Assembly: GCA_030427735.1 (NCBI GenBank)
Contig: JAUIBP010000001.1
Coordinates: 1-64,000 of the forward strand
DNA length: 64,000 nt
Source of the DNA: Bacteroidia bacterium
Lineage (GTDB): Bacteria; Bacteroidota; Bacteroidia; Flavobacteriales; Flavobacteriaceae
Direction of reading: 5' to 3'
This document shows positions 1-64,000 of the stretch, one piece after another (positions within the stretch are counted from its first letter, which is position 1; each line of letters starts with the position of its first letter). The notes beneath the pieces are model-generated. The model ran no database searches and was not told where the DNA came from. It saw nothing but the letters and a program-made list of their open reading frames with translations. The translations under genes and the position numbers were made by a program.

Positions 1-2
1 CC

Positions 3-569
3 GAAGTGTCATCGTTTACACAAGGTTTTGCAGGCACCGCTTATCCTGGTGTTATATTTATGACAGAGCATATGACGTTTCATGCCAACCTAGCGGGCAA
101 CCATAATCAAGATGTTATTAATGAATTGGCTGGGCATGAAGTAGCGCATTTTTGGTGGGGAACCAACCAGATTGATCCAGATTACCGAGAAGGTTATGCC
201 ATGCTGACTGAAAGCTTGGCTATGTATACCGAAATGATGCTATATAAAAACATGTACGGCAAGGCAAAAATGCTAGAACGTGTGGCCATACATAAACAAA
301 TATATGATGCTGAAAAAGGTTTTACTGATAACTTATCGTTATTGAAAGCTACAAAAAACAATGCGTTTATTTCCTATTCTAAAGGTGCTATTGTTTTTGT
401 TGAATTGAGTGAATTACTGGGCGAAGAACGATTGAACATGGCTTTGCGTATGTTTTTAGAACAACACGCATACCCTAATGCAAAGCCTACTTCAACTGAT
501 TTACTAGAAACGATTTTGAAGGTTAGCGATGATGAGATTAAAGACAAAATCAAAGCCATGTTTGAGTAG
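3..569 (+). CDS. M1-family metallopeptidase, C-terminal part (5' end outside window)
   Basis: The reading frame is open through the left edge, so only the C-terminal ~189 residues are visible. The zinc-binding motif G-H-E-V-A-H-F-W-W-G is typical of gluzincin aminopeptidases of the M1 family. A candidate third zinc ligand, Glu in L-T-E-S, lies 21 residues after the second His, a little further than the classical HEXXH-X18-E spacing. This resembles the M1 domains fused to ABC-2 type permeases in Bacteroidota, and the helical tail with D-L-L-E-T-I-L-K fits the end of such proteins. The N-terminal part, and any membrane segments, cannot be seen. The GTG at 6 is probably an internal valine and not the start. 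The gene is convergent with the next one. Confidence 0.75.
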   Translation, partial: EVSSFTQGFAGTAYPGVIFMTEHMTFHANLAGNHNQDVINELAGHEVAHFWWGTNQIDPDYREGYAMLTESLAMYTEMMLYKNMYGKAKMLERVAIHKQIYDAEKGFTDNLSLLKATKNNAFISYSKGAIVFVELSELLGEERLNMALRMFLEQHAYPNAKPTSTDLLETILKVSDDEIKDKIKAMFE

Positions 570-658
570 AAAAAATCAAATCTTAGGAAAAAAGGTTCAG
601 AATTTTTCATGTTTTCACATTTTGCACAACATTTATACGTTATTGTTAGACATAGTTT

Positions 659-1633
659 TTATAAAAAAAGTCTTTGCTCAACTTTTGGTTCTTTATTTAA
701 GAATTCATTTAACGCTAGAAAGTTAAAAGCAAGTTCATTAGGACTTACCTCTAATTTAAAGTAATACTCACCAGTCATTTGACAGGCCATACTATAAATT
801 AATGTTTCATCTAATAATCCCTTATTAATCCCCAAAACTTTCATAAATTCTTTTCTGTCAGCAATTACATTTTCTAAAAAAAACTCATCTGTAAATGGAA
901 TATCATTACAAATCAAGTTAACCCAAGGAATTATATCTTTAATTCCCTCAACTATGCTTTTCGTTACTGGAAGATAAAATGAGTAATAACATTGAAAACT
1001 GCAATGATATACTTTAGCTATATTTTCATCATCCACTTGAGTAATTAAAACACTCACTTGATAATTATCAACCCAATGACATTCTGACAATTCAATGTAC
1101 AGAAAATGTTTCTGTCTTATAACTGATTTTATAAGTTCAGATGCACTCCTTAATTGCCACAGTTTATATTCATACTTATTCTTAAAATAACCAATTCTTT
1201 TAAGCCTTCCTTCAGCTTCAGTATTCAATAAGTTAATTTTTGGAATATTCAGTTTGAAAGCTTTTTTGGTTAATATAACTGTCGATTTATTTATTTCTTG
1301 CCAATAAGCCCGATTAGTAAATTTATTATATATCACAATTATAATAGGGATCGAATGACTTAACCAATAGTCTGAATGCTTTTTACTACCTCTAAAGACA
1401 TAATTCTCTTTATTTTCTTCATTAAAAAAGCTTTCTCCAGACTTTATTTGAATTCCAATTATTCTTCCTGTAGGAAATATATCTCCATTTAGATATCGTT
1501 TTTTGGTTATTTCAACAAATGCATCAATTCCAAAATCATTTATTGGTTGTTCACGGAATATCCACTCAAAATCTTCAACAAAAATTTTAGCTACTGAGAA
1601 TACTCCTATTCTTTCTTCTTTGTTAAATGTCAA
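659..1633 (-). CDS. DUF4365 domain protein, putative PD-(D/E)XK-like nuclease fold
   Basis: The N-terminus (R-I-G-V-F-S-V-A-K near residue 8, then W-I-F-R-E-Q-P and D-F-G-I-D-A) and the segment G-I-Q-I-K-S-G around residues 60-66 are the signature of DUF4365. In this domain the Asp (D37) and the Q-x-K pair (Q62/K64) resemble a PD-(D/E)XK nuclease core. The C-terminal ~180 residues have no recognisable domain. No in-frame ATG exists near the start, and an in-frame TAA lies two codons upstream, so the start must be the TTG at 1633. By eye the gene is more AT-rich than its neighbours. DUF4365 proteins are often found near defence or mobile genes, but no partner is visible here. Any role in immunity is inference. 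Confidence 0.7.
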   Translation of the reverse strand: MTFNKEERIGVFSVAKIFVEDFEWIFREQPINDFGIDAFVEITKKRYLNGDIFPTGRIIGIQIKSGESFFNEENKENYVFRGSKKHSDYWLSHSIPIIIVIYNKFTNRAYWQEINKSTVILTKKAFKLNIPKINLLNTEAEGRLKRIGYFKNKYEYKLWQLRSASELIKSVIRQKHFLYIELSECHWVDNYQVSVLITQVDDENIAKVYHCSFQCYYSFYLPVTKSIVEGIKDIIPWVNLICNDIPFTDEFFLENVIADRKEFMKVLGINKGLLDETLIYSMACQMTGEYYFKLEVSPNELAFNFLALNEFLNKEPKVEQRLFL

Positions 1634-1821
1634 TCTTTAATTTTTATTAAAATATCTAATTCTTAAATATGGGTACAGGTTAAACAAAGTTTACCTATTA
1701 AACCGTAACGTATAAAATCAAAATTCTCTCTCCCTTTATAAAATAACAGGTTAGATTACAATACTACTTCTCTATATCGAACTCATTTGGGTATATTAAA
1801 ATTCATATTAGAATTTTAAAA

Positions 1822-3600
1822 TTATTCTTTTACAGGTAACGCGTCATTTGCCGAAGTTGCATAAAGGCCTAATAAACATCCTGTAAAACCACCTGCAACG
1901 TCGGTAGACAGTATATCTCCTGAAACTATCCCTCCCAAGTTTGTATAGCCAGCTCCATTAATGGCATAATTAAACTCATAATTATCTCCTTCAGCCTTAA
2001 TTTGAAGCTTTATCGGTTTATTCAATTCTATTTCTTTACTAGCAACAATGGTAGAAATGATTTTTCCTTGACGATTTGGCCAACTATTTTTTTGTAATAC
2101 AAAAAAGTACTTATTATTATACCTAGTAACACCAAACACATAGTTACTACCTTCATTTTGTAATGCTACCACCCCAGCTAAATCGTGTTCTGATTTAGGT
2201 TTATAATTTAAAGTGGTAGAAAAAGAAAACGTGTTATGCTGCTGCCTATAAAATAAAGTTGACGTTGGTTTAACTTCCTTAATATTTGTATCGAATGGTG
2301 TAATTTTTAATCCGTTAGTAGTTTTATTTACAAATTCCTCTCTAGGTCCCCTTAGTCCAATCCAACGGTAATCAAGTTGTTTTGCAGTAAAATCATCAGT
2401 AAAAGTAAAATTACCACTGGGAAAAAAATCATTTTTTCCAACTTGATTTTCTACACCTACAGGCATAGCTAATTTAGGCTCTAAAGGCTGTAACCCGTTT
2501 TCAAAAACTGGAAAAATACCAGACCAATCTACTGGTAAGATAAACGTTTCTCGCCCTGTATTAACACGATGTTTTTCGTTTGGTCGTACAGCCAAAAACA
2601 CGCCGTAATTTTGACCATTAGGACCTTCTACAATATCGGCATGTCCTGCCCAATCCACCTTATTCTCTCGCTCTATTGGCAAATGTCTTTGCGTTAAAAT
2701 AGGATTATTAGGAGCAGGAAGAAATGGCCCTCTTGGATGGTCACTAATAAAAATAACTTCACTATGATTTCCCCCTGTTCCACCCTCTGCACACATTAAA
2801 TAATACTTGTTATTCCTTTTATAAAGATGTGGAGCTTCAATCCAAATGGGCTTTTTACTAATATCAGTTCCTCCATTTACAATAATTTTATCTGTACCAG
2901 GAATAACCCTATCATTTTCCAAATCATAATCCCATATCTTAATTACGCGATGACCATTATATAATTCCTTGCCTTTGTCTGGTGCATCATTATGTACTAC
3001 ATAGGCCTTTCCATTATCATCAAAAAAAATAGAAGGATCAATTCCTCCAAAATCTAACTTAATAGGACGCCCCCAGCCTTTTTGAGGGTCTTTTGTTTTA
3101 ACAACAATATTACCAAGGCCTTCAGAAAAAACTGTAACAATAACGTAAAAAGTATCATTATACGGGTTGTATGTAATTCCAGGAGCATAAACGCCCTCAC
3201 TAATTCCAGTATTCTTAGGATTAAAATCAGAAACATTATTTAATACACCTCCTAAATCAGTCCAATTCACTAAATCCTTAGAATGAAAAATAGGTACGCC
3301 AGGAAACATTGCAAAAGAAGAACAGACCATATAATAATCATCTCCTTTCTTTGTAATGGCTGGATCCGGGTAACACCCTTGTAGAATTGGGGAGTAAAAC
3401 TCGTTCGATCTTAAAGGGAACTTATTATATACTTCATCATTACCTTGATAAGTGACTTTTGAAAATACAGGACTCGCTTTTATATCACTTTTCTGGTTAG
3501 TTTGCCCCTTGACTACGGTAATAATTAAAAAAATAAAAGCGACAACTAATTTTAACCTGATGTTATAATTCTTATCAAGAAGTAGTTGAAATCGGTCCAT
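1822..3600 (-). CDS. GH43 beta-xylosidase/alpha-L-arabinofuranosidase, secreted
   Basis: This is a five-bladed beta-propeller glycoside hydrolase of family 43. The three acidic residues are visible: D79 in C-Y-P-D-P (base), D188 in G-G-I-D-P-S (pKa modulator) and E255 in W-I-E-A-P-H (acid). A hydrophobic segment at about residues 17-31 is a signal peptide or anchor behind an unusually long polar N-terminus. Residues ~390-590 form a beta-xylosidase C-terminal lectin-like domain (GH43_C2 type). The protein seems to lack the aromatic D-F-D-W-F-type end common in that domain. It probably removes xylose or arabinose from xylo-oligosaccharides in the periplasm or at the surface. It lies 75 bp downstream of the GH10 gene and is probably cotranscribed with it. 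Confidence 0.85.
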   Translation of the reverse strand: MDRFQLLLDKNYNIRLKLVVAFIFLIITVVKGQTNQKSDIKASPVFSKVTYQGNDEVYNKFPLRSNEFYSPILQGCYPDPAITKKGDDYYMVCSSFAMFPGVPIFHSKDLVNWTDLGGVLNNVSDFNPKNTGISEGVYAPGITYNPYNDTFYVIVTVFSEGLGNIVVKTKDPQKGWGRPIKLDFGGIDPSIFFDDNGKAYVVHNDAPDKGKELYNGHRVIKIWDYDLENDRVIPGTDKIIVNGGTDISKKPIWIEAPHLYKRNNKYYLMCAEGGTGGNHSEVIFISDHPRGPFLPAPNNPILTQRHLPIERENKVDWAGHADIVEGPNGQNYGVFLAVRPNEKHRVNTGRETFILPVDWSGIFPVFENGLQPLEPKLAMPVGVENQVGKNDFFPSGNFTFTDDFTAKQLDYRWIGLRGPREEFVNKTTNGLKITPFDTNIKEVKPTSTLFYRQQHNTFSFSTTLNYKPKSEHDLAGVVALQNEGSNYVFGVTRYNNKYFFVLQKNSWPNRQGKIISTIVASKEIELNKPIKLQIKAEGDNYEFNYAINGAGYTNLGGIVSGDILSTDVAGGFTGCLLGLYATSANDALPVKE

Positions 3601-3675
3601 GATTAAAATATTTATCTAATTTGAATACTTCCTAAATTGCTAAAAACTAATAATATCATTAACTCGTATTCTGGC

Positions 3676-4818
3676 TTACGGAGCTTGCTCCCTCAAACCA
3701 TCTGCAAAACCTGTATAGGCTGGCTTTTTAGTAAACGAATTATCATACATAAGCGGCCAATCTTTACCACCATCATATCTCCAACTATCTTGATCTCTAA
3801 ATCCCCAAATGGTTATACCATACTGTTGACTCGCTGGTACATTTTCTGTATAGTGATAAGATACTCTTTGAAATTGATCGGCCTGAAGCTGTGCGCGTTC
3901 ATTGGTTAAAGTTGTAATATCGTTATTAGGATTTGCTCTTACATCTAATTCTGAAACATGAACTAAAAGCCCAGTATTAGCAACGTCATTTAAAGCTGAC
4001 GCGATATCCGAGTCTGATGGCCAATTATAATTTAAATGCATTTGCAAACCAACGCCATCAATAGGAATGTTTTCCGAAATAAATTCGTTAACCATATTTA
4101 GTATGGCTTGGCGCTTGGATTGAATAACCACGTTATAGTCGTTGTAAAAAAGTTTTACGTTAGGGTCTGCTTCTCGAGCCCAGGTAAAAATTTTCTTAAT
4201 GTAATCACTCCCCATTCTTTGGGTGAATATACTCGATCTAATTCCTGCGCTATCATCAATATATTCGTTTACAACATCCCAGGCTTCAACTATAGCATTT
4301 CCATTTTCGTCTTTAGCCTGAGCAAAATGAGCAACGGTCGTTTTAACATAATGTTCGATATGCGCTTCAAATTCGGCATCCGTTCCACTAAAGTTTAAGA
4401 GCCAATTGGGCACAGCATAATCTGGATGCCACACCAAGGTATGTCCGTGAACGCGAAGTCCGTTAGATTTCGCGTATGCGACAATCGCATCGCCATCGCT
4501 AAAATCAAAATTATCGGGGCCAATAAAAAAATTGGCCATTTTCATATCATTTTCAGCAGACATACTATTGTAATCATTCAATAATACGTGTTTGAAATTA
4601 GTATTCTCAGCTGAATTCGAATTCAATTTAGATGCAGAAACTATGTTTCCAATAGGAAAACTAGGTATACCCTTTAAGTACTCTGGTGTATTTTCTTCTT
4701 CAACATTTTCGTCATCATCTGGTGGCGTAGGCCCTCCTACTGTAACTCCAGAATCATCTGTGCTACATGCCATGAAGCTTGCAATACATAGTAACACAAC
4801 TATCTTTTTAATTTTCAT
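3676..4818 (-). CDS. GH10 endo-1,4-beta-xylanase, lipoprotein
   Basis: Family 10 xylanases cut the beta-1,4-xylan backbone with a retaining mechanism. The acid/base is E185 in W-D-V-V-N-E and the nucleophile is E290 in H-V-S-E-L-D-V. H-G-H-T-L-V-W-H near residue 124 is another family hallmark. The N-terminus is a lipoprotein signal ending at C18 (F-M-A-C-S). It is followed by an acidic, Pro-rich linker, a pattern expected for a protein exported to the cell surface. The gene lies downstream of susC-susD-SGBP, which fits a surface endo-xylanase that makes oligosaccharides for import. A terminator-like hairpin separates it from the SGBP gene, so it may be expressed at a lower level or from its own promoter. 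Confidence 0.93.
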   Translation of the reverse strand: MKIKKIVVLLCIASFMACSTDDSGVTVGGPTPPDDDENVEEENTPEYLKGIPSFPIGNIVSASKLNSNSAENTNFKHVLLNDYNSMSAENDMKMANFFIGPDNFDFSDGDAIVAYAKSNGLRVHGHTLVWHPDYAVPNWLLNFSGTDAEFEAHIEHYVKTTVAHFAQAKDENGNAIVEAWDVVNEYIDDSAGIRSSIFTQRMGSDYIKKIFTWAREADPNVKLFYNDYNVVIQSKRQAILNMVNEFISENIPIDGVGLQMHLNYNWPSDSDIASALNDVANTGLLVHVSELDVRANPNNDITTLTNERAQLQADQFQRVSYHYTENVPASQQYGITIWGFRDQDSWRYDGGKDWPLMYDNSFTKKPAYTGFADGLREQAP

Positions 4819-4869
4819 AATTTATTTTCAGTTTTAAACACAGAATTTCTGTTAGAATTATGCAAAATA

Positions 4870-4906
4870 AAAATCGCTCATCGCAAGTTATGTAATGAGC
4901 GATTTT
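4870..4906 (-). terminator. Hairpin between SGBP and GH10 genes
   Basis: AAAATCGCTCAT (4870-4881) pairs perfectly with ATGAGCGATTTT (4895-4906) across a 13-nt loop. Read on the minus strand, the 12-bp stem is followed by a T-rich stretch, as in an intrinsic terminator. It lies downstream of the SGBP stop and upstream of the GH10 start. It probably ends most susCD transcripts and lowers read-through into GH10-GH43. Confidence 0.65.
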
Positions 4907-4982
4907 CCCTAATTAAACAAACAAAATACAACTCAATATGACAAACAAGTTGATTTTACTTTTAGTTAAGATTACTCGTGTT

Positions 4983-6515
4983 TTATTCTACAAGACTAAC
5001 CTCTAAATCATCGATATAAACGACACCACCAACGTTTCCTTCGTAACTCATACTTATAGCAAATCTTGCGTTATTCTCGCCACTATTAGTAGTATCTACA
5101 GTGAAATCATAAGAAACCTCTGTCCATTCGTTATCAAGAAAACCTTGTTCAGGTGCAGCCCATTCTGCCCATCCCGGATCACCACCTTGATCTATGGCTA
5201 TTTTCAGATTTGTAATACCCTGTCCTTTAAACCAAACACTTAGGTGATAGGTTTTTCCATTTTCTACAGTCATGCTTGACGTTGGTTGGATATCCCAGGC
5301 ATTTGCCCCAATATCATTAATGGTAATTTTAACACTTTTGTCACCGTCATGGCTATGAGCATCTGTTATCTCGCCACTAATAAGCGTTCCGGATAATCCG
5401 CCCCAACCTACTATATCGGTTGCTTCTCCTAGTTCAGACTCTTCAAAACTACCATTTATATTTACTGGTGGCGGTGGCGGTGTGCCTGTTTGAATTAATG
5501 CGATATTATCAACATAATATACTGCGTCAGATACCACTCCTAAATCTAATACCACTCGGGTTTGCGGTGCATTGGCTACAAACGACCATTCGATTTGTTG
5601 CCATTCTGCCGTAATATCATAATTACCGCTATATAAAGCATCTGGATTTGTAGAGAATCTAATATTTCCACCATCTCCCGGAGTTCCCGACTGTGCTTTT
5701 ACGTACATAAACACGGTATATTCCGAACCTACTTCTGTATTTGCAGGACTACTAACAAATTGTGTTCTCCAAGCATCACCACCCGCTGCAGCGGCACGAA
5801 GAGTTCGTCCAAAATAGGCTTCACCATCGGCTGTAGTAGCAGTCATGCCGTCTCCACCATTCCATTTTTCCCAATTATCAAAATCATCGCCGCTACCCAA
5901 TTCTAAAGTACCGTTTAAAATTAAATTAGTTCCTACATAAAACGGTAAAGCTGGCATGGCTTCTCCTCCATTGGTTACCACCTTAAACTCGGTAGGAATA
6001 TTTTGCGGCAATCCTGAAGGCACGGTTACTACTAATTCGGTAGCCGAGGAAGAAACCACATTTGCTTCAACACCACCTATAGTAACAGAATTCAGATTAT
6101 CTAAAGATGTTCCTACAATGGTTACATTTTCTCCTCCTGATGCTATATTTGGAGATATAGCCTGAATGATTGGATACGGTCTAGATGCCACTTCGAGCAT
6201 CGTGGTAACCGTATAACCATCTGCCATTACCAAAGTAAGTAATGCATCTCCTATAGGTGTTGATTCCGGTAATGTAATTGTAATTGAATTACCCTCTAGT
6301 TGAAATGGCACTTGATTCTTCTCTAAAAAAGTGAATAAAACAGTATCAAAATTGGTTCCTGTTAGAATGACATCTTGGCCAGGATAAAAATTTTCGGATG
6401 TTACATTGTCTATGGATACCTCCGAAAATGCTTCATCATCGTCACAACTTACTGCTAGTAGTAATACAGCAATAATTGCAAAACATTTACTAATGAATTT
6501 AATATTTTTAAGCAT
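4983..6515 (-). CDS. Surface glycan-binding lipoprotein with IPT/TIG and CBM4-like domains
   Basis: The protein occupies the SusE/SusF position after susD. It starts with a lipoprotein signal (C24 in L-A-V-S-C-D-D-D). Residues ~30-110 and ~112-195 look like two IPT/TIG beta-sandwiches, the second with G-G-E-N-V-T-I-V-G-T. Two carbohydrate-binding modules of the CBM4/9 jelly-roll type follow, at about 200-345 and 355-508. Each begins with an N-G-[ST]-[FL]-E segment and ends with Y-V-D-N-I-A-L or Y-I-D-D-L-E-V. It should hold xylan at the outer surface next to SusCD; xylan binding is inferred from context. A Pro run near residue 347 links the two modules. Confidence 0.85.
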   Translation of the reverse strand: MLKNIKFISKCFAIIAVLLLAVSCDDDEAFSEVSIDNVTSENFYPGQDVILTGTNFDTVLFTFLEKNQVPFQLEGNSITITLPESTPIGDALLTLVMADGYTVTTMLEVASRPYPIIQAISPNIASGGENVTIVGTSLDNLNSVTIGGVEANVVSSSATELVVTVPSGLPQNIPTEFKVVTNGGEAMPALPFYVGTNLILNGTLELGSGDDFDNWEKWNGGDGMTATTADGEAYFGRTLRAAAAGGDAWRTQFVSSPANTEVGSEYTVFMYVKAQSGTPGDGGNIRFSTNPDALYSGNYDITAEWQQIEWSFVANAPQTRVVLDLGVVSDAVYYVDNIALIQTGTPPPPPVNINGSFEESELGEATDIVGWGGLSGTLISGEITDAHSHDGDKSVKITINDIGANAWDIQPTSSMTVENGKTYHLSVWFKGQGITNLKIAIDQGGDPGWAEWAAPEQGFLDNEWTEVSYDFTVDTTNSGENNARFAISMSYEGNVGGVVYIDDLEVSLVE

Positions 6516-6585
6516 AGTTTAAAATTTTAAAATTAGTTTGAAGTTTATTGGATTACTTGGTTAGTACAGCCAACTAATTCAAATT

Positions 6586-8523
6586 TTATTGATAACCTGG
6601 GTTTTGATACGCCCCCTTTTCTCCATCCGACATATCTAGCGCATCGATTTGCGTTCTAGGTATTGGTCTTAAATAATTGAATGGTTGAATATCTCTCGTA
6701 ATTACCACAGGTTCATGGTCTGTCGCGGCATCACCTGCAATTTCGTACGAACCTGCTAGTTCGTTCCATTTTTGCGTACGTACTAAATCGTACCAACGGT
6801 AGCCTTCGCCAAAATACTCTCTAGAACGCTCGGCCAAAATATAATTGATGTCAATTACCGCAGGTGTTGCATTCATCATAGCTTCGCTATTGTCTTCCAT
6901 ACGTTCTTGTTGTTCGCCATTATCAAAACGCCATTTACCAGCACGTGCACGAATTACATTAACTAATTCTCTAGCAGAATAACGACCGCTAGCACCTTTT
7001 ACAGCAGCTTCGGCAGCTACTAAATAAAATTCAGAATATTTAGCGATTGGGAAAGGACGGGTAATCGATCCATTTGGAGACCCTAAACCACCGGCGTTAT
7101 CGGTACGATACGTACCAATTTTCCACAAACCAGGATAGAATCTTTTATTAATTTCGTTTAAATTAATCACATAATCTGCACGACCAGGCAATTGGCCTCC
7201 ACCAATATTACCGCCATTTACACTATAATCTACAGCAGGATTGTAATCATCTAAAAATGAAATCACAGCATCGCCTGGAGCAATTGGCATACCATTGGCT
7301 CCTGTTATGGTTGCCTCTTCTCCTCCACCTTTATCCCAATTGCCGCGATAACTCGTAACAAAAGTACCGTCGAAACGCGAGTCTAATTGTTTCTCTGCAA
7401 ATGTTTCTGTAAACACATTGATAGTAGGTGCCATACGCGTCCATGGTCTACCTAAACTTTGTGCTGCTTCACGTTGAACAGCAGAAACACCGTCAACACT
7501 AATAGTGGTATAATTAGACGTTACCATCCATGCCGCTGTATTTCCGCCACGTTGATCGTCTGGATTTGCAAATCCATTTATAGGCGAACCACCATTATAA
7601 ATTTCGCTGGCTTCGGTATGATCTGCATACAACATCATTTCCTGATGGCGATCGTTACTTCCTTCATGCACATCGTAAAAATATTCTAGTAAAGCATACG
7701 GCCCTGGGTTTTCGATTCCTGCAACTGACATATCGTAGGCTTGTTGAAAATAATAAGACGCACTATTACCTGCAGGATCTGTTCTAGGAGCTTCTGGATA
7801 AGTCGGAATATTATTAGGATTTTCTAACCACCAAGCATAGGTTAAATAGGCTTTGGCCAAAAATAATCTAGCTACATTTTTAGTAACGGTACCTGTTAAT
7901 CTTGGGTTATCTGGTAAATCGTTAATAGCTTGAACCAAATCTGGAATGATGGCATTTGCATAAACCTCAGGCACGGTATTACGAACAGACGTTCTAACGG
8001 CTGATTGGTTAAATTTCAATTCTCCAGAACCTAAATCTAATGGTACACCTCCATAGGTTTGTACCAATAAAAAGTAGTAAAATGCTCTAAAAAATCGCGC
8101 TTCAGCAATTAAGGATTGGTCTAGTCCTACAGCTTCAGCATTTTCAATAATTCCGCTTGCTGTGTTAATCGCAGGGAAAGCCGCCCCCCAAGGTCTACCA
8201 ATTACGTACCCACTTTCTGAACTTAAATTACCCTGACCAGCAAAATCTAAGTCGAAAAAGTTATTATTAGCACTTTGCGCTGGCGCATATTCATCTGTCC
8301 CAGTTTCCGACGTACTCATAAAATACGCAAAACCATATATTGTTCTTAAATTTTCATACAGATAAGTTAATCCGCCTTGTACCCCTAATTCAGTAGTAAA
8401 AAATTCTGGAGTAAAAACGCCTCTTGGTTCTTCTTCTAATATATCATCAGAACAAGACCCTAATAGCAAAGATAAGGAAAGCATTGCTACCATAGATGTA
8501 TATATTATTTTAATCTTTCTCAT
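6586..8523 (-). CDS. susD: SusD/RagB-family glycan-binding lipoprotein
   Basis: SusD-like proteins form the lid over the SusC pore and bind oligosaccharides outside the cell. The lipobox is L-L-G-S-C with the lipid-bearing residue at C24. It is followed by D-D-I-L-E-E-E-P and a TPR-rich helical scaffold. A-E-A-R-F-F-R-A-F-Y-Y-F near residue 140 is the typical SusD helix. The C-terminal region has the expected R-A-R-A-G-K and R-S-R-E-Y-F-G-E-G-Y-R-W-Y-D-L-V-R pattern. At 645 residues it is at the upper end for the family. It starts 11 bp after the susC stop, so the two are certainly one operon. Confidence 0.95.
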   Translation of the reverse strand: MRKIKIIYTSMVAMLSLSLLLGSCSDDILEEEPRGVFTPEFFTTELGVQGGLTYLYENLRTIYGFAYFMSTSETGTDEYAPAQSANNNFFDLDFAGQGNLSSESGYVIGRPWGAAFPAINTASGIIENAEAVGLDQSLIAEARFFRAFYYFLLVQTYGGVPLDLGSGELKFNQSAVRTSVRNTVPEVYANAIIPDLVQAINDLPDNPRLTGTVTKNVARLFLAKAYLTYAWWLENPNNIPTYPEAPRTDPAGNSASYYFQQAYDMSVAGIENPGPYALLEYFYDVHEGSNDRHQEMMLYADHTEASEIYNGGSPINGFANPDDQRGGNTAAWMVTSNYTTISVDGVSAVQREAAQSLGRPWTRMAPTINVFTETFAEKQLDSRFDGTFVTSYRGNWDKGGGEEATITGANGMPIAPGDAVISFLDDYNPAVDYSVNGGNIGGGQLPGRADYVINLNEINKRFYPGLWKIGTYRTDNAGGLGSPNGSITRPFPIAKYSEFYLVAAEAAVKGASGRYSARELVNVIRARAGKWRFDNGEQQERMEDNSEAMMNATPAVIDINYILAERSREYFGEGYRWYDLVRTQKWNELAGSYEIAGDAATDHEPVVITRDIQPFNYLRPIPRTQIDALDMSDGEKGAYQNPGYQ

Positions 8524-8534
8524 TATAAATTAAT

Positions 8535-11500
8535 TTAAAATGTTATGTTTAATCCTAGAATAAAATTTCTTGTAGTCGGAACATTCGTTCCAATAGTTGG
8601 AATTCCCGCAGATATATTAGTCGTGTTTACTGCAACGTTTTGGCGTGTTCCATCGTTATTAACTCCAGAGTTTGTTTCTGGATCCATACCAGATTCGTCG
8701 TGAAAATCTGAAAATAACACCAATGGATTTGTAACTGTAGCATAAAGACGCAATCTTTCGAACACAGAATCTTTAAAACCATCTTGGTTAAAATTGTACC
8801 CCAAAGTGATGGTACGCACTTTTAAGAAGCTACCATCAAAATATCCTAAAGTACTTGCGTATTTTTGGTTATCGCCACTTTGTATACCTCCCGGTGCAGG
8901 GTATTTAGCTCCAGTATTTGTTGGTGTCCAATAGTCTACATCGACATTGTTTCGTCTACCTGTTAACAAATTTAGATATCCATTACCTGAATATAGTGTA
9001 CTAACAAGCGTTCCTCCTTTTTGAAAAGAACCAATCATACTTAAATCAAAATTTTTGTATGCAAATCTTGTGTTGAAACCACCTTGAAAATCTGGTGTAG
9101 GATCGATTATTACCCTATCATCTGGACCGATGGCTCTTGTAGGCGATCCATCTTCATTATAATCGCCAGTATAGCGTACTCTAACCATACCTTCATTTCC
9201 TCCTGGCTCGAACTGATTTAAATATTCAAAACCAGGGTCATTTTGATTCCAAAGCCCTAATTTTTCATAATCGTAAATAACATTGATTGGAGATCCTACA
9301 AACCAAAGTTGGTTTACATTTTCGGTTTCGCCAGTGGCTAACGATGTAATTTCGTTTTTATTAGTATACAAGTTAAATCCAAAATCCCAAGAAAAACCAT
9401 CAGGGTTATCAATAATATTAGCGTTTAGAGAGATTTCAAGACCTTTGTTTTCGGTACTACCAATATTGCTTGTTACGCTACCAACACCTGCTGTTTCTGG
9501 CAATCCTAGCCCGTAAAGAATATCATTTGTTTTGGTTAAGTAGTATTCTATACTACCAGATAATCGATTATAAAAGAAACCGAAATCTAAACCAAAGTTG
9601 TAAGTTTCTGAGAATTCCCAACCTAAATTAGGATTTGGAAGTTGGTTTACATAATATCCTGGCGCAAAAGTATCTCCAAAATTGTAGTTCACCACACCTA
9701 ATCTCCCCTGAGTAGAATAAGGAGCAATGGCTTGGTTAGATGTTTCTCCATAACCAGCACGTAATTTAATTAGGTTAACCCAATCTACATTATTCATAAA
9801 AGCTTCATTACCGATATTCCACCCTAAAGATACCGCTGGATAAGTAACCCACTTATGACCAGATGCAAGTCTTGAAGATCCATCGGAACGTATTGTAGCT
9901 GTTAACAAGTAACGGCTGTCGTACTGGTACATAACACGCCCCATTAATGATAGTAAACCAGACTCCCAATATCCCGTTTCGTATCTTGTAATATCTTCAG
10001 ACAATGCTGAATCTATATTATACCATAAAGACTGCTCGTCTGGAATGTTTTGAGCTGCCAAACCTACATTATCACTTGTCGTGTTTTGCGATGAAAATAA
10101 TCCCACAAAATTAACTTTGTGTTTTTCTGCAAAGGTTCTATCAAAAATCAATTGGTTTTCTATAACATAATCTCTGAATATGGAACTATCATAACTAGCA
10201 GTAGATGGATTGTTTGGGTTGTAGTTAAAAACACCTTGCCCTGTAAAGTTACCATCGCGACTAGAACGGAAATTTAAACCTACATTAAGTCGGTATTTTA
10301 AACCCTCTACCCACGGGATACTCAATTCGCCATAAATATTATTATAGGTACCAAAATCTAATTGTTCATTGGCTCGACCATCACCTACTCTATTTATTTC
10401 ATCTCTGGTTGCGATCCATAAATCGTCTGCCTCGGTTTGAAGGCGAACAGATTCTAAATAATTCCCATTGGCATCAAAAGGACTTAGTAAAGGCGAGGCA
10501 TCTAAAACGCTTCCAACCCCTACAAGACTGCTTGTGTTATTGAAATTGGTTACCGAATTAACTCCAAAACGTAAATGTTTTCCAACTTCCTGATCAATTT
10601 GCACCCGAATGGAATAACGATCAAAAGAATCGCCAGGCAATACAGATGTTTCTTTAAAATATCCAAGCCCCACGTTGTAAGTTCCTTTTTCAGAGCCTCC
10701 TTGCACATTGATATCATGTGCCGTTTGCATCCCCGATCCGTACAATAAATCTTGCCAATCTGTATCGTTAGACAAGGCTTCATCCCCATTTAATCCAAAA
10801 AGAGGCACACCACCATTATTAGCAGCAACATCGGCGCGTAATTGTATCAGTTGGGCAGCGTTCATCATTGGATATTTAGCAAAAACTTCTTTTACACCAT
10901 AATAAGTGTTGTAAGAAATTGAAGCCTTTTGCCCCTTTGCTCCCGACTTCGTTGTAATTAAAACCACCCCATTAGCTCCCCTAGAACCATAAATAGCCGT
11001 AGCAGATGCATCTTTTAGAATATCTAAACTTTCAATATCATTAGGATTGATATCGTTAAGACCTCCCGAAAATGGTATCCCGTTAAGAACAATTAATGGA
11101 TCGTTGGTTGCAGAAAGTGAACGCACACCTCTAATTCGTATTTGTGGCGCGGCCCCTGGTCTTGTGCTTGTAGTTGAAATATTTACACCAGCAGCACGCC
11201 CTTGAAGCGCTTGTTGAAAGTTGGCTGTTGGAATTTCTACCAAATCGTCTCCTCCAATAGAAACTACCGACCCTGTTACAGACTCCTTGGTTTGAGTTCC
11301 GTAACCAATTACAACAACTTCATCTAAAGCTTCTGTACTTTGTTCTAGTATAACATTAATTTCTGCGCGACCATTAATCGGGATTTCTTGCGCTGCATAG
11401 CCCACATAACTAAACGATAAAACAGCGTTATCAGCATCATATGGCAAACTAAAATTCCCATCAAAATCTGTAACAGTTCCTTTATCGGTTCCTTTAATTA

Positions 11501-11657
11501 AAACGGTTACACCTGGCATTAAACCCGTAGCATCAGATACGGTACCCGACACTTCTTTAGTCTGTGCAAATAGACCAAAGCTCATGTTCATAAATAAAAG
11601 AAAAAGAAGATATTTTCTATTTCTTCGTTTGACAATAGTTAGTAATTTGTTAAGCAT
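8535..11657 (-). CDS. susC: SusC/RagA-family TonB-dependent oligosaccharide transporter
   Basis: This outer-membrane transporter imports glycan fragments, here probably xylo-oligosaccharides, using energy from TonB-ExbBD. The signal peptide ends near residue 32 (F-G-L-F-A-Q). A carboxypeptidase-regulatory-like domain follows (G-T-V-S-D-A-T-G to F-S-Y-V-G-Y, residues ~37-90). The plug begins at the typical E-V-V-V-I-G-Y-G-T-Q and contains the family motif S-A-T-A-I-Y-G-S-R-G-A-N-G-V. A ~750-residue beta-barrel ends in an aromatic residue (L-N-I-T-F). It is the first gene of the susC-susD-SGBP operon. A LacI-type operator lies about 95 bp upstream. Confidence 0.96.
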   Translation of the reverse strand: MLNKLLTIVKRRNRKYLLFLLFMNMSFGLFAQTKEVSGTVSDATGLMPGVTVLIKGTDKGTVTDFDGNFSLPYDADNAVLSFSYVGYAAQEIPINGRAEINVILEQSTEALDEVVVIGYGTQTKESVTGSVVSIGGDDLVEIPTANFQQALQGRAAGVNISTTSTRPGAAPQIRIRGVRSLSATNDPLIVLNGIPFSGGLNDINPNDIESLDILKDASATAIYGSRGANGVVLITTKSGAKGQKASISYNTYYGVKEVFAKYPMMNAAQLIQLRADVAANNGGVPLFGLNGDEALSNDTDWQDLLYGSGMQTAHDINVQGGSEKGTYNVGLGYFKETSVLPGDSFDRYSIRVQIDQEVGKHLRFGVNSVTNFNNTSSLVGVGSVLDASPLLSPFDANGNYLESVRLQTEADDLWIATRDEINRVGDGRANEQLDFGTYNNIYGELSIPWVEGLKYRLNVGLNFRSSRDGNFTGQGVFNYNPNNPSTASYDSSIFRDYVIENQLIFDRTFAEKHKVNFVGLFSSQNTTSDNVGLAAQNIPDEQSLWYNIDSALSEDITRYETGYWESGLLSLMGRVMYQYDSRYLLTATIRSDGSSRLASGHKWVTYPAVSLGWNIGNEAFMNNVDWVNLIKLRAGYGETSNQAIAPYSTQGRLGVVNYNFGDTFAPGYYVNQLPNPNLGWEFSETYNFGLDFGFFYNRLSGSIEYYLTKTNDILYGLGLPETAGVGSVTSNIGSTENKGLEISLNANIIDNPDGFSWDFGFNLYTNKNEITSLATGETENVNQLWFVGSPINVIYDYEKLGLWNQNDPGFEYLNQFEPGGNEGMVRVRYTGDYNEDGSPTRAIGPDDRVIIDPTPDFQGGFNTRFAYKNFDLSMIGSFQKGGTLVSTLYSGNGYLNLLTGRRNNVDVDYWTPTNTGAKYPAPGGIQSGDNQKYASTLGYFDGSFLKVRTITLGYNFNQDGFKDSVFERLRLYATVTNPLVLFSDFHDESGMDPETNSGVNNDGTRQNVAVNTTNISAGIPTIGTNVPTTRNFILGLNITF

Positions 11658-11736
11658 AAGTTAGTTTTTTTAAATATTAATTAATGAATAAATCACAATA
11701 AAACCATTAAATAATTTTCGATATGATAAATATACA

Positions 11737-11744
11737 CAAAATAA
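11737..11744 (-). promoter_or_regulatory. Candidate -7 box of the susC operon
   Basis: On the minus strand this reads TTATTTTG, one mismatch from the Bacteroidota -7 consensus TAnnTTTG. It sits 6 bp downstream of the operator-like palindrome, the same geometry as the GH67 promoter. No clear -33 TTG is seen at the usual distance. Confidence 0.4.
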
Positions 11745-11750
11745 CCACTC

Positions 11751-11766
11751 ACACAATCGGTTGTGT
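11751..11766. promoter_or_regulatory. LacI-type operator upstream of susC
   Basis: ACACAATCGGTTGTGT is a near-perfect palindrome with a central CG step, typical of LacI/GalR operators. Its reverse complement contains CAACCGATTGT, the 11-bp core also found at 20760 and 26307. Its place just upstream of the presumed -7 box predicts that a bound repressor blocks susC transcription. Confidence 0.75.
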
Positions 11767-11906
11767 ATTATTTTTTTAGCATATATTAACATTTAACACT
11801 TTTTAGATTATTATGATTTAATATCGTTTTATAAAGTCCTGGTCACTCAAACCAATGAAGTATGTGTACCAGAATGAAATATATTACTGCGGTTTGACAG
11901 CTTTAA

Positions 11907-12935
11907 TTATTTTTTTTCTGAACAATAAGGATCTATGGTGTGGATTAAACCCTCATCATCATAAGTCAATTCAACAAACTTCACTGAGCGTAAATGTGTT
12001 ACACCCTTTGACAAACTGGAGTCGTGATAAAACAAATACCATTTTCCTTTGTATTGACAAATAGAATGATGGGTTGTCCACCCTATAACTGGATTTAAAA
12101 TTCTGCCTTTATAGTGAAAAGGACCGTATGGGTTATCTCCAATGCCATAACATACGTAATGAGAATCTCCAGTAGAGTACGAAAAATAGTACTTACCATC
12201 ATATTTATGCATCCAAGCCCCCTCAAAAAAACGTCTTTCATTATCACCTTCTAACAACCGATTGCCTTTTTCATCCAAAATAAATATTTCATGAGGCTCT
12301 TCAGAAAATTCTAACAAATCATCTGTCATTTTAGCCACTATTGGCCCAAGTGCTGGTTCGTTTGGTTTCGGTAATTGATAGGTTTCCCTGTAGATGTTAT
12401 TTCTATATTTTTGTAATTGTCCACCCCAAATGCCACCAAAATACATATAATAACGACCATCCTCGTCTTCAAAAAAAGCTGGATCTATACTATAACTCCC
12501 CCTTATAGGTTTTGCTTCTGGTATAAATGGTCCTGTAGGCGAATCGCTAATCGCTATTCCGAGTTGGAAAATTCCTGCTTTATTTTTGGCAGGAAACACA
12601 AAATAATATTTCCCGTCTTTGTAGGCCGCATCGGGTGCCCACATTTGCTTATCTGCCCAAGGTACATCATCTACATGTAAAGCCACTCCATTATCTACAG
12701 CTTCAGAATCGATATCGTCCATAGATAGTACATGATAATCTTCCATCCCAAAATGATCGCCATTATCGTTAAAGACTATTCCTGCATCTATGTCGTGAGA
12801 CGGATAAATGTAAATTTTGTCGTTAAACACATGAGCAGAAGGATCTGCAGTATACATATGTGTAACTAAGGGTTTAGAGATTTCATTTTTAATTAATTTC
12901 TCTATTTCTAATTTGTTCATAATATCTTCTGGCAT
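11907..12935 (-). CDS. Cytoplasmic GH43 subfamily 1-like beta-xylosidase/arabinofuranosidase
   Basis: It closely resembles the Bacteroides ovatus xylosidase/arabinosidase (Xsa) type of GH43 as I recall it, sharing segments such as I-Y-I-Y-P-S-H-D, N-D-N-G-D-H-F and G-G-Q-L-Q-[KR]-Y-R. The catalytic acids are D31 in T-A-D-P-S, D151 in Y-S-I-D-P-A and E238 in F-F-E-G-A-W. There is no signal peptide, so it should act in the cytoplasm on short oligosaccharides brought in by the symporter encoded just upstream (34 bp away). The start may be the ATG at 12935 or the one at 12920 (M-N-K-L-E), which has an AGAAG stretch in front of it. It is the last gene of the GH67 operon. Confidence 0.9.
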   Translation of the reverse strand: MPEDIMNKLEIEKLIKNEISKPLVTHMYTADPSAHVFNDKIYIYPSHDIDAGIVFNDNGDHFGMEDYHVLSMDDIDSEAVDNGVALHVDDVPWADKQMWAPDAAYKDGKYYFVFPAKNKAGIFQLGIAISDSPTGPFIPEAKPIRGSYSIDPAFFEDEDGRYYMYFGGIWGGQLQKYRNNIYRETYQLPKPNEPALGPIVAKMTDDLLEFSEEPHEIFILDEKGNRLLEGDNERRFFEGAWMHKYDGKYYFSYSTGDSHYVCYGIGDNPYGPFHYKGRILNPVIGWTTHHSICQYKGKWYLFYHDSSLSKGVTHLRSVKFVELTYDDEGLIHTIDPYCSEKK

Positions 12936-12969
12936 AATCTATAATTGTATTTAAGATTAATAATTCGCT

Positions 12970-14430
12970 TTATAATGATTGTCTTCTCTCTTTAAGGTCT
13001 GCTTCAATGTCAACTTCCATTTTCTTGTTTATTTCATAAAAGAATAACAAGCCTACTACCAATAAAAATGGTATGGCGGGATAAATACTTACCAACAATT
13101 TTGTTCCGTAAATGGCTTGCTCGGGCTGTATAATGTCTTGTGCATTTGCAACAGATTCTTTGGTTACATAACCATATTTCCCTAAAATCCATGTTAATAA
13201 AGCACTCCCAATACTCAAACCGCCTTTTAAACCTACCATCATGGCCGAAAATATAATGGCCGTTGCGCGTCTATTATTTCTCCATTCTGAAAAATCTGCC
13301 ACATCGGCAACCATAGCCCACAGCAACGGAATAGTTATTCCATAGAAAAAACCATGAAAAATTTGCGATAAGAAAATAAGCCCAATGCTTTCTGCTGAAA
13401 AGAAATAAAAGATGATTATGAATATAGTTGACAAAAAAAGTGCAATGCCAAACACATCGCGTTTTCCATATTTGTCGGCTAATTTTTTAGACAACATGAT
13501 GCCGAAAATCATAAAAATAATACCGCCAGCATTAAACAAACCAAAACCAGACGACACGGGATTTTCTCCAAAAAAGTTCATCCCAATTTGGCTAAGAAAA
13601 TCTAATATTGGTTTTATAAATTTGACCAGTGCTTCTTTAGATACATAATTTTCAAAATAATACACATACGAACCGCCTTTCATGGCAAGCGTCACAAAAA
13701 TTAGCGTGGTGACTGTTAAAACTATAATCCATGGTCTGTTTTTAAACAAATCGGACAAGTCGTCTTTTAAACTAGATTCTTGCTCGGGCTTCGGAATAAT
13801 GCGTTCTCTTGTCGTTAAAAAAGTGATTAGCAACATAACCGTACCAATAACAGCTAACCAAGTCATCACGATTTCTATCCCAACTGCTTTATCACCATCT
13901 CCAACAGATTCAATGATTGGCAACATAAAAACCTGAACAAAAAATTGCGCAAACATAACCGCTACAAATCGATAAGCAGACAAGCTATTTCTATCGGCCA
14001 TATTGCCTGTAATTACGCCACTTAATGCGGAATACGGCAAATTATTAGCTGCATACAATAATAACAGTAAACTGTAAGTAACAACAGCATAAATGACTTT
14101 TCCTTTATAGGCAAAATCTGGTGTGCTAAATGCTAAAAGCGCAACAACTCCTAAAGGGACAGCTGTAAATAAAATCCAAGGTCTAAATTTCCCCCATTTG
14201 GAATGGGTTCGGTCGGCCAGAGCGCCAATTATGGGATTGAACCCAAAAGCCGCAACAAGCCCAACAACCAACATAATAACAGAAGCGTGATTGGTCTCTA
14301 AACCATAAATATCGGTATAAAAATAAGCCAAATAGGTAATTAATGTTTGAAACACCAAGTTGGCAGCCAAATCGCCTAAACTATAGCCTACCTTTTCTAT
14401 TACCGATAATTTTTGTGTATCCGTTTTCAT
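12970..14430 (-). CDS. GPH-family (MFS) glycoside-pentoside-hexuronide:cation symporter
   Basis: The protein has about 12 hydrophobic segments and the GPH hallmarks: an N-terminal Y-S-L-G-D-L-A-A-N-L helix and the loop A-D-R-T-H-S-K-W-G-K-F-R-P-W after the second helix, plus a W-A-M-V-A-D-V-A-D-F-S-E-W segment in the C-terminal half. Members such as MelB and XynP-type carriers bring sugars through the inner membrane with Na+ or H+. Between an exo-acting periplasmic set and a cytoplasmic GH43, the likely cargo is xylobiose or short xylo-oligosaccharides. The gene sits 18 bp after GH10 and 34 bp before GH43, so it is part of one operon. Confidence 0.92.
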   Translation of the reverse strand: MKTDTQKLSVIEKVGYSLGDLAANLVFQTLITYLAYFYTDIYGLETNHASVIMLVVGLVAAFGFNPIIGALADRTHSKWGKFRPWILFTAVPLGVVALLAFSTPDFAYKGKVIYAVVTYSLLLLLYAANNLPYSALSGVITGNMADRNSLSAYRFVAVMFAQFFVQVFMLPIIESVGDGDKAVGIEIVMTWLAVIGTVMLLITFLTTRERIIPKPEQESSLKDDLSDLFKNRPWIIVLTVTTLIFVTLAMKGGSYVYYFENYVSKEALVKFIKPILDFLSQIGMNFFGENPVSSGFGLFNAGGIIFMIFGIMLSKKLADKYGKRDVFGIALFLSTIFIIIFYFFSAESIGLIFLSQIFHGFFYGITIPLLWAMVADVADFSEWRNNRRATAIIFSAMMVGLKGGLSIGSALLTWILGKYGYVTKESVANAQDIIQPEQAIYGTKLLVSIYPAIPFLLVVGLLFFYEINKKMEVDIEADLKERRQSL

Positions 14431-14448
14431 CTTAAAACTGTTTAAGAA

Positions 14449-15579
14449 TTAATTCGCTTTTAAGCTTAATATACTATCATAAGCCTTTTTAGGTTTCAGA
14501 TTTCTATCAAATAATAGCGGATAATTGGTTCTGCCATCTATTGGCCAATCGTTCAACCAAGACTGCCCGTCTTCTACACCCCAAAAAGTAACTCTACTAA
14601 TTTTATCCCGATGTTTTAAGAACAACTCAAATATAGACTTGTAACGTTCCGCTAATTTATTCTGAATAGCATCCGGAAGCTTATCTGGATACGGATTCAT
14701 CGCTTCAGACTCCTCAAACTCTTGATTCACTTCGGCGCCTTGCAAATTTTCTGGTCTTGGTAATAAGTTAATATCCAACTCCGTAATCGCTACTTTTATT
14801 CCCAATTCAGAATACGCTACAATACTAGCTTCAATTTCTTCTATACTTGGCGTGTCCAAATGCCAGTGCCCTTGCATACCAACACCATCAATTTTCACAC
14901 CTTGATTTTGAATATTTTTAATCAATTTTATGGCACCGTTGCGTTTATCTGGATTGGTCATATTATAATCGTTATAATACAAATCGGTATTCGGATCGGC
15001 TACTGCGGCCCATTTAAAACTTAAAGGCAAATAAGAAGCACCCATGACTTCTAAAAACACCGATTCTCTTAAAGTGCCATCTTCATTTAAAGCTTCATTA
15101 ACCACATCCCAAGAGTCAATTCTACCTTTATATCTCGAAACAATGGTTTTAATATGATCTTCTAAAGTATTCGCCATTTGAGTACTATCCTGAATCTCGG
15201 CAATCCAAGGCCATAATTGACTATGCCACACCAAAGTATGACCATGAATAAACATATTGTATTTCTCTCCAAAAGCTAAAAACTTATCGGTCTGGTTGAA
15301 GTTATAAACCGATTTTTCGGGATGTACAAACATGGATTTCATAATATTTTCGGCTGTAATGCTATTGAAATCGTTTGAAATAATTGCCGTATTTAAAGAA
15401 TCCTGTTCTTCTATTTGCGACTCATTTATCGCAGCACCCATATAAAAGTCACTTTTATAAGCTTCCTTTAAAGACGTTACTGTTTTTTGATTCTCTTTTT
15501 CTTCGACGTTCTTACACGAAACACACACCAAAGAAGGGATCAGTAGTATTAACAAATACTTAGTTAGCTGTTTTGTCAT
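14449..15579 (-). CDS. GH10 endo-1,4-beta-xylanase, second copy, lipoprotein
   Basis: This is a second family 10 xylanase in the locus. The acid/base is E162 in W-D-V-V-N-E and the nucleophile E267 in I-T-E-L-D-I. H-G-H-T-L-V-W-H is present at about residue 112. The ATG at 15579 is the better start, because the frame further upstream opens only with a TTG. From there a lipoprotein signal ends at C22 (V-C-V-S-C-K). The residue after Cys is Lys and no acidic run follows, so periplasmic anchoring is plausible. That fits an operon with GH67 and GH115. It would cut imported oligosaccharides after glucuronic acid removal. It is not close in sequence to the GH10 at 3676, so the two probably have different roles. 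Confidence 0.92.
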   Translation of the reverse strand: MTKQLTKYLLILLIPSLVCVSCKNVEEKENQKTVTSLKEAYKSDFYMGAAINESQIEEQDSLNTAIISNDFNSITAENIMKSMFVHPEKSVYNFNQTDKFLAFGEKYNMFIHGHTLVWHSQLWPWIAEIQDSTQMANTLEDHIKTIVSRYKGRIDSWDVVNEALNEDGTLRESVFLEVMGASYLPLSFKWAAVADPNTDLYYNDYNMTNPDKRNGAIKLIKNIQNQGVKIDGVGMQGHWHLDTPSIEEIEASIVAYSELGIKVAITELDINLLPRPENLQGAEVNQEFEESEAMNPYPDKLPDAIQNKLAERYKSIFELFLKHRDKISRVTFWGVEDGQSWLNDWPIDGRTNYPLLFDRNLKPKKAYDSILSLKAN

Positions 15580-15593
15580 AGTCAATTTATCGT

Positions 15594-18497
15594 TTAGTTA
15601 TTGTTTGCTTTTTTACTTTCCGGCGGACCAAAATAGGAGCCTTTCAAGGCAGAATCTTCCGTTTCAATAATGATTTTTTGAAGTATTAGTCCTTCATCGA
15701 TTCGGTAATAATTTAAAGTGTGGTTACCACTTTTATCAATATCAAATTCTTTAGTAATCACCTTGATATTATCGGCTACATTTTGTTCCCACTGCTTAGG
15801 AACTTTCCCGTTATAGTTGAAAATATTAGGATCTGAATCGTAGTTTATTTCAATTGGTTCTTCATCATTAAAAGACAAGCCAAACAACTTGCCCGATCTT
15901 GCAGCATAATTTATGGTTGGCGAAAAATACAGATGTACTTTTACTCTTCCTTCAGATTTCAGATTAATTGGATACGATAGTTTAGGTGATTTTTTTGATA
16001 ATGAAACGCGACCTGCTTCCACTGGCAAAGACATAACAGCCGATCCTGTTTTCCCAAGATTAGGAATCACCTTCCATGAAAATTGCTTCGGTTCTGTTTT
16101 TTCTGTAAAGTTTTCGGCAGAAATACTAATGACCCCATTATTTTCTACAAAACCTTTTATTTCGGAAGTATTTAAATGATTAGCTTTTATTTTTACAGGT
16201 ATTTTTTTACCTGCTCCAGAAATCACAACAGCTGTTTCGTGTGTTCCTAAAAGTATTTTTTTCCAATTTACATTGAAATAAATACGCTTTTGGGTTTTAA
16301 TGTTTCCTTGTTTTTCTGAAATATGCAACCAGTTTTCATCGGATTCAATAATGAACTCAAAACTTGATTTCCCTCTGTTGAAAACATCTATATAATAAGT
16401 TTGATTATTTAGATTATCAAATTCTGGTAACACCGCAATGTCTTTACTATTTGGCCACCAAGCTTCTGATTCAGCTAAGGAAATTCCCATATCCGCAGCA
16501 TTTGGCAATGGAATGGTGGAAACTTCTGGTTTTATATTCTCATTCGGATCTTGCCACGTCGTATAGCCAATATGTGTTTGTGCCATCATGTGGTTCCACT
16601 TGCCATTAGCCAAAGTGTGATGATAATATTTGGTAAGACTTTCGTCCACCTGAAACATACTATCCACCTGTTTGGCGTAGAAATTTGTTGAAGCACGACC
16701 TTGACTACTAAACAGTTTATTTTTAGCTGCAGACACATACATTTTATTCAAATTTGAAGTCGCTAAAATTGGATAAAGCACCAATTGATAATATGCATCT
16801 TGATACTGTTCTGGCAAGGTTTCTTTAATTGCAACTGCCTTATTTTCCAATTCTTGATAATTAGAAACGATTGAATCTGCTTCGCTATAATGTTGCAAAC
16901 TAAATGTTGAAGCGTCTAGTAACTCTGGCTTTCTGACTGCAATATATTTGGTCGATTTACGTAAAAGATCGGCAATCGCTTTGGTTTGATGGTCTCCGAA
17001 AACTTTTTTAACCCATAAATCATAATAATCGGTCAAATTATCCGGATGCCAGGCTTCTGGATCCCAAGCAAAATCTAGAAAAAACTCCGTTGGAAATTCC
17101 ATTGGTTTTATATCTCCAACATTAACAATCCACACCTCATCTACCTCATGTTTATACGCCAAATGCATTTGCTCCCAAACACGTTCTATTTGTGTAGTAT
17201 TAATCCATTTATAACTTCTAGGGCCGCCAACATAATCGAAATGATAATAAATACCATAACCGCCTTGTCTTGGTTTGGCATTTAAACTTGGTAAGGTTCT
17301 CAAATTTCCCCAATTATCATCGCACAGCAACAATGTTACATCATCTGGCACCCTCATCCCCTTTTCATAATAATCCTGAACTTCTTTATACAATGCCCAA
17401 ATCTGAGGTGTTTCTTCTGCCGGTTTTCCTGTTACATTTTCTATAATGTCTCTTTGGGTTTTTACTATATTTTCTAAAAGTTCTATGGCTGTTCCCTCTG
17501 TCATGGGTTCGTCGCCATCGCCTCGCATACCAATCGTTACCAAAGATTCTTTGGTTCCCATTCGTTGCATCCCTTTAGTCCAAAAATCGATTAAACCTTC
17601 TGGGTTGGTATTGAAATTCCAATCTCCAGATCCAAATTTTTCCCATTCGGCATGGGCTCGGGTTAACGGCTCGTGATGAGATGTCCCCATTACAATGCCG
17701 TATTCATCGGCCAATTCGGCATTTTTTTCATCTTCAACATAAAACATGCGTCCCCACATGGCTGGCCACAGGTAATTACCTTTCAATCTTAATATCAGCT
17801 CAAAAACCTTTTCATAAAAATCTGAATTAAAAGCCCCATAATGTTCGGTTACCCATCCCGATAACGCAGGTGCTTCATCGTTTATAAAAATACCGCGGTA
17901 CTTTATTTTCGGTTCGTTTTGGGTATGAATTCCAGGAAGTACATGCAGTTCGGTCTGTTGTACAGCAGGAACATCTGCCCAAAAATGCCACGGGCTCACC
18001 CCGATTTGATAAGACAAATCGTAAATACCATAAATCGTTCCACGTTTATCACTACCCACAATAACTAAAGCTTTGTCAATTCCCGGTAAAGGATTGTTTA
18101 CGGATACGACAACAAACTTTTCACGTTTATCTTTTAACAGTGATTCTTCAATTTTTCCACTTTTTATGAGAGCTTCTATAAATTCACTTTTACCATAAGT
18201 TCCAACAATCACCAAGTTTTTAGAATTAGTATGCGTTTCATTTAAAATTGAAGGGGCTGCACCTGTAACTGTTTTTAAATCTGCTTTTAAATGATTGACC
18301 ACTTTTAAAACTCCAGAATAGTCAGATTTACTAACTAAAATTGAGTTTACCTCGCCTTTTGTTGCCAAAGGATAGTTTGCAGCTGAAGCTTTGGAAACCA
18401 CATACTGCTCTGGATTTGCTGCATAAAATTGGCAGGTAAACCCCACAAACACAATTAGTGCAACCAATAGATTTTTAATATGTAACTGCGTTGTCAT
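15594..18497 (-). CDS. GH115 alpha-glucuronidase
   Basis: GH115 enzymes remove (4-O-methyl)-glucuronic acid from both internal and terminal xylose units of xylan. Family signatures here are G-I-F-I-N-D-E-A-P-A-L near residue 180, N-Y-L-W-P-A-M-W-G-R, M-G-T-S-H-H-E-P, G-M-R-G-D-G-D-E-P and D-N-W-G-N-L-R. The length of 967 residues is normal. The C-terminal ~300 residues contain beta-sandwich domains. The first ATG with a proper signal peptide is at 18497 (M-T-T-Q-L); the frame upstream offers only TTG. Export by a type I signal (cut near F-Y-A-A) suggests the periplasm. The gene lies 12 bp after GH67 and 14 bp before GH10, so it is inside the operon. Confidence 0.93.
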   Translation of the reverse strand: MTTQLHIKNLLVALIVFVGFTCQFYAANPEQYVVSKASAANYPLATKGEVNSILVSKSDYSGVLKVVNHLKADLKTVTGAAPSILNETHTNSKNLVIVGTYGKSEFIEALIKSGKIEESLLKDKREKFVVVSVNNPLPGIDKALVIVGSDKRGTIYGIYDLSYQIGVSPWHFWADVPAVQQTELHVLPGIHTQNEPKIKYRGIFINDEAPALSGWVTEHYGAFNSDFYEKVFELILRLKGNYLWPAMWGRMFYVEDEKNAELADEYGIVMGTSHHEPLTRAHAEWEKFGSGDWNFNTNPEGLIDFWTKGMQRMGTKESLVTIGMRGDGDEPMTEGTAIELLENIVKTQRDIIENVTGKPAEETPQIWALYKEVQDYYEKGMRVPDDVTLLLCDDNWGNLRTLPSLNAKPRQGGYGIYYHFDYVGGPRSYKWINTTQIERVWEQMHLAYKHEVDEVWIVNVGDIKPMEFPTEFFLDFAWDPEAWHPDNLTDYYDLWVKKVFGDHQTKAIADLLRKSTKYIAVRKPELLDASTFSLQHYSEADSIVSNYQELENKAVAIKETLPEQYQDAYYQLVLYPILATSNLNKMYVSAAKNKLFSSQGRASTNFYAKQVDSMFQVDESLTKYYHHTLANGKWNHMMAQTHIGYTTWQDPNENIKPEVSTIPLPNAADMGISLAESEAWWPNSKDIAVLPEFDNLNNQTYYIDVFNRGKSSFEFIIESDENWLHISEKQGNIKTQKRIYFNVNWKKILLGTHETAVVISGAGKKIPVKIKANHLNTSEIKGFVENNGVISISAENFTEKTEPKQFSWKVIPNLGKTGSAVMSLPVEAGRVSLSKKSPKLSYPINLKSEGRVKVHLYFSPTINYAARSGKLFGLSFNDEEPIEINYDSDPNIFNYNGKVPKQWEQNVADNIKVITKEFDIDKSGNHTLNYYRIDEGLILQKIIIETEDSALKGSYFGPPESKKANNN

Positions 18498-18509
18498 TTT
18501 CAAAATTGG

Positions 18510-20657
18510 TTAGTTTCCTGGTGCGTAAGGGAATTTTAATGATTGATAGTATTCTAAGGTATGTGCAGGGCTTTCCACGCCTGCTGGCAAATCTTCACCA
18601 GAAAATTGTTGAAAGTAAAGTAAACAAGCATCTCGCCACCACTTCGCCTCGTTCAACTGGATTTTCAAAAACATACTAATCTCATGGTAACGTTCTGCAT
18701 CTACATAAGGCTTCATCTTACTCCAAGTCGCATTCATATCAGCAACCTGATTAACGCCTTCTTGGTATTTAAGCGCCATACCATCCCAAAGCGATTTTCC
18801 GTTTTTCAACTTATAATCCCAAGGAAGATGATGGAACCACAATAAATATTTTTCGGGACAAGTCTCGACATTGTCAAACACATTAGCGACTTCGCTTTTA
18901 TATTGCCCGGTAGCATGGCTTCCTGATTTAGAACGATCGAAACCAACACCCAACTTATCCGCTTTATGATAATACTTCGGGTTCCATTCTGGTCTCGACA
19001 AATCGCTTACCCAAGGCCCTGGTCCGTAATGATGTCCCGTATCCATAATATGATGCAAACCTAGAGGCGTCATGTAATTCACAACCGCTTCTCTAGAGTC
19101 TAGCAGCATCTGTTCAACCGGATTTATAAAATTGGAGTTATTAGAAAATGTACATCTTAACCATTCATCTGCAATGGTTTTTGGTTCCAGATACGGATTC
19201 CACGCCAAACGACCATAGCCATACCAATTGGCTTGCAACATGGTATTTCCTGTCCAATTTATATCGTTTCCAATATTTGCTACACCAGCTATACCCGTTA
19301 ATTTTTTATTGCTCAAGGTGCCGTCTACAACTTTCGCTACGGTAGATCCTTTGCCTTTTTGCCAGGTATCTTCTTCTAAAACTTCTTTAAACAATTCTGG
19401 CAGAAAAACAGTGTGGGTACTAAAACCAAGGTACTCCTGAGTTATCTGAAACTCCATCATTAAAGGTGTTTTTGGCATCGCCCCAAACATAGGATGAAAG
19501 GGTTCTCTTGGTTGAAAATCTATCGCACCATTCTTCACTTGTACCAAAACATTGTCTTTAAATTGTCCGTCGTAAGGCACAAATTCATCATAGGCCTGCT
19601 TGGCTCTATCTTCTGGATCGTGTTCAGAATAAACAAATGCCCTCCACATGACAATACCGTTATAAGGTGCAACAACTTCTGCTAGCATATTAGCGCCATC
19701 AACATGATTTCGACCATAATTTTGCGGCCCCGGTTGCCCTTCGGAATTAGCCTTCACTAAAAAGCCTCCAAAATCTGGAATCGCTTTATAAATTTCAGCT
19801 GTCTTATCTTTCCACCATTGTATGACTTCTTTATCTAACGGATCTGCCGTTTTTAAGCCACCAAGTTCTATAGGTGCTGAAAATCGTGCGGTTAAATACA
19901 CTTTAATGCCGTAAGGTCTAAACACATCTGCAAGGGCTTTCACTTTTTCTATATATGCTTCGGATAGGATATACGCGTTCGCATTTACATTGGTTAACAC
20001 CGTTCCGTTAATACCTATAGAGGCATTGGCTCTCGCGTAATCGATATACCTTTTATCGATATACCCCGGTAGTCGGTGCCAATCCCAAATTGAAAAGCCT
20101 GCATAACCGCGCTCGACCGTTCTATCTAAATTATCCCAGTGATTTAATACTCGAATATCGATTTTAGGAGAATCAACAATATTTAAATTTTCAATAGACT
20201 GATTGGTTTGTAATAATCGTAAAAAATGATAAACACCGTATAAAACACCGACATCTGTTTTCCCTGTTATGACTATATTTTGATTCCCAGCAACCTGTAC
20301 AGATTTAATAACAAATCCTTCGCTGTTAATTTTGTTTAAATCGGATTGGAGTTTACTTTTCAACTGAGTGCTTAAAAAGCTTTCCGATCCAAAAACCAAT
20401 GTTTTATTGTTTATTGTTTTAGAATGTTTCAAGGGCGTTCCTAACAATCCAGAAAACCCAAGATCCAATTCGTTCATAGCCATATTGATAGTTTCAGAAT
20501 CTCCAAAAGCATGAATAGCTTTCAGATTAGACACATAATTTGCTCTGAGCGCTTCGTTTTCTACTAATTTATACTGCAACCACAGTTTATATCCATTATT
20601 GGCACTGGTATTTATGCAAATACAAAACAAAACCAACAAAAAAACTTTTTTTAACAT
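18510..20657 (-). CDS. aguA: GH67 alpha-glucuronidase
   Basis: GH67 removes (4-O-methyl)-glucuronic acid from the non-reducing-end xylose of short aldouronic acids. The likely catalytic acid is E306 in K-A-N-S-E-G-Q-P-G. The base pair is D380 (G-A-I-D-F-Q-P-R-E-P) and E408 (I-T-Q-E-Y-L-G-F); their 28-residue spacing equals that known for the family. R-V-L-N-H-W-D-N-L-D and W-D-W-H-R-L-P-G-Y-I are further hallmarks. The 715-residue length is normal. The N-terminus is a type I signal peptide, so it acts in the periplasm. It is the first gene of the five-gene GH67-GH115-GH10-GPH-GH43 operon and is read divergently from the GH3 operon. Confidence 0.95.
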   Translation of the reverse strand: MLKKVFLLVLFCICINTSANNGYKLWLQYKLVENEALRANYVSNLKAIHAFGDSETINMAMNELDLGFSGLLGTPLKHSKTINNKTLVFGSESFLSTQLKSKLQSDLNKINSEGFVIKSVQVAGNQNIVITGKTDVGVLYGVYHFLRLLQTNQSIENLNIVDSPKIDIRVLNHWDNLDRTVERGYAGFSIWDWHRLPGYIDKRYIDYARANASIGINGTVLTNVNANAYILSEAYIEKVKALADVFRPYGIKVYLTARFSAPIELGGLKTADPLDKEVIQWWKDKTAEIYKAIPDFGGFLVKANSEGQPGPQNYGRNHVDGANMLAEVVAPYNGIVMWRAFVYSEHDPEDRAKQAYDEFVPYDGQFKDNVLVQVKNGAIDFQPREPFHPMFGAMPKTPLMMEFQITQEYLGFSTHTVFLPELFKEVLEEDTWQKGKGSTVAKVVDGTLSNKKLTGIAGVANIGNDINWTGNTMLQANWYGYGRLAWNPYLEPKTIADEWLRCTFSNNSNFINPVEQMLLDSREAVVNYMTPLGLHHIMDTGHHYGPGPWVSDLSRPEWNPKYYHKADKLGVGFDRSKSGSHATGQYKSEVANVFDNVETCPEKYLLWFHHLPWDYKLKNGKSLWDGMALKYQEGVNQVADMNATWSKMKPYVDAERYHEISMFLKIQLNEAKWWRDACLLYFQQFSGEDLPAGVESPAHTLEYYQSLKFPYAPGN

Positions 20658-20741
20658 AAATTTCTAAATTACAAACGAGGTTTTTAAATTCACCAACACT
20701 ATTAAATTCATAATATATTCACTTAATAATTGCGAAGATAT

Positions 20742-20749
20742 CAAATTTA
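20742..20749 (-). promoter_or_regulatory. -7 box of the GH67 operon
   Basis: On the minus strand this reads TAAATTTG, a perfect TAnnTTTG. It lies 7 bp from the operator at 20757-20772, which covers the region where the -33 contact would be. No TTG is seen 17-23 bp upstream, so the -33 element is weak or absent. Confidence 0.6.
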
Positions 20750-20756
20750 TTATAAA

Positions 20757-20772
20757 TTGCAACCGATTGTGT
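20757..20772. promoter_or_regulatory. LacI-type operator between divergent GH67 and GH3 operons
   Basis: TTGCAACCGATTGTGT contains the core CAACCGATTGT with central CG, shared exactly with the sites upstream of susC (reverse strand) and in the lacI intergenic region. It is flanked by a -7 box on each side: 7 bp to the GH67 box and 2 bp to the GH3 box. One bound repressor dimer could therefore close both promoters. Confidence 0.75.
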
Positions 20773-20774
20773 AA

Positions 20775-20782
20775 AATATTTG
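20775..20782 (+). promoter_or_regulatory. Candidate -7 box of the GH3 operon
   Basis: AATATTTG is one mismatch from TAnnTTTG. It begins 2 bp after the operator and 51 bp before the GH3 start codon. No -33 TTG is visible outside the operator. Confidence 0.45.
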
Positions 20783-20832
20783 AAATTGTAAATTAACAAT
20801 AAATCGTACATAAAACTAACACTGCCTAACTA

Positions 20833-23106
20833 ATGAAAAAAGCTATAATATCTTTATTGTTGTCGAATCTGTTGTTGATTCTATTCGCCTCCTGTGAGAA
20901 ATCTGAAGAAAAGAAACAAGAAACAGATAAAATAAACACATCACACACAATTACAGACCTACTTCCCTTCCAAAACATTGATTTATCACAGGCTCAAAGA
21001 ATTCAAGATTTAATCTCGAGATTAACCATTGAAGAAAAAATTGACCAAATGATGAATGCAACCAATGGTGTTGAACGTTTACATATTCCACCTTATGATT
21101 ATTGGAACGAGGCACTTCACGGTGTTGGTCGATCTAGCGTTGCCACCGTTTTTCCGCAAGCCATTGGCTTAGGCGCAACGTTTGATGCCGATTTAGCTTT
21201 TAGGGTTTCTAATGCCATTTCGGACGAAGCACGAGCCTTACACAATGCTGCTATAAAAAAGGGCTACTACAAACGCTATAGCGGACTAACATTTTGGACA
21301 CCCAATGTGAATATTTTTAGAGATCCACGCTGGGGGCGAGGTCAAGAGACTTATGGTGAAGACCCTTACCTTACAAGTATTTTGGGTGCTTCATTTGTAA
21401 AAGGTTTACAAGGAGACCATCCCGAATACTTAAAAACAGCCGCCTGTGCCAAGCATTATGCCGTACATAGTGGTCCCGAAAAGCTAAGACACGAGTTTAA
21501 TGCTACGGCTTCTCAAAAAGATTTATGGGAAACCTATCTTCCCGCATTCAAAGCCTTAGTCGATGCCCAAGTAGAATCTGTTATGTGTGCTTACAATAGC
21601 ACCAATGGCGAACCATGTTGCGCTAACAACTATTTAATTTCGGATGTTTTACTGAACGATTGGAATTTCAAAGGTCATATTGTTACCGATTGCGGAGCTC
21701 TGGAAGATTTTTATAATCAACCAAATAATGGCGGGCATGGTATAGTTTCTACACCTGAAGCTGCTGCGGCTTTGGCCGTTAAATCGGGAGTGAGCTTAAA
21801 TTGTGGAAGCACCTATCAATACTTAAAAGAAGCATTGGATCAAGGTTTACTTACTGAAGCCGACATCGATATACAGTTAGCAAAATTACTACGCACCCGA
21901 TTTAAATTGGGCATGTTTAACCCAGCTGAAGCGAATCCATACAATGCTATTCCCATAGAAGTCGTTAACAGCAATGCACATAGATCACTAGCTAAAGAAG
22001 TAGCTCAAAAAAGCATCGTACTTTTAAAAAACAACGGCGTTTTACCACTTAAAAACGATTTATCTAAATATTTTATTACAGGCCCGAACGCTGCAAGTAC
22101 CGATATTTTGCTTGGCAATTATTATGGTGTTAATCCAAACCTAGTAACTATTTTAGAAGGCATCGCTCATGCTATAGATCCTGCAAGTCAGCTGCAATAT
22201 CGTTTGGGTTGTATGTTGAACGAACCGTCTAAAAACCCAATAGACTGGGCCAGTGGCAACGCAGGAAACAGCGATGTTACCTTTGCTGTTTTAGGATTAT
22301 CTAGCTTGTTAGAAGGTGAAGAAGGCGAATCTATTGCATCGGAAACTGCAGGCGACAGACTCGATTATAACCTGCCTAAAAGTCAAATGGACTATTTAAG
22401 AAAATTGCGAATAGCCGCCGATAAAGATCCTGAAAATAAAAAACCAATTGTAGCTATTATTACGGGTGGTAGCCCGATGAATTTAGCTGAAGTCCACAAA
22501 CTAGCAGATGCAGTGTTATTAGTTTGGTATCCTGGCGAAGAAGGCGGTACTGCGGTTGCCGATATTCTTTTTGGAAAGACCTCACCTTCAGGTAGACTAC
22601 CTATCACCTTCCCTAAATCTTTAGAGCAATTACCTGCTTACGACGATTATTCAATGCAAGGAAGAACATACAGGTACATGACGGAAGAGCCACTTTACCC
22701 TTTCGGATTCGGTTTAAGTTATACTGATTTTACGTATTCTGACATTGAAACAACTTCTAATACCATTTCAGAAACCGAAAATATTACAGTAAAAATAACA
22801 CTAACCAATACAGGACAGGTCGCTTCGGATGAAGTGACACAAGTGTATATTTCAGATTTAGAAGCTTCAATAAGTGTGCCCAATTACCAATTAATACGCA
22901 CACAAAGAGTGCATTTAAAACCTAATGAATCGACAAGCTTAACATTTGAATTAACGCCAAAAGATTTTGAAATGGTTCAGCTGGATGGTTCAAAAACCAT
23001 TGAACCTGGAGATTTTAAAATTTATATTGGTGGTTCTAGTCCAATTCAAAAAAGTATGGACCTTGGCGCCCCAGACATACAAACTACGCTAATTACTATA
23101 AAATGA
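20833..23106 (+). CDS. GH3 beta-xylosidase-type glycosidase, lipoprotein
   Basis: The nucleophile is D286 in G-H-I-V-T-D-C-G-A-L, the form usual in GH3 xylan 1,4-beta-xylosidases. R-D-P-R-W-G-R-G-Q-E-T-Y-G-E-D (residues ~163-177) and the K-H-Y-A-V-H pair match the family. The (alpha/beta)8 domain is followed by an alpha/beta sandwich and a C-terminal fibronectin III-like domain (T-N-T-G-Q-V-A-S-D-E-V). A lipoprotein signal ends at C21 (F-A-S-C-E-K). It should release xylose from the non-reducing end of xylo-oligosaccharides in the periplasm. The stop codon overlaps the start of the next gene (ATGA), so the two are translationally coupled. Confidence 0.92.
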   Translation: MKKAIISLLLSNLLLILFASCEKSEEKKQETDKINTSHTITDLLPFQNIDLSQAQRIQDLISRLTIEEKIDQMMNATNGVERLHIPPYDYWNEALHGVGRSSVATVFPQAIGLGATFDADLAFRVSNAISDEARALHNAAIKKGYYKRYSGLTFWTPNVNIFRDPRWGRGQETYGEDPYLTSILGASFVKGLQGDHPEYLKTAACAKHYAVHSGPEKLRHEFNATASQKDLWETYLPAFKALVDAQVESVMCAYNSTNGEPCCANNYLISDVLLNDWNFKGHIVTDCGALEDFYNQPNNGGHGIVSTPEAAAALAVKSGVSLNCGSTYQYLKEALDQGLLTEADIDIQLAKLLRTRFKLGMFNPAEANPYNAIPIEVVNSNAHRSLAKEVAQKSIVLLKNNGVLPLKNDLSKYFITGPNAASTDILLGNYYGVNPNLVTILEGIAHAIDPASQLQYRLGCMLNEPSKNPIDWASGNAGNSDVTFAVLGLSSLLEGEEGESIASETAGDRLDYNLPKSQMDYLRKLRIAADKDPENKKPIVAIITGGSPMNLAEVHKLADAVLLVWYPGEEGGTAVADILFGKTSPSGRLPITFPKSLEQLPAYDDYSMQGRTYRYMTEEPLYPFGFGLSYTDFTYSDIETTSNTISETENITVKITLTNTGQVASDEVTQVYISDLEASISVPNYQLIRTQRVHLKPNESTSLTFELTPKDFEMVQLDGSKTIEPGDFKIYIGGSSPIQKSMDLGAPDIQTTLITIK

Positions 23107-25073
23107 TTTTAAAAATGAAAAAACTTCAAGCTTACTTAGTTTTACTTATTCTTTTAATTACAACGCCTTCATTTTGTCAGGTTGTATTACCTAAAATAAT
23201 TAGTGATGGTATGGTTTTACAACGGAATGAGGACATCAATATCTGGGGTTGGTCGGCTCCAAATGAAGCGATCAAAATAAATTTCAAAAACAAAACTTAC
23301 AAAACAAAAGCCAACGAAACTGGAAAATGGTTTGTTACTCTAAAGAAAATGAAGGCAGGAGGTCCATACAATATGGAAATCGCTGGAGAGAAAAATACTA
23401 TTGCGATTAAGGACATTTTAGTTGGTGATGTATGGCTTTGTTCTGGGCAGTCCAATATGGTGCATCAACTCGATATTCATGATGTTACTTATGCCGACGT
23501 TATCGAACATGCGAATACGCCTGATATTCGTCATTTCAAAATTCCTACGACCACGAGTTTAACAGGGTCAAAAAACGATTTGGAAGGCGGGTCTTGGCAA
23601 AAAGCCATCCCCAGCGAAATCCGATCCTTTTCGGCCGTTGCCTATTTTTTTGCAAAAAAAATTCATGATAAACACCACATTCCTATTGGTTTAATAAACG
23701 CTAGCGTTGGAGGCACCCCCATAGAAGCCTGGACGCCTGAAAGTGGTTTTAAACAATTTCCAGATATTTTAAAAATTATTACAGAAAACAAAGACAGCAC
23801 GTTCGTTGAGGAACAAATGGCTTTTTTCAAATCTAAAAAACAGCCAATAGACTTATCTGTAGACAAAGGGCTAACAGCATCTAAACCTTGGTATGCAACT
23901 GATTTCAACTCAAAAAACTGGAGAAATATCAATATCCCTGGCTATTGGGAAGATCAAGGTATTAGAGATTTAAACGGCATCGTTTGGTATCGAAAAACAA
24001 TCACTGTTCCCAAAACCATGACAGGCATCCCGTCAAAAATATTTCTTGGACGCATAGTCGATGCCGACGAATTGTATATTAACGGCGAAAAAGTTGCTAA
24101 CACAACCTATCAATATCCGCAAAGACGGTATCACTTAGCTGAAACAGTTTTAAAACCTGGTAAAAACACCATCGCCATTCGTGTCATTAATTATTCTGGC
24201 AAAGGCGGTTTTGTACCAGATAAACCATATTATTTAACTACAAAACAAGATACTTTAGATTTAAAAGGCTATTGGAATTATAAAGTCGGTGCTGTTTTTG
24301 AAAATGATAAGGCCACTAACATTTCTGAAAAAGAAGCTGCCACATACCGAAATATCAACCCTCAAAACGAACCCACTAGCCTTTATAATGCCATGGTCGC
24401 ACCAATTACAAACTACAATATAAAAGGTGCGCTTTGGTATCAAGGAGAGAGTAATTCGTGGCAACCCGAACACTATAAAGACTATCTTGTAAATCTCATT
24501 ACGAACTGGCGAGCGGTGTTTAACAAACCTAAACTCCCCTTTATTTATGCGCAATTGCCCAATTTTATGGAGGTAAACTATTCGCCTTCCGAGAGTAGTT
24601 GGGCTATTTTAAGAAACAAACAATTGCAAGCACTAGAAACACCCAACACAGCAATGACCGTAAATATTGATTTAGGTGAATGGAACGACATTCATCCCGA
24701 TAACAAAAAAGATGTAGGCGAACGCATGGCGCTTGCTGGGTTGGCCTTAGCTTATCATGAAAATATGGTGTATTCAGGACCAATTTATAAAAATCATACC
24801 ATTGAAGGCAACAAAGTAAACATCTTCTTTACGCACCTAGGAAGTGGCCTAAAAATAAAACAAGGTGATGCCTTACAAGAATTTGCAATCGCCGGAGCCG
24901 ACAAAAAATATGTTTGGGCTCATGCTAAAATTGTAGATAATCACATTGTGGTTTGGAGTGATAAAATAGAAAACCCTAAATACATAAAATATGCTTGGGC
25001 AGATAACCCCAACAACCCAAACTTGTATAATAAAGAAGATTTACCTGCTTCGCCTTTTAAAATTGAATTGTAA
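23103..25073 (+). CDS. Sialate O-acetylesterase-family (SGNH) acetylesterase, probable acetyl-xylan esterase
   Basis: The protein belongs to the SASA/9-O-acetylesterase family. The nucleophile Ser is S117 in W-L-C-S-G-Q-S-N. Further blocks are N-A-S-V-G-G-T-P-I-E-A-W, A-L-W-Y-Q-G-E-S-N, and the catalytic Asp/His region W-N-D-I-H-P-D-N near residue 531. A galactose-binding-like beta-sandwich (W-Y-R-K-T-I-T-V to A-I-R-V-I-N) is inserted at about residues 270-385, a known arrangement in this family. Although named for sialic acid, members in xylan loci remove acetyl groups from xylose, and that is the likely role here. The signal peptide may start from the ATG at 23103 or at 23115. Export to the periplasm is expected. 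Confidence 0.88.
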   Translation: MILKMKKLQAYLVLLILLITTPSFCQVVLPKIISDGMVLQRNEDINIWGWSAPNEAIKINFKNKTYKTKANETGKWFVTLKKMKAGGPYNMEIAGEKNTIAIKDILVGDVWLCSGQSNMVHQLDIHDVTYADVIEHANTPDIRHFKIPTTTSLTGSKNDLEGGSWQKAIPSEIRSFSAVAYFFAKKIHDKHHIPIGLINASVGGTPIEAWTPESGFKQFPDILKIITENKDSTFVEEQMAFFKSKKQPIDLSVDKGLTASKPWYATDFNSKNWRNINIPGYWEDQGIRDLNGIVWYRKTITVPKTMTGIPSKIFLGRIVDADELYINGEKVANTTYQYPQRRYHLAETVLKPGKNTIAIRVINYSGKGGFVPDKPYYLTTKQDTLDLKGYWNYKVGAVFENDKATNISEKEAATYRNINPQNEPTSLYNAMVAPITNYNIKGALWYQGESNSWQPEHYKDYLVNLITNWRAVFNKPKLPFIYAQLPNFMEVNYSPSESSWAILRNKQLQALETPNTAMTVNIDLGEWNDIHPDNKKDVGERMALAGLALAYHENMVYSGPIYKNHTIEGNKVNIFFTHLGSGLKIKQGDALQEFAIAGADKKYVWAHAKIVDNHIVVWSDKIENPKYIKYAWADNPNNPNLYNKEDLPASPFKIEL

Positions 25074-25136
25074 TAAGACTAACCTGTTATTTATCAAGCT
25101 ATAAAAAGCAGGTCTAAAAATTATATCGAAAGAAAA

Positions 25137-26180
25137 CTATTTAATTTGCTTTTTGTTAGATGACTCTCTTGCCAGTACTTCTGTGTTTAAAAAAGTAATT
25201 TGTTTTTCAATTTCATCATTCTTCTTTGAAGCCTTTAAATATTTAAGAATAATCTCTGCAGATGCCTGCCCCATTTTAGATGCTGGATGAGAAATGGTAG
25301 ACAAAGAAGGATCGATAATCAAAGAAATAGGGTCGTTATTAAAGCCTATAATTGCTAAATCTTCAGGTACTTTAATGCCTCTTTTTTTTGCAAATTGTAA
25401 AGCACTAACACCTAAAATATCACCTGGTGCAAAAATGCCATCAGGTGGATTTTTTAGATTTAACAACTTTTTGCTCACCTTCTCTGCTTCATCATAAGTA
25501 ATTTCGTCTACTTTAACTATTAATTCTTCTAATACGGGTAATCCATGATCTTTTAAGGCTTGAATATATCCATTTTTACGTTCGTAAAAAATACTGTACT
25601 CATAACCAGCAGTTATATGTGCTATTCTTTTACACCCTTGATCTATCAAATGTTTTGTAGCTTTATAACCCGCACTAAAATTGTCTATCACAACATGAAA
25701 GGTTTCAAAATGTTTAGGAACTCTGTCTACAAAAACCAGAGGTGTATTATTATCTGTAAATATCTTAAAGTGAGCTGTATCTTTTGTTTCCATAGCCAGA
25801 GAGCAAATAACCCCGCTCACTCTATTATTGTATAGCGATTTTGTTAAATTTACTTCTTCTTTATACGAATCGTGAGATTGCATAATTACGACTGTATATC
25901 CAGCCTTTTGTGCTGTAATTTCAATACCACTAATTAATGAGGATAAAAATGGCTGAGTAACTGTAGGAATTAGAACTCCAATAGTTTTCATTTTATTACC
26001 CCTTAAACTTGCAGCTAAATTATTAGGGCTGTACCCCATTTCTTCTGCTGTTTTTTTAATTTTCTGTATTGTTTTTTTACTTATGGAATGATGATCTTTA
26101 AGTCCTCTAGATATCGTAGAGGTTGCCAAATTAAGTTTCTTTGCTATATCATATATAGTTACCTCTGTATTTTCTTTCAT
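25137..26180 (-). CDS. LacI-family transcriptional regulator of the xylan locus
   Basis: An N-terminal helix-turn-helix (I-Y-D-I-A-K-K-L-N-L-A-T-S-T-I-S-R-G-L, residues ~8-27) is followed by a hinge helix with N-L-A-A-S-L-R-G. A periplasmic-binding-protein-like sensor domain covers residues ~62-340, with I-G-V-L-I-P and G-F-N-N-D-P. It should bind operators as a dimer and respond to a sugar, probably xylose, xylobiose or an aldouronic acid; the ligand is not shown by the sequence. Three copies of one operator-like motif in the adjacent locus, one of them in its own upstream region, make it the obvious regulator, with autoregulation likely. It is convergent with the acetylesterase gene. Confidence 0.93.
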   Translation of the reverse strand: MKENTEVTIYDIAKKLNLATSTISRGLKDHHSISKKTIQKIKKTAEEMGYSPNNLAASLRGNKMKTIGVLIPTVTQPFLSSLISGIEITAQKAGYTVVIMQSHDSYKEEVNLTKSLYNNRVSGVICSLAMETKDTAHFKIFTDNNTPLVFVDRVPKHFETFHVVIDNFSAGYKATKHLIDQGCKRIAHITAGYEYSIFYERKNGYIQALKDHGLPVLEELIVKVDEITYDEAEKVSKKLLNLKNPPDGIFAPGDILGVSALQFAKKRGIKVPEDLAIIGFNNDPISLIIDPSLSTISHPASKMGQASAEIILKYLKASKKNDEIEKQITFLNTEVLARESSNKKQIK

Positions 26181-26201
26181 CTAAAATTAATTTGAATTAT
26201 T

Positions 26202-26209
26202 CAAATATA
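26202..26209 (-). promoter_or_regulatory. -7 box of the lacI-type regulator
   Basis: The minus strand reads TATATTTG, a perfect TAnnTTTG, 21 bp upstream of the start codon, giving a short leader. No -33 TTG is seen at the usual spacing. The operator at 26304 lies about 95 bp further upstream. Confidence 0.5.
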
Positions 26210-26303
26210 GTCTTTTTCCTAAAATTTAATTTTTACTAGTTTACAGATAAATTAAAAAGCATAAGCTTAACAATATTAAATTAAAATATTCCTCTAAAAC
26301 CAA

Positions 26304-26319
26304 ACGCAACCGATTGTAA
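26304..26319. promoter_or_regulatory. LacI-type operator between regulator and aldo/keto reductase genes
   Basis: ACGCAACCGATTGTAA carries the shared core CAACCGATTGT (26307-26317). AATATTTA (26318-26325) follows directly and resembles the -7 box after the GH3 operator, so the site may control the aldo/keto reductase gene as well as the regulator. Confidence 0.68.
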
Positions 26320-26454
26320 TATTTATTAACTTGCTAACCTTTAAAAGAAAATTTAAGTGCTTTAGGAAATTTTCTTTAACTGATAATTAAGTTACAATTT
26401 CCTAATTCTATCCATCATAAATTAAATTCATATATTATTAATTAAATAAAGAAC

Positions 26455-27441
26455 ATGAAAAAAAGACAATTAGGCACCAATGGTTTTGAAGTAAGTGAAG
26501 TAGGTTTAGGATGTTGGCAATTAGGAGGAAACTGGGGAAAAGAAATCAATAAAGAGGACGCTTTTAAAATTTTAAATGAGGCAGTGAATAATGGTATAAC
26601 ATTTTTTGACACAGCAGATGTTTACGGAGATGGTAAAAGCGAGGAATTAATTGGTGAATTTTTAGAAAAAAATAAATTATCAAATGTAAAAATTGCCACT
26701 AAATTTGGCCGCGGAGCTCAAGTATTCCCTAACAAATACACTGAAACAGCTTTAAGAAATAGCGTTGATGCTTCTAGAAAAAGGTTAAGATTAGATTGTA
26801 TTGATTTATTACAACTCCATTGTATTCCTATTGAAGAACTAAAAAAAGGTGAAATTTTCGATTGGCTTAGAGCACTACAAAAAGAAGGTAAAATCCGTCA
26901 TTTTGGAGCAAGCGTTGAGAGTGTTGAAGAAGGTTTATTGTGTTTTGAGCAAGAAAACCTCCAATCTTTACAAGTTATCTATAATATCTTCAGACAAAAA
27001 TTAAAAACCGAATTGCTTCCGCAAGCTCAAAATAAAGGAGTTGGAATAATTGTACGCTTGCCTTTAGCCAGTGGATTATTAACTGGAAAATTTAACGAAA
27101 ACACCATTTTTAATAGTGATGACCACAGAAACTTCAACAAAAATGGTGAGATGTTTAATGCAGGTGAAACCTTTGCTGGGCTTCCATTTGAAAAAGGAAT
27201 TGCCTTGTCAAACGATTTAAAAAAACTATGTCCTCCAAATCTTTCAATAACCGAAATGGCACTCCGCTGGCTTTTAGACCATGAAGCTGTTAGCTCAGTT
27301 ATACCCGGAGCCAGTAATCCTAAGCAAGTTAATTCGAATGCAAAAGCTAGTAATATAGATCCTCTCTCAGCAGAACTTATCGATGAGCTTAACACGTTTT
27401 ACAAAACATGTGTACATAATCATATCAGAGGGTCGTATTAA
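26455..27441 (+). CDS. Aldo/keto reductase, xylan-regulon member
   Basis: A TIM-barrel NADPH-dependent oxidoreductase. The catalytic tetrad is visible as D52 and Y57 (F-F-D-T-A-D-V-Y-G), K83 (A-T-K-F-G-R-G) and H122 (L-L-Q-L-H-C-I-P). The NADP-binding end has S-S-V-I-P-G-A-S-N-P-K-Q-V. There is no signal peptide, so it is cytoplasmic. The substrate cannot be read from the sequence. The operator upstream and the place next to the xylan regulator suggest a sugar aldehyde, for example xylose or a glucuronic-acid product. A general stress reductase is the alternative. Confidence 0.88.
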   Translation: MKKRQLGTNGFEVSEVGLGCWQLGGNWGKEINKEDAFKILNEAVNNGITFFDTADVYGDGKSEELIGEFLEKNKLSNVKIATKFGRGAQVFPNKYTETALRNSVDASRKRLRLDCIDLLQLHCIPIEELKKGEIFDWLRALQKEGKIRHFGASVESVEEGLLCFEQENLQSLQVIYNIFRQKLKTELLPQAQNKGVGIIVRLPLASGLLTGKFNENTIFNSDDHRNFNKNGEMFNAGETFAGLPFEKGIALSNDLKKLCPPNLSITEMALRWLLDHEAVSSVIPGASNPKQVNSNAKASNIDPLSAELIDELNTFYKTCVHNHIRGSY

Positions 27442-27563
27442 AACAAGTTGATTTAATAGACTTTAAATACAAGAATACAGAGAATTAAAAATGATTTTAA
27501 AACAATTGAACTGCTCAAAAAAAATATAGGTTAGATGTAATTTGATAGTAATCAAAGTACTGA

Positions 27564-27584
27564 ATAATACTAAACCAATTCTAA
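27564..27584 (+). repeat. 21-nt direct repeat, copy 1
   Basis: The 21-base unit begins ATAATACTAAACCAATTC and ends TAA; it is identical to the copy at 27667-27687. Flanking bases differ. The function is unknown. Confidence 0.7.
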
Positions 27585-27666
27585 ATTACCTGAAAGAGAC
27601 ATACAATATTGGGGACAACAATTATACAAAGAACCGATTAATTGAATACACTATGAGCAATAAGCG

Positions 27667-27687
27667 ATAATACTAAACCAATTCTAA
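27667..27687 (+). repeat. 21-nt direct repeat, copy 2
   Basis: It matches the copy at 27564 exactly, at a distance of 103 bp. No third copy was noticed in the window. Confidence 0.7.
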
Positions 27688-27711
27688 TAAACACAAAACC
27701 CACAAAAACAA

Positions 27712-27745
27712 AAAACCTCGATAATTTAACAATTACCAAGGTTTT
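27712..27745 (-). terminator. Terminator of tRNA-Pro
   Basis: On the minus strand AAAACCT...AGGTTTT forms a hairpin whose inner part (TAATT/AATTA) also pairs, with two mismatches. It is followed by TTGTTTTT, a U-tract. It begins about 24 bp after the tRNA 3' end. Confidence 0.65.
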
Positions 27746-27768
27746 GAAGTGTATTATATTTTAAAAAG

Positions 27769-27843
27769 TCGGGGTGGCAGGATTCGAACCTGCGGCCTCC
27801 TGCTCCCAAAGCAGGCGCGATAACCGGGCTACGCTACACCCCG
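27769..27843 (-). tRNA. tRNA-Pro (anticodon TGG)
   Basis: A complete cloverleaf can be read on the minus strand. The acceptor stem is CGGGGTG/CACCCCG with discriminator A. The anticodon stem-loop is CCTGC-TTTGGGA-GCAGG with anticodon TGG, and the T-loop is GTTCGAATC. The 3' CCA is not encoded (ACT follows), so the CCA-adding enzyme is needed, as is usual in this phylum. It has its own promoter and terminator and stands alone. Confidence 0.97.
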
Positions 27844-27860
27844 AAAAAATTATCGAGGTG

Positions 27861-27892
27861 CAAATATATAGCTTTTCTTTTAAAACAAACAA
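27861..27892 (-). promoter_or_regulatory. Promoter of tRNA-Pro
   Basis: The minus strand carries TTG (27892-27890), a 21-bp spacer, and TATATTTG (27868-27861), a perfect Bacteroidota -33/-7 pair. It places the transcription start about 10 nt before the mature tRNA. Confidence 0.75.
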
Positions 27893-27934
27893 TAATTATA
27901 AGTAAATTGTAGTAAATATTTTCTATCTGTAATT

Positions 27935-29041
27935 ATGAAAACTTTAATACGCTTACTATCAGTTTTTTTGTGCATTCAATTATCGTCTTGTGCACAAGAT
28001 AAACAATCAGAAACAACAGAATACACCTACGAAATTGTAGTGCCAGATATAAAAACACCTTGGGGGTTTGTGTTTTTACCCGACAATAGTATACTCATTA
28101 CAGAAAAATCTGGGGAGCTTATCCGTGTCATGAATGGTAAAAAAACTATTGTTAACGGCCTCCCTCCAATCACTGTTTTGGGTCAAGGTGGCTTATTAGA
28201 TATTGCACTGCACCCAGATTACGAGTCTAACGGTTGGTTATATTTTTCCTATGCCTCATCAAAAGGTGAAGGTCCTGGTGCAAATACCGCAATAATGAGA
28301 GCAAAGCTTATCGACAACACCCTGCAAAACACACAATTGCTCTACAAAGCAACACCTAACACCAACAGCGGACAACATTTTGGATCGCGCATTGTTTTAG
28401 ACTCTAACAACTACCTGTATTTTACTATTGGAGATCGTGGTAATCGCGAAGAAAATCCGCAAGACTTAACTCGGGATGGCGGTAAGATTTACAGATTGCA
28501 TGACGATGGCCAAATACCCGCGGATAATCCGTTTGTAAATACTCCTAATGCAAAAACAGCTATTTACAGCTACGGGCATCGAAATCCGCAAGGCATGATA
28601 ATTCACCCTAAAACAGGAATCATTTGGGCACACGAACACGGTCCGCAAGGTGGCGATGAAATTAACGCAATTGAAGCTGGAAGAAACTACGGTTGGCCTA
28701 TTATTACTTACGGCATTAATTACGACGACACGCCAATAACAGACGAAACCGAAATGGATGGCATGGAACAACCTTTGCATTATTGGACACCCTCTATAGC
28801 TCCTTCGGGCATGTGTTATGTTACTAGCCAAAAATATCCAGACTGGCAAGACCATCTATTGGTTGGGTCGTTAAAATTTCAATACTTAAATCTTTGTACA
28901 TTACAAGGCAACGCAATCACTCACGAAGAACAATTATTTAAAGACATCGGGCGTGTACGTTCCATACAACAAGGACCAGACGGTTATATTTACCTTGGTG
29001 TAGAAAATGTTGGAATAGTTAAAATTATTCCAAAGAATTAA
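27935..29041 (+). CDS. PQQ-dependent aldose sugar dehydrogenase (GSDH family), lipoprotein
   Basis: A six-bladed propeller of the soluble glucose/sorbosone dehydrogenase family. The catalytic His is probably H148 in S-G-Q-H-F-G-S-R, and other hallmarks are T-P-W-G-F-V-F-L-P-D near residue 41, G-G-L-L-D-I-A-L-H-P and Y-G-H-R-N-P-Q-G. The lipoprotein signal ends at C19 (L-S-S-C-A-Q). Such enzymes oxidise aldoses to lactones in the periplasm with PQQ; many flavobacterial members need PQQ from outside, and none of the pqq genes is in this window. Divergent from tRNA-Pro. Confidence 0.88.
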   Translation: MKTLIRLLSVFLCIQLSSCAQDKQSETTEYTYEIVVPDIKTPWGFVFLPDNSILITEKSGELIRVMNGKKTIVNGLPPITVLGQGGLLDIALHPDYESNGWLYFSYASSKGEGPGANTAIMRAKLIDNTLQNTQLLYKATPNTNSGQHFGSRIVLDSNNYLYFTIGDRGNREENPQDLTRDGGKIYRLHDDGQIPADNPFVNTPNAKTAIYSYGHRNPQGMIIHPKTGIIWAHEHGPQGGDEINAIEAGRNYGWPIITYGINYDDTPITDETEMDGMEQPLHYWTPSIAPSGMCYVTSQKYPDWQDHLLVGSLKFQYLNLCTLQGNAITHEEQLFKDIGRVRSIQQGPDGYIYLGVENVGIVKIIPKN

Positions 29042-29044
29042 TCT

Positions 29045-29052
29045 TAAATTTG
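29045..29052 (+). promoter_or_regulatory. -7 box before udk
   Basis: TAAATTTG is a perfect TAnnTTTG, 23 bp before the udk start. It begins 3 bp after the upstream stop codon. A -33 TTG at the right distance is not seen. Confidence 0.45.
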
Positions 29053-29075
29053 TACGTTTTTAAAATACAAATCCC

Positions 29076-29684
29076 ATGCTTATTATCGGACTTACAGGTG
29101 GCACTGGTTGTGGCAAAACAACGGTTGTAAATCAAATATTAAACGAACTTCCTACAGACGAAGTCGGTATTATTTCGCAAGACTCTTATTATAACGACAC
29201 TTCGCACCTTTCTTTTGAAGAACGCACAAAGATTAATTTCGATCATCCAAAATCTATCGATTTCGATTTATTATACACCCACCTTAAGCAACTTAAAGCT
29301 GGACAAAGTATAGAACAACCCGAATATTCGTTTGTAGACCATAACCGTACAGGAAACACCATACTTACCCACCCCAGAAAAGTAATGATTGTTGAAGGCA
29401 TTCTAGTTTTTACACACCCAGAAGTTAGGGAGTTATTCGATATTAAAATATTTGTTCATGCCGATAGCGACGAGCGTTTAATTAGACGATTGAAACGCGA
29501 TATTTCCGAACGTGGCCGGGATATAGACGAGGTTCTTAATCGGTACCAAAACACACTAAAACCCATGCATCAACAGTTTATAGAACCTATGAAAGAATAT
29601 GCAGATATTATTATACCTACAAACAAATACAATACTGTTGCCATAGATATAGTACGTGCTACCATAAACGAGAAACTTCTATGA
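29076..29684 (+). CDS. udk: Uridine kinase
   Basis: Uridine kinase phosphorylates uridine and cytidine in pyrimidine salvage. The P-loop is G-G-T-G-C-G-K-T at residues 8-15. S-Q-D-S-Y-Y and F-D-H-P-K-S-I-D-F-D are the substrate-binding signatures, and R-R-L-K-R-D-I-S-E-R-G-R is the lid region. The length of 202 residues is normal. It is the first of four genes (udk, divIC, mutA, mutB) that overlap by 4-8 nt. Confidence 0.95.
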   Translation: MLIIGLTGGTGCGKTTVVNQILNELPTDEVGIISQDSYYNDTSHLSFEERTKINFDHPKSIDFDLLYTHLKQLKAGQSIEQPEYSFVDHNRTGNTILTHPRKVMIVEGILVFTHPEVRELFDIKIFVHADSDERLIRRLKRDISERGRDIDEVLNRYQNTLKPMHQQFIEPMKEYADIIIPTNKYNTVAIDIVRATINEKLL

Positions 29685-30010
29685 AAATATCATTTCTAAA
29701 CAATAAATACTTCAAACATTTTAAAAATGGTTACCTAGTTATAGGTATCGGTTTTTTAATATGGATGTTGTTTTTCGATAGTAATTCTTATCTTATTCAT
29801 CGTGAACTTAATTCAGACATAGACGAATTACACGAAGAAAAAGAATATTATATAAACGAAATTACCAAAGACAAAAAGGCTTTAAAAAAATTAAGTACAG
29901 AAGAAGGTCTTGAAAAATTTGCTAGAGAAACCTATTATTTAAAACGCGAAAACGAAGATATTTATATTATAGAATACGAAGACAGCTTAAAAATAGAAAC
30001 TAATGAGTAA
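29681..30010 (+). CDS. DivIC/FtsB-family septum formation initiator
   Basis: A small bitopic division protein. One membrane helix (Y-L-V-I-G-I-G-F-L-I-W-M-L-F-F, residues ~19-34) is followed by a coiled coil with D-E-L-H-E-E-K-E-Y-Y, and then the family ending G-L-E-K-F-A-R-E-T-Y-Y-L-K-R-E-N-E-D. In Bacteroidota it is thought to join FtsL and FtsQ at the septum. It overlaps udk by 4 nt and mutA by 8 nt, so all are translated together although their functions are unrelated. Confidence 0.9.
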   Translation: MKISFLNNKYFKHFKNGYLVIGIGFLIWMLFFDSNSYLIHRELNSDIDELHEEKEYYINEITKDKKALKKLSTEEGLEKFARETYYLKRENEDIYIIEYEDSLKIETNE

Positions 30011-31376
30011 ACACGATTTGTTTAGCGAATTTAATCCCGTAACGGCCAAGGCTTGGAAACAAAAGATTCAAGTCGATTTAAAAGGTGCCGATTACAATAA
30101 TACGCTTATATGGAAATCTCCAGAACAGATTCATGTTAAACCTTTCTATAATTCTGAAGATTTAAAAACAGAAACCTATTCCCCAAACACCAAAGCAACG
30201 ACTTGGAATATAAACGAGCATATTTATGTAAACAACGAAACTAGCGCAAATAACAAAGCGCAATCGGCGTTAAAAAAAGGAGCCTCTGCCATTACTTTTT
30301 CTATTAATACAGAGCAATGTAATATAGATTTGCTTTTAAAAGATCTCGATCTTGCTTCTACAGACATCTATTTTCAGTTAGGCTTTCTATCTTCAGATTT
30401 TGTAATGAAACTAAACGAATTTGCATTAAAAAATGACGCTTCATTTTATGTTTCAACAGACATAATTGGGCATTTAGCCGAATCGGGGAATTGGTATACT
30501 ACACTACAAAACGACCACGCCAATTTAGAACGTATTCTAGATTCTTGTTCAAATTTAAAAAGCAGTGTTAGTGTTAACATGTCGTTATATCAAAATGCTG
30601 GCGCTACCTGTGTACAGCAGTTAGCTTATGGTTTAGCTCATGCTAACGAGTACCTTAATTATTTTAAAAATCAGGCCAATACCCTATTTACATTTAAGGT
30701 AGCTGTTGGGTCTAATTATTTTTTCGAAATCTCTAAATTACGTGCTTTAAGGCTATTATGGCAAACACTTGCAAGTGAATACCAAAACAATACCAATTGC
30801 CATATTGTTGCATATCCAACCAGCCGTAATAAAACTATTTACGACTATAATACTAACATGTTACGCAGCACAACAGAATGCATGAGTGCCATTTTAGGTG
30901 GCGCCAATAGCATTAGTAATACTGCTTACGACTCGATATTTCACAAAACAAACGAGTTTGGATCTCGTATAGCCAGAAACCAACTGCTAATATTAAAACA
31001 CGAAAGTTATTTCGATAAGGTTAACAATCCTTCAGACGGGTCTTATTATATAGAATCCTTAACACAGCAACTTGCAGAAAAAGCATTGCAGTTATTTAAA
31101 GATATTGAAGCCAATGGTGGTTTTTTAAATCAATTAAAAGAAGGAATTATTCAGAAAAAAATTAAAGAATCCGCTTTAAAAGAACAAGACGATTTTAATA
31201 CAGGAAAGGTAGTTTTGTTAGGCACCAATAAATACCCTAATACCAAAGATAGCATGAAGGACAACTTAGAGCTCTACCCTTTTCTTAAAAACAATCCTAG
31301 AAAAACACTTATAGAACCAATACTTTCTAAACGTCTAGCCGAAACTCACGAACAAGAACGCTTAAAACATGAGTAG
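30003..31376 (+). CDS. mutA: Methylmalonyl-CoA mutase small subunit
   Basis: This is the non-catalytic partner of MutB. It shares the TIM-barrel scheme of the family, with [14 protein letters not shown] near residue 197 and [13 protein letters not shown]. At 457 residues it is shorter than the ~600-residue subunits of actinobacteria because the B12-binding domain is missing, as usual in flavobacteria. The MutAB enzyme interconverts methylmalonyl-CoA and succinyl-CoA in propionate, odd-chain and branched amino-acid metabolism. Confidence 0.93.
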
Positions 31377-33498
31377 AAAAAATCTGCAACATATAACGCT
31401 ACATACAAATGCTGAAGCAAACAATTCCAGCAAGGGTGATGTTTTTTTTCTTACTGCTGAAGACATCCCTGTAAAACACAACTATTCTAAAGCAGATATT
31501 GCACAAGCACCTCATGTAAATTTTGCTGCGGGCATTACTCCATACCTCCGTGGCCCATATTCTACAATGTATGTAAAACGTCCTTGGACGATAAGGCAAT
31601 ATGCTGGATTTAGCACCGCCGAAGAAAGTAATGCTTTTTATAGACGTAATTTGGCTGCGGGACAAAAAGGCTTGTCGGTAGCGTTCGATTTGGCAACACA
31701 CAGAGGCTACGATTCAGACCATGAACGTGTAATTGGCGATGTTGGGAAGGCTGGCGTTGCAATAGATTCGGTTGAAGATATGAAACTGCTTTTCGACCAA
31801 ATTCCTTTGGATAAAATGAGTGTTTCTATGACCATGAATGGTGCAGTTTTACCCATTATGGCATTTTATATCGTAGCTGCCGAAGAACAAGGTGTCTCAC
31901 CTCAACAACTGGCAGGAACCATTCAAAACGATATTTTAAAAGAATTCATGGTTCGCAACACGTATATTTATCCGCCTAAACCGTCCATGAGAATCATTTC
32001 AGATATCTTTAAATTTACCAGCAAGCACATGCCTAAATTTAATAGTATCAGTATTTCTGGATACCACATGCAAGAAGCCGGTGCGACTTGCGATATCGAA
32101 TTAGCTTACACCCTAGCTGATGGTTTAGAGTATATTAAAGAAGGACTTAAAGCTGGCATGGATATAGATACCTTTGCCCCTCGCCTTTCATTTTTCTGGG
32201 CTATTGGCATGAACCATTTTATGGAAATTGCAAAAATGAGAGCTGCACGTATGCTTTGGGCTAAACTGGTTAAACAATTCAATCCCAAAAACGAAAAATC
32301 ACTAGTTTTAAGAACACACTGTCAAACCAGTGGTTGGAGTTTAACTGAGCAAGATCCGTTTAACAACGTTGCTAGAACAACTATAGAAGCTGCTGCTGCC
32401 GTTTTTGGAGGCACACAAAGTTTACACACTAACGCTTTAGACGAAGCCATAGCCTTACCAACAGATTTCTCGGCCAGAATTGCCAGAAACACACAAATAT
32501 ATTTGCAAGAAGAAACACAAATTACTAAAACGGTCGATCCTTGGGCGGGAAGCTATTACGTAGAAACCCTAACACAAGACATCGCAGAAAAAGCTTGGCA
32601 ACACCTACAAGAAATTGAAGCCTTAGGAGGCATGACCAAAGCCATTGAAGCCGGAATTCCTAAAATGCGCATTGAGGAAGCTGCCGCAAGAAAGCAAGCT
32701 AGAATAGACTCTAACCAAGATATTATTGTAGGCGTAAATCAATTTCAATTAGAAAAAGAAGATGAAATTTCTACACTTGAGATAGACAACCAAAGTGTAA
32801 GAAATGCTCAAATTGAACGCTTAAACAATATTAAATCTAAAAGAAATCAGCAAAACGTTGAAAAAGCACTTCAAAACCTTAGCAATGCAGCAAAAAACGA
32901 ATCGGAAAATTTATTAGCTTTAGCTATCGAAGCTGCCAGAGAACGTGCTACTTTAGGAGAAATAAGTACTGCCTTAGAAAAGGAGTTTGGCAGATACAAA
33001 GCGCAAATTAAAACCATTTCGGGAGTGTATAGCAAAGAAATTAAAAACGACGATACTTTTAAAACTGCAAGACAGCTAGCCAATACTTTTGCTGAAATTG
33101 AAGGCAGACGACCTCGCATAATGATAGCTAAAATGGGACAAGATGGCCACGATCGTGGCGCTAAGGTTGTTGCTACAGGCTATGCCGATGTTGGCTTTGA
33201 TGTGGACATTAGTCCGTTATTTCAAACCCCACAAGAAGTCGCCAAACAAGCTATTGAAAACGATGTACATGTGTTAGGCATATCATCTTTAGCTGCTGGA
33301 CATAAAACATTGGTTCCTCAAGTAATTGATGCCTTAAAAGATTACGACAGAGCAGATATTATTGTTATTGTAGGAGGCGTAATTCCGAAACAGGATTATC
33401 AATTCTTGTTTGATGCTGGAGCTAGTGCCGTTTTTGGTCCAGGAACAAAAGTTGCAGATGCAGCAATTTCAATATTAAACCACTTAATGTCAGATTAA
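31369..33498 (+). CDS. mutB: Methylmalonyl-CoA mutase large subunit
   Basis: The catalytic subunit has an N-terminal substrate barrel ([25 protein letters not shown]) and a C-terminal cobalamin domain. The B12 ligand is H594 in D-G-H-D-R-G-A-K-V, followed by G-I-S-S-L-A-A-G-H and G-G-V-I-P. The length of 709 residues is normal. It overlaps mutA by 8 nt. Together with the acyl-CoA carboxylase at 45.9 kb it could form part of a propionyl-CoA to succinyl-CoA route, if that carboxylase acts on propionyl-CoA. Confidence 0.97.
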
Positions 33499-33730
33499 TT
33501 GTATATTACTAGTTGTAATACACTACAAACTGGAACGAATTTCTAAAATTTAACTAGAATTAATTCGTATTATATAAAATAACATAAGGCTTATCACCTT
33601 AATATAAAATAATTAGCTATTTTTACACGTAACGCAAGGGTTTACTTGTGTCTCCCCCTCATCAAAACTGCTTTTCATAACCTACTAGTAATAATTCATT
33701 TTACAAAATACTTAGCAAAACAGTTTGATT

Positions 33731-34282
33731 ATGATACGAAACTATTGGAATGAAAAATGGAAAGAAATAAAATTCGACGATAAAATAGCAGATAACGAGA
33801 AGTTTAAGATCTCTAATTACGGTAGAATTATTAATTGTAAAGAAGATGAAGAATTTCTTGTAAAGAAATATTACATAAATGGCTATCAAAATTTACCGCT
33901 ACGCCAGAAAAAAAATGGTAAAAACACCAGTCGTTATGTGCATAAACTTGTAGCAGAACATTTTTTAGATAAAAATGATGGCGTTTGTGTTATTCATTTA
34001 AATTACGATAAAACCGATAACCGCGTTGAAAACCTAAAATGGGCCACTAAACGAGAAAAAGAATTACACCAATTTAGCAATCCTGCTTACAAAAATATGG
34101 TACGCAAAATACCACGTACTGCAAAACTGACCGAGACGAAAGTAAAATTAATTAAGCGTAAAATTAACGACCCTAATCGCCGAACCCGAATGAAGATGAT
34201 TGCCAAACAATTTGGCATTTCCGAAATGCAACTTTACCGCATTAAAACTGGAGAAAATTGGGGTAAAGTAACCGAATATTAA
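33731..34282 (+). CDS. NUMOD4/HNH homing-endonuclease-like protein with C-terminal HTH
   Basis: Residues ~3-45 match NUMOD4 (W-K-E-I, F-K-I-S-N-Y-G-R-I). Residues ~70-115 are an HNH-like region (R-Y-V-H-K-L-V-A-E-H-F, V-I-H-L-N-Y-D-K-T-D-N-R-V-E-N-L-K-W-A-T), with the expected His and Asn residues kept. The C-terminal ~50 residues (I-A-K-Q-F-G-I-S-E-M-Q-L-Y-R-I-K) look like a helix-turn-helix. The ATG at 33731 is preferred to the TTG two codons upstream. There is no intron, phage or repeat around it, so it may be a domesticated, fixed gene whose role is DNA binding and not homing; that is inference. Its base composition is like its neighbours. Confidence 0.72.
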   Translation: MIRNYWNEKWKEIKFDDKIADNEKFKISNYGRIINCKEDEEFLVKKYYINGYQNLPLRQKKNGKNTSRYVHKLVAEHFLDKNDGVCVIHLNYDKTDNRVENLKWATKREKELHQFSNPAYKNMVRKIPRTAKLTETKVKLIKRKINDPNRRTRMKMIAKQFGISEMQLYRIKTGENWGKVTEY

Positions 34283-34653
34283 GAGATAGTTTTCGCAACT
34301 TGTTAAACATCTTTTAAAAGTGAATTAACCTCGTAACTAAACTAATGAGTGGTTACGTAAATAATCCTCAACCTTATATCACACTCTGTTTTGTTGTAAT
34401 TGCTTCAAAAAAATGAGCGTTTACTAAAACCTCACCCTAATCATTTTCGACAATAATTCTGCTGATTAAATGATTTTTCATCACTAAAAATCAGCATTTA
34501 AGCATTTATTCGCAATATTAAATTCTTTTCGGCACACTATTTGCAATTTTAGTTCATGTACGTAATAGCGCTATAATGAAGTACATGATTTAAGATTGTA
34601 ACAGCATGGTTTAGATCTTAAAAATTACCGTTTAACCCTAAAACCGAAGTCTG
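34283..34653. other. Intergenic stretch carrying a sigma-54-type promoter
   Basis: No ORF of substance is seen. The stretch is AT-rich. The clear signal is the -24/-12 type element at 34529-34545. The ~110 bp between it and the next start would be a leader; no strong hairpin was found there. Confidence 0.55.
34529..34545 (+). promoter_or_regulatory. Sigma-54 (RpoN) type -24/-12 promoter
   Basis: TCGGCACACTATTTGCA matches the RpoN consensus TGGCAC-N5-TTGCA: GG (34531-34532) and GC (34543-34544) are separated by exactly 10 bp, and GGCAC and TTGCA are intact. It lies 108 bp upstream of the Asn-rich secreted protein gene. No -33/-7 promoter is evident there. Confidence 0.6.
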
Positions 34654-35622
34654 ATGAGAATTTTATTTACTATATTAAGTCTGTGTTTAGCTGTAAGCAC
34701 TACAGCTAAAACCAAAATTTTTAATACAATTACAACTAACCCTTACCATTACAACACCAAATCTTTCATTTTTCTTGAACAAGGTGTGGAGTTTTCTGTT
34801 TTTCCTGATGGGCAATTCGATTTCTACATCCCGTCTATTAATAATTATAGTAATGTATCTGTTAGCACACCTAACTTCAATTTCAGTTTTAATACAGGCT
34901 ATAATTACAATCCTTATGTGCAATACGACCACTTTGGTGCTGTAATTCAAGTTCAGAGCATTCCTCTATTTTACGATTTCTATGGCAGGATTTCCAGAAT
35001 TGGAAATGTAGTTATTAATTACAATGGCTTTGGCATGGTATCTCATATTGGCAACATGGCTATTTTCTACACCAATAATGTGGTAACGCATTACACGGGT
35101 TATGTAAATACGTATAATAGATATTATGTTGTAAAACCTTGGCATAATTATTATCGTGTTCCTAAACCTAATTATTGTGTTATACATTACGAACCATATC
35201 GTCGTAATTATGTTGCGAACAGGCGTGCATACATAAAACCTTACCAATACAATAAACGACCTGCAGTAAACAGAGATGTTCGCTATATTAAAAATAACAC
35301 AACGAATAAAACATATAGACAGTTTAACGCCTCAAGAGATTACGCTAATGCCACGAAACGTGATTATACGAATACGCGATCAAAATCCACAAAAAACAAC
35401 ACCAACAATCGTTATTCAGCAACCGATTACAGTAGCAGAAAAAACATCGAACGTAACAAGAACACATCTAACAGAAACTTTAACACCAATAGAGCGCAAA
35501 ACAAAAAACCAAACACCAATAGTTCACGTACATATAATAAGCGAGAGCATTTATCGTCTCAAAACACAAGCACATCATCATCCCGAGAAAGTGCTTCATC
35601 TAGTTCTAGAGGGCGTAGATAA
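34654..35622 (+). CDS. Secreted Asn-rich protein of unknown function
   Basis: I do not recognise the family. A signal peptide (M-R-I-L-F-T-I-L-S-L-C-L-A, cut near residue 18) suggests export. Residues ~20-150 are rich in aromatic and beta-strand-like segments, with two related units (R-I-G-N-V-V-I-N-Y and H-I-G-N-M-A-I-F-Y). From about residue 165 the chain becomes Tyr/Arg-rich and then a low-complexity, basic N/S/T/R/K tail to the end, probably disordered. There are no catalytic motifs. The gene stands alone behind a sigma-54-type promoter and ends in a hairpin terminator, so it is probably a regulated single-gene unit. Confidence 0.7.
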   Translation: MRILFTILSLCLAVSTTAKTKIFNTITTNPYHYNTKSFIFLEQGVEFSVFPDGQFDFYIPSINNYSNVSVSTPNFNFSFNTGYNYNPYVQYDHFGAVIQVQSIPLFYDFYGRISRIGNVVINYNGFGMVSHIGNMAIFYTNNVVTHYTGYVNTYNRYYVVKPWHNYYRVPKPNYCVIHYEPYRRNYVANRRAYIKPYQYNKRPAVNRDVRYIKNNTTNKTYRQFNASRDYANATKRDYTNTRSKSTKNNTNNRYSATDYSSRKNIERNKNTSNRNFNTNRAQNKKPNTNSSRTYNKREHLSSQNTSTSSSRESASSSSRGRR

Positions 35623-35633
35623 AAATATTAAGG

Positions 35634-35680
35634 GAAAATTCTGCGATCTAGTTTGCCCCAAAGCGTTTCGCAGGATTTTC
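35634..35680 (+). terminator. Terminator after the Asn-rich protein gene
   Basis: GAAAATTCTGCGA (35634-35646) pairs with TCGCAGGATTTTC (35668-35680) with one mismatched or wobble position, followed by TTTTTAG. It is placed between convergent genes. Confidence 0.65.
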
Positions 35681-35683
35681 TTT

Positions 35684-37147
35684 TTAGAAAGGTAATCGTT
35701 TTAAAAACTGATTGATAAGTTTGGATACATCATCCGAGAAATTAAAACCATATACTATTCCCACATAACTTAAACCTATAAATATACTTTTTAAAGCTAT
35801 ATTTAATACGGGATGAAACGGAAAATCCCAGAAATAAAACAATAATCCAACACCTAAAATCAGGCTAAAAACCTTTAAGGATGCGGTGGTAAATGGCAGC
35901 ATTTTAAATTTTAAATACACAAAAACAATCTTTATAATATTGTAAGCAACAACCGATAAAAATGTAGCATAAGCTGCGCCATCTATACCATAAATCGGAA
36001 TAAAATACATATTCAAAAACACCGAAACTACGGCCAAAAAAACGCCTTGAAGCAAAACCATTCTATAATAATCGCTATTGAATAAAATAGCATTGTTATT
36101 ACCCAAAAGATTATCGAACAGTTTCGTTAAACCAACAAGAAACACCACCAAAACTCCGCTACTAAACTGCTCTGGAATTAAAGCATACAACTGATTGATA
36201 TTTAAAATAATTAGCAAAAAAATAAATCCGCTGATTATAAATAAATTTAAAGAAGACTTTTTATATAAAACTTGTAGCTCGTACTTATTATTTTCGTTCA
36301 AATATTTTGCCGTTAACGGACTTGTAATTTGATACATAGACCGAGAAGGAACCCCAATAACCGCTGCAATATAAATAGCAACACCATAATAAGCCACCTG
36401 CTCTAATAAATTGTAATGACCAATCATAAATTTATCTATCTCTAAAATAATATTAGCTACAGAACCCGCTAAAATAATAAGAGAGGTATATTTCAATACC
36501 TTGGAAAGATTATTGATTTTCGAAAACTTAAGTACTGGCCTTTTTACACTAAAGGCATAACCCATCATAACCACAGTTCTTATAATATACATTACAACAA
36601 TCCCAACAATTAATTGATGTACGGAAATGATATTTAAATGCAGAAAAAACAATAACAACATTACGCCTAACCTATGAAAAACTTCTTTCATAAAATTACC
36701 GAAAACAGTTTGAAGCTGCACTTTAGCCCAAGCATAAAACACTTCGAAATAAGCAAAGGCAATAGCCGAAATATAAATAAGCCAAACATAGTTTTTTACT
36801 AACTGGTTACCTTTAGCAATCCAATTACTTATGGCATCGAACCCCATAACTCCAATAAAACCAATTGGCACAATAATTACCAATGGTAAAAATAACATTA
36901 AGGTTAAAAAACTGTTTTGCGAAGTTCTTGTTTTAAATGTTGTATAAAACTTAATAATTGTATTATTAACCCCAAATGCCATAAGCGGCATTAAAATATT
37001 GGCCGTAGATAATATAAAGGTAATTAAACCAAAATACTCATCGCTTAAAAAACGAGTAAACAAAAACAAGGTATTTATAGCACCTAAACCAAACCCAAAA
37101 TAGGTTATTATTGTGTTTTTTATTGATTGATTAATTACAACTCCCAT
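35684..37147 (-). CDS. Polysaccharide flippase (Wzx-like, MATE/MOP superfamily)
   Basis: A 487-residue membrane protein with about 14 hydrophobic segments, beginning with I-T-Y-F-G-F-G-L-G-A-I-N-T-L-F-L-F. It has the arrangement of lipopolysaccharide/polysaccharide flippases, which turn lipid-linked repeat units across the inner membrane. Its start codon overlaps the stop of the glycosyltransferase gene upstream by one base (TAATG). The cargo is not shown by the sequence; with the neighbouring glycosyltransferase and YfhO genes a surface polysaccharide or glycolipid is likely. Confidence 0.88.
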   Translation of the reverse strand: MGVVINQSIKNTIITYFGFGLGAINTLFLFTRFLSDEYFGLITFILSTANILMPLMAFGVNNTIIKFYTTFKTRTSQNSFLTLMLFLPLVIIVPIGFIGVMGFDAISNWIAKGNQLVKNYVWLIYISAIAFAYFEVFYAWAKVQLQTVFGNFMKEVFHRLGVMLLLFFLHLNIISVHQLIVGIVVMYIIRTVVMMGYAFSVKRPVLKFSKINNLSKVLKYTSLIILAGSVANIILEIDKFMIGHYNLLEQVAYYGVAIYIAAVIGVPSRSMYQITSPLTAKYLNENNKYELQVLYKKSSLNLFIISGFIFLLIILNINQLYALIPEQFSSGVLVVFLVGLTKLFDNLLGNNNAILFNSDYYRMVLLQGVFLAVVSVFLNMYFIPIYGIDGAAYATFLSVVAYNIIKIVFVYLKFKMLPFTTASLKVFSLILGVGLLFYFWDFPFHPVLNIALKSIFIGLSYVGIVYGFNFSDDVSKLINQFLKRLPF

Positions 37148-38424
37148 TATACCAGTACTGCTAATGAAGCTGTTAAAGATTGTCTACTATACTTTTGCAA
37201 ACCTATACCATGCGATTGCAAATTCCCTGCTTTATAAGCTAAATAATAGCTGTAAATCTGAGACTTTAATTCGTTATAAGCATTATAATAAAAATAATGA
37301 CCTGTATTGGTTTCTTTAATAATTTGCTCGACATCTGATGCTTTTGGGCCTAAAGCTAAAATGGGTCGATTAGACACCATATATTCGAACAACTTACCCG
37401 GAATGATGCATTTAGTATCGGGAGAATCAATTTCTATGAGTAACAATACTTGTGATTTCCGCTGAAACGCTACCGCCTGCTCGTGATTTACATAACCAAA
37501 ATTCTTACAAAATGATTGCAGTTTAAATCCCGCTATAGAGTTAAGAACATCTTGACTTACATGCCCTACCAAATGCAATTGAAAATCGGAAGCAAAATCG
37601 TTGTGACTGTTTATTAAATCTTCCAATACACGCCAAAGCATTTTTGGGTTTCGTTTAGATAATAACGAGCCAATATGTGCCATTGTAAATTTTGAATCTA
37701 ATGTCATTTCATTCAACTTAACATAGTCGTAACCATTTGTTATAACATGAATAGGCTGTTTAGTAATGGCTTTAAATTCCGATTTAGTAACATGGCTGGT
37801 TACAATAATATCGTCGGCATGCTGTAAAATGTCTCGCTCTAAGTCCTTATGCTTTTTTTTAGAAGCTTCAGTCAACTTAAGCTCTTTATGATAACCTATC
37901 GTTGTCCAAGGATCTCTAAAATCAGCGAACCACTTTACACCTAATAGTTGTTTTAACTGCAAACCAATTAAGTGCAAACTGTGCGGTGGTCCTGTAGTAA
38001 TTACGGCATCGACATCGTGATTACTGATATAATTTTTTAAAAAAGACACCGAAGGTTTTACCCATAGCACCCGTGCATCGGGAATAAAGAAGTTCCCCCT
38101 GATATACAACATCAATTTCTCTAAAGCCGTTTGTGCTTTAGCTTCAGTTATTATCCCCTTACTTATGGTTTCAGATTTTTTTTTAGAAAACATCGCCGCC
38201 CATTTATAGGGCTCTTTTATAGGATGCTTTAAAAGTGTTACATCCTTAGGTATCTCTTGTTCTAAACTAGAATCTAATATAGGGTAATTCGGGTTTTCGG
38301 GAATATACACTATCGGATGTATATTATATTCGGGTAAATATTTTACAAATTTAAGCCAACGTTGCACCCCTGGCCCTCCAGCTGGCGGCCAGTAATAGGT
38401 TACAATAAGTACGTTTTTTTTCAT
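37147..38424 (-). CDS. Glycosyltransferase, GT4-like (GT-B fold)
   Basis: The N-terminal segment T-Y-Y-W-P-P-A-G-G-P-G-V-Q-R-W near residue 9 is typical of GT-B group 1 glycosyltransferases. The C-terminal half has H-I-G-S-L-L-S-K-R-N-P and I-P-G-K-L-F-E-Y-M-V-S-N-R-P-I-L-A, the nucleotide-sugar binding region. There is no signal peptide. It should transfer a sugar from an NDP-sugar onto a growing glycan at the inner face of the membrane. Donor and acceptor are unknown. It is coupled to the flippase by a one-base overlap. Confidence 0.88.
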   Translation of the reverse strand: MKKNVLIVTYYWPPAGGPGVQRWLKFVKYLPEYNIHPIVYIPENPNYPILDSSLEQEIPKDVTLLKHPIKEPYKWAAMFSKKKSETISKGIITEAKAQTALEKLMLYIRGNFFIPDARVLWVKPSVSFLKNYISNHDVDAVITTGPPHSLHLIGLQLKQLLGVKWFADFRDPWTTIGYHKELKLTEASKKKHKDLERDILQHADDIIVTSHVTKSEFKAITKQPIHVITNGYDYVKLNEMTLDSKFTMAHIGSLLSKRNPKMLWRVLEDLINSHNDFASDFQLHLVGHVSQDVLNSIAGFKLQSFCKNFGYVNHEQAVAFQRKSQVLLLIEIDSPDTKCIIPGKLFEYMVSNRPILALGPKASDVEQIIKETNTGHYFYYNAYNELKSQIYSYYLAYKAGNLQSHGIGLQKYSRQSLTASLAVLV

Positions 38425-38488
38425 TGGTTTCAGTCGTTAGTTGAAACTATGCACTTTTAGTGCTAGACTTTCAGTTTCTATAAATATT

Positions 38489-38556
38489 TTTTCGCCACGA
38501 ATGCACGAATATTTGACATAGTTTTTATAAAGATTATTCGTGTATTTGTGGCTAAA
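38489..38556. repeat. Extragenic inverted repeat
   Basis: The arm at 38489-38510 (containing GCCACGAATGCACGAAT) is matched in inverted form by 38535-38556 (ATTCGTGTATTTGTGGC), 19 of 22 positions. It could fold as a long hairpin. The same type of sequence is, as I recall, scattered between genes in many Bacteroidota genomes. Confidence 0.6.
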
Positions 38557-38595
38557 ATAAATACAAATAATCGGACTTTCAGTCTGTTTTCAAAC

Positions 38596-38616
38596 CTATA
38601 GACTTCCAGTCTATAG
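38596..38616. repeat. Short perfect palindrome in the extragenic repeat cluster
   Basis: CTATAGACT and AGTCTATAG are separated by TCC. Nearby bases repeat the words ACTTTCAGT and ACTTCCAGT, so the whole 38.45-38.62 kb stretch is a cluster of small repeats. It may also end transcripts coming from the YfhO gene. Confidence 0.55.
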
Positions 38617-38644
38617 TGGTTTAGGTATAAAAAAATGTAACTTC

Positions 38645-41089
38645 TTAATTGTTAGCTTCTGCATCACCTACATGTTGTGATGCTGATTTATTTTTAAAAC
38701 CTAAAAACAGCCCTAAAACAATTAAAACACCAACCAACAACGAACTCGCTAAGGCTATTTTGCTACCGGTTTGTATTACCTTAGGTTCAAACTTAAATTC
38801 TATAGTATGATTTCCTGCAGGCACATCTAATCCTCTTAAAATATAATTTACACGCTCGTGTGGCACTAATACATTATCTAAATACGCATTCCACCCCTGA
38901 CCGTAATAAATTTCTGAAAATACAGCAAAACCTTTATTAGGGTTATTAGTTTGATATTTAATATAATTAGGCTTGTAAGCAACTACATTTATTGCTGCCG
39001 TTGAGTCTATTACATTTTTAGAATTCGCGATAGTTTTAGACGTTGTAACAGCTACATTTTGAGTGTCTAAACTATCTAATTTTAATATTTCTTCATTTGC
39101 GTTTTCAACCAATTCAACACGATCTACAAACCACGCATTACCATTGGCATCTGTATTCTCGTAAGGAAAATAATCGCCTTGCTCGTTTTGCGCTATAATA
39201 TATTTTGTATTTAACATATTAAGCACATTGATATTGTTTTTTGAAATATAAAAATCGAACACCTCATTATAACGCCCTAATTTTGCAGCGTGATAACCGT
39301 TAAGCGAATTATGGAAATAAGACGCTCTAGCTGCTCCCGAAGTAACATCGAACACTCTAAAATGTGTTGTATCTTTTAAAATTTGAAGATCTGCTGCATT
39401 GGGCTGATAAGGTTTGTTAATCTGCATGGCAGACATAAAATCGTCGTTGTTAACATAACGTCTATCCACCCCTATTAAATCGAATAAAATAAGTGCGGCA
39501 AAAGCAATAGTAACTAAGGTTTCGGATAGTTTTTGTTTTAAAAACATAAAAACCACCCCTGCCGATAGCAAGACTAAAACTAAAGTTCTAATAGTATCGG
39601 TGGTAAACATGCTTACACGATCGGCACGAATAGCATCAATAAAATCGTGACCGTAATTTTGGGCGTAATACCCATCATTTACACCAACAAAATCGAATAA
39701 TGTCGTTTTAAACAGTAAAAATACCAAAGCCAATCCAGCTGTTATTCCAGTAGCATACTTTAAAGCCTTCAACTTATCTTCACTGGCATTCGACTTTTTA
39801 AACAATTCCACTAAAGCAAAAACACCTAAAACCGGTATACATAATTCTAAAATTACTTGTATAGAACTTACCGCCCTAAACTTATTGTACATGGGTACAA
39901 AGTCTATGAATAAATTAGTTAAGACCTCGAAATTTTTTCCGTAAGATAGTAAGAGCGATAATACTGTGCCCCCTACAAGCCACCATTTTAATCGGCCTTT
40001 TACAAGAAATAATCCCAAAACAAATAAAAATAAAATAACTGCCCCCACATAAGCAGGCGCTTCAACTATAGGTTGATCTCCCCAATATGTTGGTGTTTGT
40101 TTAGCTATTTCTCTAGCTTGCAATGGTGTTGCGCCCCGTTTTAAATTGAATTGATAATATTCAGAATCTTTACCTACATCTTCGTGGCTACCGCCGCCCA
40201 ACAGTCTAGGAATAAAAAGGTTTAAAGACTCTACAATACCATAGCTATATTCTGTAATATAATCTTTATCGAGACCTGTAGATATTTCTTTAGTAGAACC
40301 GTCTGCATTTATGGTTAAATCGCTTTGGCCACGTGTACTTTCTTTAACGTACTCTTGTGTTGCCAGAATATTAGTCGCATTTAATCCGATTGACAAAATT
40401 ACAGCCACAAATAAAATTCCAACCGATTTAAAAAAATGAGGAAGCTGCTGTTTTTTATAAGCATCTACTAAGTAAGCAATACCTAAAACCAAAACTAATA
40501 GCAATAAATAATACGTCATTTGGTAATGGTTAGCAACCAACTCTAAGCCCATGGCTACTGTGGTTAGCAAAAAGCCTAGAATGTATTTTTTTCTAAACGT
40601 TAAAACAATACCACTCAAAACCAATGGCATATATGCTATAGCATGCGCTTTACTGTTATGGCCAACACCTAAAATTATTATAAGATAAGTTGAAAATCCA
40701 AAGGCCAGAGCACCAACAACAGCCAGTTTATAATCTAATTTTAAACTCAGCAGTAAAATATAAAACCCTATAAAATATAGGAATAAATAATCGGCTGGAC
40801 GTGGTAAAAACCGAAGCGTTAAATCTAATTTTTTAATATAGTTATGCGGATATTTAGCCCCTAACTGATAGGTAGGCATTCCTCCAAAAGCACTGTTGGT
40901 CCAATACGTTTCTTCGCCTGTTTGGGCTTTAAAGTCCTTTTGCTGTTTAGACATGCCGATATAGTGCATGATATCACTCTGAAAAATCTCTTTCCCCTTT
41001 AAAACCGGACTAAAATAAGCTAGGGATATAACAATAAAACCAATAAAAACTAATAAATGCGGCAGAAGACGCTTAATTGTAAATGACAT
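38645..41089 (-). CDS. YfhO-family membrane protein (GT-C-like)
   Basis: An 814-residue protein with about 12-14 membrane segments in the first ~590 residues. A large extracytoplasmic domain follows (D-Y-F-P-Y-E-N-T-D-A-N-G-N-A-W-F-V-D, then Y-G-Q-G-W-N-A-Y-L-D), and a final helix lies near residue 780. This is the layout of YfhO proteins, which are thought to add sugars to lipoteichoic acids or other surface glycans in Firmicutes. The acceptor in this phylum is unknown. It is 29 bp downstream of the DUF4834 gene. Confidence 0.88.
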   Translation of the reverse strand: MSFTIKRLLPHLLVFIGFIVISLAYFSPVLKGKEIFQSDIMHYIGMSKQQKDFKAQTGEETYWTNSAFGGMPTYQLGAKYPHNYIKKLDLTLRFLPRPADYLFLYFIGFYILLLSLKLDYKLAVVGALAFGFSTYLIIILGVGHNSKAHAIAYMPLVLSGIVLTFRKKYILGFLLTTVAMGLELVANHYQMTYYLLLLVLVLGIAYLVDAYKKQQLPHFFKSVGILFVAVILSIGLNATNILATQEYVKESTRGQSDLTINADGSTKEISTGLDKDYITEYSYGIVESLNLFIPRLLGGGSHEDVGKDSEYYQFNLKRGATPLQAREIAKQTPTYWGDQPIVEAPAYVGAVILFLFVLGLFLVKGRLKWWLVGGTVLSLLLSYGKNFEVLTNLFIDFVPMYNKFRAVSSIQVILELCIPVLGVFALVELFKKSNASEDKLKALKYATGITAGLALVFLLFKTTLFDFVGVNDGYYAQNYGHDFIDAIRADRVSMFTTDTIRTLVLVLLSAGVVFMFLKQKLSETLVTIAFAALILFDLIGVDRRYVNNDDFMSAMQINKPYQPNAADLQILKDTTHFRVFDVTSGAARASYFHNSLNGYHAAKLGRYNEVFDFYISKNNINVLNMLNTKYIIAQNEQGDYFPYENTDANGNAWFVDRVELVENANEEILKLDSLDTQNVAVTTSKTIANSKNVIDSTAAINVVAYKPNYIKYQTNNPNKGFAVFSEIYYGQGWNAYLDNVLVPHERVNYILRGLDVPAGNHTIEFKFEPKVIQTGSKIALASSLLVGVLIVLGLFLGFKNKSASQHVGDAEANN

Positions 41090-41118
41090 GAATATGTGTT
41101 AAACTATGATTGCGAAAA

Positions 41119-41400
41119 TTAATCAATTTCTTCGTAATCTACATATTCACCTACGTTTTTATTTGAAGTTTCTTGTTTTGGCATCTTATCAATAACCACC
41201 TCGCCTTCTGGCCTGGAGCTATTGTAATTACGCTGCTGATTTGGATTGAACTGACTTCCAAACTTTTGCTCGGCTTTCTTCACAAAAAACTTCATAATAG
41301 TTGGCGCAAACATGCGTAACAGTATTTTTCCGCCAAACCAAATAAGTAAAAGTATTAATATCGTTCTCATTAATCCTGTCGCCGAAGCGTATTGAAGCAT
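41119..41400 (-). CDS. DUF4834 family small membrane protein
   Basis: The protein has one membrane helix (L-M-R-T-I-L-I-L-L-L-I-W-F-G-G) near the N-terminus and the conserved ending E-G-E-V-V-I-D-K-M-P and G-E-Y-V-D-Y-E-E-I-D, typical of DUF4834 in flavobacteria. The function is unknown. The ATG at 41400 is the start: the frame could open at a TTG at 41418, but that codon falls inside a perfect -7 box. Confidence 0.88.
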   Translation of the reverse strand: MLQYASATGLMRTILILLLIWFGGKILLRMFAPTIMKFFVKKAEQKFGSQFNPNQQRNYNSSRPEGEVVIDKMPKQETSNKNVGEYVDYEEID

Positions 41401-41415
41401 AATATTTATTTTAGA

Positions 41416-41423
41416 CAAAAATA
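41416..41423 (-). promoter_or_regulatory. -7 box of the DUF4834-YfhO unit
   Basis: TATTTTTG on the minus strand is a perfect TAnnTTTG, 15 bp upstream of the ATG at 41400. It decides the start codon of the DUF4834 gene. No -33 TTG is seen. Confidence 0.5.
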
Positions 41424-41453
41424 CAATTCTTATGTTTTAAAACGAATTGTTAA

Positions 41454-41485
41454 TTGATAAAAAAAATATAAAATCTCTATATTTG
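41454..41485 (+). promoter_or_regulatory. Promoter of the outer-membrane protein gene
   Basis: TTG (41454-41456), 21-bp spacer, TATATTTG (41478-41485): a full flavobacterial promoter, 28 bp before the start codon at 41514. Confidence 0.75.
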
Positions 41486-41513
41486 ACAGCTAAGACCACA
41501 AATTGGAAACCCT

Positions 41514-42491
41514 ATGAAAACCTATTTAAGTTTTTTACTCTTTTCGCTTCCGCTCCTTACCATAGCGCAATATACCGATGTTATAAACTCTAACCGTCCT
41601 GGTGTTTCGCAAAGTGCCTATGCCGTAGGGCATAATGTGGTTCAGTTAGAAGCTGGCCCGTATTATACAAGCGAAAACCACACCCCTTTAGAATACGATG
41701 TTAAAGGCTTTGGTGTCGATTTTGCCGGACGTTACGGTTTACTTTGGGAACCCTTGGAAATTATGATTAACGGAACGTTTCAACGCGATAAATATTCCGA
41801 TAACCGCTCGGCAATCTCTCAAGATTACACACGGTCGAATTTTAAAAACTTAACCTTGGGCGCCAAGTATTTAATTTACGATCCACATAAAAATGCGGTT
41901 GAAGAAAAACCCAATCTGTACAGTTGGAAAGCGAACAGAAAATTTAAATGGAGTCGTTTAATACCTGCTGTTTCTGTTTTTGCAGGTGCAAATTACGATA
42001 CCGAAGACAACCCTTACACCGCTCCTGGTGTTGAAGGTGTTAGCGCTAAAGTAGTACTTATTACTCAGCATAATTTTTCGAACGGATGGGTTTTTGTCAT
42101 GAACTTTATGGGAGATCGTATTGGTTCGGATGACTTTTCGCAACAATATATTTTTACATTAACCCACGGATTCAACGAAAAATGGGTCGCTTTTGGAGAA
42201 TACCAGGCCATTAATAGCGATTTTTATGCCGACGACCTATTTAGATTAGGAGGTGCCTACCTGTTAAGTAAAAATTTGCAGTTAGATACTGCCATTACTT
42301 TCAACACCAAAGACACACCTTCGGTATTTAATGTTAACTTTGGCGCATCTTACAGATTAGATTTTCATAAAGACCAAGATCCAGAAGAAAACGGAACTTC
42401 GGCCGAACAAGAAGCAGAGCGTCGTAATAACAAAAACCAAGACTTCGAAGACAACAACAGTTCTAGTGATTTTTTAATACCTGAAGATTAA
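41514..42491 (+). CDS. Putative outer-membrane beta-barrel protein (transporter-like)
   Basis: A signal peptide (S-L-P-L-L-T-I-A-Q) is followed by alternating beta strands with the start I-N-S-N-R-P-G-V-S-Q-S-A, seen in flavobacterial proteins annotated as transporters related to the phenol-degradation MetA barrel. T-L-G-A-K-Y-L-I-Y and G-F-N-E-K-W-V-A-F-G-E-Y are barrel-like strands. The last ~50 residues are polar, rich in E, N and Q, and may be periplasmic or disordered. The substrate is unknown. It may be cotranscribed with the next gene, 30 bp downstream. Confidence 0.7.
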   Translation: MKTYLSFLLFSLPLLTIAQYTDVINSNRPGVSQSAYAVGHNVVQLEAGPYYTSENHTPLEYDVKGFGVDFAGRYGLLWEPLEIMINGTFQRDKYSDNRSAISQDYTRSNFKNLTLGAKYLIYDPHKNAVEEKPNLYSWKANRKFKWSRLIPAVSVFAGANYDTEDNPYTAPGVEGVSAKVVLITQHNFSNGWVFVMNFMGDRIGSDDFSQQYIFTLTHGFNEKWVAFGEYQAINSDFYADDLFRLGGAYLLSKNLQLDTAITFNTKDTPSVFNVNFGASYRLDFHKDQDPEENGTSAEQEAERRNNKNQDFEDNNSSSDFLIPED

Positions 42492-42521
42492 ACTAAACAT
42501 GATTGTTTTTTAATTTTTAAT

Positions 42522-43640
42522 ATGATTACAATAAAAGAAGTTTTAAATAAAAAAGACTTAAAAACATTTGTTAAGTTTCCTTTTACACTCTACAAAGACT
42601 CCCCGTATTGGGTGCCGCCAATTATTAGCGAAGAAATGGAAACCTTCAACAAAACTAAAAATCCTATTTTTGAAGATGCCGATGCCCGACTCTTTCTAGC
42701 CTTTAAAAACAACGTTTTGGTAGGCAGAGTTGCTGTAATTATTAATCATTTGGACTTAAATAAAGGCATTAACAAAGTACGTTTTGGATGGTTGGATATG
42801 ATTAACGACATAGAAGTAACTAAAGCGCTACTTAACCAAGTAAACACTATCGGTAAAGAACATCAATTAGAATATATGGAAGGCCCTATAGGCTTTTCGA
42901 ATTTAGATAAAGTTGGCGTTTTAACAGAGGGCTACGACCATATTGGCTCGATGGTTACTTGGTACAATTACCCCTACTATGTAGAGCATTTAAAAACCTT
43001 ACAATTTTCGGTCGAAAAAGAGTATCAAGAAAATAAATTTCCGTTTAAAAATGTAAATCCCGATTTCTTTTTAAGAATTCAGAATTTAGTTAAAAAACGA
43101 TACAAACTAAAACCATTAAATTTTAGTAAAACAGAGGAATTGATGCCTTATGTAGACCAAATGTTCGATCTTTTTAACAAGAGCTACGCCGATTTATCGT
43201 CGTTTGTAGAAATTACAGATTTACAAAAAGAGTATTTCAAGAAAAAATTCATTTCGTTTATAAATCCAGAGTTTATAAAATTTGTAATGGACAGCGATAA
43301 CAATATGGTCGCATTTGCCGTAGTTATGCCGTCTTTTGCAGAGGCCCTACAGAAAGCCAAAGGTAAACTATTCCCTTTTGGTTTTTTACACTTATTAAAA
43401 GCTAAAAAAAGGTGCGAAACCGTATCTTTCTATCTTATTGGGGTTGCACCAGAATATCACAACAAAGGCGTTACAGCCATTATTTTCAACGAATTTTACG
43501 AAACCCTAAAACAGTATAATGTTATAAATTGTATTCGCACACCAGAATTAGAAAACAATTTGGCTTCTGTTCAAATCTGGAAACATGTAAACTCGGTAAC
43601 ATACAAACGCCGAAAAACATTTACAAAACAACTCGAATAG
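42522..43640 (+). CDS. GNAT-like acetyltransferase-fold protein
   Basis: A 372-residue protein with the beginning F-V-K-F-P-F-T-L-Y-K-D-S-P-Y-W-V-P-P, the mark of a family found widely in Bacteroidota. The C-terminal part has G-V-A-P-E-Y-H-N-K-G-V-T-A-I, an acetyl-CoA binding loop of GNAT type, and L-E-N-N-L-A-S-V-Q-I-W. The N-terminal half also looks like a degenerate GNAT domain. The acceptor is unknown. Database entries that call this family GTP cyclohydrolase appear to be wrong. Confidence 0.75.
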   Translation: MITIKEVLNKKDLKTFVKFPFTLYKDSPYWVPPIISEEMETFNKTKNPIFEDADARLFLAFKNNVLVGRVAVIINHLDLNKGINKVRFGWLDMINDIEVTKALLNQVNTIGKEHQLEYMEGPIGFSNLDKVGVLTEGYDHIGSMVTWYNYPYYVEHLKTLQFSVEKEYQENKFPFKNVNPDFFLRIQNLVKKRYKLKPLNFSKTEELMPYVDQMFDLFNKSYADLSSFVEITDLQKEYFKKKFISFINPEFIKFVMDSDNNMVAFAVVMPSFAEALQKAKGKLFPFGFLHLLKAKKRCETVSFYLIGVAPEYHNKGVTAIIFNEFYETLKQYNVINCIRTPELENNLASVQIWKHVNSVTYKRRKTFTKQLE

Positions 43641-43647
43641 CAATACG

Positions 43648-43700
43648 ATTAAAAAGCAATAAGGGGATATTTTTAATATCCCCTTATTGCTTTTTAATCT
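43648..43700. terminator. Strong bidirectional terminator
   Basis: A perfect 24-bp inverted repeat with a 5-nt TTTTA loop. Its core is GCAATAAGGGGATAT/ATATCCCCTTATTGC, with A-tracts on the left and T-tracts on the right. It lies between the convergent GNAT-like and pirin genes and should stop transcription in both directions. Confidence 0.92.
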
Positions 43701-43715
43701 CCTTAATTTTAAAAT

Positions 43716-44438
43716 TTAAAATTGCATCGGCACTTCTATAAATAAGAATGAAGCCTCTGTTTTTGCCTCTATTGTAAAACTTGGAGTATCGCTAACCCCA
43801 ACGGCATCGCGAGTTTCTAAACTAACATTAGCCACTGTGGCACTACCGTGTACTAGCATAACATACACACCATGATTAGCACTTTTTAAAGCGTAATCGA
43901 ACGTTTTGTTTTCTGTTAAATCTAACCTAGAAATTTTTGCGTCTTGATGAATCTGTAATGCACCTTCGGTATCCTCGTCTATAGAAGTCACTAAGGTTTG
44001 TAAAATATTTTCTCTGTCCGATGCATTAAACGTTTTCTGATCGTAACGCGGCGACACATTCTGTTTATTTGGTATTATCCAAATCTGAAAAAGGTTTAAA
44101 TGCTCTTCGTCCGAACCATTAATTTCGGAATGCTCCACTCCTGTTCCGGCTGACATTACCTGCACCTCGTTTGGCAAGACAGACTCCCAGGTATTCCCCA
44201 TAGAATCTCTGTGTTTTAACACACCTTTTAATGGAATGGTTATGATTTCCATATTCTGATGCGGATGGGTTCCAAATCCCATTTTAGGTGCAATAATATC
44301 GTCGTTCAAAACGCGTAAAGCACCAAAATGAATGCGGTCTTCGTTATACCAATTAGCAAAACTAAACGAATGATTGGCTTGTAACCATCCGTGATTGGCA
44401 AACCCTCTGCTTTCTGCTTTATGTTGTACTGTTTTCAT
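43716..44438 (-). CDS. Pirin-family bicupin (YhhW-like quercetinase type)
   Basis: The N-terminal cupin has the metal-binding pattern H58-x-H60 in G-T-H-P-H-Q-N-M-E and H103-x-E105 in G-V-E-H-S-E. S-F-S-F-A-N-W-Y and M-G-F-G-T-H-P-H are pirin hallmarks. Bacterial members can open quercetin-like rings with oxygen. The ATG at 44438 (M-K-T-V-Q-H) fits the family better than the one 27 nt upstream. It lies 43 bp after marR and is probably the last gene of the FMN reductase-GNAT-MarR-pirin operon, which suggests a role against electrophiles or quinones. Confidence 0.9.
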   Translation of the reverse strand: MKTVQHKAESRGFANHGWLQANHSFSFANWYNEDRIHFGALRVLNDDIIAPKMGFGTHPHQNMEIITIPLKGVLKHRDSMGNTWESVLPNEVQVMSAGTGVEHSEINGSDEEHLNLFQIWIIPNKQNVSPRYDQKTFNASDRENILQTLVTSIDEDTEGALQIHQDAKISRLDLTENKTFDYALKSANHGVYVMLVHGSATVANVSLETRDAVGVSDTPSFTIEAKTEASFLFIEVPMQF

Positions 44439-44481
44439 GTTTTGTTGTTTTAATTTCACTATCAATCACTATAAGATGTGA

Positions 44482-44919
44482 TTATCTTATTTTATCTAAT
44501 AAATCGCTTAATTGCTCGGCTTCTTCAACTGTTAAATTTTTCATTAAATCGGCATTAAAATCTTCCGATATATGTTCTAATAACTCCACCCCTTTATCGG
44601 TAATATTTATGTGTACCACACGTCGATCGGTTGGGCAGGCTATACGTTCTATTAAATTTTTAGCACACAACTTATCCATTAACCTTGTGGCATTGGGCGC
44701 TCGATCTATCATCCTGTTTTTTATTGTTTGCACTTTTAATGGTTTATTCGCCCCCTTTAAAATGCGTAAAATATTATACTGTTGTGGAGAAATTCCAAAG
44801 GGTTTAAAAAATTCGTTTTGTAAACTCGTTACCCAATTTGCAGTATATAAAATGTTAACCAAAGCTTTTAGTTTGGGGTTATTAAAACGCGATGTAATAT
44901 CTTTGGCTATATCTCCCAT
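44482..44919 (-). CDS. MarR-family transcriptional regulator
   Basis: A winged helix protein with Q-Y-N-I-L-R-I-L-K-G-A near residue 47, the recognition region M-I-D-R-A-P-N-A-T-R-L-M-D-K-L, and the wing C-P-T-D-R-R-V-V-H-I-N-I-T-D-K-G. It probably represses its own operon and responds to a phenolic or oxidant. A suitable 18-bp palindrome covers the operon promoter at 45777. It is separated from the GNAT gene by one base. Confidence 0.93.
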   Translation of the reverse strand: MGDIAKDITSRFNNPKLKALVNILYTANWVTSLQNEFFKPFGISPQQYNILRILKGANKPLKVQTIKNRMIDRAPNATRLMDKLCAKNLIERIACPTDRRVVHINITDKGVELLEHISEDFNADLMKNLTVEEAEQLSDLLDKIR

Positions 44920-44920
44920 A

Positions 44921-45202
44921 CTATATTAGAATAGATTTATACGCTTTGTTTTTGTTAAGTACTGCCGAGGCGTATGTACATAAAGGCTGAATTTTTAAAT
45001 CGTTTTGCTTAGCAAAATTCACAACAGCTTCAATTAAAGCCTTCCCTACACCCTGACCTTGTAAACTCGAATCGACTTCGGTATGCGCTATTACCAATAC
45101 GTTTTCAGTTTTATAGAAATAGTTTAATAATGCGACTGGCTTATCTTTATCTCCGACATAAAACCTGCCTTGACTATCATTTTCATCCAATTTAATTTCC
45201 AT
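44921..45202 (-). CDS. Small GNAT-family N-acetyltransferase (YidJ-like)
   Basis: A 93-residue single-domain protein with H-T-E-V-D-S-S-L-Q-G-Q-G-V-G-K-A-L-I, the acetyl-CoA pyrophosphate loop, and the ending P-L-C-T-Y-A-S, typical of the Gcn5-related minimal acetyltransferases. The substrate is unknown. It lies between the FMN reductase and marR genes with gaps of 2 and 1 bp. Confidence 0.88.
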   Translation of the reverse strand: MEIKLDENDSQGRFYVGDKDKPVALLNYFYKTENVLVIAHTEVDSSLQGQGVGKALIEAVVNFAKQNDLKIQPLCTYASAVLNKNKAYKSILI

Positions 45203-45204
45203 AA

Positions 45205-45735
45205 CTACAATTCGTTTTTTAAGGTATCTACTGCTTCTTTCAACAAGGCATCTAACGCATCATCACTAATGGCTCCCGATTTAAAATGATCGTTAAATTT
45301 TGGCAAAGAAAATGTAGCCACTATATGTCCACCATTAAACGGAAATCGTCCTTTCGCTATATCTAAAACAGATTGCCCGCCACGTGCTCCAGGAGAAGTA
45401 GCCATAAGTAACATTGGTTTATTTTGCCAAACTTTACCGTCTATTCTAGACATCCAGTCGAACAAATTCTTAAACACCGTAGCATACGCACCATTATGTT
45501 CGGCTAGCGACAGTACGATGCCATCGGTATTTTTTATATGATTAAAAAATGATTGCGCCAGGCTTGGAATACCTTCCTCGCGCTCGATATCTACACTAAA
45601 AACTGGTAACGGAAAATCGTTTAAATCTAAAACTGTAACCGAAACACTTTCTAATAAAGTAGACGCATAGACCGCTAATTGTTTGTTTATAGACGTTTTA
45701 CTGTTGCTTCCGGCAAATACTATTATATTTTTCAT
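45205..45735 (-). CDS. NADPH-dependent FMN reductase family protein
   Basis: A flavodoxin-like fold enzyme: I-V-F-A-G-S-N-S-K-T-S-I-N at the N-terminus binds FMN phosphate, and L-S-L-A-E-H-N-G-A-Y with A-T-S-P-G-A-R-G-G complete the site. Such enzymes reduce quinones, azo dyes or FMN with NADPH. The ATG at 45735 is the start: a perfect promoter lies at 45756-45786, inside the longer open frame to 45801. First gene of the MarR operon. Confidence 0.9.
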   Translation of the reverse strand: MKNIIVFAGSNSKTSINKQLAVYASTLLESVSVTVLDLNDFPLPVFSVDIEREEGIPSLAQSFFNHIKNTDGIVLSLAEHNGAYATVFKNLFDWMSRIDGKVWQNKPMLLMATSPGARGGQSVLDIAKGRFPFNGGHIVATFSLPKFNDHFKSGAISDDALDALLKEAVDTLKNEL

Positions 45736-45755
45736 GCTTTCTGTTTTGATAACAT

Positions 45756-45786
45756 CAAAGATACAACAAAATATTTTATATTCCAA
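45756..45786 (-). promoter_or_regulatory. Promoter of the FMN reductase-GNAT-MarR-pirin operon
   Basis: On the minus strand: TTG (45786-45784), 20-bp spacer, TATCTTTG (45763-45756), a full -33/-7 pair. The -33 element is inside the palindrome at 45777-45794. Confidence 0.75.
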
Positions 45787-45794
45787 GGAATATA
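45777..45794. promoter_or_regulatory. Candidate MarR operator
   Basis: TATATTCC-AA-GGAATATA is an 18-bp inverted repeat with two central bases, a normal size for MarR sites. It covers the -33 element, so binding should block RNA polymerase. Confidence 0.6.
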
Positions 45795-45874
45795 TTTCCA
45801 TGTTATTTAATTTGATAAAACCAATACATTAAACTATTTTGAAACTTTTGTACTTTAGCGAAAATTTAGGATAC

Positions 45875-47503
45875 ATGGATATCAACTTCAATAAAAACGA
45901 AGATTACAATAAACTTTTAGTTTCAGATTTAAAAAAACGTTTTGCTAAAGTTAGCCTTGGTGGCGGACAAAAACGTATTGAAAAACTTCACAGTAAAGGT
46001 AAACTTACAGCACGCGAGCGCATAGATTATTTATTGGACAGCAATGCAAAAAGTATTGAAATTGGTGCTTTTGCTGGAGAAGATATGTATCCCGAACACG
46101 GTGGATGCCCTTCTGGTGGTGTCGTGGTAAAAATCGGGTACGTTTCGGGTAAGCAATGTATTGTTGTTGCCAACGATGCTACGGTTAAAGCTGGCGCATG
46201 GTTTCCTATTACCGGTAAGAAAAATTTACGTGCCCAAGAAATTGCCATCGAAAACAAATTACCAATTATTTACTTGGTAGATAGCGCTGGCGTATACTTA
46301 CCTTTACAAGACGAAATTTTTCCAGATAAAGAACATTTTGGTCGCATATTTAGAAACAACGCCATAATGAGCAGTATGGGTATTACCCAAATTGCAGCTG
46401 TTATGGGAAGTTGTGTTGCTGGCGGTGCTTATTTGCCTATTATGAGCGACGAAGCTTTAATTGTAGACAAAACAGGAAGTATTTTTCTTGCTGGAAGTTA
46501 TTTAGTAAAAGCGGCAATTGGAGAAACCATAGACAACGAAACATTGGGCGGAGCTACAACACATTGCGAGATTAGCGGCGTTACAGATTATAAAGCTAAA
46601 GACGATAAAGCAGCTCTAGACAAGATAAAATCTATTATCGATAAAATTGGAGATTTCGACAAAGCCGGATTTAACAGAAGTACACCCGTAAAACCCAAAG
46701 AAAAGCAAGAAGATATTTACGGAATTTTGCCTAAAAGTCGTGCCGACCAATACGACATGAAAGCCATAATTGAACGTTTGGTAGATAACTCTGAATTCGA
46801 AGAATACAAGGAAGGCTACGGCAAAACCATAATAACAGCTTATGCCAGAATAGATGGTTGGGCCGTGGGCATTGTTGCTAACCAAAGGCAATTGGTGAAA
46901 ACCAAAAAAGGCGAAATGCAATTTGGCGGTGTAATTTATAACGATTCTGCAGATAAAGCCACCCGATTTATAGCCAATTGTAATCAGAAAAAAATTCCGT
47001 TGGTTTTTATTCAAGATGTAACAGGCTTTATGGTAGGCTCTAAATCTGAACACAGTGGCATTATAAAAGACGGTGCAAAAATGGTAAATGCCGTTAGTAA
47101 CTCGGTGGTTCCTAAATTTACTATTGTTGTAGGAAACAGCTATGGCGCTGGAAATTATGCCATGTGCGGTAAGGCCTACGACCCTAGATTAATCGTAGCT
47201 TGGCCAAGTGCAGAATTGGCGGTTATGAGCGGTAATTCGGCTGCAAAAGTTTTATTGCAGATAGAAATAGCATCATTAAAAGCCAAAGGAGAAACTATTT
47301 CGAAAGAACAAGAAGACAGCTTGTATAATGAGATTAAATCGCGTTACGACAGCCAAGTCTCGCCTTATTATGCCGCTGCACGATTATGGACCGATGCTGT
47401 TATCGATCCGCTAGACACCCGTACTTGGATTTCTATCGGAATTGAAGCCGCAAATCACGCGCCTATCGAGAAACCTTTTAACCTTGGTGTTATACAAGTT
47501 TAA
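45875..47503 (+). CDS. Acyl-CoA carboxylase beta (carboxyltransferase) subunit
   Basis: A two-crotonase-domain carboxyltransferase of the MccB/PccB type. G-K-L-T-A-R-E-R-I-D-Y-L-L-D is at the N-terminus, and V-D-S-A-G-V-Y-L-P-L-Q and G-G-A-T-T-H-C follow. The second domain has D-V-T-G-F-M-V-G and G-N-S-Y-G-A-G-N-Y-A-M-C-G. The loop sequences favour methylcrotonyl-CoA carboxylase, with propionyl-CoA as an alternative. The ATG at 45875 (M-D-I-N-F) is the likely start; a TTG 36 nt upstream is less likely. The biotin-carrying alpha subunit is not in this window. Confidence 0.9.
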   Translation: MDINFNKNEDYNKLLVSDLKKRFAKVSLGGGQKRIEKLHSKGKLTARERIDYLLDSNAKSIEIGAFAGEDMYPEHGGCPSGGVVVKIGYVSGKQCIVVANDATVKAGAWFPITGKKNLRAQEIAIENKLPIIYLVDSAGVYLPLQDEIFPDKEHFGRIFRNNAIMSSMGITQIAAVMGSCVAGGAYLPIMSDEALIVDKTGSIFLAGSYLVKAAIGETIDNETLGGATTHCEISGVTDYKAKDDKAALDKIKSIIDKIGDFDKAGFNRSTPVKPKEKQEDIYGILPKSRADQYDMKAIIERLVDNSEFEEYKEGYGKTIITAYARIDGWAVGIVANQRQLVKTKKGEMQFGGVIYNDSADKATRFIANCNQKKIPLVFIQDVTGFMVGSKSEHSGIIKDGAKMVNAVSNSVVPKFTIVVGNSYGAGNYAMCGKAYDPRLIVAWPSAELAVMSGNSAAKVLLQIEIASLKAKGETISKEQEDSLYNEIKSRYDSQVSPYYAAARLWTDAVIDPLDTRTWISIGIEAANHAPIEKPFNLGVIQV

Positions 47504-47562
47504 CTTTTTAAAATCATCAAAATTTCGTAACTTAAATACATATAAATCAACACTTTTAAGTT

Positions 47563-47985
47563 ATGGACACAATTAAAGCACTTAATAAATGGGCTAATAT
47601 ACACACCTATTTGCCTTTAGATTTGTTACGTATTGGCTTAGGTGTATTTTTGTTTACTAAAGGCATCTTTTTTATGTCTAGTAGCCAAATATTAATAGAT
47701 CTTTTATCGCCACTCCAAAACTGGGCAGGAAGCATGTTTATTATACATTATGTGGCACCTGCACATTTTATTGGCGGATTATTAATTATGTTTGGTTTGT
47801 TAACACGATGGGCTATACTCGCACAACTTCCTATATTAATTGGTGCTATAGCTATTAATTTTGCGGGCGAGATGCAAATGGGAAATTTTATTCTAGCCTC
47901 ATTAACCTTTCTTGTTTGTATTTTTTTCTTGATATACGGATCAGGCAAAAACTCTGCCGATTATTATTTTAAAATGCAACAATAA
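47563..47985 (+). CDS. DoxX family membrane protein
   Basis: A four-helix membrane protein with L-L-R-I-G-L-G-V-F-L-F-T-K-G in the first helix and A-H-F-I-G-G-L-L-I-M-F-G-L-L-T-R-W-A in the middle, which match DoxX/SURF4-like proteins. The exact role is unknown; relatives have been linked to redox or thiol stress in the membrane. A strong terminator follows. Confidence 0.85.
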   Translation: MDTIKALNKWANIHTYLPLDLLRIGLGVFLFTKGIFFMSSSQILIDLLSPLQNWAGSMFIIHYVAPAHFIGGLLIMFGLLTRWAILAQLPILIGAIAINFAGEMQMGNFILASLTFLVCIFFLIYGSGKNSADYYFKMQQ

Positions 47986-48016
47986 CAAACGAAACTGTTT
48001 TTAAAATTTAGGAAGA

Positions 48017-48062
48017 AAAAAAATCCGCAAACGCATTAAATAAAGCGTTTGCGGATTTTTTT
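48017..48062. terminator. Bidirectional terminator
   Basis: An 18-bp perfect stem with core ATCCGCAAACGC/GCGTTTGCGGAT, a 10-nt loop, A-tract on the left and T-tract on the right, between the convergent doxX and menE genes. Confidence 0.92.
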
Positions 48063-48092
48063 ATTACTACTGTTAATTAAAATACATGTTCC

Positions 48093-49184
48093 TTAACTAA
48101 TAGATTTACCATTTTTAAGCAAATCCATGGTTTTTTTTCGTTGAATTTTCCTGTTTGGCGTTTCAATAAAATCTTTCACAAAATAAATTTGCTTAGGAAC
48201 TTCATTCTTTTTTAAATCTTGAAAAACAGAAGTATCAATAACCTTTTCATCACCTTCCACAACCAATACCAATTGTTCTCCCAAACTATCGTTTGACTCT
48301 GAAGCGATAAAGAATCTATCTTGTAATTTCGTTGCCAACTGATTTTCTATCTGTTCTGGAAACAATTTTAATCCACCCGAATTTATTACATTATCTATTC
48401 GTCCCAACAATTCAAATTCGGTATCGGAATGCATCTTAACCACGTCGTTAGTTTGCAACGGCGCTTCCAATAAATGTGGCGCATTTATAATTAAACAGCC
48501 TTCGTTGTTTTGTGTTAATTTCACTTTTGGCAACGCTTTATACACAGCCGAAGCTTTTGTCCCATTTAAAGCTTTTATCGCTATATGGCTAACCGTTTCC
48601 GTCATACCATAGGTCGCATAACATTTTGTTTTCACTTTAGAGATTGCTTTAAGCAACGGTTCAGACACGGCAGCCCCGCCAATAATAAGTGTTTTGAAAT
48701 GGCTTATTTGCGGTAAGATATTTTCTACCTGCAACGGAATCATCGCTCCAAAGTCGTAAGTTTTATCTAAATCGAAAACTGGTGTCGCCTTAGGCGGAAC
48801 AACATCTAATTCCAGACCTAAAATCATGGCCCGAACCAACATCATTCTTCCCGAAATAAAATTTGAAGGCAAACAGTGTAAAACGCGATCTCCTGGCTTC
48901 AACTTAAAAGCATTACCAGTAGCTATGGCAGAATTTACCATTGCCTGTTTTTTTATTTTAATCCATTTGGGTTCGCCTACAGATCCAGAAGTTCTCACTT
49001 CAATATAATCTTTGGCATCTAACCATAATTGTAAAAAATCGCCCAAAGTTTTCTCGAAAGGTTCGCCTTCTTTTATAAAGCTATAGGCAACTTCTTTTAA
49101 GTCTTCGGTATCGTAATAGCGTCCATTTAATTTAAATCTTAAATGAATTTTATCGTATGTCGGAATTTTGGTCTTGGTTATCAT
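48093..49184 (-). CDS. menE: o-Succinylbenzoate-CoA ligase
   Basis: An AMP-forming acyl-CoA synthetase of menaquinone synthesis. R-T-S-G-S-V-G-E-P-K-W is the AMP-binding loop, Y-A-T-Y-G-M-T-E-T-V-S-H the second motif, and L-L-G-R-I-D-N-V-I-N-S-G-G-L-K the C-terminal hinge. At 363 residues it is short, as usual for the MenE of flavobacteria. Its start overlaps the 3' end of the CPBP gene by 35 nt. The menC gene further upstream supports the assignment; other men genes are not in the window. Confidence 0.92.
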   Translation of the reverse strand: MITKTKIPTYDKIHLRFKLNGRYYDTEDLKEVAYSFIKEGEPFEKTLGDFLQLWLDAKDYIEVRTSGSVGEPKWIKIKKQAMVNSAIATGNAFKLKPGDRVLHCLPSNFISGRMMLVRAMILGLELDVVPPKATPVFDLDKTYDFGAMIPLQVENILPQISHFKTLIIGGAAVSEPLLKAISKVKTKCYATYGMTETVSHIAIKALNGTKASAVYKALPKVKLTQNNEGCLIINAPHLLEAPLQTNDVVKMHSDTEFELLGRIDNVINSGGLKLFPEQIENQLATKLQDRFFIASESNDSLGEQLVLVVEGDEKVIDTSVFQDLKKNEVPKQIYFVKDFIETPNRKIQRKKTMDLLKNGKSIS

Positions 49185-50178
49185 GAATATCTAAATTTAA
49201 AGATTCAATCGTATTATTATTAATAGCATTAAGCGATGGTTCTGTATAAGAATTGTAAACGGGACCTGTTAATTTCTCTTTCCAGTTGGTCCACTTGTAT
49301 TTTTTAGAAAAGATAAATAGCAAAATAGGAAACACTACAAATACAGGAATAAAAATATCGGTTAGGCCTGCTACACCAGGATCGGCAACATCTTTTAAAA
49401 TAGAATCCGTTTGAAACGCCGTCCAATCTGCGGTTACCAATAATGCTGTAAATAAATTATTGGCAGCATGAAACCCCAGGGCAAGTTCCATACCTTCATC
49501 CATTAAAGTAATTACTCCTAAAAATAGTCCTGTACCAATATAGTACACCATGATTATGTAGCCCAATTTTTCGACTTCCGGATTAGCAATGTGCAATCCG
49601 CCAAAGATGACAGAAGTTAACACCAAAGGCAGCCATTTATTTTTGGCAATTACCCCTATACCTTGCATTAAATACCCTCGAAACATATATTCTTCGAAAC
49701 TGGTTTGAAAAGGAACCAGAACAATAGCTATAACTGCGAGAATTATAAATTTGTTTAACTGAAAATTATATAAATAATCTTCTGGTGCCAAGGCATAATC
49801 TATTAACACCATAGCAGATGATATAATTCCCCAAAAGAAAAATGAAAAGAACACGCGTCGCCAATCTATGTTTACTCTAGAGGTTGTTAAATTAACAATA
49901 GGAAGTTTATGCAATAATTTTACAGCGAACAGCAAAAAAATTAATCCTCCAAGAAAAGGCAAAAGCACAAACACTAAATTAAGGTTTGGCTCGAATAAAG
50001 TCATGATATAATTAACATCATTCATTTTAGATTCATCGATACCTTCGCGTAGCATTTTTAATGCAATAGCAACCATGTGCGGCATCGAAAACGCAAAAAT
50101 TCCTCCCAATGCAATAATAACACCCACAATATATCGCCACCAATCGTGTAATCCTTTATACGCCTGACTTATATACAT
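49150..50178 (-). CDS. CPBP (CAAX/Abi) family intramembrane metalloprotease
   Basis: The four motifs of the family are in place: the glutamate pair in F-E-E-Y-M-F-R-G-Y-L, a His in F-G-G-L-H-I-A-N, and F-H-A-A-N-N-L-F. About eight hydrophobic helices are visible. The substrate is unknown. It lies inside the men operon, 9 bp after menC and overlapping menE, an arrangement that suggests coexpression more than a shared function. Confidence 0.9.
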   Translation of the reverse strand: MYISQAYKGLHDWWRYIVGVIIALGGIFAFSMPHMVAIALKMLREGIDESKMNDVNYIMTLFEPNLNLVFVLLPFLGGLIFLLFAVKLLHKLPIVNLTTSRVNIDWRRVFFSFFFWGIISSAMVLIDYALAPEDYLYNFQLNKFIILAVIAIVLVPFQTSFEEYMFRGYLMQGIGVIAKNKWLPLVLTSVIFGGLHIANPEVEKLGYIIMVYYIGTGLFLGVITLMDEGMELALGFHAANNLFTALLVTADWTAFQTDSILKDVADPGVAGLTDIFIPVFVVFPILLFIFSKKYKWTNWKEKLTGPVYNSYTEPSLNAINNNTIESLNLDIHDNQDQNSDIR

Positions 50179-50187
50179 ACTCTATTT

Positions 50188-51225
50188 TTAAAAATTATAA
50201 TTCCATTTATTTGTTTTGCAATACTGCAAGGTACCATTTTTTACTTGCAAGGGCGAATCGAAATTATTGGTATATAAACCACCTGTACCTAAACCTTGCG
50301 GCATTTTACTATTTAACAGGTAAGTGTATTGTGCAATGGCATTTAAGCCTACATTACTTTCTAAAGCACTAGTAATCCACCAACCTACATTGTTATTTTT
50401 GGCTAAATCAATCCAAGTATCACTTCCGATAAACCCACCTATCAAACTGGGCTTCAGTATTATATACTGAGGCTTTACGATATTCATAATTTTATTCTTA
50501 GCGACAGTAGTAAAGGCTCCTATAAGTTCCTCATCTAAAGCAATATCTAGAGGTGTAGCCTCGCAAAGCCGAGCCATTTGCTCTAAATTCCCAGCCTTAA
50601 TAGGCTGCTCTATAGAATGCAAATCGAATTCCGATAAACGCTCCAGTTTATCTAAAGCTTCATTAAAAGTGAAAGCACCATTGGCATCAACCCGAAGTTC
50701 TATTTCGGATGCAGAGAAGGATTCTCTAATAGATTTTAACAGCTTCAATTCGGCATCAAAATCTATGGCTCCAATTTTCATTTTTATACAATTGAAACCC
50801 GATTTTAGCTTCTCCTCTATTTGTGTTTTCATAAACAATTCGTCTCCCATCCAAATAAGTCCGTTAATTGGGATTGAAGCTTTACCGTTCGTGAAATCTG
50901 ATGGAAATAATTGAAATGGAGAATCACTTAATAACGATTTAAAAGCGGTTTCCAAACCAAATTGAATACTAGGAAACTCGATAAGCTTTGTAAGCAATAC
51001 CTCTAAGCCTAAATGTATATTTTTACAAACCCATGCTAAAGTAGCTTCGTAATCGTCGCGATCATCTACACTTAAACTTCTTAAAATACCACACTCACCC
51101 ACTCCTTTTTTACCATCTGTCTCTAAGTGAATAAACCAGGTTTCTTTACTGGTTAATACACCTCGCGAAGTACCGCTTGGTCTTTTAAACTGAAGCATGT
51201 ATTTATAATAATTGGCTTGCATCAT
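50188..51225 (-). CDS. menC: o-Succinylbenzoate synthase
   Basis: An enolase-superfamily enzyme that dehydrates SHCHC in menaquinone synthesis. Barrel motifs are K-M-K-I-G-A-I-D-F (catalytic Lys), R-V-D-A-N-G-A-F (metal-binding Asp), E-Q-P-I and A-L-D-E-E-L-I-G. F-K-R-P-S-G-T-S-R-G-V near the N-terminus is the 20s loop. Two ATGs in a row (51225 and 51222) could start it; the promoter predicts a transcript that begins at or within a few bases of them, so the message may be leaderless. Confidence 0.92.
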   Translation of the reverse strand: MMQANYYKYMLQFKRPSGTSRGVLTSKETWFIHLETDGKKGVGECGILRSLSVDDRDDYEATLAWVCKNIHLGLEVLLTKLIEFPSIQFGLETAFKSLLSDSPFQLFPSDFTNGKASIPINGLIWMGDELFMKTQIEEKLKSGFNCIKMKIGAIDFDAELKLLKSIRESFSASEIELRVDANGAFTFNEALDKLERLSEFDLHSIEQPIKAGNLEQMARLCEATPLDIALDEELIGAFTTVAKNKIMNIVKPQYIILKPSLIGGFIGSDTWIDLAKNNNVGWWITSALESNVGLNAIAQYTYLLNSKMPQGLGTGGLYTNNFDSPLQVKNGTLQYCKTNKWNYNF

Positions 51226-51230
51226 ATCAT

Positions 51231-51262
51231 CAAAAATAGTATTTATTTACTTCTTTGGGCAA
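51231..51262 (-). promoter_or_regulatory. Promoter of the menC operon
   Basis: Minus strand: TTG (51262-51260), 21-bp spacer, TATTTTTG (51238-51231). The -7 box ends only 6 bp before the first possible start codon. Confidence 0.75.
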
Positions 51263-51425
51263 GTTTTAATCCCTAATATTATTTATCATAAAAAGAGTTC
51301 AACCCCACTCTTTAAAACATAAAAAAACAAGCTTTCCACCATCAATCAATCTAAGCATAAAAATAACGTCGGCTTAACACCTCAACACCAATTAATAATG
51401 TATTTTTACCAATAAAATTGCCTTT

Positions 51426-52235
51426 ATGAATTTATCTGATGTTAAACTAGTAGTTACCGACATGGATGGTACACTGTTAAACGAAAATGGAGAAATTAGC
51501 CCTAATTTTTACAATGTATACGACGCCTTAAAAGCCAACGACATACATTTTGTAGCTGCTAGTGGCAGACAATATTACAGTATTGTTGAAAAATTGAACG
51601 AGATTAAAAACGATATTACAATTATTGCCGAAAACGGAGGTATTACTAAACGTGGCAACTTAGAGTTAGCCAAAACACTGCTATCTAAAGACAATACAGA
51701 CGCTATTATTCCGTTATTGAGAACCATTAACGATGTGTTTATTGTACTTTGCGGTAAAAACAAAGCGTATATTGAAACTAAGGATTTAAATTTTCCGAAG
51801 CTGCTAAGCGAATATTATACCGAATTTGATACTGTAGAGGATTTAACAACGGTTAATCACGATGAATTTTTAAAAATTGCGATTTATCATCCTACGAGTT
51901 CCGAAACTTACATTTATCCGCATGTTAAACACTTAGAGTCGGATTTACAAGTGAAAGTATCTGGACAAAACTGGTTAGACATTTCTCACAAAGATGCCAA
52001 CAAAGGGTTTGCTTTACAAAACGTACAAAAAGCTCTTGGTGTAACGGAAAACGAAACCATGGTCTTTGGCGATTATAACAACGACTTAGAAATGCTTGAG
52101 CGCGCATACTTCAGTTATGCCATGGAAAATGCACATCCAAACGTTAAACAAGTGGCTCGATTTGAAACTAAAAGCAACAACGAGCAAGGTGTAGAATTTA
52201 TTTTAGAACAACTAATCGCCTCTAAACAGAAATAA
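51426..52235 (+). CDS. Cof-type HAD-IIB phosphatase
   Basis: The nucleophile motif is T-D-M-D-G-T-L-L (D12, D14). A-A-S-G-R-Q is motif II, and the late F-G-D-Y-N-N-D-L-E-M-L carries the Mg-binding Asp residues. The C2B cap lies between about residues 85 and 190. Members dephosphorylate sugar phosphates or cofactors such as FMN or PLP; the substrate cannot be told. It ends 3 bp from the convergent YjbQ gene. Confidence 0.92.
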   Translation: MNLSDVKLVVTDMDGTLLNENGEISPNFYNVYDALKANDIHFVAASGRQYYSIVEKLNEIKNDITIIAENGGITKRGNLELAKTLLSKDNTDAIIPLLRTINDVFIVLCGKNKAYIETKDLNFPKLLSEYYTEFDTVEDLTTVNHDEFLKIAIYHPTSSETYIYPHVKHLESDLQVKVSGQNWLDISHKDANKGFALQNVQKALGVTENETMVFGDYNNDLEMLERAYFSYAMENAHPNVKQVARFETKSNNEQGVEFILEQLIASKQK

Positions 52236-52238
52236 CAT

Positions 52239-52661
52239 TTAAGCTCCGAAAGCAGTTAACACCACTGTTCTGGCACCGCCATAATCACGATGCTCACATA
52301 AATAGATGCCTTGCCAGGTTCCTAAATTTAAACGCCCGTTGGTAATAGGAATTTGTACACTAGCTCCCATTAACGACGATTTTATATGGGCTGGCATATC
52401 GTCTGAACCTTCGTAAGTATGCACATAATAGGGTTGATTTTCGGGAACCATAACATTAATATGGCTTTCGAAATCGGTACGCACAGACGGATCGGCATTT
52501 TCATTAATAGTTAAGCTTGCCGATGTATGCTTTATAAAAACCTGCAACTGACCCACAGTAAATGTTTTTAGTTCTGGAACAGCTTTAATTATAGTTTCTG
52601 TAATAATATGAAATCCTCTTTTATATGCCGGTAAAGTGATTTCTTTCTGAATTATTTTCAT
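52239..52661 (-). CDS. YjbQ family protein (UPF0047, secondary thiamine-phosphate synthase type)
   Basis: A 140-residue single-domain protein with I-K-H-T-S-A-S-L-T-I-N-E-N-A-D near residue 44, D-D-M-P-A-H-I-K-S-S, and G-T-W-Q-G-I-Y-L-C-E-H-R, the three hallmarks of the family. Some members have weak thiamine-phosphate synthase activity, but the main role is not established. Confidence 0.92.
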   Translation of the reverse strand: MKIIQKEITLPAYKRGFHIITETIIKAVPELKTFTVGQLQVFIKHTSASLTINENADPSVRTDFESHINVMVPENQPYYVHTYEGSDDMPAHIKSSLMGASVQIPITNGRLNLGTWQGIYLCEHRDYGGARTVVLTAFGA

Positions 52662-52717
52662 TTTTATGAGAATTATAAAAGGCTAATGTAACACGAATCT
52701 AATAACCCTTTTTAAAG

Positions 52718-52758
52718 TAAAAAATAAAGGCAGGTAATTAACCTGCCTTTATTTTTTA
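52718..52758 (-). terminator. Terminator after the alpha-oxoamine synthase gene
   Basis: A perfect 18-bp stem with core AAAGGCAGGT/ACCTGCCTTT and loop AATTA. On the minus strand it is followed by T-rich sequence, and the A/T tracts make it symmetrical. Confidence 0.9.
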
Positions 52759-52777
52759 TCAATATAATAAATTTATA

Positions 52778-54034
52778 CTACTCCATTGCCGCAGCAACAG
52801 AAGCAGATAAACGTTTATACGTTCCGTTTTCTAATCTAGATCTTATAGCATCGAAAGCATCTAAGGTTTCGTTAACATCATCTAAAGTATGAGTCGCAGT
52901 AGGTATTAAACGCAATAAAATTAAACCTTTTGGAATTACAGGATAAACCACTATAGAACAAAATATTCCATGATTTTCACGTAAATCTTTCACTAAGGCC
53001 ATAGCCTCTGGAATACTTCCTTTAAGATATACTGGCGTTACACAGCTTTGTGTTGTACCAATATCGAAACCACGAGCTTTAAGCCCAGATTGTAACGCGT
53101 TGGTATTTTCCCATAGTTTAGCTTTAAGTTCTGGCTTGGTTTTAAGCATTTCCAAACGCTTTAAAGCTCCTACAACCAACTGCATTTGCAATGATTTAGC
53201 GAACATTTGCGAACGTAAATTATATTTTAAATAATCTATAATTTCCTGATCGGCAGCAATAAAAGCACCTGTACTGGCTAATGACTTAGCAAAAGTTGCG
53301 AAATACACATCAATACCATCTTGTACACCTTGCTCTTCGCCAGCTCCTGCTCCTGTTTTACCTAACGTTCCAAAGCCATGGGCATCATCTACTAAAAATC
53401 TAAAATTAAATTTTTCTTTAAGCGCAACTATTTCTTTTAATTTCCCTTGCTCACCACGCATACCAAACACACCTTCGGAAATCACTAAAATACCACCACC
53501 AGTCTGTTCAGCCATTTTAGTGGCACGCTCCAAATTCTTTTCTAAACTTTCTATATCGTTGTGCTTGTAGGTAAAACGTTTACCCATATGTAAGCGTACT
53601 CCATCTATAATACAAGCGTGAGAGTCTACATCGTAAACAATAATATCGTCTTTAGACACCAATGCATCTATAGTAGACACCATACCTTGGTAACCAAAAT
53701 TCAATAAATAAGCAGCTTCTTTATTTACAAATGAAGCCAATTCGTTTTGTAATTTTTCATGAAGATCTGTATGTCCAGACATCATTCTTGCTCCCATTGG
53801 ATACGCCGAACCAAATTGTGCACCAGCCTCAGCATCTACTTTTCTTACTTCTGGATGGTTCGCTAACCCTAAATAGTCGTTAATACTCCAAGTAATAACG
53901 TCTTTACCTTGAAATGTCATTCTGTTAGATATTTGGCCTTCTAATTTAGGAAACACAAAATATCCTTCTGCTTGAGACGCCCATTTTCCTAAAGGTCCTT
54001 TATCCTTATATATTTTTTCAAATAAATCTTTCAT
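52778..54034 (-). CDS. Alpha-oxoamine synthase; candidate cysteate fatty-acyltransferase (CapB/CFAT)
   Basis: A fold-type I PLP enzyme. H139 (D-V-D-S-H-A) stacks on PLP, D217/H219 lie in V-D-D-A-H-G, and the Schiff-base Lys is K250 in F-A-T-F-A-K-S. It is related to KBL, BioF and serine palmitoyltransferase and is usually annotated as one of these. Flavobacteria also need such an enzyme to join cysteate to a fatty acyl group for the sulfonolipid capnine. The K-W-A-S-Q-A-E-G-Y-F-V-F N-terminus and the extra ~20 residues set it apart from KBL. The neighbour is a cysteine-synthase-like enzyme, as the capnine pathway needs. This assignment is inference from family and context. Confidence 0.7.
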   Translation of the reverse strand: MKDLFEKIYKDKGPLGKWASQAEGYFVFPKLEGQISNRMTFQGKDVITWSINDYLGLANHPEVRKVDAEAGAQFGSAYPMGARMMSGHTDLHEKLQNELASFVNKEAAYLLNFGYQGMVSTIDALVSKDDIIVYDVDSHACIIDGVRLHMGKRFTYKHNDIESLEKNLERATKMAEQTGGGILVISEGVFGMRGEQGKLKEIVALKEKFNFRFLVDDAHGFGTLGKTGAGAGEEQGVQDGIDVYFATFAKSLASTGAFIAADQEIIDYLKYNLRSQMFAKSLQMQLVVGALKRLEMLKTKPELKAKLWENTNALQSGLKARGFDIGTTQSCVTPVYLKGSIPEAMALVKDLRENHGIFCSIVVYPVIPKGLILLRLIPTATHTLDDVNETLDAFDAIRSRLENGTYKRLSASVAAAME

Positions 54035-54061
54035 GTAAGCTATTAATCTTAATTATGTGCG

Positions 54062-54069
54062 CAAAATTA
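54062..54069 (-). promoter_or_regulatory. -7 box of the oxoamine synthase gene
   Basis: TAATTTTG on the minus strand, a perfect TAnnTTTG, 27 bp before the start. No -33 TTG at the usual place. Confidence 0.5.
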
Positions 54070-54184
54070 ACTAATTATGAATTTCTAACATAATAAATTA
54101 GTACGCATTGTTAACAAACTTAATAACAAAGCACACAGTATTATAGCTTAGTATAAAATTGTGTGCCTGTATTTAAGCAAGTTA

Positions 54185-55225
54185 TTATTTTATGTATTGA
54201 ATTGTTTGAGCAGCTTCTACATTAACACTGTCAAAGAACCCTTGTTCGTTCATCCATTTATCGCTATAAACTTTACTCATATAGCGCGATCCGTGGTCTG
54301 GAAAGATAACCACAACCATATCGTTTTTAGAAAATTTACCGTCGGCTTCTAATTGCTTTACCGCTTGCATAGCTGCCCCAGAAGTATATCCTACAAACAT
54401 ACCCTCTGTCTTTGCTATCTCTCTTGCTGTATGTGCACTGGCTTCGTCTGTTACTTTTACAAACTCATCAATGATATCAAAATCTGTAGCTGCCGGTATT
54501 AAGTTTTTTCCTAAACCTTCTATTCGGTAAGGATATATTTCTTTTTCGTCGAATTCTTTAGTTTCATGGTATTTTTTAAGTACAGACCCAAAAGCATCTA
54601 CACCTATAATTTTTATATTAGGATTTTTTTCTTTTAAATATTTTGCAGTTCCCGAAATCGTACCTCCTGTACCACTACAGGCCACAAGGTGAGTTATTTT
54701 TCCTTCGGTTTGCTTCCAGATTTCTGGTCCTGTAGAATTGTAATGCGCATCTATATTTAATTGATTGAAATACTGATTTATATACACAGAACCTTTAATT
54801 TCGTCGTGTAAGCGCTTAGCTACCTGATAATAAGATCTAGGATCGTCTGCACTAACATTGGCTGGGCATACATATACTTTTGCCCCCATAGTTTTTAGCA
54901 TGTCTATTTTATCGGCAGACGATTTAGAACTCACAGCCAAGATACAATCGTAACCTTTTATTACGCTTACCATTGCTAAACTAAACCCTGTGTTACCAGA
55001 GGTCGTTTCTATAATGGTATCGCCAGGTTTAAGAATACCTTGTTTTTCGGCTTGTTCAATAATATATAGTGCAATTCTATCTTTTGAGGAGTGTCCTGGG
55101 TTGAAGGCTTCAACTTTAGCGAAAAATTCGCAGCTACACTCAGAAGTAATTTTATTTAGCTTAATTAAGGGAGTATTTCCCACTAAATCCAGTACGTTAT
55201 CAAAAACTTGATTTTTGTGTTCCAT
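54185..55225 (-). CDS. Cysteine-synthase-like PLP enzyme; candidate cysteate synthase (CapA)
   Basis: A fold-type II PLP enzyme of the OASS/CBS family. The Schiff-base Lys is K48 in N-P-G-H-S-S-K-D-R, the substrate loop is T-S-G-N-T-G and the phosphate cup G-T-G-G-T-I-S-G. The P-G-H-S-S-K segment differs from the usual P-[GA]-[GA]-S-[VI]-K of cysteine synthases, so the acceptor or donor may differ. Next to a candidate cysteate acyltransferase, a CapA-type reaction (O-phosphoserine plus sulfite to cysteate) is plausible. Cysteine synthase or cystathionine beta-synthase is the alternative. Confidence 0.7.
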
Positions 55226-55274
55226 AAATGCTATTTAAAAGCTACTTTAGATTAGTAAAATAACTAAAACCTGA

Positions 55275-55307
55275 CAAAAATAAGCATTTTTTTTTACTTA
55301 TTGGCAA
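55275..55307 (-). promoter_or_regulatory. Promoter of the cysteine-synthase-like gene
   Basis: Minus strand: TTG (55307-55305), 22-bp spacer, TATTTTTG (55282-55275). It overlaps the end of the oligopeptidase gene by about 14 bp. Confidence 0.65.
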
Positions 55308-57354
55308 TTCCTTCCAAATCCAATAAGAAAGCATACTCTAAAGCAACTTCTTTTAGGCTCTCAAAACGACCGGAAGCGCCACCATGCCCTGCATCCATAT
55401 CGATATGAAACAGCAATAAATTTTGGTCTGTTTTTAAATCTCTTAACTTAGCTACCCATTTTGCTGGCTCCCAATATTGCACCTGAGAATCGTGAAGTCC
55501 TGTGGTTACTAACATGTTAGGATATGCTTTAGCTTCAACATTATCGTAAGGCGAATAAGATTTCATATAATTGTAATATTCCTCGTTATTTGGATTCCCC
55601 CATTCGTCGTACTCGCCCGTAGTTAATGGTATGGTATCGTCTAACATGGTAGTTACGACATCTACAAAAGGTACAGCCGACAGCACGCCGTTATACAGTT
55701 CTGGATTTAAATTAATTATTGCGCCCATTAAAAGTCCTCCTGCCGATCCGCCATAGGCATATAAGTGCTTATTGGATGTATAGCCTTCGGAAATCAAAAA
55801 TTTAGAGCAGTCTATAAAATCGTAAAACGTATTCATTTTAGTTAACAACTTTCCGTTTTCGTACCAGTCGCGTCCTAAATATTCCCCGCCTCGAATATGC
55901 GCAATGGCATAAATAAAGCCACGATCTAGCAAACTTAAGCGTATGGTAGAGAAATAGGGATCTATAGTCGATCCATACGATCCATAAGCATACAATAACA
56001 ACGGTGTTTCGCCATTAAGTTCTAAATCTTTTTTATACACCATAGAAATAGGCACCTTAACACCATCGCGTGCTGTAGCCCAAACGCGTTTAGAACTATA
56101 GTTTTCTTTGTTAAACTGTCCACCTAAAACTTCCTGTTCTTTTTTTACAACCTTCTCTTTGGTTTTAAAATAATAATCGATTACCGAACTCGGGTTGGTT
56201 AACGAATTGTAACTGTATCTTAAGAATTCACTGTTAAAGTCGGGATTGTTTCCTGTACTGGCTGTATATGTTTCGCTGTCGAATGGTAAGTAATAATCTT
56301 CTTTTCCATCCCAACTCATTATTCTTATATTATTTAAACCGTTTTCCCTTTCGCTAACTACCAAATAGTCGTTAAAGATTTCTATATCTTCAATTAAAAC
56401 ATGGGCGCGATGCGGCAAAACATCTTCCCAAAATATTTTCTCGGTTTGGGTTTCGTTAGTTTTTAATACTTTAAAATTTGTAGCACCATCGGCATTTGTA
56501 ATAATATAAAAACTGTCGTCATAATGTGCTATGGCATAATCTAACTCGCGAATACGTTCTTGAAACACCTTAAATTCTTGATCTGGTGTATCGGCATTTA
56601 CAAACCGATACTCCGATGTTAAAGTACTTGCAGAACCAATAACAATGTATTTATTGGACTTGGTTTTATACACAAACGTATTGAAGGTTTCGTCTGCTTC
56701 GTAAAACACCTCTTCGTCTTCAACATTACTGTGTAGTTTATGTTTAAAAATTTTATGGGAACGCAAAGTTACCTCATCCTTTCGTGTATAGAATATGGTT
56801 TTATTGTCGTTTGCCCAAGTAGCGCTACCAGTTGTATTTTCAATTTTGTCTGGGTATACTTTGCCCGTAACAAGATTTTTAACCTGTAAAGTATATTGGC
56901 GACGACTTACAGTATCTACCGAAAATACGGCTAAAGTGTTATCTGAGCTTATTGCGATTCCGCCTAATTTAAAATAGGCAAAACCTTTGGCCATTTCGTT
57001 ACAATCGAAAAGCACCTCTTCTTGCGCTTCGAGCACCTCTTTTTTTCGGGTGTAAATTGGATAATCTTTACCAGTTTCGTATTTGGTAATATACCAATAG
57101 CCGTTTAATTTATAAGGAACAGACTCGTCGTCTTCTTTAATACGGGCTTTCATTTCTTCGAACAGATCTTGTTGAAACTGTTCGGTGTGTTTCATTTTAT
57201 GCTTTGTATATGCGTTTTCAGCATTTAAATAATCTATAACATCTGGGTTATCCCTATCGTTTAGCCAAAAATAGTTATCTATTCGTACATCGTTATGTGC
57301 TACTAATTTTTTTGGGACTTTTTTTGCGATTGGCGGATGAATATCTTTTTTCAA
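55294..57354 (-). CDS. ptrB: Oligopeptidase B (S9A family)
   Basis: A two-domain serine peptidase: an N-terminal seven-bladed propeller and a C-terminal alpha/beta hydrolase. The triad is S537 (Y-G-G-S-A-G-G), D622 (G-L-H-D-S-Q-V) and H657 (D-A-G-H-G-G-A). The N-terminal V-R-I-D-N-Y-F-W-L matches the E. coli enzyme. It cuts short peptides after Lys or Arg, probably in the cytoplasm, as there is no signal peptide. The only start that keeps the conserved N-terminus is the TTG at 57354; an in-frame stop lies six codons upstream. Confidence 0.93.
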   Translation of the reverse strand: MKKDIHPPIAKKVPKKLVAHNDVRIDNYFWLNDRDNPDVIDYLNAENAYTKHKMKHTEQFQQDLFEEMKARIKEDDESVPYKLNGYWYITKYETGKDYPIYTRKKEVLEAQEEVLFDCNEMAKGFAYFKLGGIAISSDNTLAVFSVDTVSRRQYTLQVKNLVTGKVYPDKIENTTGSATWANDNKTIFYTRKDEVTLRSHKIFKHKLHSNVEDEEVFYEADETFNTFVYKTKSNKYIVIGSASTLTSEYRFVNADTPDQEFKVFQERIRELDYAIAHYDDSFYIITNADGATNFKVLKTNETQTEKIFWEDVLPHRAHVLIEDIEIFNDYLVVSERENGLNNIRIMSWDGKEDYYLPFDSETYTASTGNNPDFNSEFLRYSYNSLTNPSSVIDYYFKTKEKVVKKEQEVLGGQFNKENYSSKRVWATARDGVKVPISMVYKKDLELNGETPLLLYAYGSYGSTIDPYFSTIRLSLLDRGFIYAIAHIRGGEYLGRDWYENGKLLTKMNTFYDFIDCSKFLISEGYTSNKHLYAYGGSAGGLLMGAIINLNPELYNGVLSAVPFVDVVTTMLDDTIPLTTGEYDEWGNPNNEEYYNYMKSYSPYDNVEAKAYPNMLVTTGLHDSQVQYWEPAKWVAKLRDLKTDQNLLLFHIDMDAGHGGASGRFESLKEVALEYAFLLDLEGIANK

Positions 57355-57385
57355 ATGCGTTTTTATTTATTCTTAATTTAACGCC

Positions 57386-57393
57386 CAAAAATA
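57386..57393 (-). promoter_or_regulatory. -7 box of the oligopeptidase B gene
   Basis: TATTTTTG on the minus strand, a perfect TAnnTTTG, 31 bp before the TTG start. It lies 11 bp from the divergent -7 box of ybaB. Confidence 0.5.
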
Positions 57394-57404
57394 TAAAATT
57401 TAAA

Positions 57405-57412
57405 TAATTTTG
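57405..57412 (+). promoter_or_regulatory. -7 box of ybaB
   Basis: TAATTTTG is a perfect TAnnTTTG, 24 bp before the ybaB start. The two divergent -7 boxes are back to back, so the polymerases should compete. Confidence 0.5.
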
Positions 57413-57436
57413 TGTTGAATTTAAAATTTTAAAAAT

Positions 57437-57760
57437 ATGTTTGGAGATCTTATGGGCATGATGGGTAAATTAAAAGAAACCCAACAAAAAGTAGAAGACA
57501 CAAAAAAGCGCCTAAATACAGTTTTGATAGATGAACAAAGTAATGATGGCTTGCTAAAAATTACACTTACTGCCAATCGCGAGATTAAATCTATTTCTAT
57601 AGACGATAGTATTCTTGAAGACAAAGAGCAATTAGAAGATTATTTAATTTTAACGCTTAATAAAGCGATTGCCAAGGCTACACAAGTTAACGAAGCCGAA
57701 TTAGCTGCAGTGGCTAAAGATGGTATGCCAGATATTCCTGGAATGGATATGTTTAAATAA
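57437..57760 (+). CDS. YbaB/EbfC family nucleoid-associated protein
   Basis: A 107-residue protein with [11 protein letters not shown] near the start, the central beta-sheet ([16 protein letters not shown]) and the ending [11 protein letters not shown]. Members form dimers that bind DNA without strong sequence preference. In many bacteria the gene follows dnaX, but here it stands alone. Confidence 0.93.
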
Positions 57761-57792
57761 AAGGGAGATTATAACTCCTTAGTATTAACCAT

Positions 57793-57829
57793 AAAAAAAG
57801 GAAGTTAAATAATTTAACTTCCTTTTTTT
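57793..57829. terminator. Bidirectional terminator
   Basis: AAAAAAAGGAAGTTAAAT and its perfect complement (18 bp each side of one central A) lie between ybaB and the small membrane protein gene, with A- and T-tracts at the ends. Confidence 0.9.
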
Positions 57830-57851
57830 GTTATTTATTTTTAAGTAAGAT

Positions 57852-58028
57852 TTAAAGCGCTTCTCTTTTTGCTTTTTTCTCTTCTTGCTTTTCCTTAATA
57901 AGTTCTAAGATCGATCCACCAATCCAATAAGGTACAACAAACGTTATTAAAAAAATCATTAACCAAAATCCTATTGTTAAGATGGTTAAAAACGCTAAAA
58001 AGCCTAAATATTGGTCAAACTCGAACAT
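57852..58028 (-). CDS. 58-residue membrane protein of unknown function
   Basis: A short ORF with one or two membrane helices (L-G-F-L-A-F-L-T-I-L-T-I-G-F-W-L-M-I-F-L, residues ~8-27, continuing to V-V-P-Y-W). It ends in a charged coil (L-I-K-E-K-Q-E-E-K-K-A-K-R-E-A-L). A full -33/-7 promoter lies 31 bp upstream and a terminator follows, so the ORF is a real transcription unit. I do not recognise a family. Confidence 0.75.
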   Translation of the reverse strand: MFEFDQYLGFLAFLTILTIGFWLMIFLITFVVPYWIGGSILELIKEKQEEKKAKREAL

Positions 58029-58058
58029 AATTGGTATTTTCTATTAATTTAATCTCCG

Positions 58059-58089
58059 CAAATATAAAATAAATGATTTTTTAAAACAA
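58059..58089 (-). promoter_or_regulatory. Promoter of the 58-residue protein gene
   Basis: Minus strand: TTG (58089-58087), 20-bp spacer, TATATTTG (58066-58059). Confidence 0.72.
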
Positions 58090-58112
58090 TACCAGATTTT
58101 AAATATTTGCAA

Positions 58113-58754
58113 TTAATTTAAGTTTGGTTGTGGTGTCATTCTTAAATATGGCTTAATTTCTTTATGCCCTTTCGGAAATATCGCAGGAATATCTTTAGTT
58201 TCTATACTCGGCGCAACCACACAATCCTCTCCATTTTTCCAATTTGCAGGCGTAGCGACTTTGTGGTACGCGGTTAATTGTAGCGAGTCTATTACCCGCA
58301 ACAATTCCTCGAAGTTTCTACCTGTAGACGCGGGATAAGTTATCATTAACTTCACTTTTTTATCTGGATCTATCACAAATACAGAACGTACTGTTAAATT
58401 ACTATCGGCGTTGGGGTGAATCATATCGTACAATTCCGAAACTTTACGATCATCATCGGCGATAATAGGAAAATTAACTGTGGTATCTTGCGTTTCGTTA
58501 ATATCGTTCACCCATCCTTTATGCGACTCCAAACCATCTACACTTAAGGCTACAACCTTTACATTACGTTTATCGAACTCTGCTTTGTACTTTGCTACGG
58601 TTCCTAATTCTGTAGTACACACTGGTGTATAATCTGCAGGGTGCGAAAACAAAATACCCCAGCTATCGCCTAACCAGTCGTGAAAATGTATTGTTCCTTC
58701 GGTAGATTTTGCCGTAAAATTCGGTGCTTCATCCCCTAATCTTATTGTTGCCAT
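58113..58754 (-). CDS. 1-Cys peroxiredoxin (Prx6 type)
   Basis: The peroxidatic Cys is C46 in H-P-A-D-Y-T-P-V-C-T-T-E-L-G. The long C-terminal part (residues ~165-213, N-W-K-N-G-E-D-C-V-V) is typical of the Prx6 class. It reduces hydrogen peroxide and organic peroxides in the cytoplasm. The length of 213 residues is normal. Another Cys (C178 or near) is present in G-E-D-C-V, as in many members. Confidence 0.94.
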   Translation of the reverse strand: MATIRLGDEAPNFTAKSTEGTIHFHDWLGDSWGILFSHPADYTPVCTTELGTVAKYKAEFDKRNVKVVALSVDGLESHKGWVNDINETQDTTVNFPIIADDDRKVSELYDMIHPNADSNLTVRSVFVIDPDKKVKLMITYPASTGRNFEELLRVIDSLQLTAYHKVATPANWKNGEDCVVAPSIETKDIPAIFPKGHKEIKPYLRMTPQPNLN

Positions 58755-58916
58755 AATTGATTATTTTTTTAATATTGATTAATATCTTAACAAATTATTT
58801 TTGAACACCTAAGGTAGTAGATTTCATAATTATCTTCAATTTAGAAGTCTTAAGTTTATCTTAAATTTTTAATAAAAATAACCTTGAAGCGGGTAAAAAA
58901 TAAGAATCAAAATCAT

Positions 58917-58924
58917 TAAATTTG
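58917..58924 (+). promoter_or_regulatory. -7 box of fumC
   Basis: TAAATTTG is a perfect TAnnTTTG, 22 bp before the fumC start. A -33 TTG at the usual spacing is not seen. Confidence 0.5.
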
Positions 58925-58946
58925 CTTTCTTTAAAAATACAATAAA

Positions 58947-60344
58947 ATGGACTATAGGATAGAAAAAGACACCATGGGCGAAGTAAAAGTGCCTGCAGAC
59001 AAATTATGGGGCGCACAAACAGAGCGTTCTCGAAACAATTTTAAAATAGGTGCACCAGCATCTATGCCGTTAGAAATTATTTACGGTTTTGCATACTTAA
59101 AAAAAGCTGCAGCTTACACCAACTGCGAATTGGGCGTACTTCCTATCGAAAAACGCGACTACATTGCGCAAGTTTGCGACGAAATTCTTGAAGGTAAGCA
59201 CGACGATCAGTTTCCTTTAGTTATATGGCAAACAGGATCGGGTACCCAAAGTAATATGAATGTTAACGAAGTTGTTGCCAATAGAGCACACCAACTTGCT
59301 GGAAAAACTATTGGCGAAGGCGAAAAAACCATTCAGCCTAACGACGATGTAAACAAGTCGCAATCGTCTAACGACACTTTTCCTACAGGAATGCACATTG
59401 CCGCTTACAAAAAAATTGTGGAAACCACTTTACCTGGAGTAAAACAATTACGCGATACTTTAAAAAAGAAATCTGAAGACTTTAAAAAAGTAGTTAAAAT
59501 TGGCCGTACCCATTTAATGGATGCTACGCCTTTAACTTTAGGTCAAGAATTCTCTGGGTACGTATCGCAATTAGACCACGGTATTAAAGCTTTAGAAAAC
59601 ACCTTGCCACATTTAAGTGAATTGGCTTTAGGCGGAACTGCTGTTGGAACCGGATTGAACACACCAAAAGGATACTCTAAGCGCGTAGCCGAATACATTG
59701 CTAAATTTACTGGACTTCCTTTTATTACAGCTAAAAATAAATTTGAAGCACTTGCAGCTCACGATGCTTTGGTAGAAACACATGGTGCCCTAAAACAATT
59801 GGCAGTTTCTTTAAACAAAATAGCTAACGATGTAAGAATGATGGCCTCTGGACCACGAAGTGGTATTGGCGAAATTATTATTCCGGCCAACGAACCTGGA
59901 AGTTCTATTATGCCTGGTAAAGTTAACCCTACACAATGCGAAGCCTTAACCATGGTTTGTGCTCAAGTTATAGGAAACGACGTAGCTGTTAGTGTGGCTG
60001 GCACACAAGGTCATTACGAATTAAACGTTTTTAAACCTATTATGGCTGTAAACGTACTGGAATCAGCACAATTACTTGGTGATGCCTGTGTAAGTTTCGA
60101 TATCCATTGTGCTACTGGCATAGAGCCTAACCACGCCGTAATTAAGCAATTATTAAACAATTCGCTTATGCTAGTAACCGCTTTAAACACCAAAATAGGA
60201 TACTACAAAGCTGCCGAAATTGCAAACACAGCGCACAAAAATGGTACAACTTTAAAAGAAGAAGCTATTAATTTAGGCTATGTGACTGCTGAAGATTACG
60301 ATAACTGGGTAAAACCAGAAGATATGATTGGTAGTCTATCATAA
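58947..60344 (+). CDS. fumC: Class II fumarate hydratase
   Basis: The family signature [13 protein letters not shown] near residue 317 holds the catalytic Ser. [14 protein letters not shown] and [18 protein letters not shown] are the two other conserved regions. The length of 465 residues is normal. It hydrates fumarate to malate in the TCA cycle; this class needs no iron-sulfur cluster. Confidence 0.97.
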
Positions 60345-60362
60345 AACACCCGATAATTATAC

Positions 60363-60400
60363 AATTAAAAAAGCTAACCAAACCGTTAGCTTTTTTAATT
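60363..60400. terminator. Bidirectional terminator
   Basis: A perfect 16-bp stem (AATTAAAAAAGCTAAC and complement) with a 6-nt loop CAAACC, between the convergent fumC and nnr genes. Confidence 0.92.
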
Positions 60401-60427
60401 TTTATTAGATTTTAATTTATAAAACCA

Positions 60428-61981
60428 CTATTTATTGTTCTCAGGATTTGCTGGCTGTTGCTGCACCTCGGCTGGCGTTAAAAGATCTATATAAGCAGCA
60501 CCTATACCATTAATCACATCGCTGGCAATCATACTCTGATACCCTAATTGCTCTACAACTATATCTGCCGATTTACCATGCAAATACACACCAAAGCACG
60601 CTGCCTGTAATGGATTATACCCTTGACCTAAAAGTCCTGTAATTATTCCCGTTAGCACATCGCCAGTACCAGCTGTAGCCAATCCAGGATTTCCTGTTAC
60701 ATTTATATATAACTTATTATTATAAACTGCAGTTGTATTAGCGCCTTTTATCACTAATACAATCTGATATTTTTTAGCAAACGCTTTAGCTTTTGTTAGC
60801 TTGTCAAAATCATCATCCCAAGCGCCAATCAATCGCTCCAACTCTTTTGGGTGCGGTGTTAAAATACTGTCCTTTACAAGATGTTTAAGCAATTTAGGTT
60901 GAAGCGCCAAAATATTGAGTCCGTCAGCATCTATAACCAAAGGTTTAGTATTGGTTTTCAAAAAAGCTTCAAATGCCACTATAGTGTCTTGAGCAACTCC
61001 TAACCCCATGCCAACACCTATCGCAGAAAAATCTGTTGTAAAACGAATAGCGGTTATATGAGTTTCATTAGTATCGGTTAATACCATGGCTTCTGGAAAC
61101 GCCGTTTGAAGCGGCAAATAACCACATTTAGGCACATAGGCGGTTACCAAACCAGATCCAGAAGTTAACGCTGCTCTAGCAGCCAATTGCACCGCCCCTA
61201 TCTTACCGTAACTTCCTCCTATTAATAATACGTGTCCAAAAAGTCCTTTATGCGAAAATTTTGTTCTTGGTTTGTACCACTGCAATACCTCGTGCTTACC
61301 AATAACATAAGCTTCGGTTTCGGTAGCTTGAATATATTCTGGATCGATACCAATATCTAAAACTTCCCACTGTTCGATATATTTTGCCGTATCTGGCAGA
61401 AAAAACACCAATTTAGGAGTTTGAAAGCTCAGTATTAAATTAGCATGCAATACCTGAGATTCATCTTCTGGTAATTTGTCTGTAAATAAACCTGAAGGAA
61501 TATCTATTGAAATGGTTAATGCTGTTGAGGCTTTTAAAAGTGCAAACAAGGCTACAATCCAAGAGGCAATAGGTCTGTTTAAACCTACACCAAAAATAGC
61601 ATCTACAACAATATCGTTTGGCCCTATTTCTGGGAAATCGTCTTTACTTTTAATAGACACTGGCCAGTCTTTAGTGTTTTGTTTTAAACGCTCGTAATTA
61701 ATTAAAAAATCTTTAGAGCGTTTTTCGCTAAAATCTACAATGTATGTTTTTACATGATAACCATGATTAACCAAATGTCTGGCAACCACCAAACCATCGC
61801 CACCATTGTTGCCAATGCCACAAAATACATGAATAGGTACAGGAGCTCCTTGCATACGGGAATCTATCCAATTAAATATGGCTAGCCCAGCACGTTCCAT
61901 TAAATCGGCGGAACTTATATTTTGTTTCTGAATGGTAATTTTATCCCCTTCATAAATTTGTGCTTTCGAAAATATTTTCAT
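60428..61981 (-). CDS. nnr: Bifunctional NAD(P)HX epimerase / ADP-dependent dehydratase
   Basis: The N-terminal half (residues ~1-220) is the YjeF_N epimerase with G-I-G-N-N-G-G-D-G-L-V-V-A-R-H-L and D-A-I-F-G-V-G-L-N-R-P. The C-terminal half is the ribokinase-like dehydratase with H-K-G-L-F-G-H-V-L-L-I-G-G-S-Y-G, L-T-P-H-P-K-E-L and N-P-G-L-A-T-A-G-T-G-D-V-L-T-G. The enzyme repairs hydrated NADH and NADPH. The length of 517 residues fits the fused form usual in bacteria. Confidence 0.96.
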   Translation of the reverse strand: MKIFSKAQIYEGDKITIQKQNISSADLMERAGLAIFNWIDSRMQGAPVPIHVFCGIGNNGGDGLVVARHLVNHGYHVKTYIVDFSEKRSKDFLINYERLKQNTKDWPVSIKSKDDFPEIGPNDIVVDAIFGVGLNRPIASWIVALFALLKASTALTISIDIPSGLFTDKLPEDESQVLHANLILSFQTPKLVFFLPDTAKYIEQWEVLDIGIDPEYIQATETEAYVIGKHEVLQWYKPRTKFSHKGLFGHVLLIGGSYGKIGAVQLAARAALTSGSGLVTAYVPKCGYLPLQTAFPEAMVLTDTNETHITAIRFTTDFSAIGVGMGLGVAQDTIVAFEAFLKTNTKPLVIDADGLNILALQPKLLKHLVKDSILTPHPKELERLIGAWDDDFDKLTKAKAFAKKYQIVLVIKGANTTAVYNNKLYINVTGNPGLATAGTGDVLTGIITGLLGQGYNPLQAACFGVYLHGKSADIVVEQLGYQSMIASDVINGIGAAYIDLLTPAEVQQQPANPENNK

Positions 61982-62117
61982 CTATAAAATTTTAGATTTT
62001 TTCATTATGATTTTTTCAGTTTTAAAGCTATAAAATAGATTAAAACAAACGTTTACGCTTCATTGTTGAATAATCTGTAAAAAATCGCAATACATTTTTT
62101 TATTACTGTAAAAGTAA

Positions 62118-62125
62118 TACATTTG
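62118..62125 (+). promoter_or_regulatory. -7 box before the thr leader
   Basis: TACATTTG is a perfect TAnnTTTG. It puts the transcript start near 62131, about 14 nt before the leader ATG at 62145 and about 210 nt before thrA. The -33 region is T-rich without TTG. Confidence 0.6.
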
Positions 62126-62144
62126 AGAAGTATAGCAGTTTAAA

Positions 62145-62255
62145 ATGTATAAAACAACGCGCATTTTCCATTCTATTTCAACACCATTTCTTTATGGTGC
62201 GTTAACTATTATTATTACTTCTATTACACGTATTATTACCCCTTGGGGTAATTAA
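62145..62255 (+). CDS. Thr/Ile-rich leader peptide of the thrA operon
   Basis: A 36-codon ORF lies between a -7 box and the aspartokinase-homoserine dehydrogenase start. Codons 21-32 read T-I-I-I-T-S-I-T-R-I-I-T: ten of twelve are Thr or Ile, the end products made from homoserine. In all there are 7 Thr and 9 Ile in 36 residues. This is the makeup of the enterobacterial thrL attenuator peptide. Two hairpins overlap the ORF: CACCAT/ATGGTG (62182-62199) and TTACCCC/GGGGTAA at its end. A ribosome stalled at Thr or Ile codons would change the folding. The attenuation role is inference. Confidence 0.72.
   Translation: MYKTTRIFHSISTPFLYGALTIIITSITRIITPWGN
62236..62251 (+). promoter_or_regulatory. 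Attenuator-like hairpin at the end of the thr leader ORF
   Basis: TTACCCC-TT-GGGGTAA is a perfect 7-bp inverted repeat that spans the last codons of the leader. The following sequence (TTAATTATATATCTT) is AU-rich but not a clean U-tract, so it may be a terminator or a pause/anti-structure. Confidence 0.5.
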
Positions 62256-62341
62256 TTATATATCTTCCGTCCATACAACCTGCAATATCGGGTTACGAAT
62301 TCAAAAAAATTAGGCTATTAAATTATACAATCTAACTAAAA

Positions 62342-64000
62342 ATGAAAGTATTAAAATTTGGAGGTACGTCTGTAGGATCCTCAAAAAACATCAATAATGT
62401 CGTATCAATACTAACCAATTATGCTAAGACAAACAAAGTAATATGCGTGGTTTCTGCTGTTGGAGGCATTACCGATAAATTACTGGAAGCAGGCCAATTA
62501 GCACAAACCAAAAACAGCAGTTATAAAGATACCTTTAACACCACAAAAACAATTCATTTAGATATTGTTAAGGAATTGATTCCTACCAACAACGCAGAAG
62601 TTTTAAAAACTGTTGAAGCGACTTTAAATGAATTAAAAAACCTATTAGACGGGATTTATCTCATTAATGAGTTATCGCCAAAAACATCGGATAAACTGGT
62701 GAGTTTTGGAGAGCTGCTCTCGTCTTATATTATAGCAGAAACGCTTAAAGATCGTGGTGCAAATGCCGAACGCAAAAACAGCCAGGAATTAATTACAACC
62801 AACTCTAATTTTACCAAAGCCGAAGTTAATTATAACATTACCAACGGGCATATAAAAGACTATTTTAAAGATAGCACGTTCGATATTACTATTTTACCAG
62901 GATTCATTTCAAAATCTATTACAGGAGAAATCACAACACTTGGCCGAGGTGGCTCCGACTTTACCGCAGCCATTGTAGCCGCTGCCCTAGAAGTAGAGCA
63001 ATTAGAAATTTGGACCGATGTTAGTGGTATGTACACCGCCAATCCTAAGTTGGTAAAACAGGCCATGCCTATAGATAAGTTATCGTACCAAGAAGCCATG
63101 GAGCTATCGCATTTTGGTGCAAAAGTACTGTACCCACCAACTGTACAACCCGTTTTAAGTTTACAAATTCCAATTCATATAAAAAACACCTTAGAGCCAG
63201 AGGCAGTTGGCACTATTATATCTACCAATAGTAATACTACAAACACCGCAAAGGGTATTACTAACATTAGCAATGTTGCCTTACTTACATTGCAAGGTAA
63301 TGGTATGGTGGGTATTCCTGGGTTTTCCAGACGTTTATTCCAAACCTTAGCTCAAGAAAAAATCAATATCATTTTAATAACGCAGGCCTCTTCAGAGCAT
63401 TCTATTTGTTTTGGTATAGACGAAAAAGATGCTGCCTTAGCGAAATCGGCTATAGATACTGAATTTGAAAATGAAATTTCCTTAAAAAAAATAGATCCTA
63501 TTTTAGTTGAAGATAACTTATCTATAATCGCTTTAATTGGAGACAACATGAAAAGTCACCAAGGCATTAGCGGTAAAATGTTTAGCGCCTTAGGAAAAAA
63601 CAACATCAATATTCGTGCTATAGCTCAGGGAGCATCCGAAAAAAACATCTCAGCAGTCATTGCTCAAAATGATGTTAAAAAGGCCTTAAACATTTTACAC
63701 GAAGTCTTTTTTGAAGGCAACATAAAACAGCTTAACGTCTTTATTACAGGCGTTGGAAATGTAGGCGAACGTTTGGTTGAACAAATTAAACAACAACGCA
63801 AATATTTAAAAGACAATTTAAAAATCAATTTACGTGTTGTTGGTCTTTCCAATTCCAGAAAAATGCTTTTCAACGAAGATGGTCTGTCGCTTAAAGACTG
63901 GAAACAACAACTAGAGCAAGACGGACAAGCAGCCAGCCTAGAAGGCTTTTTAGACACCGTAAAATCGTTAAATCTACGTAACAGCATTTTTGTAGATGTT
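62342..64000 (+). CDS. thrA: Bifunctional aspartokinase / homoserine dehydrogenase (3' end outside window)
   Basis: The frame is open from the ATG at 62342 to the window edge (553 codons). The aspartokinase part starts K-V-L-K-F-G-G-T-S-V-G. It has G-F-I-S-K-S-I-T-G-E-I-T-T-L-G-R-G-G-S-D (residues ~182-201) and two ACT domains near 310-460 (I-T-Q-A-S-S-E-H-S-I, I-R-A-I-A-Q-G-A-S-E). The homoserine dehydrogenase part begins near residue 463 with F-I-T-G-V-G-N-V-G-E, the NAD-binding loop. It makes homoserine for Thr, Met and Ile. Regulation by Thr through the ACT domains and by the leader peptide upstream is likely. The thrB and thrC genes may follow beyond the window. Confidence 0.95.
   Translation, partial: MKVLKFGGTSVGSSKNINNVVSILTNYAKTNKVICVVSAVGGITDKLLEAGQLAQTKNSSYKDTFNTTKTIHLDIVKELIPTNNAEVLKTVEATLNELKNLLDGIYLINELSPKTSDKLVSFGELLSSYIIAETLKDRGANAERKNSQELITTNSNFTKAEVNYNITNGHIKDYFKDSTFDITILPGFISKSITGEITTLGRGGSDFTAAIVAAALEVEQLEIWTDVSGMYTANPKLVKQAMPIDKLSYQEAMELSHFGAKVLYPPTVQPVLSLQIPIHIKNTLEPEAVGTIISTNSNTTNTAKGITNISNVALLTLQGNGMVGIPGFSRRLFQTLAQEKINIILITQASSEHSICFGIDEKDAALAKSAIDTEFENEISLKKIDPILVEDNLSIIALIGDNMKSHQGISGKMFSALGKNNINIRAIAQGASEKNISAVIAQNDVKKALNILHEVFFEGNIKQLNVFITGVGNVGERLVEQIKQQRKYLKDNLKINLRVVGLSNSRKMLFNEDGLSLKDWKQQLEQDGQAASLEGFLDTVKSLNLRNSIFVDV

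Follow-up and report, generated by a model that had tools for sequence, protein, structure and literature searches.

Upstream of the thrA gene of the flavobacterium studied here lies a conserved control element whose kind, with a leader peptide, is known. Judged from the sequence, the leader very probably senses the supply of threonine and isoleucine through ribosomes and switches the operon on. Leader-peptide attenuation in flavobacteria has already been suggested in print; the apparently new part is an architecture that lacks a strong intrinsic terminator, and the switch therefore probably operates by another route.

Candidate leader upstream of thrA

The features of the locus are listed in coordinates of the window, that is, the whole 64-kb stretch of DNA that was analysed.

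62095 to 62125, + strand: predicted promoter, consisting of a T tract (62095-62101) and the -7 element TACATTTG (62118-62125)
62108 to 62125, + strand: extended promoter core, sequence GTAAAAGTAATACATTTG
62145 to 62255, + strand: predicted leader peptide ORF, 36 codons, TAA stop at 62253-62255
62182 to 62199, + strand: hairpin P1 within the leader ORF (CACCAT/ATGGTG), from folding; covarying helix 1
62205 to 62240, + strand: regulatory run, ten Thr/Ile codons per 12 (codons 21-32)
62235 to 62252, + strand: hairpin P2 (arms ATTACCC and GGGTAAT, loop CTTG), overlapping the last codons and adjoining the stop; -7.1 kcal/mol
62253 to 62276, + strand: G-poor, weakly structured linker, an AU tract followed by the pyrimidine motif CTTCCGTCC (62264-62272), from the position profile of 68 relatives
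62277 to 62294, + strand: hairpin P3 (AACCTG/CGGGTT), from folding, with no U-tract after it; covarying helix 4
62342 to 64000, + strand: thrA, bifunctional aspartokinase/homoserine dehydrogenase I, extending beyond the window

The encoded peptide of 36 amino acids, MYKTTRIFHSISTPFLYGALTIIITSITRIITPWGN, has no match in Pfam. Codons 21-32 read T I I I T S I T R I I T, and the TAA stop comes directly after hairpin P2. We compared all stop-free 12-codon stretches in the six frames of the window (31,896 on the forward strand and 32,470 on the reverse strand, 64,366 in total). The leader run is the only one with ten Thr/Ile codons; nine are found in five stretches, two of them the run's own neighbours. 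Genes thrB and thrC lie downstream of thrA, outside the window, and thrA is the head of a thrABC cluster. A preliminary description of this DNA, which had noted the 36-codon ORF with its Thr/Ile run just upstream of aspartokinase-homoserine dehydrogenase, was correct in this observation. A shortage of threonine or isoleucine, the end products, is what the leader would sense. The divergent neighbour (60428-61981, reverse strand) encodes a bifunctional NAD(P)H-hydrate dehydratase/epimerase.

Conservation of the leader and the regulatory codons

The thrA gene was matched in 201 of 248 genomes of the family, and upstream regions were taken from 149 of these, mostly from best matches (the window and 29, 80 and 39 loci). 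We added 11 loci from a search of genome contigs and 12 same-family loci, seven of which repeat genomes already included. Removal of seven identical upstream regions left 165 non-identical ones, in which two genomes are counted twice via a shifted start (L073/L168 and L078/L169, all without a leader).

The sequence test for the leader, referred to as type B, consisted of a P2-like sequence and at least four Thr/Ile among the 13 codons before it. An in-frame Thr/Ile run adjoining P2 at the leader stop was found by this test in 136 of the 165 regions, compared with 4 of the 165 reverse complements and a mean of 1.2 in shuffled sequences; here and in the promoter, hairpin-window, linker-fold and thrA-start tests the shuffles keep base composition only. 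The P2-like sequence alone occurs in 139 regions, in 16 reverse complements and in 6.1 shuffles. Thus the conservation of Thr/Ile codons with a variable remainder, which the preliminary description had proposed to look for in other Flavobacteriaceae, is indeed observed.

The enrichment is specific to the reading frame. In the 136 leaders the Thr/Ile share of the 12 codons before P2 is 53% in frame and 5% and 3% in the other frames. All four threonine codons are used (ACA 216, ACT 206, ACC 71, ACG 50), and isoleucine is encoded mainly by ATT. Codon-by-codon frequencies were obtained from 102 leaders (including two duplicates), themselves chosen by P2 and at least four Thr/Ile per 13 codons. Counted back from P2, Thr/Ile codons occupy the first two positions in 92% and 80% of these leaders and positions 3-12 in 28-74%, dropping to 12-24% at positions 13-18. 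A second rise, to 25-46% at positions 19-23 near the leader start, is unexplained by the model proposed below.

The ORF is unbroken from the ATG through P2 to the stop in 127 of the 136 family members, with a median length of 34 codons. By eye, the layout is common to the 11 loci from genome contigs. The leader peptides end in TLWG, TPWG, TPLG, TR or TLLG. Since these ends are dictated by the letters of P2, in its stem and its loop, it seems to be the RNA hairpin rather than the C-terminus that is conserved.

Conserved hairpins

Folded on its own, the window sequence gives z -0.22 for the whole leader and z 0.02 for the P2 stretch, in both cases no better than shuffled sequences, and thus the structural case depends on comparison with relatives. 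In an alignment of 23 leaders made without regard to structure (A2; sequences hand-picked for gap-free alignment), 91.7% of the cells in P1, P2 and P3 are paired, and double changes occur in 27 cells, compared with 7.7 in shuffles. In an alignment of 68 leaders fitted to the structure (A3), there are 204 double-change cells against 58 in shuffles, and every pair of P1 and P3, eight in each hairpin, is affected by double changes. When the column pairs of the 68 aligned sequences are ranked by corrected covariation, the top ten all fall within P1 or P3. The outer pairs of P2 change compensatorily; its core is nearly constant and so gives no covariation.

P2 is the most stable and most constant of the hairpins (median -7.2 kcal/mol, compared with -4.65 for the P3 window and -3.95 for the P1 window). 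Folding better than in shuffles is seen for the P1 window in 92 of the 136 leaders and for the P3 window in 104. The median spacing in the 68 leaders is 33 nt between P1 and P2 and 26 nt between P2 and P3. RNAalifold applied to a mixed alignment of 40 sequences recovered only P2, the columns of P1 and P3 being misaligned.

A covariance model of the same 23 hand-picked leaders (R1) was searched against 100 sources; of the first 120 loci, 21 were not included (two being duplicates), nor was any later locus. It matched 68 of the 100 at E of at most 0.1, 45 of them outside the model. The window was not used in building R1 and is matched with E 3.5e-4 among the sources and E 0.004 in the whole genome. 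The model is narrow: under strict filters it finds 2 of the 119 genomes of the order, and it misses same-family members that are positive by the sequence test. A second match in the same genome (E 1.16) was considered as a thr leader and rejected, as by eye there is no Thr/Ile ORF or amino acid gene adjacent to it.

Predicted promoter

The motif TAnnTTTG at 62118-62125 matches the consensus of the flavobacterial-type -7 element. Its end (62125) and the leader ATG are separated by 19 nt, and a transcription start near 62130 is plausible. A sigma-70 scan marked no promoter at 62095-62125. The motif is found 70-135 nt upstream of P2 in 119 of the 136 family leaders, compared with 6.6 in shuffles, in agreement with the earlier placement of the transcript start before the leader. 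A longer core, AAA[AG]TAATAC[AT]TTTG, is present in 61 of the 136.

The promoter spacer contains a dyad, TATTAC/GTAATA, that could perhaps be a regulator site. The promoter core GTAAAANTAATACNTTTG (62100-62125 of the window) has one match in the same genome at no more than one mismatch; the reversed pattern gives two, and thus the count alone says little. We also considered a promoter downstream of the leader. TAnnTTTG after P2 is absent from the window and occurs in 21 of the 136 leaders against 7.8 in shuffles. At these loci (e.g. L018, L022, L039) it lies between P2 and thrA and by eye overlaps the 5' arm of P3 in several, and an internal promoter is possible there. Twenty of the 21 fall in L018-L070 and look alike, a kinship judged without a tree.

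Comparison with known systems

Like the enterobacterial thrL leader, the element has a short ORF with a run of threonine and isoleucine codons before thrABC. The enterobacterial thr leader has a GC-rich hairpin with a U-tract. Here, unlike thrL, there are P1, P2 and a G-poor linker, and the peptide is by eye unrelated to thrL, as had been stated before. No Rfam leader family, Thr_leader (RF00506) included, matches: the window region yields five chance hits at E values of at most 10, none of them to a leader and each far under its curated score; ten relatives gave one CRISPR-repeat hit, also under the curated score. A paper of 2004 on attenuation in bacteria reportedly lists candidate attenuators in Bacteroidetes/Chlorobi too, in which case the general idea is probably older.

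The best precedent for an arrangement without a terminator is Rho control at the leader stop of the tna or speF type. In the E. coli tna operon, a ribosome held at the leader ORF tnaC blocks Rho beside the leader stop. There, arrest is caused by free tryptophan acting through the nascent peptide; here, it would be caused by starvation at the cognate codons, with Rho as the presumed partner. The orf34 leader of Salmonella speF is also similar: according to PMC6386406, translation of the short ORF interferes with Rho-dependent termination, and amino acid codons set the speed of the ribosome. It differs in having arginine codons, in the regulated gene, speF, and in an RNase G branch.

Attenuation was described in the preliminary description as best known from enterobacteria. 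This is true. However, PMC9723704 already reports strong clues, from transcript data, for leader-peptide attenuation upstream of amino acid operons in Flavobacterium psychrophilum. These structured 5' regions come from the same family and attenuation was proposed for them; the section on them gives no architecture, and thrA is absent from the main text. The main text of PMC2965389 contains no word starting with Bacteroid or Flavobacter. PMC4833913 treats leader genes near start codons, and PMC7366714 mentions leader-like short ORFs in Bacteroides thetaiotaomicron. Among the matches listed in our literature search, no title or abstract describes a thr leader without a terminator.

Region between the leader and thrA

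In the first 110 nt after P2, a strong intrinsic terminator is present in none of the 136 leaders and a weak one in three (0.7 weak in shuffles). Extending the test over the full distance from P2 to thrA (median 88 nt in the 136 leaders) and into thrA gave the same result, no strong and three weak. No intrinsic terminator is marked on the forward strand anywhere in the 64-kb window, and there is no U-tract after P2 in it. The caution of the preliminary description, that the missing U-tract might mean another mechanism, is supported. Its central proposal, ribosome-mediated attenuation, stands as regards the conserved Thr/Ile leader; the textbook form lacks support, as neither a strong intrinsic terminator nor a covarying terminator/antiterminator pair was found.

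In 133 of the 136 leaders, C exceeds G in the RNA downstream of P2 (16.6% C, 7.3% G). The same holds for 10 of 19 thrA upstream regions outside the first leader set, a control that includes the weaker or displaced leaders L057, L087 and L114 and the ordinary attenuator L125. Upstream of 23 genes of the window, thrA included, C makes up 12.7% and G 11.6%. In the spacers of ordinary leaders, G equals or exceeds C in 10 of 12 cases (L203 is outside this list).

The linker together with the freed 3' arm of P2 folds better than the shuffled mean in just 25 of the 136 leaders. Folding worse than shuffles argues against an antiterminator formed by P2 and the linker and in favour of a landing site that is single-stranded. 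Single folds of some of the 39 sequences folded do pair the 3' arm of P2 (GGGGU) with the pyrimidine motif; given the same 25 of 136, this pairing was set aside as an antiterminator. Alternative pairings of P3 were likewise set aside: the 68 aligned sequences yield isolated column pairs only and no helix, although an invariant pairing would give no covariation. The best of these isolated pairs, 131/217, has a corrected score of 17.0 and is paired in 85% of sequences compared with 71% expected. Sequestration of the thrA start was considered and discarded as well, as its mean pairing is 0.45, compared with 0.51 with shuffled flanks, and is higher than with shuffled flanks in 39 of the 136. In the 68 relatives, T is raised to 40-72% at 1-5 nt after P3, and L006, L034 and L037 have 6-7 U there.

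Possible modes of regulation

It is highly likely that ribosome stalling controls thrA. The sensed signal would be charged Thr-tRNA and Ile-tRNA, read in cis by a ribosome on the 36-codon leader behind the RNA polymerase. When threonine and isoleucine are plentiful, ribosomes would quickly reach the stop at P2 and depart. The Thr/Ile run and the weakly structured linker, with C in excess of G, would then be exposed, and Rho would load and end transcription near P3 or in early thrA. When either amino acid is short, the ribosome would halt in the run beside P2, covering the 5' arm of P2 at the edge of the G-poor region and blocking Rho entry, and transcription would continue into thrA. P1 could serve as a pause hairpin, giving the ribosome time to catch up, and P3 could be the site where Rho overtakes the polymerase.

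Features of Rho-type leaders are indeed present, namely the lack of a strong intrinsic terminator and, in composition only, little-structured RNA with more C than G beside the leader stop. The genome contains a Rho gene (PF07497, E 2.5e-35). However, Rho sites are uncallable from sequence, and C reaches only about 17%. The linker, about 24 nt, is rather small for a Rho site if the Thr/Ile run is left out; P3 is conserved though Rho needs no such hairpin; the 6-7 U after P3 in L006, L034 and L037 make a weak intrinsic terminator possible there; and two of the 12 ordinary spacers (L199, L234) likewise have more C than G. Hence we rate Rho dependence of the termination step as tentative, at slightly under even chances. 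The reading as a whole, a Thr/Ile-sensing attenuator of thrABC with tna-like Rho-dependent termination, is in our view evenly balanced between right and wrong.

On the other hand, termination could be intrinsic after all, with P3 acting as a weak terminator when the leader is translated through and a stalled ribosome permitting an alternative fold. The conservation of P3 in position (median 26 nt after P2) and in pairing and the T enrichment past it, up to 6-7 T in some relatives, are consistent with this. However, the terminator counts in the 136 leaders and on the forward strand of the window go against it, and the arms of P3 covary with each other, all other pairs being isolated and forming no helix. 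The freed P2 arm gives less structure than shuffles, and in the same genome the terminator test is passed by the leaders of his, ilv and phe. We consider classical attenuation unlikely. Another possibility is that the polymerase is stopped or made to pause by P2 itself, which is GC-rich and precedes a conserved AU tract (UAAUUAUAUAU); a ribosome stalled just upstream would keep P2 from forming, no antiterminator would be needed, and the CUUCC motif and P3 would be accessory. P2 is indeed the most constant and most stable hairpin and adjoins the regulatory codons, and the AU tract is strongly conserved in the 68 relatives. However, it has no U run, the conservation of the linker motif and of P3 would be unexplained, and a ribosome at the stop codon would presumably mask P2 too. 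This mode is rather unlikely.

Post-transcriptional action, of the ermC or speF kind, would involve a stalled ribosome that shields the mRNA from a nuclease or alters thrA translation. The ermC gene is a precedent for such action by a stalled ribosome. The conserved single-stranded pyrimidine motif and the downstream hairpin could form a processing site, and in Salmonella speF, according to PMC6386406, control by Rho, folding and RNase G is joined. The lack of extra pairing at the thrA start goes against this explanation, and for translational coupling the median 88 nt from P2 to thrA is a long distance; an effect on mRNA decay stays compatible. Taken with both branches, this explanation is quite improbable. 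Finally, the ORF could be Thr/Ile-rich by accident and thrA be controlled otherwise, e.g. by a regulator at the promoter core, which is conserved beyond the -7 element. The conservation in 136 of 165 regions, the frame-specific codons and the covarying hairpins disfavour a chance ORF so strongly that we regard it as barely credible.

Ordinary attenuators and distribution of the element

The same genome has leader ORFs, picked by eye, upstream of hisG (MLFIQVHHHHFHTCTQAS, L236), ilvD (MYMRKTIVNIISIIVVEIRTLG, L237) and pheA (MQDMQNTNFTYFNWFYFFFS, L239). All three contain cognate codons followed by a hairpin with a U-tract and pass the strong terminator test. The phe terminator overlaps the assumed gene start region. 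The his stretch prefers a different, longer helix, formed with sequence 3' of the terminator hairpin, and thus two folds compete there, the terminator being one of them. Ordinary-looking thr attenuators were observed inside the family (L125, L157, L160) and outside it (L199-L203, L213, L234); the L160 terminator was identified by eye and fails the strong test, and the U-rich tail of L203 is weak. These leaders resemble the thrA leader of the window in having an ORF with cognate codons before a biosynthetic gene. They differ in the GC-rich hairpin, the U-rich tail and, mostly, a spacer with at least as much G as C. Ordinary attenuation is thus accessible to these bacteria.

The type-B arrangement was not found in 29 of the 165 family regions, and thus the element is dispensable. 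These 29 include the three ordinary attenuators, one R1 match farther upstream, three cases of P2 with fewer Thr/Ile codons, and some genes behind another gene. At L057 the R1 match (E 0.0011) lies about 240 nt upstream of thrA, with extra sequence between the leader and the gene. At L097, L100, L106, L108, L109, L139 and L147, thrA is right behind a gene that by eye resembles a threonine dehydratase, and it has no leader.

Outside the family, 11 of 52 regions were positive in the type-B test, L221 among them being doubtful; five loci without a clear start were omitted. The 10 clear cases among the 52 (L182; L178, L180, L188; L185, L187, L190-L193) belong to one further family within the order, one further family within the class and a single family outside the class. 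Genes without a leader occur there too. The element may represent an old and widespread Bacteroidota class of starvation-sensing attenuators without an intrinsic terminator, in which three hairpins and a G-poor linker pass the decision to Rho or to an undescribed signal. The same operon would then have switched classes within the phylum and even within one family, other attenuators of the same genome staying ordinary. We see the arguments for and against this generalization as equal in weight.

If it is true, amino acid attenuation has a second output mechanism in a major phylum, one invisible to terminator-based genome scans, and such switches are under-counted. The thr leader would also be a natural test case for Rho-dependent attenuation in Bacteroidota, and the genome provides a clean comparison, as a single cell combines a leader lacking a terminator (thr) with three ordinary leaders (his, ilv, phe).

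Three loci of the family labelled f8 (L183, L189 and L196) have Thr/Ile leader ORFs with a different stop sequence, CACGGGGT or TACGGGGT, and possibly represent a further variant.
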